Source: Escallonia rubra
Lineage: Eukaryota; Streptophyta; Magnoliopsida; Escalloniales; Escalloniaceae
DNA: 64,000 nt
Direction of reading: 5' to 3'
Assembly (NCBI GenBank): GCA_033065855.1
Contig: JAVXUO010000799.1
Location: 1-64,000, forward strand
This document shows positions 1-64,000 of this stretch, in pieces (positions within the stretch are counted from its first letter, which is position 1; every line of letters starts with the position of its first letter). The translations under genes were made by a program, and so were the position numbers. Below the pieces are notes generated by a model. The model made no database searches. It saw nothing but the letters and a program-made list of their open reading frames with translations, and was not told where the DNA came from.

Positions 1-216
1 GCAAAATTAAAGTAAATATGTTAGCTTCATAAGCAAAAGATCCCAAGAAAAATATGTATATGTATAGGGAAGGGCTAGAAGAAGTTATCATATAACTTTT
101 ACCGCAAAGGGAAAAATATCAATAAATAAAGTGGCTCCAACAATCCATAACCAGAGTAGTAACTAAAGAAGAGAGAATGGAAACCAGCCAAACTAGAAAA
201 GAGAACTTGCAGTCAC

Positions 217-3200
217 CTTCAGTCCTCTGCAACTTATTGTTGTAGTATCTGTAGTTGAAAATGACATTTCCATTCCTCAACCTAGACAATACAACCAATC
301 CGAATATACTGATCCAGATGTATTCTCAAGAACATAAACAACAAAAAATCAGCGCCCATGGCCTTGACCAAGCACCATGAGGAGCCAAGGAAGACGTAAA
401 GAAGCAGTAGCATGTCAAGCACAATACTTTTCAAAAGATAATGAGAACTGTTCAAATTCTTTAGGAACAATGGAAACGATAGTATACCAAATACTGAAAC
501 CAGATGCAAAAGTAGGAAAAAATAGAATACATCAAAAAACTCACCGAATAAGATGAGATAATGAAGATGTAGGAATGTCATTATACAAGTATGAATTGTA
601 AGGAGATTTTTCTTTTGCTCCAGCCTCCTCTGCACAAATGATGATTGGCACTTTCTGTGACTTAATCTGTGGAAAACCGGAATAAGAAAATGATGATAAA
701 TACCATTAGATTTACACTAAAAGGACTACAAGGTGAAGTACCAAAAAAATCAAGTTCTATATTTCAGACGAATCAAGAGCGCAACTGAGCATACCACAGC
801 TCCGGAGCTATAGGGAGTCTGGAAAGAAATACATTTGTCTTCATCCAAACAACTTGACTGAAAAAGGAATACAAGAGACTACTAATGAGAAAACAAAAAA
901 GTAAGATTACAGCAGATAGATCCAGCGAAACCTGCAATAACAATTAGGAACTTCAAAATCTCATCCACTCATTTGGTTTGAAAAAATTACAGAGTGAGAC
1001 GTCAGAAATTACAGACTACCATTCTTTATATCAGTACCGATCCATAACATATTCCTGCTCTATATACCACTGTACGAGATCTACGTGTTTAAACAGAACA
1101 GTGGGCAATCTAATAAGGGCGTATCATAGTTTGTGATTCTCCTTTTGGTAAGTAAATTTTGATATGAGCAAGAGTAGGAGACCCAAAACTAAAAGTTACA
1201 AATAGATATTCCATTTCAATACCTGCCATATATAGGAAAGGAAAACCAACCATAAGTGTAACTTAGTGAAAAAGCATCACCCAAACTATCATTTCCTAGG
1301 AGTATGTTTGGATGAAGAATGTTAAAAGACTAGGAAGTTTCAAAAACCTTCATTTGAAAGTCCGCATTTTGAAATCTCAGAATTTGCAAAGTTTAATGTT
1401 TGGCAAATTTTGTAGATGGGTATTGTATAACAATAGTTGGTTATGAACTAAATGAATTATAGATAAATATGTGAAACAAAAAATGAAAAATAGATGGCTG
1501 TGATTAAGAAAGAAGGGGGGAGAGAGTGATGAACGGTTGTAAAATTAGAAAGACATGTGGCAAAAAAAAAGGCTTGAATTGTGGAAGGTAGTTCTCCTGT
1601 GAATTTGATAAAAAACTAGTCTAGAGTGGTTATGTCGACCGAAGATTTTGGCCCCCCAAATCCTCTTTCAAATTGATTCCAAAATTTCACAAATTCTCTT
1701 CTCAAGTTACCAAACAGTGGACTTCATTCAAGGTAATTTCAAATCCTCAGCCAAATTGAAATTCTTAGTTGAAATACCTCATCGAAACACACTCTAAACA
1801 ACCTCTTGTAGCAATCATTTTCTCGTTGACAAATATGACATCATCCAAAATGCATCCACGAAAAACAGCAGTTCAATGTTCCGGCATACCTTCACGATAC
1901 AAGAGTGCATGTCCACGGTTGACAACATCTCAGCTCTCTCCCCTAAACTCAAGTTTGGAGATTTCTCCCATGATAGATAAAGTAATTCCATGGGAATTTT
2001 TCCAAATAAGCAGCACCCTCCAACATTTACTGTTAGATGCAAACAGAATCACATGAGAGAAAATTTTGGCATAAACAGACAAGAAAAAAAGGTCATATGC
2101 ATTGCACTCATAAAACAAATAGAAGGCAATGATGCTGACATGTATATAGGCTTGGTAGTACATAAAGAATGCAATTAATTCTGGTTTCACTACATATACA
2201 GTCAAACTTGAAACTATCAGATACTCAAAAGCTAAAACGGCTAATTTTTTTTAATCTACCTTCTTGTGAACAATAAATGGGGATGTGAACCGTCGTGTCC
2301 ATTCCACAATACATGCTGACACCGTCTCTTGGTATCTTCAAGGTGGCAGCTAGCTAAGGATCCCGATTAGGGAATATTAGTAGTTAATTCCATCCACTTA
2401 TCCCGGTCTCTCTTTCTAAATCCACATCTTCTCATGCCAGTACATCCTCTCCTGCATTTCCCTCTCAAAATGGCTTCATCATCACCCCCAATACAACTGT
2501 ACTTCTTCCTTTTTCAGTATCTTATTTTCACTCCCTCCCACTTCAAAGTATCTTCTAACACCCAGTCAGATCTGAACTTATATAATATCAAGTTTATAGA
2601 ACATGGTCTATAATAAGCTCTGCTTTACCTTTCAAAATCCGATTCCACTCAACAAAAGCCTTGTCCCAAGTAAGTGACGTCAACTACCGAGGATCCATTT
2701 TGTCGAAAGTAACACCATAAACTCAACATACATTACAGGACCTGACTAGCATAAGAAATAATATATTTTTTTTGTACCAAAAAAAAAATAAGAAATAATA
2801 TTTTAAGAATGAGGGAGTGCCCTTTAGTTAATTTTCACCAAAATGAAGACACTAAAAAGTGGAACACCTCTGTTCAGGATCGGTTAGAGTTTTAATTATT
2901 TTTTCTTTTGTGGGGCAGAGGTCGGGTCTTGGGCCCTTAACAATTCCTATGTACTAGGCTGTGTAGCAGAGTTGCACTCCCTGTGGCATACAAAACACAA
3001 AAAAGTGGAGAGGGAGATTCTTCATCCACTAGATGATGTGTCCAAACATCGTTTCTCTTCAACATTTTTAGGGGGCCCTAATGTGTTCCTGTCATACGCT
3101 TTGTGGATAGAGGGGAGTGGGGGCCGCACACAATGTTCTGGCCACTTAGGATGTGGAGTGACTGTTGACTAGTGTGCACGGTCAAAGCTAATATTTGATA

Positions 3201-5743
3201 GATGCACCCGTCCAACCAAAATACACAAAAGCAAGCAATAGTAGTATGTTCCACCTCTCGGAGGCTTACAATTGTAACGCACAGTTAAGCATTAGACAGT
3301 AACAAAATTAAAGGCCACTTAGTATGATGCCAAAATGAAAAGACATTTAAGATAGGTTTATCAAACTTACATGGAAAAGATGACATATCTGACTGGTCCA
3401 TGGCTACATCACTACCAAACAAAGAACTTGCGACTCCAGCTGCAAATATACATATAGAAAGTTACCAACTACTGCCAAAACATGCATTTATATCCACGCA
3501 AACTAATCTAAATCAACAATGCAATGGCATACCACAACTGACCAACAGTATAGCAAGAGATTCGGATTGAGCCTCCGCTGATAGCTTATTCATATCAGGT
3601 AGAATAAATTTTGCATGAGCTCGATGAAGCTCCTCAACTCCTGTACAAGCAGTCAAGACGCATGCCCGACTGAAGCGATAAACAGAAGAGTGCTGTATCC
3701 AAATGACATCAGAGAAAGCAGAAGCAATAACAAGAAAAGCAGAAAATGAAATGGGTAAGGTGAGACAATGGAATCAAACTTTTATTACCTCTGCGACATG
3801 AACGTTAGAAACTGGTCTTGCCAACAATATGTATAAAGGAAACAGACTTCGAGTTGGCAATCCATCATCCACACTTCCCGGCAGAGAGATTGTCAACTGT
3901 ATCCTAGAACAAACAGAAAGAAGCGAAAAAGTATCTTACAGACATTTGCAAATCAGTTTATTCCCACTGCCAACAACAACCGTAGCTTGTTCCCATCAAC
4001 GACAACATTCAAGTAACTGTTAGTTTGTTTATCAACACTTATGATGCAGTGTTCATTAGACTGAGTTACTGGTCGTCAAGTTAAGATATCTTTCTCGTTT
4101 CTGGCTTTTTTGTAAGAGGAATTTCTTTTGCAAGAATCTGCCGTGTTTCCCTTTTCTACTCTTCTCTGTCTTCCCCTAGTCTATTGTTTTGTTTTTTTGA
4201 TCTTTTCATAATGTATTTCTTCCTTTGGGTGGGGTGGGGGGGTGGCGACAAAAGATATCAAGAAAGTGAGACATGAAAAATGTGAATTTCTTTGTTTAAT
4301 GAAGAGAAAAATTGAGTATTGTGCAGGACACAAAAACAAGTCAGCAAAGAGATCCAAAGGCAATAGGCTAAACAAGGTGCCATATGTCATGCTATGATTG
4401 CACCAGTCAGTGAAGCATTAGATGTTGGCACCGAGGCCCATAATGTAAGCATTCAGGAATCAACCCATATATAGCCATCCATTTGATTGTTTTCGGGGAG
4501 AACGAGTAGGCATCTTATGTCTTTAGATACAGATAAGTCTGTGAGCAGGTTATAAGACAGAATACCAGTCAAAATACATTGGTAGGAATATAATTTTCAG
4601 AAGAAATTACCTCCTTTTGTGCTTTGCTTGTATTTTGTAGTGCAAACATCTCTGAAGAAATGATGGCTGTATAAAATTAAGGCTTCAATTAGATACAAGA
4701 CATGAAGTAAAATAACTAAATAATCTGTGGAATTGGAGTCTTCAACTAAAAGAGAATGGCTTTATTGGCTATATTTAACAACAAAGCACAGTAAGCGCTT
4801 AGCAAACCAGAACAACTACAAAATATTGCCAAACTGCCTATATTACACAACCACGCAAATCCAGAAGCATCAATATAAAAGAATGCAAATAAAGTACGTC
4901 ACATTTCTAATAGCACGGCGCTGAAGAATGTTGTACAGTTCGACGGGCTTGCAGTAGATTGTAAGGCTCTCCTCAGCTGCAATTTCCTCTTCTGCAGACA
5001 AATGCACGCGAGAATCTTGGCGGCACATCTGATCTGCGCTTCTAGAGTAACTGCAGTTGCAAACAGAAGGTTTCTATCTATTTTAGGCTCCTAATCCAAT
5101 GTCACATCTTTCTAAAGAAAAAAATCTCAGAACGATCAAATTAAGCTATATAATGATTTTCCTTTGTTTGTACCATATATTTGCATATTTGCCCAGTATC
5201 AGAGTGCAAGTGTCAAGTATGGTTACACAGAGATATCAGTCTTGTTCAAGGCGTTATTTTTCAAATTTGAAAAGCTTAATTAATGAGAGACAATAATGCA
5301 TTAAAAATTATGCGCATGGCAGCAGACGGCTTTACATTACCTCTCAATTCAACATATACTCCTTCCGTCCTATTTTCAGTGTCTTGTTGACTATGCACTC
5401 TGTTTAAGGGAGCACACTAAATACAGTGCCAACTCACACATTTAAAGTCTTTTCCCAAAACTGCCCATACAAGCGCAAGTTTATTCGAATAGAATGCTAT
5501 ATATTTCGAGGTTAGTATAGTAAAATCTCGTACTTATCTACCTGACACTCTTTCTGGGACAGACCAAATGGAAGCAAGACACTCAAATTGGGAGCATGGG
5601 AGTACATTATACGTGGATATACATGTGTGCGTGTCTATGTGTGTGTGAGAGAGAGAGAGTAAAGGAAAAAACAATAAAAAATGAGGGAGATCATACGTGG
5701 TTTCACGAGCCACTAAAGGTATGCCAGGCATTCTCGTCAAGCA
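217..5743 (-). CDS. EMF2: EMF2-like Polycomb (PRC2, VEFS family) subunit, 5' part of gene
   Basis: Plant homologue of Su(z)12, a core subunit of the nuclear PRC2 complex that deposits H3K27me3 and represses flowering and developmental genes. Ten coding exons can be read on the minus strand: 5697-5731 (ATG at 5731, starting MPGIPLVARETT), 4903-5050, 4611-4666, 3789-3903, 3533-3692, 3371-3439, 1890-2029, 795-857, 545-666 and 217-281. All have GT-AG borders and keep one frame. Recognisable EMF2 blocks are AAEESLTIYCKPVELYNIL, FLQRCLHYKIQAKHKRR, FPLYILLARPVSN, FILPDMNKLSAEAQS, GKIPMELLYLSWEKSPNLSL and NGNVIFNYRYYNNKLQRTE. The zinc finger and VEFS box lie beyond the left edge, so integrity of the whole gene cannot be judged. 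No internal stop or frameshift was seen. An acceptor at 5744 (12 nt before the ATG) implies a spliced 5' UTR whose first exon is uncertain. Family assignment is from remembered EMF2 proteins; VRN2/FIS2 relatives are less likely because the N-terminal cap is present. Confidence 0.9.
1300..1794. mobile_element. Putative MITE in an EMF2 intron
   Basis: The two ends are imperfect inverted repeats: left GAGTATGTTTGGATGAAG and right (reverse complement) GAGTGTGTTTCGATGAGG, agreeing at about 15 of 18 positions. The element lies wholly inside the intron between the exons ending at 857 and starting at 1890. I could not find a clear target-site duplication, so superfamily is unassigned. Confidence 0.4.
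2529..2819. mobile_element. Possible Stowaway/Tourist-like MITE in an EMF2 intron
   Basis: Ends read CACTCCCTC and GAGGGAGTG, the inverted motif common on small plant MITEs, about 290 bp apart in the large intron between 2029 and 3371. No TA or TAA target duplication was found, so this is tentative. Confidence 0.3.
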
Positions 5744-5998
5744 CTGTCGCAATATGTTTTCATCTCTATGCCAAACACAAGTCTTGAGTCAATCAAAACC
5801 TGCCACAATAAATCTCGTGAAATCCTCTTCAAGATATGGAACATAAGGTCCCCACAGCCATATATCAGCAAAACTAATCTTCAAAGCTAAACAACTACTC
5901 AAAAACAAGCATTTCTCCAGAGTCCAGACTAAAACACGAGAAATGCCTGCAAGAGGGTGTACAAATTTAATAGCAAATATATATAGATATATTTATAG

Positions 5999-6389
5999 GG
6001 AGCTGATCAATTGATAGCACTGGCAACTTAGCTTAAGTTGCCAGCACTATGTGGCCATCCATTCATCGTGAATGGCGGGACAGATCTGTTATTTTTTAAG
6101 TAAACTTTCACCGTCCGCTACATTATACAGTGGACAGTAAAAGGTTTACCACATTTCCCTCACCCCCCCACCCCCCCCCCCACCCCCCCCCCCACTTTGC
6201 CTACACTTTCCTCCGACTCATTAAATCCCTCCAGGTTTTGGTCAAAAATCTCGTCCGGAACATTGTGTAGCGGACGATTGGAAAACTTAAATGAAACGTC
6301 TATCTGGCCAGTCCATCCGTGACAAATGGACGCCCAGATCGAGATGGCGACTTATCTTAAGTTGCCACCAGTGAACCGATAACAGCTCC
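5999..6389. mobile_element. MULE-like MITE with long, palindrome-rich inverted ends
   Basis: The ends are inverted: left GGAGCTGATCAATTGATAGC and right (reverse complement) GGAGCTGTTATCGGTTCACT, each followed by a GGCAACTTA...TTAAG-type block. Inside are GTCCGCTACATTATA and TGTGTAGCGGACGA, the same CCGCTACA...TGTAGCGG modules that fill the terminal repeats of the larger element at 29274-30860, so the two belong to one family. A C-rich run lies near 6163-6195. No coding capacity. The target duplication is not clear. Confidence 0.55.
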
Positions 6390-6450
6390 AATATACACAC
6401 ACACACATACACATGCACGCTCATATACATATATATATATATATGTTCCC
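6390..6450. repeat. CA/TA microsatellite
   Basis: A run of alternating CA then TA dinucleotides directly follows the MITE ending at 6389. No gene seen. Confidence 0.7.
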
Positions 6451-8210
6451 AATAGGCAACAACACATTAAATGCTTCCATGCCACCGTGTCTAACAATAC
6501 CATAGCTTAAATTAAATGGTAATACCGAACTTGCGATACAATCCACGATCTTCCACACGCAAACCTTAAATTGAGAGTAGATAATTACTTAAGCAGCTCG
6601 CATTAACATCAATCTAAGTAGCACGGACACCGTGTCCGACACCGACCAAGACACTGGACACCGCAATTTTCAAAAAATCCAGATTTGGGACACTGCAGGA
6701 CACCGCTGAATTTTCTATATATTTTTATTATGTAGATATATAGTCATTAAATATCAAATACATTCTACATCTAAAATAGTAAACAATAATCAATAACCAC
6801 AAAACAAGCAACTCAAATGAAAGTCATACTTAAAATTTAAAAGCAATATAGTACTACAAAAAAACATTGTACATAACATAACAAATTACCTCATTACTTA
6901 ACTCTTACTTAGTCATGCAAACAGGTAACAGAAACAGGGAAAGCGCCCTCTTCTTTACCGCCCAACAGAAACAGAGAATAGAAACAGGGAACTCTTGCAA
7001 AGTCATAAGAAATTACTTCACTACTTAACTCTTACAAAGTCAAACAACAATTATCTCTTTCCTTCGACCAAGGGCTCAATCTACATCAATCGTGTCATCT
7101 TCGAATGTACCGAAACGAGAGAGAAAGAGATGAAAGAGAAAGACGAAGGTACCTGTTGCTGGTATCCGGCGACGGCGGCGAGATCCTCCGGAGACCAGTT
7201 TGGGTGCGTCGTCTGCTTCGTTCTCTTCCCTTGACCGCAAGAAGAAAATTCAGAAACGGCAATGGGTCGATCTAATTAGGCTTCTTTTTAAGTTTATTTC
7301 TAAAAGAGCTCCAAGATCGTCAACTATTACACGCGAACCCTCGTTATTAAGTTTGAAAATATGTAGTTTGCCCATACGTTTTAACACTTCTTTATGCGAT
7401 GTAAGTGTTGGAGACGTGGCGAATCAGGATTTTTTTTCTTGGGAGTGAAAAAATATATCAAATTCACTAATTTTTTTTATAAGTAAAATAATACACAAAA
7501 CTCAAGTGCATTTATAAAGCATACAAAAGATATTATTAAGTTTTATGAGAGTCATTAAACACTCTTTGTAACACAAAAAATAACGAATACAAAATGGATA
7601 TTTCAATGTTTACAACCAAAGTACTAAATTACTACTTGACGAGCCTCCTAAGATTGGTAGCGCTTGATGATAACCTCATGCCCAATAATTTTGAAGAGAT
7701 TTTTCTCAATGTTGCAAATCAAACTAGCATTCATCCGTTCATCTCGCATAGTCAATTAACAGTATATTTCAAGCCCAAGACCAGCCTCCGAATTTTAAAA
7801 AAAATCACATTCTAACACAATAATACTCAAGATCAATCTCACAATCTCAACACAACATCACATAACTAGATAACAGTACATTTCAAGCTCAAGATCAACC
7901 TCCAATTTTAAAACTAAATTACATTCCAAGGTCAACCTCTCGAGCTCAAGCTCAGCCTCCCAATCTCAACACAACATCAAATTCAATACAATAGTACAAT
8001 TCAACCTCCCAAATTTAAAATTAAATAGCCAAACAACCTCAAGCTCAACATCACATTCCAACACAATTAGAAATTATTTATACAGTAAATTATGAATTAA
8101 GAAAGTAATTAGCCAATTTAGAATTAAGCCAAGCATTTAGGAAAGCAAGTGCAAATCAATTATTGAGCAAATCAAATCAATTAAGAAAGCAAACGAGCAA
8201 AACAACCAAG

Positions 8211-8658
8211 TGATATGGGTAAAAAATACCCACCAATAGGAAAGTGACACTTGTCACCGTCAGGTGGCACCAAAACTACTCCTTGATTCTTTTAGAAGTG
8301 GGAGTGGCACTTGCCCACCTTTCCACTATCTCATTATGAGCAATAATTGCCAATTAAAACCTGGTAACCTCCCACTAATGAGGAGAACTACCTATTATGT
8401 CAAGTAACCGACCCTTTAATATATTCCTATAAAATGGAAGTGAAAGGGAGGAAAAGGGTAAGTTCTAACGATCTAATATTTTCAGATATTCTCTCAAAAT
8501 TGCTTACTAACTTAAGCATCGGAGACTCCCCGCCGGAGCCCCCTCCGGGGGTCCCGGCGCGTCACCGTTTGCTCGTGTTGTGCTTTGCAGGTCTGCTCAC
8601 GTGCTTGTTTGATCCCAACCGACGCTCGTTTGGTACCGGTCAATTTTTTGCCACAACA
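8211..8658 (+). mobile_element. Solo LTR (448 bp) with 5-bp target duplication
   Basis: Begins TGATATGGGT and ends CCACAACA, the TG...CA rule for LTRs. It is flanked by identical CCAAG at 8206-8210 and 8659-8663. It contains CTTAAGCATCGGAG followed by a GC-rich segment, a pattern I recall from Ty3-type plant LTRs. No primer-binding site or second LTR follows, so it is a solo LTR left by recombination. Orientation is inferred from the CTTAAGCATCGGAG motif. Confidence 0.75.
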
Positions 8659-8828
8659 CCAAGCAAAAAATGCCTACCTTAAATTCAAGAAAATAAAGGC
8701 AGATTGTTCATTGGTGACTTGTTCACGACAGTCCTTGCTGTCGTCGGTCCTCCTCGTCGTAGCCGGTGCCTGGCAGAACAGAGGGTTGTAAACGCAGGCA
8801 GAGTCCTCATCGTCTTCGCCTCGCCGAG

Positions 8829-9440
8829 TAGGGGTGAGCACCAAACCGTTCAAACCAATTCGAACCGCTCAAACCGATCAAACCGAACCAATCCAATCTG
8901 AACCGTCCAAATATCTTAACGGTTTGCTTTCACATTTTTCAAACCGACATTGGTTCGGTTTGATTCACGGTTCACATTTTTTAAACCGATTCCAAACAGA
9001 ACTGAACCGATCTATGATATGTTAATGTAATTTTAGTAACATTCCATTGATAACTACACATATAAGGTACTAAGCAACTCCAAAGAAACAAATCTTAAAA
9101 GTTAAAAGAAACGAAAATATTAACAACACTTAGAAACAATTTTTTTGTGACCAATATTTAGTTTATATTTACTCATTATTTCTCATTAATCAGTGAGAAT
9201 TTATATATCGAATGAAACAAGATTATAGAAAAAATATAACTTCAATTAGTAGTGTGCAAATGAATAATGTCTTTAAGTGGGCAAACCGATCCAAATCGAC
9301 TAAGCCAAACCGTTTAAACCGACCAAATCGAACCGTCCAAACCGATGGTGTTTGGTTTGGTTCGGTTCACAATTTTTCAAACCGAGGGGTAACGGTTCGG
9401 TTTGTGGTTTGACCCCCAAACCGAACCGTACTCACCCCTA
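8829..9440. mobile_element. hAT-type MITE (612 bp) with perfect 8-bp target duplication
   Basis: Inverted ends TAGGGGTGAGCA and (reverse complement of right) TAGGGGTGAGTA, flanked by identical TCGCCGAG at 8821-8828 and 9441-9448. The ends are packed with AACCGAACC-like repeats (CAAACCGA, GGTTCGGTT) on both strands, the usual subterminal repeat pattern of this MITE type. No coding capacity. Confidence 0.85.
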
Positions 9441-9757
9441 TCGCCGAGTCCCAGGTCACTGCTATTCTGCTTCAATGTTTCTTGTCGGTGTATTTCATGT
9501 CTGAATCTGTCGATCACTGTTCGCCTGTCGCCCATTGCCGCCGGTCAAATCGGTGTCTCAGTAAGGTGTCTGGTCATCACTGCGATTGTGGCCATCTGGG
9601 TGAAAAAGGTGTCTAAGAGAATCAGGCATGGAAGACCGACATAATTGTAGAGAGAGAGGCTGAGAGACAAACATGGTGCAAAGTGGAATTTTTTATTTAT
9701 TATTAAGAGTTCAGGGGGTACACTAGCCCCCTCAAGTTTTAACATGGTTCCATCACT

Positions 9758-10213
9758 GCTTACGAGGACGCTTGTGAGGCAATGAATGAACAATGTCTTC
9801 AAAATGTTCACTCTAGAGACATACGCTTCTTGTACATAACAGATAACTCTAGAGACTTAGAGCATAACTCTAGAAAAGAAGGGAAGCTTGTAAATATTTA
9901 GATACTATATATTGTATATAGTTCTAAATACGGAAGTAGACCGTAAGATCAAATGTATCCCCAACGTCCGTTGAGGAGGTTGAGTAGTATGAATAGCCAA
10001 TGCCTCACTTGTCGAAAGTATAAAGTGATCCAAACATTGTAGCATTCTCCAAGCAATATAGTGAATATCATTCTCTCAAACTTTCGTTTTCCTCTATTCA
10101 TCTGCCCTTAACATCACCCAACCTGAGAAATAGGTCGACTTAGTGTGCAAGTGGGGCCTTGATTTAGTTAAATGTTGCACTATCAACTTAGGGAAGTCTG
10201 TAGTGTCGTGACA
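9758..10213 (+). mobile_element. Copia-type LTR fragment, 5'-truncated
   Basis: Homologous to the 3' four-fifths of the LTR at 17693-18248. Shared blocks include CTTACG..GGACGCTT, ACCGTAAGAT, CCGTTGAG and the terminus TTAGGGAAGTCT.TAGTGTCGTGACA. The first part of the LTR is missing here and no second LTR or internal region follows. Confidence 0.65.
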
Positions 10214-10360
10214 GGTGGTATTAAACAAAAAAAAAGACACCGGTCAGAGGTGTCCGACACTTGTCCGGAGGTGTCGATAGGTATCGGACACCATACTTTG
10301 TCCCATATGAGGTGTCAGTGGTTCCTAAACATAAATAACAAATGGTGCCATAACTTCACA

Positions 10361-11533
10361 TGGACCTGACAAACGGGTATACCCAGCTGGTACGGGTAAT
10401 ACCCAAATGGATCCGGGTAAAAAATACCCAGATTTTTCCTGGTAGCTTTTTTCCATACTCATACCCTACCCGGACAAAACGGATAATATCCGCTTGTAAA
10501 TTCAATTTTTTATTTAATAAATAATTTTTATTAGGACTAACTATTTAGGCCGATTTTTTTCTTTCTTCTTCTTTTCTTTTTTCTAAGACATTTTTTCTTT
10601 GTTGTTAACAGTATTTTTAATTTAACAAAAACTAAAAATTTATCAAATTAACAACACCCAAAAAATATGTGAAGTGCTCGTAGCCAGATTCGGCTAGGGA
10701 GAAACTTAGACCTGTAAATTCTAACTTGAAAGCAACAAAGAAAATAAGAAAGAGATCATTTAAACTTCTGTTACAACCAATTTCACACCAGCCCAGCCCA
10801 GCCCTAATAATGTACAACTCCAAAACAATCTACTCAGCAAGTGGTGAAAATATATTGACAAAAGTACATCAGAAAGGTCACAAAGGTCGTCGGCAGTGGA
10901 CTGACGTGGATGGCCTCACTGCTGATGTCGAACGGCAGCGAGATCCATGCCGATAGCTGAAAGGGCTGTCAACGTTGGACTTCAATCGTGATTGACGGAG
11001 TGATGGAAAAGATAGGGGTGTCGACCGTCGATCTATGAGGCTCTATGAATGTTGTGAGAGAAAGAAAGAGAGGGGTGGTGGTAAAGGCGTCGACCATAGA
11101 TCTGCTGGGCTATGAATCTGAACGAGTGAAGGTGAGGGTCAGGGATAGAGAAAGAGTGAATGTGTATGTGTGAGAGAAAGAGGGGGTGGCAATAGAGGCT
11201 TGGTATATGGCGCGGTAGAGAAGGACGGAACGACATCAGAAAAAGAAGAGAAGGAAGAACGGGCGGTAGAGAAGGAAAAAAGAAGAAATGCCGGCAATAG
11301 AATGAGATGATAAAATGGGGGTAAAGCAAAGTGACAAACTCTAAACATACATATATATACACACACTCCACATACTCAGGTAACCCATACCCGGACCGGA
11401 TCGACCAGGGGTTTGAGGGTCTGATTCGGGTACGGGTAAAATTTAATGGGTATGATTTTTTTGTACCCGTACCTGGGTTTTTCCAACGGGCCTGGGTGTA
11501 CCCGCGGGTCCGAGTACCTTTTTGCCAGGTCTG
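10361..11533. mobile_element. hAT-like non-autonomous element (about 1.17 kb)
   Basis: Inverted ends TGGACCTGACAAACGGGTA and (reverse complement) CAGACCTGGCAAAAAGGTA, both followed by many copies of GGGTA/TACCC. The flanking octamers ACTTCACA and GCTTCGCA agree at 6 of 8 positions. The interior has GA-rich runs and spurious open frames but no recognisable protein. It sits 32 bp from the hAT-like element ending at 10328. Confidence 0.6.
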
Positions 11534-12139
11534 GCTTCGCAGAGCCAAAGCAAAGATAAAGGCTGCATCTAACCCCTAGAATGATTCAACTGTTAGTATA
11601 ACTCTCTTTCTTCATAAAAAGCCTTATAACATCACTCCTTTCTGAAAAATGCAGATTTTAATTGACGATCAATAAAACAACGTTTCCAAACAGGTCGTCC
11701 AAAATTAACGGCACAGACTATTCGCCGTTGCCGCAATTGGTAATTTTTATGGAGCCGAATATAGATAATTAAAATATTCAGTGATTGATTAACGCTAGTA
11801 TAAGATCAAAATAAATGGGAATCCACAAACTAGATGAATAATTAGAATAATCGAAGGGGATACCTCAGCTGATTTAACCTTAAGCATGATCGAAAAACTA
11901 TCAGGATTTGTGATTTTGTGTATGAACTATATAGCTCAGGTAGAATTCTGGCTTTGACTGGGCGTCAGGTGTGAGGTGAATGGAAACACCTGGCGCCGGT
12001 GTCAGGGTGGTAGGTTTATTTTTGGAAAGCTCATGATTTGAGCTTTGACTTTGTAACTAAAGAGATTTTGTCCTCCTTTAATTCAAATTCTTTCCTTAAG
12101 TCAAAGTTGACTTATTTGAGTTTTATAATAGCAAGACCA
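11534..12139. other. Intergenic stretch, no gene identified
   Basis: AT-rich sequence between two hAT-like insertions. A donor-like site at about 11865 on the minus strand follows ATGCTTAAGG; it could be an upstream exon of the EMF2 gene, but nothing supports this further. Confidence 0.5.
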
Positions 12140-12147
12140 CACTTGGG

Positions 12148-13115
12148 CAGGGCGGACCTATGTTGTGGCAAGGGGGGCTGAAGCACCCCCTCACTTCTGA
12201 AAAAAATATATTTGGTTTTCGGGAATCACACCACCCCGTTCCCGAGACGCCGTTCCCCCATCCCACATACCCCGTTCCCCGAGACCACAACTCGACGCTC
12301 TCTCTCTTTCTCTCTCTCTCACCGGTGGACAGTGGACGTAACGACCGTCGATTAGATATGCCGGCGATGCCACGCGATTGAACGGTCTGAACCCACCTTG
12401 TAGATCTCCGACCGGCGACCAGATCTTGAAGAAACGGCACTCCGCCGGCGACCAGATCTCCGAGTCTTTGTTCGGCGTCCGACCACGCGACCAGTCACCA
12501 GATCTGCTTGACGGAGTGCCACTGCTTGACGTCGTCCGACCACGCGACCAGATTTGCTTGACGGAGTGCCTCACCCAGTCACCCTGCCGGCTGCCGCGAG
12601 CTGCTGCACGGACAATTGCTGGGATTTGCTGCTGTGAATTTGTCTGTTGTATGTTGGTTCATCCCAATTCGTGGTGGAAGTGCATCCAGCCGTGGTGAAT
12701 TTGTCTGTTGAGTGTTGTCTACTTGAGACTTGAATGCTTGACGGAGTGGCCCACTGTTTTGGTAAATTATCGTTAATTTATTGTTATTATTTATTTTATA
12801 TTTGTATGTCGATGCTTATGCTACAGACTTGAGTTATTTTGCATGTATATAGATGTCAATACAAATATATTTGTACATTAAAAGTATCATAAACCTAGAG
12901 TTTAATTCTAAAATTTTGAGTATCGAAACATTGGTATAGTTTAATTTCAGTGATTATATAGAGATTTAGTAAAGTTCTTAAATTGCGTTTCATTCAGTGA
13001 TTATATAGAGATTTAAAAAACTCTATATATAATATTATTTTACTATAATTTTTTTTTTTGGTGCATTCGATAGAATTTTTGCACCCCCTTAAAATTTTTT
13101 TTGGTTCCACCCCTG
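12148..13115. mobile_element. hAT-type element (968 bp) with perfect 8-bp target duplication
   Basis: Begins CAGGGCGGACC and ends GGTTCCACCCCTG, matching the CAGGGGCGGA.CC termini of a common plant hAT group. It is flanked by identical CACTTGGG at 12140-12147 and 13116-13123. The interior has a GC-rich part with repeats of CGACCACGCGACCAG and GCTTGACGGAGTGCC near 12470-12575, then an AT-rich part. No transposase is recognisable. Confidence 0.85.
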
Positions 13116-13533
13116 CACTTGGGCTAGATCAAATAATTTTTATTTGGGCTAGTTCTTCTAGTTTACTTTTGGATCGAGTCCATCATCTTGTTTGACTTTG
13201 TGTCAACATCTTGACCCCATTTTTCGTGAGATTGAATATTTGACTGTCATTAAAATTATCTACCATTGACCGGTAAATAATTTTTTAGTGTTTACAGCCC
13301 AATTTCTAGCTAAAGATATGAACACTGCTTTATGATTATACAGTAGTATATAGATAGCACACGCAATCCGTTCATATTTTTTCTGATTTATTTGATCTAG
13401 TAAAACAAAATTCAAGTTCTGCCAAACTTTGAAAAGCAAGTCCCTACTTTTTTTTTCCTGCCGCTTAGTGCAAGAAAATCACCAAGATATGAGAATACAT
13501 ACATAAGCATGCGAAATTAGCAAAAACAGCTCA

Positions 13534-15319
13534 TCATTTGTGAAGGCGACAAGTAGGAAGGGCCATGAGATGGTTTGCCCAAGTGACCACAAGACCAAAC
13601 TCATCAGTCATGTCCAACTCCGCCGGTGACATGTTATTAGGCAGCTCCCGGTCAAAACAATGCACCAACTGCGCGACCACCTACCGAACCACGGCTAGGC
13701 CTAACTGCATCCCAGGACAACCCCGTCTTCCAGAACCAAAAGGAAGCAGTTGGAAGTCGCGTCCCCGAGATCTATGTTATTCCCGACAAACCTCTCGGGG
13801 ACGAAGTTGTCAGCATCAGCCCACGCTTTAGGGTCCCTCCCAATAGGCCAAACTTTCCCGATGACACGCGAATTTTTCGGAATGTGGTAGCCGTTTATTA
13901 TATGCAGTATTCCATGGATTCACGAGGGAGGAGCAACGGTGCCACTAGATGGAGTTTAAAGGCTTCTGTGATAACCATGTCCAAGTACTTGAGGCCATCC
14001 AGGATTCTTCCACCATTCTATCCATGCCAACACTTGTTCTATCTCCTTCTGGACCTTTTTCAGCACATGTGGCCGGGTGCTTTAGGAGTTCAGAGAGTAC
14101 CCACTCAATTGTTGTTGCTGAAGTATCCATTGAAGCAGCAAGCATGTCCTGCAAAGTTTTTTTTTTTATTCAACGAGAATTAAGGGTAAAGTTGATTAAA
14201 TCGATCAGTTTATAAAATCAGTTCGGTATGAGTGATTGTATCTATGAAATGGGTTGTGTATTGGGTGGGGGAAAGGGCGGAGGTAGTTATTACCAAACTT
14301 TTAACATATATTATAGGCAAGTTCATAAATTGGTAGGAGCGAAGGAGACGATCTTGTTTATCAGGCATGCATTTACTTAATATTTATTTCTAGATTATAG
14401 AGGCTGATACTAAATCAAGTGGAATTACCAGCAAAGTGGCTTTGATATGGGAGTGATCAAACTCGAACTCGGCTTTTCCAGATTCCATGATGGCCAACAT
14501 GGTATCAACGAAGTCCTTGGCTTGCCCGGATAGATCGATCCCTTGAAGGATCAGGTGCTCATCAATGCTCTTCTAAAAAAATCCATCAAAAACCTTGGCA
14601 ACAGCCTTCGTTCGCCGCGTAAGTCCCTCAAGATCAAGTACGTACACCAAGACAAGTAAAATAGTCACCAAGATTCGGAGTGGCCGCCAGTTGCATCCCC
14701 TTTTTAATCACTGCCTTGAAGCCCTTCGCGTCAATGTCCTTGTCCATGTACCCAAGTATCATCCGACAACTCATATCTGCGCTCATGGAGCAATCCTAGC
14801 ACTCAGATCGACAGCAACGGGCTCCTTGGCCGCATTTTCAATCACTTCAACCAAAAAGTCCTAGCTCTTCCAATCTCATGGCTTGAAATGAGTTTATCTT
14901 AAGGTTACTCAGCAACTCAGCGTGCACGCCTTACGCATGCCATGCCAGTAAGTCCCATAAGGGCTAAAGGCATAAGTTTCTTTGGCCATAAGAGATGTAT
15001 TTGGCAGCCTCGTGAGATGGCCTACTGGCATAAACAAGATCATGGATTTTGAGGAACTGTTCGGCAGCTTGAGGCGATGAGACGATGATGTTGGGGATGA
15101 AGCCAAAACGCATGAACATAACTCAGCCATGTTTCTCGGCCAGCTTATGCAAATCCTGGTGAGGGTTCTTTCCCCACATGTGAAGGTGTCCCAAAATGGG
15201 CAAGGACTTTGGACTTGGTGGCAACCTTCCACTGCTTTTCTTCTTCTTCTTCTTCTTAAACCAGGACTGCAAAGCGTAGGCAAGCATCACAAGTCCCAAG
15301 TGTTGTCCAGTTCCGGCCC
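13534..15319 (-). pseudogene. Cytochrome P450 pseudogene (CYP71/CYP736-like)
   Basis: A two-exon P450 of the plant CYP71 clan, normally an ER-anchored haem mono-oxygenase, is recognisable but broken. Exon 1 is roughly 15319-14429: proline-rich hinge RLPPSPKSLPILGHLHM, then YGTYWHGMRKACTL, ending HIKATLL at a GT donor. Exon 2 is 14148-13534: DMLAASMDTSATTIEWVLSE (I-helix oxygen-binding region), the haem loop [14 protein letters not shown] with its cysteine kept, and the tail LPTCRLHK then stop. Lesions seen: no start ATG and a frameshift near the N-terminus, an in-frame TGA after LAEKHG, a 1-bp frameshift just before RDFQLLPFG, and a TAG replacing a leucine after QLGLAVVR. Further shifts in exon 1 are likely. 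Confidence 0.85.
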
Positions 15320-15693
15320 ACGGATGCTATGGTTTTGCTTTGATTTTCAGGCTACTTGAAAAGGGTATGCTTCATCCGGGATTTATGCATTAATAACATA
15401 CAGAAATTACAAATTATCAACCTAGTGAAGATCGATGGTTTACTTTATTTTCTTTTTGTGTGGTTCTCTTACTAGGGTTGATTGATTATGATTAAGATAA
15501 GATTGTCGGTGCATATAGGACATCTCATGCCGTGCCCTTTTGGTCTTCTTGTCTTTCAGTGAGTGGTTTCCGTTGCCACCTATGGCTCAAAAATGACAAG
15601 GAAAAACTGTGCTTACAATGCAAACTTGATACTTCTTTGGAATAATAATAACTCCTAAATACAGTAAATCTTAAACGTTTAAACACTAAACTC
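15320..15693. other. Intergenic stretch, nothing recognised
   Basis: AT-rich DNA upstream of the P450 pseudogene. No open frame or repeat that I could support. Confidence 0.5.
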
Positions 15694-15810
15694 AACCCAA
15701 AGGGGTTGGTTGAGTTGGCAAGGGGCCTCGAGGAGTGACCTCGAGGTCCTGTGTTTGATTCGTCCCAATGAAGAAGATGAGATCTTGGTCGAGATTTTAA
15801 CTTTTAGGCT
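15694..15810 (+). mobile_element. tRNA-derived SINE
   Basis: Starts AACCCAAAGGGGTTGGTTGA, contains an A-box-like GGTTGAGTTGGCAAGG and a B-box-like GTGTTTGATTC about 45 bp later. The reverse copy at 22535-22636 shares the same first 20 bases, which supports a dispersed SINE family. No clear target duplication here; the 3' end is approximate. Confidence 0.6.
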
Positions 15811-16315
15811 TAATCACATTCTTTAGAAACTAACCGAATTGTCTTTTTCATAGTTTCAAAACCATTGTCATAGAAATACTTAAACTCATCACAAAAGTTA
15901 AACGATAAAATTCATATCTTCATATGTTGTATTTCTTTACTTTCGAACTAATATAAATGTTTCAATCGAATTAGCAAGTTTTATATTTTAAGCTAGTGAC
16001 TTTATCAACTGCCTTTGTGGGAGTTGTGTATGTGATGAATTTAAGGCCTATTGCTTCACGCCTGTGATGATCTTGAGGCATATCGCTTCAAATTGAATAT
16101 AGAAAATATCACTCGAGAACTATTATACACTTGAAAATTCATTCTATTTTGGTCCATCTTCACATTGTAATATTACTTCAATTACCACAAAATAAAAAGT
16201 TTGGAGTAATTCCCAAAATAACTATTCATTAAATCTTATGATTTAATCTTTCAGGAATGTGAGTGTATATGACTTTATAAATGGAAATGGAAGCATATCG
16301 CTGTATGAATGAAAG

Positions 16316-16965
16316 TATTTTAGTCTGCAGTACGATGGAACTGAAAATTCACCAATCTTCTTTCGTGAGCAAAGCATGTGAAGTTCACGGTGTACTACAA
16401 GAGATTTATATTGTAGAACTGCACAACTGTATGTGAAGAGAAAGTTATGGACTAATGAAAGAACTTACCAGCTCGATAATGAATCTTACAGATGCCTGAA
16501 ATTCAAAATGAAATGATTTTAGAACGAAAGAATTTGAAACAATGCGGTACTTTAAAATATTCTTTCGTCCAAATACACTCTTGTAAATTATGCAGATAGT
16601 GATGATTAAACTAAACGACGACCACAATTTTTATAGAGGAAAGTATTTTACTTTACCAATTGATGGAACTTAAAATTTATCAAGCTTTTCTCGAGCGATG
16701 ACCACGATACGAATGCGAAGTTCATGAGTGCTACGAGAGATTCATGTTTCAGAAGTGCACGACTGAATAAGAAGAGAACGTTACTAACCGGTGAAAAAAC
16801 TTACGAGTTCAATGATCAATTTTACAAGTCCCTGTATTTCAAAATAAAAGGATTTTAAAACTAAAAGGAATTGAAGGTACGGGTACTTTAAAATACTCTT
16901 TCCAAAAACACACTCGTAAATTACTAGGCAGTAATGATTGAAGATAAACGGTTAATGAAGTAGCT
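16316..16965. repeat. Diverged tandem duplication, two copies of about 325 bp
   Basis: 16316-16640 and 16641-16965 align in order: GATGGAACT.AAAATT, GAAGTTCA..GTG.TAC, TACTTTAAAATA.TCTTT and ACACTC.TGTAAATTA occur once in each. Copies are clearly diverged. No coding meaning was found. Confidence 0.55.
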
Positions 16966-17692
16966 TGAGTTCGAAACGATTACCGTTCTGATTTCGCTTT
17001 TCTGATTACTAAATCAACGATAAAATTACCATATTCTATGTAGTGTAATTAAATAAGAAAGTCACTTATTTGTGGAAGATATTGCTTGTTTTCCTCTTCC
17101 CTTTTCTTGTTAAGGTTCTCGTGTTTGACTTTGTTTTGCCTTTTGTTTTCCGTTTTGAACGGACAACTTGGCTTTATGAAGACTAATTAATAAGGACTTT
17201 CTATCTTTCACAAGTCTTCCTAATTAACTTCTTCCAAATGTTAAAACAAATCCAAGTGAAGTCCGAAACATAAAAATTCTAGAAACTTATTATTCTAATT
17301 AAACTGTTGTCCTTTTTCTTCGAACCCAAGTAAAATCTGATTGCCAAATTAGATAAACTACCGTAGTTCTAGGGATTTACTAGCTGTTAATATTTAGTTT
17401 AAGGCTGCTTCCATACATATTTGTTAAATACATCAGAGTTTTTTATCTTAAAATTTAGGCTCGCTTAAGGTAATTTTATTGCACCATTATAATAATAGCT
17501 TATAACACCCGTATATAAATATCTATAGATCTAAAGTTAGAAAATATTATTGTGTTTACAAGCAAATAATAAAAACGTCTATTTTGTTAAATCAAGTTTA
17601 GATTTGTGCGAATTTAGAGAAAATTAGTTCAGATTAAGTGAACCAAATTAACTCAATTATGGCCACGGGCTTGAACTCAAGCTTGAGCTTGA
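16966..17692. other. Intergenic stretch, nothing recognised
   Basis: AT-rich DNA without supported genes or repeats, running up to the solo LTR. Confidence 0.5.
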
Positions 17693-18248
17693 TGTCACGG
17701 ATTGATTTGGAAGGAGGCTGATTTTTTTATGTATGCCATGCGTGCGCTTATTAGGCGCTTACGGGACGCTTACTTGGCAATGGAATTGAAGGGTTAGGTC
17801 TCCGGAAAGTTCTGCACACTTATGTCTTTGTAAATATGTGCATATTCTAGAGTGGTGGATAGCTCTAGAATGCTAGACGACTATTCTAGGAAGGGTCTCG
17901 AATAGTAGGGAGGCTTGTGAATATTGTGGAGAGTTTTAGAGAGTGAATGTACACCGTAAGATTGCATGTATCTCCACCTTCCGTTGAGACTAGTATAAAT
18001 AGCCAAAGCCATGTCTTGGCCAAAGCATCCAAGAGTGGGATCCAGAGGGCGTGTCATCTAAAGTGTGTATCCTTGTAATAAGCTTTCTCCAAATAATATA
18101 GTGGGATTCATTTCTCAGTGTCTTTTGTACATTTGGTTCTACCATCGCCCAACTCAAGGGGCCGGGTAGGTTGAGTTAGCATGCAAGCAGGACTTGATCT
18201 AGCTAAGTGCCACATGGTCGACTTAGGGAAGTCTTTAGTGTCGTGACA
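17693..18248 (+). mobile_element. Solo LTR, copia-type (556 bp)
   Basis: Starts TGTCACG and ends CGTGACA, giving perfect 7-bp inverted ends with TG...CA. It shares most of its length with the fragment at 9758-10213. TTGA occurs directly on both sides, a possible remnant of a 5-bp target duplication. An AGTATAAATAGCC motif near 17992 could be the LTR TATA box. No internal retrotransposon region is adjacent. Confidence 0.7.
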
Positions 18249-19640
18249 TTGAGCTAAAGGGCTCGACTCAATGTGTTAGACTAGGTGAGATGAGCCGGTC
18301 GCATATTCTTGTTAGTCTTGATGAGTACAAGCTTGAAACAATTACAAACTTTTCACAAACATTAGCTACGCGAGAATACCAGAGGCTAAAAAACTCAAGT
18401 CAACTAAATGAACATGTCCAATTAATGAAGATTCTAAAAATTCTAATTACATTCAAAGTTGGCGTTACTTGTCATCCACAGTCAACTAATAATTGATAGC
18501 ATAAGAATTCAGCGGATTGATCAAATCAAATTCATCCGGTTTAAAATATCTATTTGATTTAGCTTACATCTAGATTGTAAGATTTTAATTGCTAATCATG
18601 TTCGCGATATAATAGAAACGTTTACAATTGTGCACTACCTCAGAAAACATTGAGACGGATTTAGCCTCCCAAATCACTCCAAAAAGAATCTCGTGGTCTT
18701 GCAGTTGGCCAAATCCTAGTTGTAGAGAGCGCAATTATTTTCATGACCGATTATGTCCCTACTTTATAATGTTAGATGAAAGCCATATCACCCTATCTAT
18801 ACCAAACTAAAATTTTGACATACTCGATTCATTACAATTTCAAAATTATGCTCATTTATCGTTAAGCATAATAAAAATGTGTGTTAGCAAAAATCACGTT
18901 AACTATACTACAATTTGGGACATTGGCATCATTTTTCAATTAAAAAATGTAAAACAACATTTCTCCAGTTCTCGGTCAACGTAATTATCTTGAAAAAAAT
19001 CAATTCAATTATGATAAAATTAAATTATGAAAAAACTTACGGTTCGTTCACCAAAATTGTTAATTTTAGAAAATCAACAAAGTAAAAAAAATTATTAGCA
19101 ACATGAATGTAGACAGAGAAAAATTTCAGATTCATGTCGGTCCACTTAACAAATAGGCCGTACGCTTACCATATTCGTTTTCTGTTTTTAGAAATGATGA
19201 TAAAAAATATTCTTTTTTTGCGTACTTTTATCATTTTCTGTTTTCGTTTTGGGTAAAATTACTCAAATAGTTCAGCTTTTTTCACTCAAACTTAACCCAA
19301 TATAAAAAAAAATAGCTAAATTTTTTTTTGTAAAAATGATAAAAGTACAGGAACGAATTTTCAAACTGAATATAAAAATCATGAAAATGAAAACAGAAAA
19401 CAAATATGGTAAGTGTACGGGTGAAGCTTCTCATGACTATTTTCGTTGGGTCCAAAAAACCATTGAAGCATTGCATGACCAGTACAACAAAGGGTAGCGA
19501 TGACAATACACATGTATCCAAAACAATTTAACCAAGTATATATATGTAGATGTATATCCGCAGACGCAAAATCAAAACGAGAAGCCTCGTCAAAGAGGCC
19601 ATGTTGTTCGGTGTTTGATATCTCGAGTGTCTCTCTACGC
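18249..19640. other. Intergenic stretch upstream of the MYB gene
   Basis: AT-rich DNA with long A and T runs. Short open frames on both strands show no recognisable domain. Confidence 0.5.
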
Positions 19641-19646
19641 GGTGGT

Positions 19647-19656
19647 TTATATATAG
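19647..19656 (+). promoter_or_regulatory. Putative TATA box of the MYB gene
   Basis: TTATATATAG lies about 45 bp before the ATG at 19698 and is followed by a GA-repeat leader. Position fits a short 5' UTR; the assignment is inferred. Confidence 0.45.
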
Positions 19657-19697
19657 AGAGAGAAAGCAGCAAGAGAGAGAGAGAAGGGTCGAGAGAA

Positions 19698-21770
19698 ATG
19701 ACCAAGGAATCTGTTAGGAAGTGTTCGCATTGCGGGCACAATGGACATAATTCGAGAACATGCAATGGGAAGGGGGGGTGTTTCAAGCTTTTCGGGGTGA
19801 AGATTAATGTACATGAGAAAGAAGACGATCAGTCGCCGGAGAAGAAAGATGAATCCATCATCAGGAAGAGCAAGAGCATGGGGAATCTGCAGGCGTGCAG
19901 CCAAGAGCACAGCCATGTCGATGCAGGTTATTTGTCAGATGGGCTCATTCAATCAGAGCGAGGGAAGGCGGCCCATGAGAGGAAGAAGGGTAATCACTGA
20001 TTTTGTCTATCGTTTTTGTCAGTTTTGGGTTGTTTTTGTTTGTTTATCATTTGGGTGTCTCCGCTTTCTTGTTTGGGTTCTAGGATTGATCGTGCATGTC
20101 AACATTTATTTAAGTTTAATCATCACGAGGATTTTGAGGAGTTGCTATTTGCTGTTTTTTCTTTTCATTTCTGATTTTAATATCAATCTCTCTTTGTTGT
20201 CCTCTTTTTTCACGTTCTGGCGTTTGTGATTTCTCTATGGAGATGAATTGATTCATGATTCCACATTGATTTGTCAAAAGCTGATGTCTTGAAGTTGGAA
20301 TAAGAACACTTGATTTAAGATAGCTCCAATGGTTATTTTGATTCCTCCTCATTTATGTAAGTACTTGTTTGATGGTTTGTTGTTTTGTGTTTGATTTAAG
20401 AGAGACAGGATTTTGAAACCAAAGATAATAACCAAGACAAGAACTTCTGTTAAAACTGCTTTGGTGGTTGTTAATAACAGTTGATTAAGATTAAATACAA
20501 TCGTAGATTATGTTTCATACTGCATTTCCATTATTAGAATTGGTGCATAGTTAAAATCTTAAGCTTTTTCTGATCTTTGTTGAAACTACTCTTTTGGCCA
20601 AAAAATTACTTCATCGAAATGATTAGTACAGGGGTTTAAGCATCTAAATAGCTGGACTTCATTCATCAGGGGTGCCATGGACAGAGGATGAACATCGATC
20701 GTTCTTGGTTGGTTTGAAAAAGCTAGGAAAAGGTGATTGGAGAGGAATTTCTAAACAGTATGTACCCACCAGGACCCCAACTCAAGTGGCTAGCCATGCG
20801 CAAAAGTACTTTATTAGGATGGCTGCAACCGAGAGGAAGAAACGCAGATCAAGTCTCTTCGACATGCCCTTCAAAGAATCTGTAATTTCTCGCGGTCTCT
20901 CTCTGAATTTTTCTGCAGACTTCTTTCGGGCATATACATAACCCAATGTCGTAAAATTTTACAGACCCCACCTGCTTCGCCTTCCAGTGAACCTTCAAAA
21001 ATCTCACAAGAGGTAAGTTTGTTTGCTCATGCATGTGAATACAAATTTCATTATCTTCATTCCTATTTTCAATTATTTACTACTAGGATAAGAACAAGAA
21101 CCTGTAGTGGCTCTTATAATCATATACATTATCACATCCCCAGTTGCTTATTTCAAAGACAGTAGCAAAATGCAAGGATAGGTAAGTCACAAGGGAGTGT
21201 CCTAGTTGCTTGATTAAGGTGGAACTTTTTGCTAATTCCTTCTCTATGATTTTCTTAGGTTGGTACTGCAGCTCATATAGCTCATATTGCAACCTCCGAA
21301 AGACCCCCACTCTCACCGGTGGCTAGAATTCATGGAAAGCCAGATTTCCATCGTATGCCATACATGGTAAGAGGATGCACTGTGTGTTCATTTTTTCATT
21401 TTGGTCAATTAGCTGACCGGATCACCAATATCCTCCTTTGAAAAGCAGCACGAACAAAATAGTGTTCAACGTTGGTTCAACTGATTTTTGCACGTTTGCA
21501 CAGGTGGGGCTTACTGGTCCGAGCTTTGCTGCAGCTAAATACATGCCAACTATGTCATTTGCCCCGGTGCTGAGTTTTCCCAACCCAGGCTATATCTATG
21601 TACCACATAGCCATGGAAGTTTTGCAACTTGCGGACCTTTTGTTTCTCACCCATCGATTGGTCCTATGTCACAACCATCAGTCCCTCAAGGACCACCTCA
21701 GGCAGGTCCTCCAACTTCAGTTACGAAGAAGGATGGTTTAGAAGCTGGCATTGGAGCTCTTTCAATATGA
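19698..21770 (+). CDS. MYB-related SHAQKYF transcription factor (MYBS3/KUA1 type)
   Basis: Five exons, 308 codons: 19698-19989, 20670-20881, 20965-21012, 21259-21366 and 21504-21770, all with GT-AG borders and one continuous frame. Residues 8-21 hold a zinc-knuckle-like CX2CX4HX4C ([14 protein letters not shown]), followed by KLFGVKI, the R/KLFGV motif of this subfamily linked to repression. Exon 2 encodes a single MYB repeat from about residue 101: [21 protein letters not shown] to the diagnostic SHAQKYF, then RRSSLFDM. The C-terminus is proline-rich. Relatives are nuclear repressors that bind the TATCCA element and act in sugar, growth and senescence control; that role is inferred by family. 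The start is the first ATG after the GA-rich leader. The gene looks intact. Confidence 0.9.
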
Positions 21771-22316
21771 TTTTGCTGAACTTGTTTTCCCTTCTGCTCC
21801 TCTCGGCTAGATATCGCCGCACCGGCCCCTCTCCTAAAGGCCACCTCAGGCAGGTCCAGCAGCTTCAGTGACCAAGAAGGGTGGGCTAGAAGCCTTCATT
21901 GCATTTCTTGCTACTGACTATCATGCAGATAGTCTGTCGCACTTCAGCTGCCAAATCCTCTGCAGATCTCTAGTTTCTCGTTTTATACTTCCCATATAAT
22001 TTAGCTGGCTTTTTGTTCTCCTTTGTTTTGTCATCAAAGGATGATAGAGTAGCAATTAATAAATATATTCATCCAATAAATCGAGGACATCGACCTTATT
22101 TCATATTTCATTTCTGATTAAGTTTGCGAAAAACTGCATCAGGTCATACTTTGTAGGCAATCTCATTGCTTCTCCGGACCAAATCAAACTGCCTCCCCAC
22201 TAACTTTGCTTATCTTATGTACCAGTCAGGCACCATTGCAACACAAAAAGGATTTGCTCAAATGGGATTATAAGGCCTTGTTTAACCAATACGTGTCTAC
22301 GTTGTCTACTCTCATG
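21771..22316. other. 3' flank of the MYB gene with a duplicated coding segment
   Basis: Just after the stop, 21834-21905 repeats the last coding block (21683-21755): both contain CCACCTCAGGCAGGTCC, CTTCAGT.AC.AAGAAGG and TTAGAAG or CTAGAAG. The rest to 22316 has no recognised feature; AATAAATATA near 22058 could serve for polyadenylation. Confidence 0.6.
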
Positions 22317-22534
22317 ACAATGGCAACACTTCATGCGTTAGACAATGGCAAGGGGTGCAAAGTACACACCTTTACTGTAAAATGTGTACCAAACATCCCT
22401 CCTTTCAAGAACAATAATGGAGGGAACACGGCGGTTTTACCCTTAAAAAAACTAACAGAAGTTTGGTCAATAAGGGGGTTTGACCATAACTTGGTGTTGG
22501 AGCACCACAGACAAATAAACTTAAATTTGAGGTG

Positions 22535-22636
22535 TTTTTTTTTTTTTTGGATAAGAACTAGAATTGCATTTATATGGGTAACCCTTGGGGGAGGGAGAAT
22601 CGAACATGAAAAGAACTCAACCAACCCCTTTGGGTT
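22535..22636 (-). mobile_element. SINE in reverse orientation with 12-bp target duplication
   Basis: A T-run (poly-A tail of the minus strand) starts the insert and the reverse complement of AACCCAAAGGGGTTGGTTGA ends it. A B-box-like ATGTTCGATTC lies inside. It is flanked by identical AAATTTGAGGTG at 22523-22534 and 22637-22648. The matching site upstream of F-box copy 2 (about 31094) is empty. It is shorter than the copy at 15694, so an internal deletion is likely. Confidence 0.85.
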
Positions 22637-22850
22637 AAATTTGAGGTGTTAGATGCGATGAATCCTAAAAGAAGATTTTCAAAGGAAAATAATAGTAGTA
22701 GTGAACATCATTTTTCTTCTCAACCTGTTAGACCGGAGTTTTGAAGCAATCCCTTAAGATTTTGTGATTGCTAAATCAATAACCTTCCAAATCACCCAAT
22801 TAGGTATGTGCTAATTAGATTTGTGTTAATTTGCGTGTAAACAAACTCAC

Positions 22851-23166
22851 AGTGATGGCGCAGTGTGGTCTCAGGCGTCGGATGATGGCAATTGCAGTGG
22901 CGGCGGCGCCGTCGGCCGTCGGAAAGGCAGTTTGGTGGCTGAAGGGCAGAAGGATATTAGGGTTTGACTTTCTGTTTTCTTTTTTATTTCTCATTTTTTT
23001 TCTTTACTTCTTCTGGTCATAGTTAACCATGGTTAATAATTTAGATCCAGCTCGACATTCGGCCCACAACTTGCCACCCTCGCTTAGTTGGCGTGATATT
23101 AGTGGTAGTCTAACACCACGTAGGCCGATGACGTGGTGTTAAACAACCACTAAATATTTTCTCCAC
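22851..23166. mobile_element. Unit-1-specific insertion upstream of F-box copy 1
   Basis: Copy 2 reads directly from AAACTCAC into AATTTGCACGG, whereas here about 316 bp lies between them. The insert has a GC-rich start (GGCGGCGGCGCCGTCGG), a T-rich middle, and a perfect 11-bp inverted repeat TAACACCACGT (23111-23121) and ACGTGGTGTTA (23131-23141). Its class is unknown. Confidence 0.6.
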
Positions 23167-23256
23167 AATTTGCACGGTAAACACGATTAGGGCTGGAACC
23201 CAATAGTATAATCAGCCCTAGTCCCTTCCCCAAGAGGCAACTGTAGCAGTAGACTA

Positions 23257-23268
23257 TTTATATATATT
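23257..23268 (+). promoter_or_regulatory. Putative TATA box, F-box copy 1
   Basis: TTATATATATTC about 130 bp before the ATG at 23395. It is kept in copy 2 but not in copies 3 to 5. Confidence 0.5.
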
Positions 23269-23394
23269 CTATCAAACAGGAGAGGAGAAAGCCCACCTTC
23301 CCTTATCATCCCAAGCACCGTCCCAAAATCTTCTTTCCCTTGTCACTCTAATTCCTCCAAGGCGAAGGCGTTGGCGGCGGCGGCCTCTTTATTA

Positions 23395-24495
23395 ATGGAG
23401 AACTGGTCTGGACTTCTACATGATCTCTTGGTCGAGATCGCCAAAAAGATTACTTGTATCGAAGATTTTGTGTCGTTTGGCGCAGTTTGCCGCTCATGGT
23501 ACGCGGCTGCAACCAGGGAGAATTTCACTCGATCTACTCAAATCCCTTGGCTTATGCTTGCCGATGTAGAGCAGCAAAACGAATCGGAACGGTGGCGACA
23601 ATTCTTCAGCCTATCAAGCGGCAGGATATTCAAAGTCATCCTACCGGAAGCCAGCCGAATCCGGAGTTTGTCTTCCCTGGGATGGCTCCTCACACTAGGA
23701 GAGCTGAAGGCAAATCTACTGCATCCGCTTTCACGACTTCAAATCCAGCTACCAGATCTCAACACCTTTCAAGATTACGAAGAACAAGAGAACTTCGTCC
23801 TGGATTATGTTCACAAGATGGTGTTATCGGCAAGCCCTGCAGCAACACGTGATTACTTGGTCATGGTTACCCATGGATTCGCTACGAGCTTAGGGTTTTG
23901 GAGGCCAGGTGATGCGTCATGGACCGCCGTAGATCCATGGGAGTCGTATATCCATGATATCACTTACTACGAGGACAAGTTGTACGCTGTGGACGTTCAT
24001 GGCAGCGTCATCGTATGTGACGTTAATGGCCCTAATCCAACCCAGGTAAACTTAATCTCGTCGCCGCCTGATGGATTCCTTCCTTTACCGAATGAACAAC
24101 TCTATTTGCTAGGATGGTTAAACAACACATTGCTTGTTGTCTCGCGAAAAGGGGTGCAGTTGACTAGTGCAGTAATCTATCGGACATCTACTTTCCGAGT
24201 TTTCCAACTGGATTTACGCGATAAGAAGTGGTCTGAGATCAATAATTTGGGAAACCGAGCCTTGTTCTTGGGGTTCAATTCATCGTTTTCTATGGAGACT
24301 TCCGATACGAATAGATGCAAGGCTAATTGCATATATTTCACCGATCATACTATTGATAGATATCTTTCGTTTCCCGGCATCGGCGGCAGGGATATGGGAG
24401 TTTTTAATTTATTGGATGGAAGCATTGAGCCCCGTTTCGATGCAAGATCTTATACTCTTATTACTCCACCTACATGGGTCCAACCAAGCTTTTGA
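23395..24495 (+). CDS. F-box/DUF295 protein, array copy 1
   Basis: Single-exon gene of 366 codons. The N-terminal F-box (about residues 4-40: WSGLLHDLLVEIAKKI, then FVSFGAVCRSWYAAA) would bind SKP1 in an SCF ubiquitin ligase. The rest is a DUF295/KIB1-4-type beta-propeller, with blocks GFWRPGDASWTAVD, DKLYAVDVHGSVIVCDV, CIYFTDH and the ending MGVFNLLDGSIEP.....PPTWVQPSF. Substrate is unknown; some family members act in signalling or organelle control. The ATG at 23395 is chosen because all five copies share it as MENW or MESW with equal length; upstream in-frame codons are only TTG. A Pack-MULE lies 36 bp after the stop. Confidence 0.9.
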   Translation: MENWSGLLHDLLVEIAKKITCIEDFVSFGAVCRSWYAAATRENFTRSTQIPWLMLADVEQQNESERWRQFFSLSSGRIFKVILPEASRIRSLSSLGWLLTLGELKANLLHPLSRLQIQLPDLNTFQDYEEQENFVLDYVHKMVLSASPAATRDYLVMVTHGFATSLGFWRPGDASWTAVDPWESYIHDITYYEDKLYAVDVHGSVIVCDVNGPNPTQVNLISSPPDGFLPLPNEQLYLLGWLNNTLLVVSRKGVQLTSAVIYRTSTFRVFQLDLRDKKWSEINNLGNRALFLGFNSSFSMETSDTNRCKANCIYFTDHTIDRYLSFPGIGGRDMGVFNLLDGSIEPRFDARSYTLITPPTWVQPSF

Positions 24496-24531
24496 ACACC
24501 CCTCTTAGGTCGGGCAGCTAGCGATGGACAT

Positions 24532-25647
24532 GAACAAAATTTGCTGCTGATCAGGTAGCAGTTTGTTCCTGCTACCCTGCCAAGTGACAGCTTCTGAGTG
24601 GTCCACCTGTCCGGCTGCCATCCATATTTCACGTGAGCAACCTTGCTTCAGATAACGGCTTGTTGCTGTTAAACAACACATTTTCAGCATTTTCCTTGTA
24701 CTTTTTCTTCTGCAATTTTGGTGGCATCATATACAGCTTTCTTGGAACATGGTGCTAACATAGGAATGTGGTTCTGGACATTACAATTTTCTCTCTTCTT
24801 GCATGCCTTTATGCTTCTTGTGACTCTCTATGTCCACTTAATGCTTGGAATGAAGGGAAGCTCCGGTTACACGTCCTGCACTCGTAGCTTTCGACTATAA
24901 TCTTCTCTTGACAACCACTTTGAGCCAATAGAATCAGGCAATTCGCCATGTCTTCGTCTTCATCCATGCCGGCAGATATTTCATCTGAAGTTGTAGGAGA
25001 TGGCAATGAAAAGTAAGCGCCACCTCCTTCAGCACCACCACCACTGCTACCGTCACTACCGCCACCATACGACGAGCTCGAGGTCATCGCCACGCCAAAC
25101 GGGGATGGGGGCCTTTGACGCTTGTACGCTTCCCTTTGACGATGTGATGGGTGTGATCATTGTATCCCGAAAACTCTTCCTCATTTTCCATGAAATCCAT
25201 CACAAACAAACTACCACTGGAAAAGCTGAAGGGAAATGAAAAATACGGGAACAGAATAGGTTGCTGCTGAAGCAAACAAATATACCTAGATGGGAATGGG
25301 TGAATTGGCTTCTGTTATATATAGTGAATGGTAAGGAAGTTAATGGAAACCAAATTTCCTTGCATTTCAACTTACAAAAATCGTTCACTGAACAAAATTA
25401 TGCTGCTCGTTTGATGAAATTTTGATGCCCAGGTGAGTAATTCGGAGGAAGAAGATGGGAAAAGGGAGAGAGAGAGAGAGAGAAAGAAAACTAGGGATGT
25501 GCTTTTTGACGGCAACAAGCCGTTATCTGAAGCAAGGTTGCTCACGTGGGATATGAATGGCGGCCGGACAGGTGGACAACTCCAAATTTGCCACGTGGCA
25601 GGGTAACAAGAACAAGCTGCTACCTAGTCAGCAGCAAAATTTTGTTC
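24532..25647. mobile_element. Pack-MULE with captured zinc-finger gene fragment
   Basis: Inverted ends of about 145 bp (24532-24677 and 25505-25647) start GAACAAAATTTGCTGCTGA on the left and GAACAAAATTTTGCTGCTGA on the right strand. They share CCACCTGTCCGGC, CACGTGAGCAACCTTGCTTC and GATAACGGCTTGTTGC. Flanks are an identical 9-bp GATGGACAT at 24523-24531 and 25648-25656, the Mutator signature. The same site after F-box copy 2 (32653-32661) is single, so this is an empty site. The interior encodes a host zinc-finger fragment on the minus strand and no transposase. Confidence 0.92.
24809..25093 (-). pseudogene. ZAT-type C2H2 zinc-finger fragment inside the Pack-MULE
   Basis: About 94 codons on the minus strand. 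After a Ser/Gly-rich start come an acidic stretch DEDEDMANCLILLAQSG, typical of the N-terminus of plant ZAT-like C2H2 repressors, and a finger ESYECRTCNRSFPSFQALSG. The plant-specific QALGGH core appears as QALSGH. The reading then changes to HRESQEA and stops where the family has HRASHKK. A 2-bp loss would explain this and removes the second zinc-binding histidine from frame. Only the first finger is present; the second finger and EAR motif of a full ZAT are absent. Likely non-functional or a source of small RNA against the donor gene (inference). Confidence 0.8.
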
Positions 25648-25656
25648 GATGGACAT

Positions 25657-28397
25657 TACCTAGCACCATAGAGCAGGTAGTGTTTCGCCTACACGGATTA
25701 GAGACTTTAATTAACTTTAATTTTTCGCTATTCGGGAGTTGCATGAATATGATCCAACGGTTCATGTAATAGGTGTCCGCCAATGGCTATCGTGCAAGGT
25801 TCTTACCTTTATGTCAAAAAGATATTCTCGTTGCGATCAATTATTTAAGCGGCTCATATTAGTGTAGTGTGGCCAAGGTTTCCTAGTATATTGTTCTTAC
25901 TTTGTGTTGTTGTTTGTGACTTAATGCTTCATGTTGGAATGACGGGGTTAGCACATGTTATTTTCCTACTACTTCTATTTATGCAATTACCTTGATGGAA
26001 CAACAATCTGGTTTCAATACATATCAATGAGTTGCCATGGGTTTTACATTGTGACCGATCTATACACATAATTAGTTTAAGTCACGAGTTCAACCGTTCG
26101 TATTTGCAACTTAACGAGGCTACATGTTGCAGACGTGAATTTAATTAGAAGTTCAATCCTTCGTATTAGCCTGTAGTTCAATAAGAAGTAAGAGTACATT
26201 AAATTATGAGTAAGTTAATAAGTTTTGAAAGGTCCTAAAGCTCTTGAACAAAAGAACCCGAAATTCTTTCTCAACTTCTCATTATCATTTAATGGACATT
26301 TTAGACCAAACCTCATCTTTTATTTCGGACATGTATCTATCGAATACTTGAATCGGTCATGACACGTTCTTGCGCTTGCATTTCGCCTTAAGTACTTACA
26401 ACTATTAGCAGGGTAACTGAATATATCTGTTTGTTCAAAGGTGTATAACTGAAGATTAGAGGCTTATGAATGCTGTAACACTCTTAGTAATAACGAATTA
26501 AAGTCCAAGTGTGTTTCAATTTGTACAGATTTGGCACAATGATGTCGACGATACAAAGTTACGAGGTGAAACTAAATCTGTAGCTTAGGGCTCTGAAAAG
26601 AGGTGAAGAAGTTAGAAAACTATGGTGGCGGCGTAGGTCTACGTCGAGGCAGAAAAAGTCGGTGGTGGTTGTAGGGGTCATGTCAAGGCTGCAAGGCCCA
26701 AAAAATGGAATATGTCATGATCAGTGAAGGATAAACCAAAAAGTAGCAGAAGAGAGGACTAGGAGTAGCTGAAGAAATATAAAGAATATGTCACTTTCTA
26801 ATGGATGTATACTCTCTGGACTAAGATCCACTCTCGTACATCACCTTTGCTTTAATTGAAAAATGTTACTAAATGCGTGTTACCGGCAAAAGATTGTCAC
26901 CATAAATTTTAGCAAAGGACTAATCAGGTACACAACGAAGTTTGGGTTATGTCACTTTCGGGAGAAATAGGTGGTGGTTATTATGACGTACAGAGAATCG
27001 TAATAACGGTGGACGGCGATTACAATGGTTGGTTTGGTGGTGCTCGTGGGATGGTTTTGAACTTTGAACAATTGAGGTACTGAGGTCGAGTTTAATGTAT
27101 ATTTTAGGGCAAACATTTCAAAATGTTTATTATGAGATGGGTAGTTTTTGCTAAAAAGATAGGCCTATTTAGCACTATGCACTCATTCTTCAACAAATGC
27201 AAATAAAGCCAAAGCATGACCGCGAGAAAAGAAAGAAAAGAAAATATTTTTTTTAGAGATTAAAAATATTAAGACCGAATATACATAACATATAAAAATA
27301 AAAGATATGAAATGGATGACAACCCCATCTGAAAAGCCAGGCAAAACAACTAACTACGAAACAAAGAAAAAACAAGTACAAATTACTATTTGAACAGATA
27401 AACAAACAAAAGAGAAACCCTAAGTAAAACAAGATAACTATGAACTAAAAATAGATAAAGACTAAAATTAACAACCAATAAACAAACATCAGCAAAACAG
27501 GCCACCACAAGCCCAAACAGCTGATATTGCCCCATCACTGCAACATGGCAACGATTCCCCATGCATCCATGCCGGTGCTGGATATATAACGCCACCATCG
27601 CCGGTAATCTCACCGCTGCTAATCTCCAGAGAAAAACTAGAACAAAATCGAAGCCCTGCACAACAATCGACTGACCACCAAACCCCACGGAAGAACCGAC
27701 CGTAACCACCGAAAAATACAGTCATCAGTAACCGAAACTCCTCATCTTCAAAAACTCCGGCAACCGATGTCCCTAAAAAACGCCAACTAGATCCAATCAG
27801 CTACTCGTAAACCTAACCGACTCACCATCCCAACACCAACCCGTGGCAAAGCAACTAATCACAAAACCGTCTGCAAAACCCAACTCCCAAAACCCACCAC
27901 AACCCAATTGCAGAGCCCCCTCAAAGATCCAACAGCTTCCCCCTAGCAACTCCTCTAACCGAGCTCCAACGTCGGAAACCATAGATCTGCAGTCTGATCG
28001 AGTACGACCGACTGCAAATGTTGTTTCTAAGTAACTGATTAGTCGCACCTCACATTCTAGCATTGCATTTATTTCACTTTTAATTTATTTGCAAAGACCC
28101 AAAAGCAGACATTACAAGTGACAAGAAGTAGGTAGTAGTTTAGTTGTTCCCGAGTCTTGGAGCAAATTAGTAAAAATTTAGAAAAGCTTTACTCTAATGT
28201 CAGTTGACACTCCAGTGACGAGGTGCAAAGAGCGCAACGAATAATATCAGAGGATGTTGTTTGATACTTATATTGTATCATACTTGTCAAAGAGCGCAAC
28301 AAGTAGGAGCAGACAATGTCACATTTGATACTTATGCAGTATCAGACTTGCCGTTTTTGTATGATACTTATGCAATATTTGATACTTATGCAATATC
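25657..28397. repeat. Array spacer, unit 1
   Basis: Downstream block shared with unit 2 (32662-35460) and in part with units 3 to 5. Landmarks include ATAGGTGTCC.CCAATGGCTA, TGACACGTTCTTGC and CTATGGTGGCGGCGTAGGT. Short open frames in it are not conserved as proteins. It carries the insertion 27246-28019. Confidence 0.75.
27246..28019 (-). mobile_element. Retroposon-like insertion in unit 1
   Basis: Present at the same site in unit 2 (34256-35136). In unit 3 AGAAAAGAAAAT runs straight into GTTGTTTCTAAG (about 39560-39575), so that site is empty. The left end is a T-run, as expected for a poly-A tail on the minus strand, and AAAT flanks both sides. Open frames on the minus strand are Trp/Gly-rich and not recognised. 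A truncated LINE is the best guess. Confidence 0.5.
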
Positions 28398-29273
28398 TGA
28401 CAATGGCAACACTTCATGCGTTAGACAATGGCAAGGGGTGCAAAGTACACACCTTTACTGTAAAATGTGTACCAAACATCCCTCCTTTCAAGAACAATAA
28501 TGGAGGGAACACGGCGGTTTTACCCTTAAAAAACCTAGGAAGCACCGACACCTCTCCTAAGTGGAGGTATGGTGTCCTAAATGGACGGACACTCCGACAC
28601 CGTCCGACACATGTCGGACACGGCTAATCGGTGTCCGATTAATTTTTTTTTTTAATTTCCGACTCTGTGTCGGACACTTCGTCGAGGAGTGTCGAACACG
28701 GCATGGAGCAGTGTCGGACCGTTTGGGGCCAATTTGAGATTAATTGAACTAATTTCGGGGGTTGTCTTCTTCTCTCTCACCTCACGGGTGCTCTAATCTG
28801 TTAGCCGTCTTCTTCTTTCTCGTTGCCGGTGTTGCCGGAGCTGTCGCCAATGTTGCCGGAGTCGACAGATCTGAAAGTTGTCGGTGTTGCCGAATACTGA
28901 AGCCGACAGATCTGTCCACTGTTGCCGTAGGTCCTCCGCCGCTGTCGCTGACCCACAGGTCTCCTTCTTCTCTTTGTATCCCCATCTCGTCAACCGTCTC
29001 CTTCCTTTTTTCTTCTAGTTACTGAAAGTCCCTTCCCTCTCGTGTCTTTCCCCTTTTTTTCTCCCTCTGTCGTGCATTCCATTGAAAGTCCCTCTTTTTT
29101 TTTTTACTTAGTTTTTTTGTCCAATACCAAATAAATGTTTAAGTATGACTTGTATTTATTTGAATTCCTTGTTTTAGTAGTTTTTTTATTATTGTTTGTT
29201 ATTTTAGGTTGTGGAATGTGTGTGTGTACATATACATATGTATATATGTACATATACATATGTATATATATAT

Positions 29274-30857
29274 GAGAGCTGATCCGTTGAGAGCGTTAGC
29301 AAAATAGGAGAAGTTGCAAGCGCGATCTGACCGTCCATCCTTCAGGATGGACGGCCATATCGCGCCTTTTTGGAATACTGTCAGTCGTCCGCGATACAGT
29401 ATAGCGGACGGACTTTTTTGCCCTCTGACCCGTCCGCTATACTGTATCGCGGACGGTCCAAATTTTTTTTTTTACGTTTTTTTTAAGTTCGTCCGCTACA
29501 TAATGTAGCAGACGATTTTTTGACAAAAATAGCCTCATGTTCCATCCGCTACATTATGTAGCGGAGGAGTAAGCATGCACACATTTGCGGTTGGCATGAT
29601 TTGCTGAAGGGCCCCACTCTATTGTCCTTTCCCCCCCATTCTTCTTCTTTTGTTCTCCAGAAACCATTCTTTCCTGAAGGCCCCACCCTATTGTCCTTTC
29701 CCCCCATTCTTCTTCTTCTTTTGTTCTCCAGAAATCATTCTTTATCTTCTTCTTCTTCTTCTTTTGTTCTCCAGAAACATACCCGCGTAAAGATGGGCCA
29801 CCCCATTGTCCTTTCCCCCCATTCTTCTTCTTCTTTTGCCTTGCCTTCAATCTGCTTCTTACACTCCACTCTTCACACTAATATACACACAGGTACCCAT
29901 TTGTAACTCTCTAATATACACATACATATACTCATATGCATATAACCAATTTCTCCAACTCCCACAGCTAGACCCATCATCTTCTCCTTCATTCACTAAA
30001 TTTTTGTTTCCCTCCAAGCTACTGCCCTTGCTTCATTTTTCTTTCCAAAGCATAATCTTCTCAACCCAAGTCACAGCAAAGCAGCCACTGCCTCACGGCA
30101 GTGGCTTGTTATTGTCCAATCTACACACACTGCCTCACGGCAGTGGGTCCTTTTCCTATAAAACATCATACTTGACAGCCTCCCCAAGGCTGTTTCTCTC
30201 CAACCTTTTGGCTCCGATACACTTACGCAAGGTCCCCGTACCCAGCCGCACTCCACCACGGCTGCCATCACTCCACGGCCTCACCATGCACCAACATGAC
30301 ACGGCTGAAATTCAGCCTTCCCTTACCCATGCATACCATTTACATTATGTGTTACATCCAGAACCCATAAAAGAAATCATGGTGAGAGAAAAAAGAGAGA
30401 AAGCGTCATAAATTGATGAGAGAGAGAGAGAGAGGAAATAGAGTGTGTCAGAAATTGACGAGACAAATGAGAGAGAGAGAGAGAAACATGTCAGAATTTT
30501 AATGAGAGAAAGGACTGGAACAAAACACAATGCCAACCGCAAATGTGTGCCTGCTTACTCCTCCGCTACATAATGTAGCGGATGGAACAGGAGGCTATTT
30601 TTGTAAAAAAATCGTCCGCTACATTATGTAGCGGACGAACTTAAAAAAAACGTAAAAAAAAATTTGGACCGTCCGCGATACAGTATAGCGGACGGGTCAG
30701 AGGGCAAAAAGGTAAAAAAGTCCGTCCGCTATACTGTATCGCGGACGACTGACAGTATTCGAAAAAGGCGCGATCTGGACCGTCCATCTTTCAGGATGGA
30801 CGGCCAGATCGCGCTTGCAACTTCTCCTATTTTGCTAACGCTCTCAACGGATCAGCT

Positions 30858-30860
<3 letters not shown>
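29274..30860. mobile_element. MULE-like element with about 325-bp inverted repeats, nested in the hAT-like element
   Basis: Left 29274-29598 and right 30528-30860 are near-perfect inverted copies, starting GAGAGCTGATCCGTTGAGAG and GGGAGCTGATCCGTTGAGAG. Each arm carries self-complementary modules such as GTCCGCTACAT.ATGTAGCGG and GTCCGC.ATAC.GTAT.GCGGAC. Both sides are TA repeats, so a target duplication cannot be judged. The middle has three repeats of a CCCATTCTTCTTCTT/TTGTTCTCCAGAAA block and several short hairpins, but no recognisable protein. The small MITE at 5999-6389 is a relative. Confidence 0.75.

Positions 30861-30920
<60 letters not shown>
30861..30920. repeat. TA microsatellite
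   Basis: About 30 TA dinucleotides directly beside the right end of the nested MULE-like element. Confidence 0.9.
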
Positions 30921-30926
<6 letters not shown>

Positions 30927-31404
30927 AGCGGTGTCCAAAATTTGATTTTTTGGAAATTGTGGTGTCCGGTGTTCCCGTCGATGTCGGTGTCCGACACCGT
31001 GTCCGTGCTACCCAGTAAAAAAAACTAACAGAAGTTTGGTCAATAAAGGGGTTTGACCATAACTTAGTGATGGAGCACCACAGACAAATAAACTTAAATT
31101 TGATGTGTTAGAAGCAATGAATCCTATAAGAAGATTTTCTAAGTGAGAGAATAGTATTGAACATTATTTTTTTTCTCAACCAGTTAGACCGGAGTTTTGA
31201 AACACTCCCTATGATTTTGTGATTGCTAAACCAATAACCTTCCAAAAGTAATTTATCACCCAATAAGGTATGTGCTAATTAGATTTGTGTTAATTTGCGT
31301 GTAAACAAACTCACAATTTGCACGGTAAACACGATTAGGGCTGGAACCCAATAGTATAATCAGCCCTATTCCCTTCCCCAAGAGGCAACTGTAGCAGCAG
31401 ACTA

Positions 31405-31416
31405 TTTATATATATT
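31405..31416 (+). promoter_or_regulatory. Putative TATA box, F-box copy 2
   Basis: TTTATATATATT, the same site as in copy 1, about 115 bp before the ATG at 31526. Confidence 0.5.
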
Positions 31417-31525
31417 CTATCAAACAGAAGAGGAGAAAGCCCACCTTAGCACCGTTCCAAAATCTTCTTTCCCTTGTCACTCTAATTCCTCCAAGGCGAA
31501 GGCGTTGGCGGCGGTCTCTTTATTA

Positions 31526-32626
31526 ATGGAGAACTGGTCTGCACTTCTACATGATCTCTTGGTCGAGATCGCCAAACAAATTTCTTGTATCGAAGATTTC
31601 GTGTCGTTTGGCGCAGTTTGCCGCTCATGGTACGCGGCTGCAACCAGGGAGAATTTCACCCGATCTACTCAAATCCCTTGGCTTATGCTTGCCGATGTAG
31701 AGCAGGAAAACGAATCGGAACGGTGGCGACAATTCTTCAGCCTATCAAGCGGCAGGATATTCGAAGTCATCCTACCGGAAGCCAGCCAAATCCGGAGTTT
31801 GTCTTCCCTGGGATGGCTCCTCACACTAGGAGAGCTGAAGGCAAATCTACTGCATCCGCTTTCACGACTTCAAATCCAGCTGCCAGATCTCAACACCTTT
31901 CAAGATTACGACGAAGATGAGAACTTCTTCCTGGATTATGTTCATAAGATGGTGTTATCAGCAAGCCCTGCAGCAACACGTGATTACTTGGTCATGGTTA
32001 CCCATGGATTCGCTACGAGCTTAGGGTTTTGGAGGCCAGGTGATGCGTCATGGACCGCCGTAGATCCATGGGAGTCGTATATCCATGACATCACTTACTA
32101 CAAGGACAAGTTGTACGCTGTGGACGTTCATGGCAACGTCATCTTATGTGACGTTAATGGCCCTAATCCAACCCAGGTAAACCTAGTTTCTTCGCCGTCT
32201 GACGGATTCCTTCCTTTACCGAATGTACAACTCTATTTGCTAGGATGGTTAAACAGCACATTGCTTGTTGTCTCGCGAAAAGGGGTGCGGTTGACTGGTG
32301 CAGTAAACTATCGTACAACTACTTTCCGAGTTTTTCAACTGGATTTACACGATAAGAAGTGGTCTGAGATCAATAATCTGGGAAACCGAGCCTTGTTCTT
32401 GGGGTTCAATTCATCGTTTTCTATGGAGACTTCCGATACGAATAGATGCAAGGCTAATTGCATATATTTCACCGATCATACTATTGATAAATATCGTTCG
32501 TTTCCCGGCATCGGCGGCAAGGATATGGGAGTTTTTAATTTATTGGATGGAAGCATTGAGCCCCATTTCGATGGAAGATCTTTAAGTCTTATTACTGCAC
32601 CTACATGGGTCCAACCAAGCTTTTGA
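31526..32626 (+). CDS. F-box/DUF295 protein, array copy 2
   Basis: Single exon, 366 codons, closest to copy 1 in coding and flanking DNA. F-box at the N-terminus (MENWSALLHDLLVEIAKQI), then the DUF295 propeller with GFWRPGDASWTAVD, DKLYAVDVHGNVILCDV, CIYFTDH and the end PTWVQPSF. Differences from copy 1 are scattered single residues, with no gap. Its 3' flank keeps the empty site of the Pack-MULE found in unit 1. Predicted role: substrate adaptor of an SCF ubiquitin ligase; substrate unknown. Confidence 0.9.
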   Translation: MENWSALLHDLLVEIAKQISCIEDFVSFGAVCRSWYAAATRENFTRSTQIPWLMLADVEQENESERWRQFFSLSSGRIFEVILPEASQIRSLSSLGWLLTLGELKANLLHPLSRLQIQLPDLNTFQDYDEDENFFLDYVHKMVLSASPAATRDYLVMVTHGFATSLGFWRPGDASWTAVDPWESYIHDITYYKDKLYAVDVHGNVILCDVNGPNPTQVNLVSSPSDGFLPLPNVQLYLLGWLNSTLLVVSRKGVRLTGAVNYRTTTFRVFQLDLHDKKWSEINNLGNRALFLGFNSSFSMETSDTNRCKANCIYFTDHTIDKYRSFPGIGGKDMGVFNLLDGSIEPHFDGRSLSLITAPTWVQPSF

Positions 32627-35460
32627 ACACCCCTCTTAGGTCGGGCAGCTAGCGATGGACATTACCTAGCACCATAGAGCAGGTAGTGTTTCGCCTACAC
32701 GGATTAGAGACTTTAATTTAACCTTAATTTTTCGCTATTCGGGAGTTGCATGAATAAGATCCAACGGTTCATGTAATAGGTGTCCACCAATGGCTATCGT
32801 GCAAGGTTCTTACCTTTATGTCAAGTAGATATTCTCGTTGCGATCAATTATTTAAGCAGCTTGTTTTAGCGTGGCGCAGGTTTTCTAGTAGATTTTTCTT
32901 ATTGTTGTGCTGTTGTTTGTGACTTAAATGCTTCATGTTGGAATGACGGGGTTAGCACATGTTGTTTTCCTAGTACTTCTATACATGCAATTACCTTGAT
33001 GGAACAACAACCTGGTTTCAATACATATCAACGAGTTGCCATGGGTTTTACACTGTGATCTACATGCATAATTAGTTTAAGTCACGAGTTCAACCGTTCG
33101 TATTTGCAACTTAACGAGGCTACATGTTGCAGACGTGAATTTAATTAGAAGTTCAATCCTTCGTATTAGCATGTAGTTCAATAAGAAGTAAGAGTACATT
33201 AAATTATGAGTAAGTTAATTAGTTTTGAAAGGTCCTAAAGCTCTTGAACAAAAGAACCCGAAATTCTTTCTCAACTTCTCATTATCATTTAATGGGCATT
33301 TTAGACCAAACCTCATCTTTTATTTCGGACATGTATCTATCGAATACTTGAATCGGTCATGACACGTTCTTGCGCTTGCATTTCGCCTTAAGTACTTTCA
33401 ACTATTAGCAGGGTAACTGAATATATCTGTTTGTTCAAAGGTGTATAACTGAAGATTAGAGGCTTATGAATGCTGTAACACTCTTAGTAATAACGAATTA
33501 AAGTCCAAGTGTGTTTCAATTTGTACAGATTTGGCACAATGATGTCGACGATACAAAGTTACGAGGTGAAACTAAATCTGTAGCTTAGGGCTCTGAAAAG
33601 AGGTGAAGAAGTTAGAAAACTATGGTGGCGGCGTAGGTCTACAGTGAGGCAGAAAAAGTCGGTGGTGGTTGTGGGGGTGATGACAAGGCTGCAAGGCCCA
33701 AAAAATGGACTATGTCATGAGCAATGAAGGATAAACCAGAAAGTAGCAGAAGAGAGGACTAGGAGTAGCTGAAGAAACATAAGGAATATGCCACTTTTGT
33801 GAATGGATGTATATTTTCTGGACTAGGATCCCCTCTCGTACATCATCTTTTTGCTTTAATTGAAAAATGTCACTAAATGCATGTTACGGCCAAACAATTG
33901 TCACCATAAATTTTAGCAAAAGGACTAAATAAGGACACATTGCAGTTTGGGTTATGGCACGTTTTCGAGAAACAAGTGGTGGTGATTAATTATGACGTGC
34001 CGAGAATTGTAATAAAGGCGGACGGCGATTACCGTGATTGGTTTGGCGGTGCCCATGGGATGGTTTTGAACTTTGAAATTTCGAGGTACTGAAGTCGAGT
34101 TTATAATGTATATTCTAGGGCAAAAATTTCAAAACGTTTATTATGAGATGGATAATTTTTGCTAAAAAGATGGCCTTTTTAGCACTATGCACTCATTCTT
34201 AAACGAATGCAAATAAAAACAAAGCATGACCACGAGAAAAGAAAGAAAAGAAAATATTTTTTTTAGAGATTAAAAATATATACCAGAAGCTGTTTTAAGA
34301 CCGAATATACAGAACATATAAAAATAAAAGATATGAAATGGATGACAACCCCGTCCGAAAGGCGCAAAACAACTAACTACAAAACAAAGAAACTACAAGT
34401 ACAAATAACTATTTGAACAGATAAACAAAAGAGAAAACCTAAGTAAAACAAGATAACCATGAACTAAAAACAGATAAAGACTAAAATTAACAACCAATAA
34501 ACAAACACCAGCAAAATAGGCTTCCACAAGCCCAAATAGCTGATATTGCCCCATCACTGTAACGTGGCAACGATTCCCCATGCATCCATGCCGGTGCTGG
34601 ATAACGCCACCATCGCCGGTAATCTCACCGCTGCTGATCTCCGGAGAAAAACTAGAACAAAACCAAAGCCCTGCACAACAACCGACTGACCACCAAACCC
34701 CACGGAAGAACCGACCGTGACCACCGAAAAATACAGTCATCAGTAACTGAAACTCATCATCTTCAAAAACTCCGGCAACCGATGTCCCTAAAAAACGCCA
34801 ACTAGATCCAATCAGCTACTCGTAAACCTAACCCCAACAGCAACCCGCAAGACCTTTCTAGGGAAAGGGGGAATCAACCGGGGGGGGGGGGGGAGGAGGG
34901 GGAAACAAACCCTAGATGAACAAAACCTAACCCTAGACTCACCATCCCAACACCAACCCGTGGCAACGCAACTAATCACAAAACCGATTGCAAAACCCAA
35001 CTCCCAAAACCCACCACAACCCAATTGCAGATCCCCCTCAAAGATCCAACAGCTTCCCCCTAGCAACTCTTCTAACTGAGCTCCAACGACGGAAACCATA
35101 GATCTGCAGTCTGATCAAGTGCGACCGACTGCAAATGTTGTTTCTAAGTAACTGATCCAACATCACATTCGAGCATTGCATTTATTTCACTTTTAATTTA
35201 TTTGCAAAGACCCAAAAGCAGACATTACAAGTGACAAGAAGTAGGTAGTAGTTTAGTTGTTCCTGAGTCTTGGAGCAAATTAGTAAAAATTTAGAAAAGC
35301 TTTACTCTAGTGTTAGTTGACACTCCAGTGACAAGGTGTCAAGAGCGCAACAAATAATATCATATGATGTTGTTTGATACTGATATTTATTGTATCAGAC
35401 TTGTCAAAGAACGCAACAAATAATAGCAGACGATGTCACAATATTTGATGCAATATCTGA
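32627..35460. repeat. Array spacer, unit 2
   Basis: Collinear with the unit 1 spacer except for the Pack-MULE, which is absent, and a segment with a G-run at 34825-34935 that unit 1 lacks. Beyond 35460 it continues into CTTGCCC..TTTCGTATGAT, which unit 1 lacks because it joins unit 2 there. Confidence 0.75.
34256..35136 (-). mobile_element. Retroposon-like insertion in unit 2
   Basis: Same insertion and site as 27246-28019, so it predates the split of units 1 and 2. It is longer here by a G-rich segment around 34825-34935. Not recognised as a known protein. Confidence 0.5.
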
Positions 35461-36980
35461 CTTGCCCTTTTCGTATGATCGCCTTATCACCTGTTTGAAA
35501 ATAAAATAGCTATCCTCGAGTGAATGATTAGAGAGATACTTTTATGCAAAATGGCACCAAGAGTCCTAATTGTTTCACCATGGCTTTAACTAGCTACCGA
35601 TGAACTTATGCTAAACGAGGTTTCAGAAAGTTTTACGATAGTTTTCCAGAAATAACTGAAGTATTACAACCACCGGGATGAACCTGCAAATGTTCCAATA
35701 TCTTAGTTCACATCGTTACTACCGATAAGACCTACTGTATTACTCACAGAGTCTGAGTCCTAGAAATGGAAAATCTTCAGATAAGACGATTATGAATTCC
35801 CATATCAAAGTTGTAGTACAGGAAGCTATTAATATGATGGAAACACCGAACAGATTATTGGTTCAGGTCATTTGAGACGCTGAAATAGAAGATTTGTGTG
35901 ATAAAAGTACGTAGAGAAGCAAAGGGTTATTATTATAAATTTTAGCTCTAACTTACTAAATGGTTGGGAGCGTTGCTCCAGAATTAATATGATAGTCTCC
36001 ACTTTCGAGGGTCGACCTAGGGTTTTATTCTGCAGAACCTTGAGTGTGTTATTTTTGCTTTATCTTTCTCACTGAGCAATCGCAAGGCCGTTGCTGCTTC
36101 ATAAATTTTGTTAGGGCCTTTTGTCCTTAAACGTTGGCAGCTGTCTTCCGAGCAATACTATACTACTATTAAAGGAAGGTGAGGCTAAATTTATGCACTT
36201 TTATTTTAATAAGTTCACTTGTAAATTTATTGTAAGAGTTCACAGGGACAAACCATTATTGCTCGCATATATCTCGCCAACAAGCATCTCATTAGATGGC
36301 ATATGAGTACGTATTCATTAAACAAACACACATAAACATAGAGACTAATATTTGATCACAGAAGTACAATACTATTGGAAAAAAAACTCAGAATAAATAT
36401 AGCATGCTAGTGCGGTCACATAACATAAATGATTACGGATAATCATAAAAAATAACTACCTCTGTTAGTTGTGAGTACAAAAATTCATTTATAGCAATGC
36501 TCTTTTACAACGCGACATTGTTCTTACAGTAAGAAGTACCATTAAGTGTTCAAAGTATTCACCTTGAACACCTTAAAAATAAGCATGTTAACACTGATGT
36601 TAGGTGCGAACTAGGTCAGTCTCTTTGAAACAGCTCGTGCCCAAGCAAAATTTAAAAACCTTGAAGGGCTGGATGCAAATACACCTTAATTTGAGCTATA
36701 GATGCAATAAATCCTAAAAAATATTTTTCAAGTGAGAATAATAGTGGACAAACACCTAATTTTTTTTCTTTCTCAACCTGTTAGACCTGTGTTCTCGAGC
36801 ACTCCCCAAAGATTTTGCAATTGCTAAATCAATAACCTTCCAAAAGTAATTTATCACCCAATAAGGTATCTGCTAATTAAATTTCTGGACAATTTGCATG
36901 TAAACGGTCTCACAATTTGCATGGTAAGTACGAATCAACGCTGGAATAAAAAATATATATATAATCACTAATCAGCCCTA
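35461..36980. repeat. Upstream block of F-box copy 3
   Basis: Homologous to the DNA before copy 4 (about 46340-47100) and copy 5 (about 51930-53270). Shared landmarks include CCTGTTAGACC, CAAAAGTAATTTATCACCCA and GAGGGTCGACCTAGGGTTT. No gene is recognised. Confidence 0.65.
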
Positions 36981-37128
36981 GTCCCTTCCCTAATAATATT
37001 CTACCAAACAAGAGAGGAGAAGCCCACCTTCCCTCATCATCCCAAGCACCATCCCATAGTTCTCCTTCCCTCATCACTTTAATCCCACCAAGGCGTTGCC
37101 GTTGCCGTCGGCGGCGCTCTCTTCTCCA

Positions 37129-38229
37129 ATGGAGAGCTGGTCTGAACTTCTACATGATCTCTTGGTCGAGATCGCCAAAAAAATTACTTCTATCGAAGAT
37201 TTTGTGTCGTTTGGCGCAGTTTGCAGCTCATGGTACTCGGCTGCAACCAGGGACAATTTCACCCAATCTACTCAAATCCCTTGGCTTATGCTTGCCGAAG
37301 TAGAGCAGCAAAACGATTCGGAACGGTGGCGACAATTCTTCAGCCTCTCAAGCGGCAGGATATTCAAAGTTATCTTACCGGAAGCCAGCGAAATCCGGTG
37401 CGTGTCTTCCCTGGGATGGCTCCTCACACTAGGAGAGCTGAAGGCAAATCTGCTGCATCCGCTTTCACGACTACAAATCCAGCTACCAGATCTCAACACC
37501 TTTCATGATTACGACGAAGTTGAGAACGTCCTCCTGGATTATGTTCATAGGATGGTGTTATCAGCAAGCCCTGCGGTAACACGAGATTACTTAGTCATGG
37601 TTACCCATGGATTCGGCGCACAGTTAGGGTTTTGGAGGCCAGGTGATGCGTCATGGACCGCCGTAGATCGATGGATGTTGTACATCTATGATATCACTTA
37701 CTACGAGGACAAGTTGTACGCTGTGGACGATAATGGCTGCGTCATCGTATGTGACGTTAATGGCCCCAATCCAACCCAGGTAAACTTAGTTTCATCGCCG
37801 CCTGATGGATTGCTTCCTTCACGGAATGTACAGCCCTATTTGCTAGGATGGTTAAACAACACACTGCTTGTTGTCTCGCGAAAAGGGGTGCAGTTGACTG
37901 ATGCAGGAACCTATGGCACAACTACTTTCCGAGTTTTTCAACTGGATTTACGCGACAAGAAGTGGTCTGAGATCAATAATTTGGGGAACCGAGCCTTGTT
38001 CTTGGGGTTCAATTCATCGTTTTCTATGGAGGCTTCCGATACGAATAGATGCAAGGCAAATTGCATATATTTCACCGATGATTGTGTTGATAGCTATCGT
38101 TCGTATGCTGGCGGCGGCGGGAGGGATATGGGAGTTTTTGATTTATTGGATGGAAGCATTGATCCCCATTTCGATGGAAGATCTTTAAGTCTTGTTACTC
38201 CACCTACATGGATCCAACCAAGCTTTTGA
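37129..38229 (+). CDS. F-box/DUF295 protein, array copy 3
   Basis: Single exon, 366 codons, starting MESWSELLHDLLVEIAKKI. F-box and DUF295 blocks are as in the other copies, with copy-specific changes such as DRWMLYIYDI, VDDNGCVIVC and SYRSYAGGGG. Copies 3, 4 and 5 share ASDTNRCKANCIYFTDDCV where copies 1 and 2 have TSDTNRCKANCIYFTDHTI, so they form one subgroup. The promoter lacks the TATATATA stretch of copies 1 and 2. Predicted SCF substrate adaptor, substrate unknown. Confidence 0.88.
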   Translation: MESWSELLHDLLVEIAKKITSIEDFVSFGAVCSSWYSAATRDNFTQSTQIPWLMLAEVEQQNDSERWRQFFSLSSGRIFKVILPEASEIRCVSSLGWLLTLGELKANLLHPLSRLQIQLPDLNTFHDYDEVENVLLDYVHRMVLSASPAVTRDYLVMVTHGFGAQLGFWRPGDASWTAVDRWMLYIYDITYYEDKLYAVDDNGCVIVCDVNGPNPTQVNLVSSPPDGLLPSRNVQPYLLGWLNNTLLVVSRKGVQLTDAGTYGTTTFRVFQLDLRDKKWSEINNLGNRALFLGFNSSFSMEASDTNRCKANCIYFTDDCVDSYRSYAGGGGRDMGVFDLLDGSIDPHFDGRSLSLVTPPTWIQPSF

Positions 38230-39689
38230 ACACACCTCTAAGGTCGGGCAGGGATGGACATTACCTAGCATCATGCCTACACCGATTAGAGACTTTAATT
38301 AACCTTAGTTTCTGCTATTTGAGAGTCGCGTGAGCAAGATCCAACGGTTCACGTAATAGGTGTCCACCAATGGCTATCGTGCAAAGTTCTTACCTTTATG
38401 TCAAAGAAATATATTCGTTGCGATCGTTGTCCAATATATTTTAGAATTATATAAGCAGCTCATATTAGCGTGGCCAAGGTTTCCTAGTATATTGTTCTTA
38501 CTTTTGTGTTGTTGTTTGTGACTCAATGCTTCATGTTGCAATGACGGGTCAGCACATGTTACGTATCAACGAGTTGCCATGGGTTTTATGTTGTATTTGT
38601 TGCGCTCTTTGCACCTCGTCACTGGAGTGTCAATTACCTCGATGGAACTACAACCCGGTTTCTTACGTATCAATGAGTTGCCATGGGTTTTATGTTATAT
38701 TTATATGCATAGTTACTTTTAAGTCACGGGTTCAATCCTTCGTATTCACAACTTAACAAAGCTACATGTTGTAGACATGAACTTAACTTTTATTTCAGAC
38801 ATGTATTTACCGAATACTTGACTCGGGTCATGGCACATTCTTGCCCTTGCATTTCGCATTAAGTACTTTCAACTATTAGCAGGGTTAACTGAATATCTGT
38901 TTGTTCAAATGTGTATTGCTGAAGATGAGAGGCTTATTATGAATGTTGCAACACTCTTAGTAATAAAGAATTACAGTCCAAGTATGTTTCAATTTGTACA
39001 GATTTGGCACAATGATGTCGAAGAAGTGAAGAAGTTAGAAAACTATGGTGGCGGCGTAGGTTTACGTCCGGGCAGAAAAAGGAGGTGGTGGTGGTTGTTG
39101 TGGGGGGTGATGACAAGGCTGCAAGTCCCAAAAAATATATATTCTGGACTAGGATCCCCTCTCGTGCATCATCTTTGCTTTAATTGAAAAATGTCACTAA
39201 ATGCATGTTACGGCCAATCAATTGTCACCATAAATTTTAGCCAAGGACTAATTAGGGACACGTCGAAGTTTGGGTTATATGGCACATTTTAGAGAAACAG
39301 GTGGTGGTGATTATGACGTGTGGAGAATCGTAATAAAGGTGGACGGCGATTACCGTGGTTGGTTTGGTGGTGCCCGTGGGATGGTTTTGAACTTTTGAAA
39401 GATCGAGGTACTGAAGTCGAGTATATAATGTATACTTAGGGCGAAAATTTCAAAACGTTTGTTATGAGATGGATAAATTTTGCTAAAAAAAGGGCCTTTT
39501 TAGCACTATGCACTCATTCTTCAACAAATGCAGTCAAAGCATGACCACGAGAAAAGAAAGAAAAGAAAATGTTGTTTCTAAGTAACTGATTAGTCGCACC
39601 TCACATTCTAGCATTGCATTTATTTCACTTTTAATTTATTTGCAAAGACCCAAAGACATCACAAGTGACAAGAAGTAGGTAGTAGTTTA
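38230..39689. repeat. Array spacer, unit 3
   Basis: 3' block shared with the other units, shorter than in units 1 and 2. Contains an inverted fragment near 38595-38632 (TTGCGCTCTTTGCACCTCG) that elsewhere in the spacers occurs on the opposite strand. No gene seen. Confidence 0.65.
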
Positions 39690-40216
39690 CAGGGGCGGAT
39701 CCAGAAAATCTAATCGAGGGGGGTCAAAAAGGCGTAAATTTTTTTGATCATATTATAATTAGCGTAACTCCTTGAATAGGGTAAATGCAAAATAAATTAT
39801 TCAATTGACTATTAATTATTTTAATTCATTCATTGTGATTTGTTTAACTTGATAAGTTGAATCAACAACAAATTACTAATCTTGCGTGAATAAAGCTTAA
39901 CACTTACTATATAGATGTATTATTAATGTGATTATTAGTTATATGAGTACAATAAGTTAACAATATTTTACAATAATTCAAGCTAAAAAGAAAGAACTAA
40001 CCTTAATCATTTGTATTTTTTTGTGATAAAAAATTTTGAAATTTGAAAGAGTGAAGATGAAACAAAAGAACGAGAAAGAAGAAGATTATGACGGCCGACG
40101 AAACAAAGAGTAGAAAATAAAAAAAGGAATCCCTAATTAATTACTTTTATGATATAATGATATTTTTGTAAAATATGTAAAATATGAATATCATTATATA
40201 GAAAATTGGTAAATAA
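39690..40216. mobile_element. hAT-type fragment replacing part of spacer 3
   Basis: Starts CAGGGGCGGATCCAGAAAAT, the terminal sequence of the hAT group also seen at 12148. Spacer homology stops at its left end and resumes at CAACAAGTAGGAGCAGACA, with about 150 bp of spacer missing. A matching right terminus was not found, so the element is truncated. AT-rich interior, no transposase. Confidence 0.5.
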
Positions 40217-41454
40217 ATCGCCCAACAAGTAGGAGCAGACAATGTCACATTTGATACTTATGCAGTATCAGACTTGCCGTTTTTGTATTATCACCTTATC
40301 ACGTGCTTGAAAATAAAACAGCTGTCCTCGAGTAAAAGATTAGAGAGACTTTTATGCAGAATGGCACCAAGAGTCCTTTTCACCATGGCTTTAACTAGCT
40401 ACCGGTGAGCTAATACTAAACGAGGTAATTTCAGGAAGTTTTACGGTAATTTTTTAGAAATAACTAAAGTATTACAACCACAGCGAAATATAATAAGCTG
40501 TACGTTTTTTGAGTTTGTCTCTTGACTGAAAAATACTCTTTCAATACTTTTGTCGGATAACAATAACATTGCAGAATACAGTGCATAAGCGGAACAATTA
40601 TTCGATTTGCCTAATTTATTGTAAAAATGACATTTATCGCTTAAAGGGTGTAAATGATGCAGATGGTTATGTGCTATTGTATCGAGGAAAAAAAAAGGTA
40701 GCATTGCTTTTTCAGAAGTGATAAGGTCAATTCACATTCAATATTACTAAAAGACATCATTTAAGTGACCAGAGCCTACTATTTTCATAAGTTCAACTAT
40801 GCAAGTGAAAGCTGTGCTCAGAACTAGAGAAAATTAGTGAAAGCTTTTAAACTTGTGCTTTATGACTAATAATTATTTACTGTAGAGCATCTCTACTATA
40901 ACAGCTTTTTCAACAAAAAATTGTCAAGATAAATGATTTTTCGTTATTGCTAAAATTTATAGTGACGATCTTACAGTAAAAGTCTTGTACAACAGTCTCC
41001 TAATCGGTACTTCGCTGTGACTTTCATTGCATTCCACCGGTGGACACCACCGAAAAGAGTGCAAGTTAAACATAGCAGAGATGTCACTTGCATATCTTTT
41101 CGGAAATGGTAATGAAATAGGCATCCTTGAGCAGAAGACGTGAGAGAGAACATGGGTGCAAATTGGCAACTGCTGTCCTCTTTGCTCCATGATTACAACA
41201 TCACATGCCTGTGTGAACAAAATTGGTAACAAAGATTTGAGGAACTTTTGTAGTTCTTATTTCAACCTTCACATAGTTGTAGCTATCAGAGAATAAAAGT
41301 GATTTGGTGACGCTTTCATACACACGATGCTTCTGATTTCACCTTTGCCTTAAAGCAAAAAAATAGGGATGTCTATTCTGTAATGGCTATCAATCCTAAA
41401 CGGCATACTTACTCTTGCTTTACTAACAGCATTACCTCATGCCATTACTAATTC

Positions 41455-41590
41455 ATGTCTTTATAAACACTACGGTCATGCCTCTGACTCTCTACATATT
41501 GCCTTTCAATTCACTCTCTACTCCCCAAGTGCACAGTGCACTGCAGAGAACTAAGCTGGTATTGTGAGCTTGTGTGAGTGTGGAGCTAAA
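41455..41590 (+). pseudogene. Remnant promoter/5' leader of a lost zinc-finger gene copy
   Basis: TTTATAAA, CACTCTCT, ATTGTGAG and GTGTGAGTGTGGA occur in the same order as in the promoter and leader of the zinc-finger gene at 44955. Where the coding region should start, the sequence jumps to AACAAATGGGTGTTAGTTGA, which lies about 0.6 kb after the stop of the intact gene (about 45824). The coding part appears deleted. Confidence 0.5.
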
Positions 41591-41999
41591 CAAATGGGTG
41601 TTAGTTGAATTTGATACAGAAATTTGGATGTTACTTGAATTTGATTTAAAGAACTCCAACCCTAGGATCATGATGTATGAGCTTGTCATGGTGAGCAGGG
41701 AAAAAAAGTGAAAAACTCAAGCACCGGCAAGAGTCTAGTCTCCTTTGGGCATCTTGCTCGTAATGTAACGGTGGCACAGCTAAAAATAATGCCCATCCCA
41801 TTTTTAGGATAAACAACATCAATTTTTAGCTCTCCTGTCAACATAACCCATGAATATATGGGCACATGCGATGCTCGTATAATGTGATGTTAAATAATTA
41901 TAACATACATATGCACAACCTCAATACAATATTTATGTTGGTTCCACATGATTACGACACCATCCAATTTATTACCATTAATTGATCAATGTGAACACG

Positions 42000-44350
42000 G
42001 TGCATTATTTACCGAATACTTGACTCGGGGTCATGACACATTCTTGCCCTTGCATTTCGCAATAAGTACTTTCAACTATTAGTAGGGTTAACTGAATATC
42101 TGTTTGTTCAAATGTGTATTACTGAAGATGAGAGGCTTATGAATGTTGTAACACTCTTAGTAATAAAGAAATTAAAGTCCAAGTATGTTTCAATTTGTAC
42201 AGATTTGGCACAATGATGTCGAAGATACAAAGTTAGGAAGTGAAACTAAATCTGTAGCTTAGGGCTTTGAAAAGAAGTGAAGAAGTTAGAAAACTATGGT
42301 GGCGGCGTAGGTTTACGTCCTGGCAGCAAAAGGAGGTGGTGGTGGTTGTTGTGGGGGTGATGACAAGGCTGCAAGGCCCAAAAAATAAAATATGTCATGA
42401 GCAATGTAGGATAAACCAGAAAGTAGCGGAGGAGAGGACTAGCATTAGTTGAAGAAACATAAGGAATATGCCACTTTCACGAATGGATGTAAATATTCTG
42501 GACTAGGATCCCCTCTCGTGCATCATCTTTGCCTTAATTGAAAAATGTCACCAAATGCATGTTACGGCCAATCAATTGTCACCATAAATTTTAGCCAAGG
42601 ACTAATTAGGGACACATCGAAGTTTGGGTTATGGCACATTTTAGAGAAACAGGTGGTGGTGATTTTGACGTGTTGAGAATCGTAATAAAGGTGGACGGCG
42701 ATTACCGTGGTTGGTTTGGTGGTGCCCGTGGGATGGTTTTGATTTTCCTTCTACTGCTATAAATGCAATGACCTTGATGGAACAACAACCTGAGTTATTA
42801 CATATCAACGAGTTGCCATGGGTTAATTTCATGTTCTTACATAATTACTTATGTATATGCAATTACCTTGATGGAACGACAACCTGGTTTCTTATGTATC
42901 AACAAGTTGCCAAGGGTTTTATATATGGTGTGATCTATGTACATAATTACTTTTAAATCACAAGTTCAATCCTTCGTATTCACAACTTAACGAAGCTACA
43001 TGTAGTAGACATGAACTTAATTAGAAGTTCAATCCTTCTTATTCGCATGTAGTTCAAGTAGAAGTAAGAGTACACCAAATAGTAAGTAAATTAATTTAAT
43101 TAGTATGAAAGGTCCTAAAGCTGTTCGATTCATTCTCAAGTTCTCATTATCATTAAATGCATGTTATCGGCAAAAGATTGTCACCATAAATTTTAGTAAA
43201 GAAATTTGGGTTATGGCATGTACGTGTTTTGGAGAAATAGTGGTTGGTTTGGTGGTGCCCGTGGGATGGTTTTGAACTCTAAAAGATCGAGGTACTCAAG
43301 TCGAGTTTAATACATATTTCAGGGCAAATTTTTCAAAACGTTTATCATGAGATGGATAGTTTTTGCTAAGAAGAGGGGCCTTTTTAGCACTATGCATTCA
43401 TTCTTCAACAAATGCAAATAAAGTCAAAGCATGACCACGAGAAAAGAAAAAAAAAATGCTGTTTGTAAGAACTGATAGCCACACATCACATTCAAGCATT
43501 GCATTTATTTCACTTTTATTTGCAAAGATCCAAAAGCAGACATTACAAATGCCAAGAAGTAGGTTGTTGTTTATTTGTTCCTTGATTTTGGAGCAAATTA
43601 TAGTAAATATTAAGAGAAGCTTTACTCCAGTGTTAGTTGACATTCCAGTGACGAGGTGCCAAGAGCGCAACAAATAATGGTAGATGATGTTGTTGAATAC
43701 TTATATTGTATCAGACTTGTCAAAGAGCGCAATAAATACTAGGTGACAATGTCACATTCAATACTTATGCGGTATCAAACTTGCTCTTTTCATATGTTCA
43801 TCTTATCACGTGCTTAATAATAAAAAAGTTGTCTTCAATTAAAAGATTAGAGGAAGACTTTTATGCAGAATGGCACCAAGAGTCCTTATTGTTTCAATTC
43901 ACCATGGCTTTAACTACCAGTGAACTAATGCTAACTGAGGTGTCAAGAAGTTTTACGGTAATTTTTCAGAAATAACTAAAGTATTACAATCATGGCAAAA
44001 TGTAATAAACTGTATGTAGAGTTTGTTACTTACATAAAAATAATTTTAAAAAAATTATCAATGGTCATTAACCGGAATTGGCATCGTCTCCGGCGAAACA
44101 TACTATTTACAGTGCTTTTGGGGGTGGGCTAAACACAAGCAGTGTTTGAGAAAATGGTCAGTTTTAAAGAATTGAATCTCTTTCTGAAAAAATTTGGCTT
44201 TAATTTGTTGAACAAATTTTGGATCTACTTGGATCGTAAGAATCTTTCCAAACCCGTATATAGTGACAATTAATAATCGCTAAATAATTATTGTGACTTT
44301 TCTGCTAGCACTTTCAGTTCAGCAACATTTTTTAGTGTAACTAAATAAAT
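42000..44350. repeat. Array spacer block without an F-box gene
   Basis: A second copy of the spacer type seen at 38.8-40.4 kb and 49.1-51.4 kb, but with no F-box gene before it. It contains CTATGGTGGCGGCGTAGGT and GTTAGTTGACATTCCAGTGACG. It looks like a unit whose F-box gene was lost by recombination. Confidence 0.55.
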
Positions 44351-44680
44351 GTCACTAGAAACATTTAACGATCATTAAGTGTCACTATATGACAGATACG
44401 AAGAAGATTCCTTCAATCAGGATAGCAGCCAAAACTTTTTATAATTTGTTTACCATATGATGTCAAGAATCGAGTGGCTCACTTTGTTTTATATTAGTGA
44501 TAGTTACGGTTGAAGAAAGCTAAAATGGTGGAGTATTTAATTACGTTCAGTACAGAAAAGATCAAAATTTCATATTGAGGTTGCTAATCAAACCCCAACT
44601 TCTTGTTAATCAAGTGGCACTAGCAAAGAAGCAAATTAGAAGCATCGTGCATCGAAGTGCATAATGGCTACTGCTCACTG

Positions 44681-44774
44681 ATAGTTACAGCCGTAATGAT
44701 AGCCATGATGGCTACTCCCAGAACTCATAGTTACAGCCATATAATGATAGCCATAATGGCTACTCCAAGAACTC
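44681..44774. repeat. 46-48 bp direct tandem repeat upstream of the zinc-finger gene
   Basis: 44681-44726 and 44727-44774 both read ATAGTTACAGCC..., then AATGATAGCCAT.ATGGCTAC and AGAACTC. A further partial copy (ATAATGGCTACT) lies at about 44661. Confidence 0.75.
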
Positions 44775-44835
44775 AAACACTTGCGCAGATCACTGGAAAT
44801 AGACTCACTGCTCTTCTAGCCAATGGCCTAGGTTT

Positions 44836-44841
44836 TATAAA
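44836..44841 (+). promoter_or_regulatory. Putative TATA box of the zinc-finger gene
   Basis: TATAAA about 115 bp before the ATG at 44955, followed by a CT-rich leader. Confidence 0.5.
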
Positions 44842-44954
44842 TGCAATTTTGTGTCTCAATAAATATCTTTCACTCTCTGCTTCTCGTACTTGCCCAAAAA
44901 CTAAATTTGAGTTTGTGAGTTTTTCTACTGTGTGAGTGTGGAAGCTACTTGCAA

Positions 44955-45209
44955 ATGGAAAACCAACGGGCCAGCACCAACAGCACCAACAACACCACTA
45001 CCACCACCAACAACAACAACAATGCCGGCGGCATTTCTTACCGTTGCTACAGTTGCAACGATAGGGTCTTTGAGTCAGCTAACTCTATAGACAACCACAA
45101 TGCATCGGCCCACCGTGGAGAGAAGTACTACTGTGACGAGTGCCGCAACAGGTTTCGCTTTGCCACAGACAAAGGCAAGCATGATGAGAAGTATCACGGG
45201 CAGTACTAG
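44955..45209 (+). CDS. Small two-finger C2H2 zinc-finger protein
   Basis: Single exon, 84 codons. Residues 7-23 are a low-complexity Ser/Thr/Asn tract. Two C2H2-type fingers follow: C31-x2-C34-x13-H48-x4-H53 and C60-x2-C63-x12-H76-x4-H81, with the linker HRGEKYYC resembling a classical finger linker. There is no QALGGH core, so it is not the common plant ZAT type. It ends three residues after the last histidine. A TATA-like box and CT-rich leader precede it. The ATG at 44955 is used because the frame upstream offers only TTG. It could be a small DNA- or protein-binding factor; I do not recognise the exact family. Confidence 0.65.
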   Translation: MENQRASTNSTNNTTTTTNNNNNAGGISYRCYSCNDRVFESANSIDNHNASAHRGEKYYCDECRNRFRFATDKGKHDEKYHGQY

Positions 45210-47100
45210 CTAGGGTTTTCAGTCTTATCCAAGGGTGTTGATCTTGCTTCTGGGCTTAGACTCTTCTGTTAGGTTTGCATGCTTATTGTCTTTGATTATA
45301 TATGTAAAGTAGAAGTTAGAATCTCCAGTGATTTTATCGGCCTTGCTTCAAGCATTGTTGAACTTCATAAATATATGTAATGGTTTACGTTTGTGCTTTT
45401 GTATGATCTATTGACTTGAAAAAGATGGTTGACATGTGCTGAAAGGGTTTATGGGCTTCCTTTAATTTGCAAGTCTCACTTAGGGCATGAAATATGAAAG
45501 AGCTCACCAAATATGCAGAAAGCTAACTCATAGTAACATTCAAGTATAACTGAACAAGTTCTACAGAGGATCGGAGGGATCCACCCTAAATTATTCTAAC
45601 ACCATTTGCCAATTCCTTCCAACTATTTTGTCACACTAATGTTTAGCAAATGGTACCCAAACAACACCGAGATGTTTTAGAACTTTGAAATCAAAGTGTA
45701 ATTATTTTTTTCATTCTAAAAAACAATAATCAATTGCATTTTTGTATTTTTTTTGTTGCAAAGACGCCATATTCTGTCATTTCAAAATCCTAAAATTATG
45801 GTTGAAAAAGTGGTAAACAAATGGGTGTTAGTTGAATTTGATACAGAAATTGGGGTGTTAGTTGAATTTGATAAAGAACTTAGGATCAGATGTATGAACT
45901 TGTCACGGTGAGCAGGGGAATAAATGAAAAACTCAAGCACAAGAGTCTAGCCTCCTCTAGGTACCTTGCTCGTAATGTAACGATGGCACGGATAAAAATA
46001 ATGCTCATCCCAGTTTTTAGATAAACAACATCGATTTTCGGCTCTCCTGTCAATGTATCCCATGATTATGGGCACATGCAATGCTCGTATAATATGATGT
46101 TAAAGATTTATAACATATATGCACATCCTCAATACAATATTTATCTTCATTTTTAGGAGAAAGAACATTGAGTTTTGGCTCTCTAGTCAATGTAACCAAT
46201 GATTATGGGTACATGCGATGCGCGTATAATATGATGTTAACGATTTATAACATACATGCACAACCTCATTACAATATTTATCTCGGTTTTATTTTATTAT
46301 AACACCATCAAATTTATTACCAATTAATCAACGTGAACACAAGGTGCATTTCGAATTTATTACAACACTCGTTCACTTAGCAAAGAATTTTTTTATCATT
46401 AACATCAACTTTTGTTTTTATATGATGACAAATAATAGTGAACACAAGGTGCACTCCAAATCACCAAAATGCACCAATGCATGTCACATGAGGGCATCAA
46501 CCATTGATGAGCCTGCAACCTGCAAAAGTTCCAAACTTGGTTCACGTCATTACTACCTATAAGACCTACTGTATTACTCACAAAGTCGCGGTCGCGGAAA
46601 TGGAAAATCTCCAAATAAGGCCATTATGAATGCCCATGCATGTCACACTTGTTGTGCAGGAAGCTATCAATATGATGGAAACACCGTACCGAACAGATTA
46701 TTGGGGTTCAGCTCATTTACTCCAGAATTAATACAATAGTTTCTACTTTAGAGGGTCGACCTAGGGTTTAGTAAGTACCATTAAGTATTTAAAGGATTCA
46801 CCTTAAATACCTTAGAAACAAGTAGGTTCACACTAAGTTGACGTGCGAACGATATAAGTCTCTTTAAAACGGCTCGTGCCCAAACGAAATTTAAGAACCT
46901 TGATGGACCGGATGCAAATACACCTAAATTTGAAAGAATAATAGTGAACACCTATTTTTTTTCCTCAACCTGTTAGACCGGTGTTCTCAAGCACTCAATT
47001 GCTAAATTAATAACCTTCCAAAAGTAATTTATCACCCAATAAGGTATCAGCTAATAAGATTTATGGACAAATAAAAAATTTGCATGTAAACGGTCTCGCA
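45210..47100. repeat. 3' flank of the zinc-finger gene and upstream block of F-box copy 4
   Basis: AT-rich DNA. From about 45690 it is collinear with 51405-53220 before copy 5. It holds a local duplication in which ATAATATGATGTTAA..ATTTATAACATA occurs twice (46090 and 46227). No other gene seen. Confidence 0.55.
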
Positions 47101-47257
47101 ATCTGCTAATAAGATTTATGGCAATAGCAGCAGACTACTTAATCTTCTATCAAACGATCATCCCAAGCACCGTCCCAAAATCTTCTTTCCCTTGTCACTC
47201 TATTTCCTCGAAGGTGTTGGCGTTGGCGTGTTGACGTTGGCGGCGGTCTCTTTCCCA

Positions 47258-48358
47258 ATGGAGAACTGGTCTGAACTTCTACATGATCTCTTGATCGAGA
47301 TCGCCAAACAAATTACATCTATCGAAGATTTTGTGTCGTTTGGCGCAGTTTGCAGCTCATGGTACGCGGCTGCAACCAGGGAGAATTTCACCCGATCTAC
47401 TCAAATGCCTTGGCTTATGCTTGCCGAAGTAGAGCAGCAAAACGAATCGGAAAGGTGGCGAAAATTCTTCAGCCTATCAAGCGGCAGGATATTCAAAGTT
47501 ATCTTACCGGAAGCCAGCGAAATCCGGTGCGTGTCTTCCCTGGGATGGCTCCTCACACTAGGAGAGCTGAAGGCAAATCTGCTGCATCCGCTTTCACGAC
47601 TTCAAATCCAGCTACCAGATCTCAACACCTTTCAAGATTACGACGAACATGAGAACTACCTCCTGGATTATGTTCATAGGATGGTGTTATCAGCAAGCCC
47701 TGCGGCAACACGTGATTACTTGGTTATGGTTACCCATGGATTCGCTGCAAGCTTAGGGTTTTGGAGGCCAGGTGATGCGTCATGGACCGCAGTAGATCGA
47801 TGGGAGTTGTATATCTATGATATCAGTTACTACAAGGACAAGTTGTACGCTGTGGACGTTCATGGCAGCGTCATCGTATGTGACGTTAATGGCCCCAATC
47901 CAACCCAGGTAAACTTAGTTTCATCACCGCCTGATGGATTCCTTCCTTTACGGAATGTACAGCTTTATTTGCTAGGATGGTTAAACAACACACTTCTTGT
48001 TGTCTCGCGAAAAGGGGTTCAGTTGACTGATGCAGGAACCTATGGCACAACTACTTTCCGAGTTTTTCAACTGGATTTAAGCGACAAGAAGTGGTCTGAG
48101 ATCAATAATTTGGGGAACCGAGCCTTGTTCTTGGGGTTCAATTCATCGTTTTCTATGGAGGCTTCCGATACGAATAGATGCAAGGCTAATTGCATATATT
48201 TCACCGATGATTGTGTTGAGAGCTATCGTTCGTTTCCTGGCGGCGGCGGCAGGGATATGGGAGTTTTTAATTTATCGGATGGAAGCATTGAGCCCCATTT
48301 CGATGGAAGATCTTTAAGTCTTGTTACTCCACCTACATGGGTCCAACCAAGCTTTTGA
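47258..48358 (+). CDS. F-box/DUF295 protein, array copy 4
   Basis: Single exon, 366 codons, starting MENWSELLHDLLIEIAKQI. F-box residues FVSFGAVCSSWYAAA and the DUF295 blocks GFWRPGDASWTAVD, DKLYAVDVHGSVIVCDV and CIYFTDDCV are intact, ending TWVQPSF. Groups with copies 3 and 5. The promoter has CTACTTAATCTTC at the position of the TATA box of copies 1 and 2. Predicted SCF substrate adaptor; substrate unknown. Confidence 0.9.
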   Translation: MENWSELLHDLLIEIAKQITSIEDFVSFGAVCSSWYAAATRENFTRSTQMPWLMLAEVEQQNESERWRKFFSLSSGRIFKVILPEASEIRCVSSLGWLLTLGELKANLLHPLSRLQIQLPDLNTFQDYDEHENYLLDYVHRMVLSASPAATRDYLVMVTHGFAASLGFWRPGDASWTAVDRWELYIYDISYYKDKLYAVDVHGSVIVCDVNGPNPTQVNLVSSPPDGFLPLRNVQLYLLGWLNNTLLVVSRKGVQLTDAGTYGTTTFRVFQLDLSDKKWSEINNLGNRALFLGFNSSFSMEASDTNRCKANCIYFTDDCVESYRSFPGGGGRDMGVFNLSDGSIEPHFDGRSLSLVTPPTWVQPSF

Positions 48359-51357
48359 ACACACCTCAAAGGTCGGGCAGCGATGGACATTACCTAGCGT
48401 CATAGAAATTAGCTGGTAGTGTTTTGCATACACTAATTAGAGACTTTAATTAACCTTAATTTCTGCTATTTGAGAGTTGCCTGAGCAAGATCCAACGGTT
48501 CACGTAATAGGTGTCCACCAATGGCTAGCGTGCAAGGTTCTTACCTTTATGTCAAAGAAATATATTCGTTGCGATCATATATTGTCTAATATATTTTAGA
48601 ATTATATAAGCAGCGCATATTAGCGTGGCCAAGGTTTCCTAGTATATTGTTCTTACTTTTGTGTTGTTGTTTATGACTGAAAGCTTCATGTTGGAATGAC
48701 GGGGTCAGCACATGTTACGTATCAACGAGTTGCCATGGGTTTTATGTTGTATTTGTTGCGCTCTTTGCACCTCGTCACTGGAGTGTCAATTAGCTCTATG
48801 GAACTACAGCCCGGTTTCTTACGTATCAACGAGTTGCCATGGGTTTTATGTTGTATTTATATGCATAGTTACTTTTAAGTCACAGGTTCAATCCTTCGTA
48901 TTCACTACTTAACAAAGCCACATGTTGTAGACACGAACTTAATAGTTCAATCCTTCGTATTAGCGTGTGGTTCAATAAGAAGTAAGAGTACATTAAATTA
49001 TGAGTAAGTTAATTAGTTTTGAAAGGCCCTAAAGCTATTGAACAAAAGAACCCGAAATTCTTTCTCAACTTCTCATTATCATTTAATGGACATTTTAGAC
49101 CAAACCTCGACTTTTATTTCGGACATGTATTTGCCGAATACTTGAATCGGTCATGACACATTCTTGCCCTTGCATTTCGCCTTAAGTACTATCAACTATT
49201 AGAAGGTTAACTGAATATCTGTTTGTTCAAATGTGTATTACTGAAGATGAGAGGCTTTTGAATGTTGTAACACTCTTACTAATAAAGAATTAAAGTCCAA
49301 GTGTGTTTCAATTTGTAAGGATTTGGCACAATGATGTCGACGATACAAAGTTAGGAGGTGAAACTAAGGCCCCGTTTGACGGAGTTTTTTTTTTCAATTT
49401 TGAAAACTGGAAAAAAAAATCGCGTTTGGTAACCATTTTTTTTTTCCTCAGTTTAAAAAATCAGTTTTAAAACTGAAGAAAAAAAAAACTCCAAAAATGA
49501 GTTTTTTTTTTCTGCTTTGGTTTTTTTTTTTTTTGAGACCACTACCGGCCGACAGCCACCTCCGGCGACCACTGCCGGCGACTACCGGCGGCAACCTCCG
49601 GTGACTGCCGACGACCACCAGCGACAACCACCGTCGGTCACCACCACGTCCTACCACCGCCACCGCAAACCACCACAAAAAAAAGCATCCAAAATAAAAA
49701 CAAGGTTATCAAATACCCACTTGTTTTTGTAAAAAATAAAAAGTTAAGCTGCTCTTTAATTTTTTTTTTCCAAAAACTGAAAACAAATTTTTTTTTGTCA
49801 AACAGATCCTCTGTAACTTAGGGCTTTGAAAAGAGGTGAAGAAGTTAGAAAACTATGGTGGCGGCATAGGTTTACGTCGAGGCAGAAAAAGGAGGTGGTG
49901 GTGGTGGTTGTGAGGGTGATCATGACAAGGCTGCAAGGCCCAAAAAATAAAATATGCCGTGAGCATTGAAGAATAAACTACTAGAAAGTAGCAGAAGAGA
50001 GTCAAGAGACGACTAGGAGTAGCTGAAGAAACATCAGGAAAATGCCACTTTCGTGAATGGTGTATATTTTCTGGACTAGGATCCCCTCTCGTACACATCA
50101 TCTTTGCTTTAATTGAAAAATGTCACTAAATGCAGGTTACGGCCAAACGATTGTCACCATAAATTTTAGCCAAGGACTAATTAGGGACACATCGAAGTTT
50201 GGGTTATGGCACATTTTAGAGAAACATGTGGTGGTGATTTTCACATGTGGAGAATCGTAATAAAGGTGGACGGCAATTACCGTGGTTGGGTTTGGTGGTG
50301 CCCATGGGATGATTTTGAACTTTGAAAGATCGAGGTGCTGAAGTCGAGTATATAATGTATATTTAGGGCAAAAATTTCAAAATGTTTATTATGAGATGGA
50401 TAAATTTTGCTAAAATGATGACCTTTTTTGCACTATGCACTCATTCTTCAACAAATGCAGATAAAGTCAAAGCATGACCACGATAAAAGAAAGAAAATAA
50501 AATGTTGTTTCTAACTAACTGATTGTGGCACATCACATTCGAGCATTGCATTTATTTCACTTTTAATTTATTTGCAAAGATCCAAAAGCAGACATTACAA
50601 GTGACAAGAAGTAGGCTGTTGTTTATTTTTTCCTTGATTTTGGAGCAAATTAGTAAATATTAAGAAAAGCTTTACTATAATGTTCTTAGAAATTCCAGTG
50701 ATGAGGTGCCAAGAGTGCAACAAATAATATCAGATGATGTTGTTTGATACTGATATTGTATCAGACTTGTCAAAGAGCGCAATAAATAATAGGAGACAAT
50801 GTCACATTCGATACTTATGCAGTGTCAAACTTGCTCTTTTCATATGATCGTCTTATCACGTGCTTAATAATAAAATAGTTGTCCTCGATTTAAATATTAG
50901 AGGAAGACCTTTATGTAGAATGGCACCGAGGGTCCTTACTGTTTCAATTCACCATGGCTTTAACTACCGGTGAACTAATGCTAATCGATATTTCAAGAAG
51001 TTTTACTGTAATTTTTCAGAAATAACTAAAGTATTACAATCATGGAAAAATATAATAAACTGTATGTAGAGTTTGTTACTTACATAAAAATAATTTTAAA
51101 AAAAATTATCAATGTTCATTTAACCGGAATTGGCGTCTTCGCTGGTGAAACATAGTATTTACGGTGCTTTTGGAGGTGGGCTAAACACAAGCAGTGTTTG
51201 AGAAAATGATCAGTTTTAAAGAATTGAATTTCTTTATGAAAAATTTTGGCCTTACTTGGATCGTAAGAATCTTTCCAAACCCGTATATAGTGACAATTAA
51301 TAGTCGTCAAATAATTATTGTGACTTTTCTGCTAACACTCAGCTTAGCAATAATTTT
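48359..51357. repeat. Array spacer, unit 4
   Basis: 3' block shared with the other units, including the inverted TTGCGCTCTTTGCACCTCG fragment near 48756 and CTATGGTGGCGGCATAGGT near 49854. It carries the MITE at 49368-49810. No gene seen. Confidence 0.65.
49368..49810. mobile_element. MITE specific to unit 4
   Basis: Interrupts GAAACTAA...CTGTAACTTAGGG, which is continuous in unit 1 (about 26571) and near 42240. Ends GGCCCCGTTTGAC and (reverse complement) AGGATCTGTTTGAC are inverted. The interior has poly-A/T near both ends and CCACCACCGGCGAC-like repeats in the middle. A similar sequence lies at 55750-56095. The exact target duplication is unclear. Confidence 0.6.
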
Positions 51358-51409
51358 TTTAGCGTTACTAAATAAATGTCACTAAAAACATTTATTTAGT
51401 AACGCTAAA
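51358..51409. repeat. Perfect 21-bp inverted repeat at a deletion junction
   Basis: Arms 51358-51378 and 51389-51409 are exact reverse complements around a 10-nt loop; the core is AGCGTTACTAAATAAATG. It marks the point where spacer 4 loses the segment that elsewhere holds the zinc-finger gene. Confidence 0.9.
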
Positions 51410-53300
51410 GTGTAATTGTTTTTGTCATTCTAAAAAACAATAATCAATTGCTTTTTTAAATTTTTTTTTTTTTTGCAAAGACACCATTTTCAGTCATTTC
51501 AAAATCTTAAAATTATGTTTGAAAAAGTGGTAAACAAATGGGTGTTAGTTGAATTTAATAAGAAACTTCAACCCTAGATCAGAGATGTATGAACTTGTCA
51601 TGGTGAGCAGGGGAGTAAATGAAAAACTCAAGCACAAGAGTGTAGCGTCCTCTGGGCACCTTTCTCGTAATGTAACGGTGGCACGGATAAAAATAATGCT
51701 CATCTCATTTTTAGGATAAACAACATTGATTTTTGGCTCTCCTGTCAATGTAACCCATGATTATGGGCACATGAGATGCTCGTATAATATGATGTTAACT
51801 ATTTTTAACATACATGCACAACCTCAATACAATATTTATCTCGCTTTTATTTAATTATAACACCATCAAATTTATTACCAATTGAAATTGATCAATGTGA
51901 ACACAAGGTGCATTTCGAATTTATTACAACACTTGGTCACTTAGCAAAGATTTTTTTATCATTCAACAGCAACTTTTTTTAATATATGATGACCACATAG
52001 TGAACACAAGGTGCAGCCCACATAACCAAAATGCACCGATGCATGTCACATGAAGTTTATACTCTTTTAAGGATTGAAAATTGAGGGCTTCAACCATTGA
52101 TGAGCCTGCTGCCTGCAAAAAGTTCCAAACTTGGTTCACCTCATTACTACCTATAAGACCTACTGTACAACTCACAAAGTCGTCGCATAAATGGAAAATC
52201 TCCAAATAAGGCCATTATGAATGCCCAGGCCAAACTTGTAGTGCAAGAAGCTATCAATATGATGGAAACACGAAACAGAATATTGGTTCAGGTCATTTAC
52301 TCTAGAATTAATACAATAGTTTCTACTTTAGAGGGTCGGCCCAGGGTTTTAGTATATCAGAACCTTGAGTGTATTTTTCTCATCGAGGAATCGCAGACCG
52401 TCTCTGCTTCATAAATATTGTCAGGGCCTTTTCTCCTTAGTTGTTGACAGCTGTCCTCCGAGCAATACTACTATTAAAAGAAGGTGACGCTAATTTTATG
52501 CACTTTTTATTTTATTAAGTTCACCTGTATATTTGTAGCTACAAGAGCAATTTTTCAGAAAGAAAAAAAAATTTGAGTAGAGTAAGAGTGGACTAACCGT
52601 TATTGCTCGCATCTCATTAGATGACATATGAGTAAGTATTCGATAAACAAAACACATTAATATAGAGAGTAACATTTAAACTGTTGGGGGTGGGGGGGAC
52701 TAAGAAGAAATATAAAACATGCTAGTGCGGTCAAGTAAATTAAAATAAATAATAATTACATAAAATGACAAGAACAACTACCTCCATTAGTTGTGAGTAA
52801 AAAAATATTCATTTATAGCAATGCTCTTTTACAATGCGACATTGTCCTTACTATAGGAAGCACCATTAAGTGTTTAAAGAATTCACCTTGGACACCTTAG
52901 GAACAATTATGTTCACACTGATCGAGCCGTCTCTTTGAAACGGCTCGTACCCAAGTGAAATTTAGGAACCTTGAAGGGATGGATGCAAATACACCTAAAT
53001 TGGAGGCATTAGATGCAATAAATCCTAAAAAATATTCTCTTTGTGAAAGAATAATAGTGAACACCTATTTTTTTCCCTCAACCTGTTAGACCGGTGTTCT
53101 GGAGCACTCCTTTAAGATTTTGCAATTGCTAAATTAATAACCTTCCAAAAGTAATTTATCACCCAATAAGGTATCTGATAATAAGATTTATGGACAAATA
53201 AACAATTTGCATGTAAACGGTCTCGCAATTTGCATGGTAAGTACGAATTAAGGGTGGAATAGAAAAATAAAATCATTCCTGTTGCCTTCCCTAAGAGACA
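51410..53300. repeat. Upstream block of F-box copy 5
   Basis: Collinear with the DNA before copies 3 and 4. Contains a GGGGGTGGGGGGG run near 52685. No gene recognised. Confidence 0.6.
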
Positions 53301-53428
53301 ACAGCAGCAGACTACTTAATCTTCTATCAAATCAGTTCTGTTCCCTTCCCAAGCACCGTCCCAAAATCTTCTTTCCCTTGTCACTCTATTTCCTCCGAGG
53401 CGTTGCGTTGGCGGCGGTCTCTTTTCCA

Positions 53429-54525
53429 ATGGAGAACTGGTCTGAACTTCTACATGATCTCTTGGTCGAGATTGCCAAACAAATTGCATCTATCGAAGAT
53501 TTTGTGTCGTTTGGTGCAGTTTCCAGCTCATGGTACGCGGCTGCAACCAGGGACAATTTCACCCGATCTACTCAAATCCCCTGGCTTATGCTTGCCGAAG
53601 TAGAGCATCAAAACGAATCGGAACGGTGGCGACAATTTTTCAGCCTATCAAGCGGCAGGATATTCAAAGTCATCTTCCCGGAAGCCAGCGAAATCCGGTG
53701 TCTTCCCTGGGATGGCTCCTCACACTAGGAGAGCTGAAGGCAAACCTGCTGCATCCGCTTTCACGACTTCAAATCCAGCTACCAGATCTCAACACCTTTC
53801 AAGATTACGACAAACATGAGAACTACCTCCTGGATTATGTTCATAGGATGGTGTTGTCAGCAAGCCCTGCAGCAAGACGTGATTACTTGGTCATGGTTAC
53901 CCATGGATTCGCTGCGAGCTTAGGGTTTTGGAGGCCAGGTGATGCGTCATGGACCGCCGTAGATCGATGGGAGTGGTATATCTATGATATCAGTTACTAC
54001 GAGGACAAGTTGTACGCTGTGGACGTTCATGGCAGCATCATCGTGTGTGAAGTGAATGGCCCTAATCCAACCCAGATAAACTTAGTTTCATCGCCACCTG
54101 ATGGACTCCTTCCTCTACGGAATGAACAGCTTTATTTGCTAGGATGGTTAAACAACACACTGCTTGTTGTCTCGCGAAAAGGGGTTCAGTTGACTGATGC
54201 AGGAAACTATGGCACAACTACTTTCCAAGTTTTTCAACTGGATTTACGCGATAAGAAGTGGTCTGAGATCAATAATTTGGGGAACCGAGCCTTGTTCTTG
54301 GGGTTCAATTCATCGTTTTCTATGGAGGCTTCCGATACGAATAGATGCAAGGCTAATTGCATATATTTCACCGATGATTGTGTTGATAGCTATCGTTCGT
54401 TTCCTGGCGGCGGCGGCAGGGATATGGGAGTTTTTAATTTATTGGATGGAAGCATTGAGCCCCATTTCGATGGAAGATCTTTAAGTCTTGTTACTCCACC
54501 TACATGGATCGAACCAAGCTTTTGA
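53429..54525 (+). pseudogene. F-box/DUF295 copy 5, frameshifted
   Basis: Same start (MENWSELLHDLLVEIAKQI) and same end region as the other copies, but 1097 bp long instead of 1101. The loss is at about 53697-53700: the intact copies 3 and 4 read CCGGTGCGTGTCTTCC and this copy reads CCGGTGTCTTCC. The frame then runs into a stop at 53728, giving about 99 residues: the F-box without the propeller. The remaining frame to 54525 has no further stop, so the lesion is recent. A truncated F-box-only product is possible but unproven. Confidence 0.88.
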
Positions 54526-55530
54526 ACACACCTCTGAGGTCGGGCCGGGATGGACATTACCTAGCATCATAGAAATTAGCTGGTAGTGTTTTGCCTACAC
54601 CGATTAGAGACTTTAATTAACCTTAATTTCTGCTATTTGAGAGTCGCGTGAGCAAGATCCAACGGTTCACGTAATAGGTGTCCACCAATGGCTATCGTGC
54701 AAGGTTCTTACCTTTATGTCAAAGAAATATATTCGTTGCGATCGTTGTCTAATATATTTTAGAATTATATAAGCAGCTCATATTAGCGTGGCCAAGGTTT
54801 CCTAGTATATTATTCTTACTTTTGTGTTGTTGTTTGTGACTCAATGCTTCATGTTGGAATGACGGGTCAGCACATGTTACGTATCAACGAGTTGCCATGG
54901 GTTTTATGTTGTATTTGTTGCGCTCTTTGCACCTCGACGCTCCAGTGACGAGGTGTAAAGAGCGCAACAAATAATATCATATGATGTTGTTTGATACTGA
55001 TATATATTTATTGTATTAGACTTGTCAAAGAGTACGTGCAACAAATAATAGCAGACGATGTCACAATATTTGATACTTATGCAATATCAGACTTGCCCTT
55101 TTCGTATGGTCACCTTATCACATGTTTGAAAATAAAATAGCTGTCCTCGAGTGAAAGATTAGATAGAGACTTTTATGCAAAATGGCACCAAGAGTCCTAA
55201 TTGTTTCACCATGGCTTTAAATAGCTACCGGTGAACTTATGCTAAACGAGGTTTCAGAAAGTTTTACGATAGTTTTCTAGAAATAACTAAAGTATTACAA
55301 CCACCACGAAATATAATAAGTTGTACATTTTTTGAGTTTGTCTCTTGACTGAAAAATACTATGTTAATACTTTAACAATAATATTGCATAATATGGTGCA
55401 TAAACAGAACAATTATTTGATTTGCCTAATTTATTGTACAAAATAATATTTGTTGCTTAAAGAGTCTAAATGATATGGTTGGTTGTGTGCCATATATTAT
55501 ATAATGGAAAAGAAAAGGTAGTATTGCTTT
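54526..55530. repeat. Array spacer, unit 5 (right end of the array)
   Basis: Shortened spacer in which the 5' part joins the 3' part through an inverted fragment, forming the hairpin at 54913-54972. Array homology fades by about 55530, where CATGGGCGGATCCAGAAAGT, a hAT-like terminus, begins. Confidence 0.65.
54913..54972. repeat. 24-bp inverted repeat, 12-nt loop
   Basis: Arms 54913-54936 and 54949-54972 are complementary with one G-U-type mismatch. Core TTGCGCTCTTTGCACCTCG pairs with CGAGGTGTAAAGAGCGCAA. Confidence 0.9.
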
Positions 55531-56884
55531 CATGGGCGGATCCAGAAAGTCTAATTGGGAGGACGCGCGCGGGGGAGGGGGGGGGGGTGAGGAATTAAAA
55601 AGACATAAAATTAGAAGTAGCTCTAAAACATAAAAAATAAAAGATACTAAAATTAGAAGTAGCTCTATACATCAATGGTTAAAGTAAAACTTGGCGTTCT
55701 TTATGGTCACTAAAATCATCAATAATCGAGTCTATAGTAAACGTTTCCAAATATCTTTCTTCAGTTTTGAAAATCGATTTTTAAAACATGACCGTTTTTG
55801 ACAACCCTATTTTGAAGTTTTAGGTTTTCAGTTTTTATTTTTGTTTTTAGACCACCACCCGCCGCCGAGCCTGCCAGCCATCGCCGCCAGCCCACCACCA
55901 CCACCACGGCCGGCCGCCGTCACCGCCACCACCACCAAAGAAAAAACTCAAAATAAAAACTGGGTAATCAAACATCCAAAAGAAAAAACTCAAAATAAAA
56001 ACTGGGAAATCAAATAAAAAAATAAAAACTAAACTGGTTTTGGTTTTTTGAAAATAGAAACCAAAACTGTAAGTGATTTCAAACGCTACCTTAGTATGTA
56101 AGAACCTTGAGTGTCACTACAAGAAATAAGGCAAAGTAGAAGAAGAAGTCAGGAGGAAAGAGAACTCAAATTTTAGAAGGCTTTTATGCTTGCCCAAAAA
56201 ATTTCGTTGTTTTGTTACAAATGAGGCTTTTGATGCCTGGATCTCATTAAATGAGGGATATATTCTCCCGTTTCTAAAGCCGGAGAAATCACGAAAACTT
56301 GGTTTTTTTAAATTGACTCAAATTTGCAAACTCTTACCATATTTATGAAAAAACAAAAATTTATGAACCAATCCAAAAAATTGTGGGCCAAAAAAACTGA
56401 AAACTATATGGATTTCAAACGTATCCCAAGTCTTGATTTGTTTGAAGTGTTGAGTTGTCCCTCCCATTCTTGTGATTCTTTTATCTTTCCTTCAAAATCA
56501 TCTTGTAGCTGTTGAAAACTGTATGCTTGATATAACCAACTTAGGTTGTCTTTTGTTTCTCCTCTATCGAGATATGTAAGGTTCCGCATGCTACAAATTA
56601 ACTGCTATTAACAATCACCTGTCACATATAACCATCATCATACTAACTCTAATCAATCAAATTCTGTGTGTGACTTATATCAAAAGTCTTTAACTCGTGC
56701 ACGTCTCCGGCTCACATCGGTCACACTAAAAATTTGTACTTTACATGCCAACACCATCATTGAGCCAAAATGCATGTACTAATTGCATTAGATAAGTTTG
56801 AAAAGTCATCCTTGAAACATCTACTGCCACAACGATAATCAGAACTCGTCATAAAACTGCTTTAGAAGGAACCCTCATAACAAG
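55531..56884. other. Transposon-derived intergenic DNA
   Basis: Holds a hAT-like terminus at 55531, a G-run, a block at 55750-56095 related to the MITE at 49368 (CCACCACC repeats between A/T-rich ends), and CACTACAAGAAA at 56115, the usual terminal sequence of CACTA elements, without a partner end in the window. No gene recognised. Confidence 0.45.
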
Positions 56885-58189
56885 TCATAAGGACTTTTTC
56901 TCGGATATGGAATCTTTGTGATCTTCGTCATCTTGTTTCGCAGAGTTCAGATATCCCAACTCTAGGCCAGGTAGAGTTCCTGTTTGATCAGTGTCATGGG
57001 TATCAACGTCCCCTTCAATACTCAATCCGTCGATTCTAGCAGCAATTGAATCACCTTTCACGGACACATCAACATCTGTTTGCACAGTAAAATGAAGCAT
57101 CAATCAAGTATGAAGCAAAGTACATATGCAATGCTTGGCCTGAACTTCTTTCGCATTTATAAGAGCAATTAGCAAATCGACCATTCACGACATGAAAAGT
57201 GGAAGTTACCATATCAAGACTCAATGTGAAAAGCAGATTATGATTCACAGGACAACTAGACGGCCCTCAACTTATTGAACTGCATTTGTTAGTGAAACAT
57301 TTGTCGAAAGTCGCCAAAAACTGCATTCTAATTCCACCAGTTAGTTTTCCGTTTTAATTTATCAGAACTCGTTGAACACCCTTTTGTGATCTCGAATTTG
57401 GGAAACCATTTTGGTGCCTAAGAGTTCAACAATTTTTCCATCAATAAAAGGTTCCAGAAATTTTGGAAGAGTCATTACAGTCACTATGGTTCGATTTACA
57501 GCAATATATAAAATTCTCAAAATTCGACAAGTTGTATCAAAGGATTTATAAACTTTTATCTTGCAACATTCTTGAAACCTTTGATGGCTCCCATTTTTGG
57601 CTAGGGCCTAAATGTGATTAATGTCTTCGTTAAGATCTGGACAATAATTTTCCTTGTGATTGTCGAGCTATTCAATTGAGAGTGAGCGAGCGTAAAATTG
57701 CTCCATCGTGACATTGATTCAGAATGCAAAACTAAGCATCTCCTCGAATCGAGCAGGTAATAAGGTTTGTACATGTAAAATCCCTGCCAAACACCGTTTT
57801 AGCAGGAGCCTTTGTCTGCTCGGCTGCCCTTTGTCTAGCTATTTTCAGTCTGACCAAGATTGTCAAAAGGACAAACAAGCCGGAACACATGGCAAAGATT
57901 TATTGAAACCAAACTGATCTTCATCGTACATACCTGGATTCGAGAAAAACCAGAGAACAAAAGCACAGAGAAGCAACATCAAAGGTATGAGATGAACAGC
58001 ATTCTCTGCAAACTTAAGACGAGCCCTTTCCTTCTTAGCCGCATCCGAGAATGTTTCGTAGAGAGGCAACTCGTCGGCCTCCAACGACAAGGCCCTCAGA
58101 GCCGGCGAGACCTTTGGCGACGAATCATAGTAGTTGTTGTTTCTGTAGTAGTCGTCGGCCACCCTGTTCGTGCTCACTGATCTGTACAT
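56885..58189 (-). CDS. Single-pass membrane protein of unknown function
   Basis: Two exons on the minus strand, 57934-58189 and 56885-57075, 148 codons. Translation starts MYRSVSTNRVADDYYRNNNY. Residues about 69-82 form one hydrophobic segment (VHLIPLMLLLCAFVLWFF) preceded by a basic stretch KKERARLKFAENA, so one membrane span with a cytosolic N-terminus is likely. The part after the intron is acidic and Asp-rich and ends SISEKKSL. The longer upstream open frame to 58435 was not used because MYRSV is the first ATG with protein-like composition and the upstream part looks like leader. I do not know its function. It has no link to neighbours apart from sharing a strand with the dioxygenase. Confidence 0.75.
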
Positions 58190-59487
58190 CTTATCTGTAT
58201 CAGAGCGATAAGAGATGGGTGATTGGCCAGATTCAAAGAAGTTGGAAGGAGTAAAAGGAAGAACGAGAGGGAGGGAATTGGTCGCCGAGATCAACGAGAG
58301 CGGCTTGGATTTTGGGGGGTTTTGACTGTAAATTTTCCTTTTGCGTGTTAATAAATCTTTCCATATTTGCATGGCTCTTACCACGCGGACAGTCACATGA
58401 ATATATGCTTTCCTTTCCTTTTGGTCCAAATCCAAAGGTTATCAATTGATCCGTGGTAATTTACTTTGCTTAAACATCCTTGACAATTTTATCAATAAAA
58501 TTTATAATAATAATTTTTTTCGCTAAATATATTTCGCGATAATTTTCTATTACTACATCAGATGAACCTAATCCTCGATTGTTTGCCTTCTTTTTAACTT
58601 AGGCGAAGAGTAGCACTGTGTCAATGATGGCGAGATCAAATGGGGCTCGTCAGTGTTACTAGGTCACGTTTTGCCGTACTTTTACTTTGATAGCAAGCAC
58701 ACATCGACCATTACTGTGTGTGATGTGAAGGAAACTCTCACTTAAATTTTAATTCATCGTATTGTTCCGTGACAAGTGAGTGTAAATGATGCCTTAACAA
58801 TTTTGCTATGTGAATGAAAAAGAATAGCAAAGATGGCTTATTGGTTTAATCTATTTTAGTTCTTATGCAATCCGAGGTTTATGTACTTTGTGATTTGGTG
58901 TATCAACTAAATACTATTGTACATGGACTGAATATCTTTTTCATATTTATTATGTCATAAGTACGGTATTACTATTCTAGTACCAAATTGGAAAATCCCA
59001 AAAAATATAGATGTAAGTGAGGTCATGGTTGACAAATAAGGTCAAAACGTGTCTATAACAAGAGTCCTTGTGGATCTTTCTAGGCGGTAGGCCATTTCTT
59101 AAGTTTGTACATTTATTTTATTCCTTTCAACTAAGAACATAACAATCTTGCAACTATAAAGATAATTTTTGTCGTACTCGCATGATATTATATACAGGCC
59201 GACATTATTAAGAATTATATCGAATATGTGGTCACAAAAAAGATGGACAAGAGGAAAAAGGAATTCAAAGTATCACTTTAAAATCACTAGTACTAGAATA
59301 GCGCGCGCGTAAATCTCAAGTTGACAGCTATGAAGTCTCTGTTACATTCTTCTATGAAAACCTAGATATCAGGAAGAGCGCATACATCTCAAGTTGAATA
59401 ATAGTACATAATTGTATTAAAACCTTGATTAGTAGGGCAGTACGTTGCCAACCAAATAAACAAATATATGCTAGCTAAGGCACTTGT
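58190..59487. other. Intergenic stretch
   Basis: 58190-58450 is probably the leader and promoter of the membrane-protein gene. The rest is AT-rich with nothing recognised. Confidence 0.5.
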
Positions 59488-61565
59488 TTATGGGATCTTG
59501 AGTGTCTTGATAAAGCTCCCTTCTGCAAGATCATTATTGGAAAGAAATTCAAGAAAATCTCTGAAGCTGCTTTCTTTATAACCTTTGGGATGATGTTCAT
59601 CAACAAGCTCTTTGGCAGTCTCCATCTTTTCATCCATGCCCAAACTATGGAGGCTGGCAATGGAAATTCTGGTGCTCTGACGGTTAAGTGTAACTCGATG
59701 CACTAAACTTTTGTACATACCGTTGCTCAGTACCTCAACATGGTCACTAACATGGACTTGTAAGGCCCCTTGAAGCTCCGGGACTAGCCTCCACTTGTGG
59801 TCCTCGCAGTCGAAGATTTCGAGGCCGCTTGAGCTGTGGAGTACAATGGTGAAGCAGCTGTAGTCGGAATGTGGAGGCAGTCCCAGGGCAAGGTCTGGTT
59901 GTGGGCACGGCGGGTAACAGTTGACAGCCATGACTTGCATCCCGTCCTCCATTTTGTCCCTCAGGTACGTTGGGCCTATTCCAAGGCTCTCAGTGATAGC
60001 CCCCATCAGTTCAATAGCCAGTTTCCTCACTTGTACACAGAACTCCCCCATTTTCTCCCTGCCATTTGAACATCCAATTGTACAGTGCATCTTAAGAGTA
60101 CTTGAAGAAAACTAGTAGTGGACACATCCAAAGTTCATTTCCTCGGCTAGTTTGACATCCATAATAACCAGCTTAAAAAAGGTCGATATGCATATATAAC
60201 ATGTTTTAATATGTGCTAGCCTGGATGCCGATATAGAGTACATTTGTACACATGTACAATCTTAAGTTTGCCGAATGAGGCAAGTGATTATTAAATAGAG
60301 TGAATAAGTTGATCAGACGTGCACATATAAGGTAGATAATGTTAAATTACAAGCAGACAAAGGTTATCTATGGCGGCGTTCGTTCTTACTATATGCATGC
60401 ATGCACATGGGTTCAAGCAAAGAGAGATGGAATTGGACTTCATCAGATTACTGTATAACTTCAAACCATGTACGGTTTTGAGGAATTAAATTTCAAAGGA
60501 AAAGACAATGAAGCATGACATGAGGTAGGCCACCATGCGAGACGATGAGACTAGCATGATAATTAAGCTGAAGTCGTGTTGCAGGTGACGGCAAGATAGC
60601 AGTGTAAGGGTACATTTGTAATTCCACATGCATGGATGTGTAGCTAGGCCTATGGTTGCCATGGAACATTTTTAAAGAACAAAAACATAGCATGCTTGTT
60701 TTAATTTGTGTAAAGTGCTTGAAATTGACTAATAAAACCTGTAATCAGGTGGATTAGAAGGCCATTGTTCCACCCAGTCCTTCAAAGGGTGGGCATAATG
60801 TTTGAGGAAAACCCTCCAAAACTGGATTTTGTCAACTCCATCCTTCAGACTCGTCCCATATCTCACCGGCTTGTGCACATCGTTAGACATTAACTTTACC
60901 TTTTCTTCAGCCGGTAAGTTGAAAAACCCAAAGGCAGTGGAAAGAGCTCCATCCAGCACTGATTGAGCTATTCCATGGTTGATAATCTGTCGTACATGGA
61001 GGGCAAAAAAGGAAAGGTGCATAAATATTGTGCGCGTAAATTAGGGCCACATGCGCGTGCATACACATTCTAACAACATATGCAACACAAAAAGAAAAAA
61101 CAAAGGGCGCTCTTCTTACGCTACTCTAACGATACAATTCTAGGCAGTTTTGTCTAGTATAAGGAATTAGTGAAATTTGTGAGTGCCTGATACTACACTT
61201 AGCTCGAGGGTATACTATTGACACTTCTAAATATATAGCTTCAAGCATTTGAAAAAGAAAAGAAAAGGAAAAAGCGTAAGCACCTTGCATATAAGCCGCT
61301 ATTGATCTATTTGACTACTTACTTGAAAAAAGCCATTGCCGCAACAAGCATTTTTAATGTCCTTAATGGTGGCGGACCGCTCAGTAGGATCATTCAAGCC
61401 AGCCAAATTAACGACGGGCACATTCGCGATCTCAGGATCTAAACTAGGCCTCTCTGACCGAGGAATCTTATAGCACTCCGGCACGTGTGACAAGCCCCTC
61501 TCCTGTGCAGTTTCTCCCATCGGAAAAGAACTTGCACTCTCTTCACCCTCCATGTTCAAAGCCAA
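59488..61565 (-). CDS. 2-oxoglutarate/Fe(II)-dependent dioxygenase (DMR6/flavonoid-oxygenase-like)
   Basis: Three exons on the minus strand: 61323-61565, 60739-60986 and 59488-60058, 353 codons. Borders are GT-AG, with the typical first split at GFFQ|IINHGI. The DIOX_N region covers about residues 48-150. The catalytic jelly roll has iron ligands H227, D229 (HSDYS) and H284 (KSLVHRV), and R294-x-S296 (RIS) for 2-oxoglutarate, so it should be active. NCYPPCPQPDLALGLPPHSD and GDHVEVLSNG-like VSDHVEVLSNG are family hallmarks. Such cytosolic enzymes hydroxylate or desaturate small molecules such as salicylate, flavonoids or hormones; the substrate cannot be read from sequence. The second ATG (61553) could also be used. 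Confidence 0.88.
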
Positions 61566-61602
61566 CTTAGCCTACCTGCTAGAATGCGAAAGCCAGAGTG
61601 AG

Positions 61603-61610
61603 TATTTATA
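61603..61610 (-). promoter_or_regulatory. Putative TATA box of the dioxygenase gene
   Basis: TATAAATA on the minus strand, about 38 bp before the ATG at 61565, giving a very short leader. Confidence 0.5.
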
Positions 61611-61661
61611 GAATGTCAATGCTGAGGTTTGCCTAGTTTATGAATTTAGACCTTAATGTCA

Positions 61662-61821
61662 CTGGTACTAGAAAACAAGCTGCATGCAAATGGTGGTATA
61701 TAGCGGTATGGCTTACTCTAACAATGTGGGCAACACTTGGCCTGGTACTAGAAAACAAGCTGCATGCAAATGGTGGTATATAGCGGTATGGCTTACTCTA
61801 ACAATGTGGGCAACACTTGGC
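61662..61821. repeat. Perfect 80-bp tandem duplication
   Basis: 61662-61741 and 61742-61821 are identical, beginning CTGGTACTAGAAAACAAGCT. They lie about 100 bp upstream of the dioxygenase start. Confidence 0.95.
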
Positions 61822-63640
61822 CTGGTAGTTCCCAAATACCACCTTTTTCAGGATCTGTTGGTTCACTCGCATATCATGTATGCTGAATGCGGACCGTTGG
61901 GCGTATATTGATGGCTTCTGTTTGATATGGCAATTGGGGGCAGAGTTGGGCTGTGTGACGACCACAAACTTTTAAGCATTGAACCCGTACGGGTTCTATG
62001 TCTTAATCTGTACCAGGGGGACAATGTTGTTGCACAGGATGATGCTTTTTGCTGGAGGTGGCAAAATGGGTGGGTGGGTTGGGTTGGGTTTGGGTTTGAA
62101 TTAAATGGGTTGGGTATAAATTGGTGACTCACCCATTTAGACTCATTTAATTGTAAATTAATTGGGTCATGTATTAAATGGGTTGGTTTCGTTCATTAAT
62201 AAAAAATGACCCATTAAAGTCAAGCTAATGTGTTCGACCCCCACCCAATCTTCATCGACCACCACCAGAGACCAGCAATCGTCACTACACCGCCATGCCA
62301 TTTTCAGACCGACAACTAAACCATCTAACCGCAACCACAACCAAAACAGCAACGCCACACCGCTACCACCATCCCGTCGTCAAAAAGTTTTTGCCTTAGA
62401 CCCTTTTGACAACTATATAGAATAGATTTTCTTTTCATCTGCATCATAGAAGGCTGCCATGGCCTGGCATTTGTTTCAACGCGGACAAACTTCATCCCCA
62501 CATTTTGAGGCTACGCGTGTTTGCAAATGATGGCGGCTTCCACGTTTCCTGCCAGAAGCAGGCTTCTACGTTCATGTTTTTGGCCGAGTTTAGGCTTATA
62601 TGTAGTCATGTGCCTTTGGATGGGCTGCGGGTGATTGTCCTCTTCGTTGGTTGTTTAATCCTTTTCGGGTGTTTTGGTTCTTGTTAATGTAAAATGGAGT
62701 GGATGGGATCAAAAGAAGTTTTAATCTAATCTATTAAGACACTATACCAATTGGGAGGGTTGGATCATGATCAATGGATCATTAATCCGGTCCAATTAAA
62801 CTTGTAAAGGTTTGATCCATCAACTTTTACACGCACTTCTTTTGATCCCTCTAAAAGAATCTTTCACATACTACGTACGGTGTGACTGTCGGACACGCAT
62901 TTGCTTAAAAAAGACGTAATAGATTTGTTAAGATTGGTGTTTTAACCCAAAAGCATGTTGATGATAACAAGAAACAAACTCGTCATTTATCCTTAATCAA
63001 CCTCACATGAAACGTATAGTTCAAGTGACGACCAAGAACATTAAAAGCTTTGATCCAAAGTACGGAAAGACCAGATTAATTGCACGAGGTGAGGACTCGA
63101 TAAGAAATACGATAAGACCGAATGAGAGTGAAGCTAGGATATACTGGATAGCAATCCTGACTCTGGTAACATGTTGAGGTCTAATTTCTAACCGCTAAAA
63201 GCATGCTTATAGAAATGATAAGCCCGCCAAGTATGAAAATCAAACTGTTATTTGTGGCTGATGTGAGCTACGGTCAAAACGGATTGAATTTCCACTATTT
63301 GATCCTTGAAATACCCTTAGGTCAGCCTATAGAGTGGGCTTTGGCTGCCTTGGCCTCGCTATGTTTATTTGGATTGGACTTGATCAACTCCAATTCTATG
63401 ATTGACCAATAAGGGTAGATTTCTTTTACTACCTTGGTAAAGTCATCTAGATAAAGCATTTGGAGGCCAGAATCGGAAGGAGTTCAACCTCCAGCAGCCA
63501 AGCTTCAACCACCAAACCAACCTCTCACCGGTGGGGGTCAGCCATGTAGGACTAATGGAATTTTTCAAGTTTGTTGATCTATAACCCCAAAGTTAAGATT
63601 ATAAACTAAGATGCCATTACAAGTTAGGTCATCTAATTAT
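61822..63640. other. Intergenic stretch with a possible hAT MITE remnant
   Basis: 62056-62220 has GGTGGCAAAATGGGTGGG and many GGGTT/AACCC-like repeats, a pattern of hAT MITEs, but no defined ends. The rest shows no recognised gene. Confidence 0.4.
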
Positions 63641-63655
63641 AAGTCACCCAAGTAT

Positions 63656-63663
63656 TATATAAA
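63656..63663 (+). promoter_or_regulatory. Putative TATA box of the phytocyanin gene
   Basis: TATATAAA ending 48 bp before the ATG at 63712. Confidence 0.55.
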
Positions 63664-63711
63664 CATGTGACCAAGTGCTACCTCCCACATTACATAGGCC
63701 ATTTCCTAGTA

Positions 63712-63871
63712 ATGGCTAAGCTGCTTATGTTTCTTGTTCTTGTAATCCTGAGCTTTGCATTCACATGCACAGCAAAGGTATACACTGTAGGTGATTCCTC
63801 TGGCTGGGACATAAGCACTGATCTTGATTCATGGAACAATGACAAGAGATTCGTAGTCGGCGACGTTCTTC
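63712..63871 (+). CDS. Phytocyanin (uclacyanin/stellacyanin-like), first exon, partial
   Basis: The first 53 codons of a blue-copper-type apoplastic protein. Residues 1-21 (MAKLLMFLVLVILSFAFTCTA) are a signal peptide; the mature part begins KVYTVGDSSGWDISTD, then the WNNDKRFVVGDVL block typical of plastocyanin-like domains. The exon ends at a GT donor at 63872 (CTTC|GTAAGT), the usual intron position just before the F-x-Y block. The copper ligands would lie in exon 2, beyond the window, so it is not known whether it binds copper. Usually GPI-anchored or secreted in the cell wall. Confidence 0.85.
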
Positions 63872-64000
63872 GTAAGTTTCTTACTCGTTAGACTGTACAT
63901 TACAAAACTATTAATCATTTTTTCATGCAATAACTAGAAAAGTGTCAGTACTTTTGCGTACAAGTTTTAAATGCATCATATTGATCACTTGCATTGCTTT
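63872..64000 (+). other. Start of phytocyanin intron 1
   Basis: Begins GTAAGT; AT-rich to the end of the window without an acceptor site that restores the phytocyanin frame. Confidence 0.6.

Follow-up and report, generated by a model that had tools for sequence, protein, structure and literature searches.

A ZAT-carrying, non-autonomous MULE behind one unit of a tandem F-box array, very probably derived by internal deletion from longer transposase-bearing elements

The window, that is, the whole 64-kb stretch of DNA analysed here (contig C2684 of a 566-Mb assembly, to judge by its genes that of a plant), contains five tandem F-box/KIB1-4 beta-propeller gene units on the plus strand. In the profile search with unit 1 the KIB1-4 propeller reached 201 bits, above the cut-off, and the F-box models stayed under it. 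A spacer of 36 bp (24496-24531) separates the stop codon of this unit from the start of an insertion of 1,116 bp (24532-25647), hereafter the window element, which has GATGGACAT at both sides and whose inverted ends align over 146 nt without gaps at 86% identity, or over 150/151 bp at 86% when one gap is allowed. The initial annotation had described this architecture correctly, with inverted ends of about 145 bp, a perfect 9-bp duplication and a distance of 36 bp to the F-box stop. The features of the locus are the following, where C2312 is the donor gene and L009, L010, L011 and L017 are related elements elsewhere in the genome, all described below:

23395-24495, plus strand: F-box/KIB1-4 beta-propeller gene unit 1, open over 366 codons, its stop lying 36 bp before the insertion
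24523-24531: left 9-bp target-site duplication GATGGACAT, a 9/9 match to the right one
24532-24681: left terminal inverted repeat (TIR), 150 bp, 86% identical to the right TIR
24676-24681: putative internal-deletion junction between the opposite-end TIR and the ZAT arm, with a 3-bp exact overlap (CAT) relative to L009 and L010
24676-25347, minus strand: main captured block, homologous to the donor from about -168 to codon 178, 83%
24820-24886, minus strand: captured C2H2 (QALSGH) finger, with a 2-bp deletion at about 24826/24827 that shifts the frame before the second His
25123-25124, minus strand: 1-bp deletion between KGKRT and KRQRP, common to the long-arm copies of L009, L010 and L011
25198-25200, minus strand: captured ZAT start codon, placed by the donor alignment
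25315-25323, minus strand: captured TATA box, within a 28-nt stretch shared exactly with the donor, facing the F-box 3' end
25349-25387, minus strand: further captured promoter segment, corresponding to about -259 to -220 of the donor
25388-25496: subterminal stretch from the ZAT promoter to the right TIR, of which the 25431-25487 part matches family elements (for example, L017 at 95%)
25497-25647: right TIR, 151 bp, 86% identical to the left TIR
25648-25656: right 9-bp target-site duplication GATGGACAT, a 9/9 match to the left one
32654-32662: empty site of unit 2, single GATGGACAT in the same context
38253-38261: empty site of unit 3, single GATGGACAT in the same context
48382-48390: empty site of unit 4, single GATGGACAT in the same context
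54549-54557: empty site of unit 5, single GATGGACAT

A 23-mer that joins the two flanks of the insertion is found exactly in unit 2 (32648-32670), where an uninterrupted site had already been annotated; unit 3 has it with 3 mismatches and unit 4 with 2. The pattern gave 0 matches in 100 shuffles, and a chance origin of the empty sites was rejected on this ground. When the element is left out, units 1 and 2 agree at 60/60 positions of the initial alignment block, the one covering the insertion site. This agreement, together with the four empty sites, indicates that the insertion is specific to unit 1 and took place after the split of units 1 and 2, in line with what had been proposed initially, and the element is absent from 4/4 of the other units. 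The coding sequences of both units share 95.9% identity (dN 0.037, dS 0.058) and, judged from this divergence, the insertion is young, since it postdates the split. Precise excision from units 2-5 was rejected as an alternative to insertion in unit 1 because it would require four precise excisions. A search of the assembly for a second haplotype of the locus found none: the 3' flank of the insertion matched no contig other than C2684 (10/10 matches listed).

Other features of the array were also recorded. The open frame of unit 5 (53530-54525, 331 codons) differs from units 1-4 at its N-terminus, as if frameshifted, and a second transposon-like element, a fold-back of 1,583 bp (29276-30858), lies between units 1 and 2; its inverted arms measure about 320-330 bp and are 94% identical, and it has subterminal palindromic CGTCCGC repeats and an adjoining TA microsatellite. 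No second copy of it was found within the window.

The interior of the window element consists of ZAT sequence plus family subterminal sequence, and no transposase was observed by eye in its six-frame translation. The C2H2 fragment annotated on the minus strand was recovered with the Pfam model zf-C2H2_6 at 32.8 bits (cut-off 25), and a PDB search with the captured fragment returned weak matches only, the best one to the SUPERMAN zinc finger (E 0.1). The idea that the finger could be part of a transposase was rejected, given that its type is QALGGH and its donor a host gene, and that the transposase of the family is of the FAR1+MULE type.

The parental gene that the initial annotation had anticipated exists as a separate and intact donor at C2312:420717-421559, with an open reading frame of 281 codons from the ATG, no internal stop and two QALGGH-type fingers encoded; we take this gene, and with it the captured fragment, to be ZAT-type. 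The search of the 6-kb donor locus gave no TIR match. Searching the genome with its translation produced 63 matches, only two of them near full length and free of stops, namely C2312 itself and C2463 (56% amino acid identity), with C917:801061 and C2337 as more distant open-frame relatives. The insert is 83% identical to the donor at the DNA level, gaps counted, and covers about -259 to -220 and -168 to codon 178. It carries the TATA box of the donor, exact over the 28-nt block that contains it, the 5' leader and codons 1-178, so that the donor core promoter and leader have to be added to what had been annotated. Two small frame-breaking deletions relative to the donor, of 1 and 2 bp, affect the captured coding sequence. 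The 2-bp deletion lies in a CT run between the finger histidines and is present in the window copy and absent from L009, L010 and L011; the loss of frame noted at the outset is thus real, but its cause is this deletion and not a lesion within the second histidine. The 1-bp deletion, located earlier in the coding sequence, is a separate lesion not previously annotated. Differences between the window copy and the donor amount to 12, 11 and 17% at codon positions 1, 2 and 3, a spread as expected for a copy that would lack coding constraint.

Copies of the ends elsewhere in the genome, as anticipated at the outset, belong to a family of relatives that includes transposase-bearing elements. The whole-genome search with the window element yielded at least 114 matching stretches (40 of 109 candidates scored), and we inspected 20 loci around the best matches plus three more transposase loci. 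Relatives of 5.9-8.1 kb carry transposase remains together with the same ZAT piece. L009 measures 6,209 bp, is flanked by a perfect TTTCGAGAA duplication and contains ZAT sequence in both arms; perfect duplications also flank L021 (ATATTTGAC), L023 (TTATTTATT) and L050 (TTTATTCTT), those of L015, L026, L028 and L049 match at 8/9 positions, no matching duplication was found at the element ends of L011 and L014, and L010 has one damaged end. L009, L010 and L011 share a common plan, with the ZAT promoter and leader facing inward in both arms, which are inverted over roughly 390-570 bp, one arm extending up to donor position 2138-2140 (codon ~213) and the transposase remains lying in between and starting under the other arm, at 1,340, 1,312 and 1,021 bp, respectively, from its ATG to the element end. 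The transposase DNA of L010 and L011 is 91-92% identical to that of L009, and Pfam models for FAR1 and MULE matched parts of L009 and L015, but no long open transposase frame was found in L009, L010 or L011. The transposase-side arms of these three elements read as free of the 1-bp deletion (by letter count, the aligner having gapped two there). In the same arms the ZAT TATA region occurs a second time, directly after the first ZAT codons in L009 and L010.

Two further MULEs of about 6.0 kb, L049 (C1947, 271-6312) and L050 (C268, 242-6268), possess open FAR1+MULE frames of 755 and 704 codons, respectively; in L049 the MULE domain (PF10551) scored 110.7 bits, FAR1 75.9 bits and SWIM 19.0 bits against a cut-off of 19.6. 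In both, a ZAT relic of about 117 bp is located opposite the transposase side, and no ZAT sequence was found in the transposase-side arm. These open frames indicate that a transposase source may exist, and its action on the ends of the window element, 74-80% identical to those of L049 and L050, is a candidate one. The relic of L049 is present at 98-100% identity in six places, L049 itself included (C3026, C1947, C1767, C1378, C268 and C2359), which suggests either a recent burst or a duplication in the assembly.

Several relatives showed peculiarities of their own. L015 (C1020, 969-8857) is a 7.9-kb MULE with 171-bp inverted ends that are 97.7% identical, differ from those of L009 further inward and enclose the transposase together with a ZAT piece that matches that of the window element at 94%; by sequence, its ends look swapped. 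L020 (C949) presents MULE right ends in one orientation at 2288, 5763, 7549 and 9329, with a spacing of about 1.78 kb among the last three, as a tandem array. In L017 (C1653, 3046-7140), long open frames that resemble by eye a Copia-type polyprotein separate the ZAT piece from the MULE end and are probably a nested insertion.

At its present site the window element is most likely a passenger in the F-box 3' region. From its orientation, it is possible that a read-through transcript would carry antisense ZAT sequence, with the donor TATA box oriented towards the F-box gene. A stronger proposal, that F-box read-through would generate antisense ZAT RNA and a TIR hairpin and would lower the donor ZAT mRNA via small RNAs, we consider unlikely. 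The orientation suits it, element and donor gene region share 56 exact 21-mers (the longest exact block being 44 nt), and the element lies probably in the 3' UTR because it begins 36 bp past the stop, but the same donor sequence is present in several other copies, so that this particular insertion need not matter for such an effect.

It seems quite unlikely, likewise, that the captured ZAT core promoter is alive, driving the transposase in L009-type elements and antisense RNA to F-box unit 1 in the window. The TATA-bearing block identical to the donor would agree with this, as would the arm of L009, L010 and L011 that places the ZAT promoter and the second TATA-region piece upstream of the transposase ATG. 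However, the three elements with this arm are those without a long open transposase frame, and the elements with open frames, L049 and L050, retain only the relic at the other side. A transposase under the ZAT promoter was rejected as a general feature of the family, since the arm is present in 3/7 inspected transposase-bearing loci. Combining both ideas, a MULE lineage would have taken the ZAT promoter into both arms and placed part of the family's transposase under it, with derivatives that scatter the promoter and a window copy that aims it at the F-box gene while read-through the opposite way produces donor antisense RNA; this composite picture is, in our judgement, very unlikely.

The comparison with L009 bears on how the window element itself arose. 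Positions 145-1116 of the element match the long ZAT arm of L009 and positions 1-150 match its opposite end; the overlap at this junction is of 3 exact bases (CAT) in comparison with L009 and L010, there is none with L011, and it could be a product of chance. A search allowing up to 3 mismatches located the junction a single time in the assembly and found no other copy sharing the deletion. Because, in addition, the best other match to the window element is 87% over most of its length among the 40 scored of 109 candidates, the immediate parent copy is unseen; the nearest copy in the ZAT part is L010, with 96% identity over about 320 bp and 87% in the matching TIR. Homology to the donor reaches 2138-2140 in five relatives (L009, L010, L011, L012 and L021), past position 2034, where that of the window element ends at its TIR, which argues that a longer capture preceded the window form. 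The window element is therefore very probably an internal-deletion derivative, as far as sequence comparison can tell, of longer capture-bearing MULEs that was subsequently inserted behind unit 1, and most likely it did not itself capture the ZAT gene.

The age of the capture was approached with the transposase DNA of L009, which gave at least 44 matched stretches (40 of 58 candidates scored). Among the matches listed, 11/11 near-complete transposase copies at 91% or more to that of L009, L009 included, have ZAT sequence within about 2.5 kb, with membership of the same element judged from distance for C3026, C1767, C1378, C2359 and C1477. Four transposase copies at 87-88% (C821, C1957, C852 and C1651) showed no ZAT match nearby among the matches listed, and the 7.2 kb inspected at C821 contained no ZAT sequence. 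Since ZAT lies beside all the copies at 91% or more and near none of those at 87-88%, the capture seems to fall on the branch leading to the 91% clade, long before the insertion in the window. The qualifier "recent" given at the outset consequently fits the insertion alone, in view of the 83% identity between captured part and donor and of the 86% between the two ends; the capture itself is old.

Direct capture, in which a short element would have taken the ZAT DNA between two TIRs and the long forms would come from later recombination with it, appears highly improbable. The captured block does abut the left TIR in the window element, and the window ZAT sequence is slightly nearer to the donor (87%) than the other nine copies compared (76-86%), but a short form ending at 2034 would be unable to supply the additional donor sequence of the five longer relatives, and its junction was seen once, against ZAT beside every one of the close transposase copies listed. 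By anatomy, and on its sequence, the window element is a non-autonomous MULE and a Pack-MULE, with long TIRs, a 9-bp duplication, no transposase and a host-gene fragment with a separate parental gene. A self-acquired fragment belongs to the common picture of Pack-MULEs and not to their anatomical definition, and the window element most likely does not fit that picture because longer transposase-bearing relatives already carry a longer capture. The Pack-MULE with a ZAT-type fragment annotated initially is thus retained as a non-autonomous MULE with a captured host fragment, and self-capture is considered improbable.

In an unrooted tree built from the donor and 10 element copies, without L028 and the C2463 paralog, whose matched stretches fell under 120 bp, the window element, L009, L010, L015 and L017 were separated from L011, L012, L014, L016 and L021 with support of 0.992, the donor joining between them. 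Independent capture of the same ZAT gene by two or more different MULEs could be read from these groups, but is highly improbable, as the 1-bp deletion is present in 4/4 aligned long-arm copies from both groups (window element, L009, L010; L011), the five long copies, again from both groups, share the far donor boundary, and a donor placed between the groups also fits a single capture with the donor as outgroup.

For the internal-deletion origin we propose the following course. By comparison of the copies, an ancestor of the FAR1+MULE-transposase family would have gained a ZAT stretch from about -259 to codon ~213, probably beside the end 3' of the transposase. The ZAT promoter, leader and first codons, found also in the transposase-side arm of the three copies L009-L011, would have been copied there in a presumed direction from the first arm. 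The next step is seen in the comparison of the copies: an internal deletion at the 3-bp overlap, by a repair pathway that we can only suppose, took away about 5 kb (measured on L009), including the transposase, and joined the ZAT arm to no more than the terminal 150 bp of the opposite end. The last step is directly visible in the 9-bp duplication: once units 1 and 2 had diverged, the deletion product inserted downstream of F-box unit 1, 36 bp from its stop codon, presumably with a related transposase acting in trans.

Elements of similar anatomy have been described. The passages of PMC3310237 on the tomato PM-ZIBP Pack-MULEs present non-autonomous MULEs of about 1 kb (PM-ZIBP-1, 944 bp, outer TIR identity 87%) with a 9-bp duplication, long TIRs and a captured piece of a zinc-binding protein gene whose parental gene is elsewhere, as here. 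Unlike what is described there, the capture in our case is present in transposase-bearing relatives, the short form would result from internal deletion, the window element has no tandem TIRs and its junction was seen once. The same source deals with the definition of Pack-MULEs and with acquired sequence in extended TIRs, and states that the acquisition of gene fragments by MULEs was not yet understood as of 2012. A host fragment beside the transposase is likewise found in the MuDR- and Jittery-like grapevine MULEs that captured ULP, where it lies downstream, and in KI-MULE, where it is reversed (in the account of PMC2528002, which cites the latter); relative to that account, the host gene here is another one, and promoter and leader are included, in both arms in three copies. 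PMC2528002 also raises the antisense transcript of a PPR fragment captured by a CACTA element.

With respect to the transposase, FAR1 near the N-terminus, a MULE domain and a SWIM-like region near the C-terminus recall the Jittery-type MULEs (group 36 in the pertinent part of PMC6446971), a possible likeness in domain order, with SWIM just under the Pfam cut-off here; FAR1 is reported in half the members of a plant sub-group of group 35 in that source. The window element also resembles the Ds-del class of Ac as outlined in PMC3260210, in which the ends are kept, the transposase is deleted and movement occurs in trans, and differs from it in that the interior retained here is host-gene sequence. 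Together with PMC9168764, PMC8277862 and PMC13317346, this literature places the finding in a known kind, and among the open-licence papers listed we found no report of the capture of a ZAT gene by a MULE.

The type of event is itself of a known kind, and it is the record that is unusually complete: one genome holds most of the steps together, with an intact donor, capture-free relatives, transposase-bearing capture elements and deletion derivatives, one of which sits in 1/5 tandem gene units next to four empty sites. The date of an insertion and the date of the capture must be treated separately, and these results suggest that some Pack-MULEs are deletion products of longer capture-bearing elements and not direct captors.
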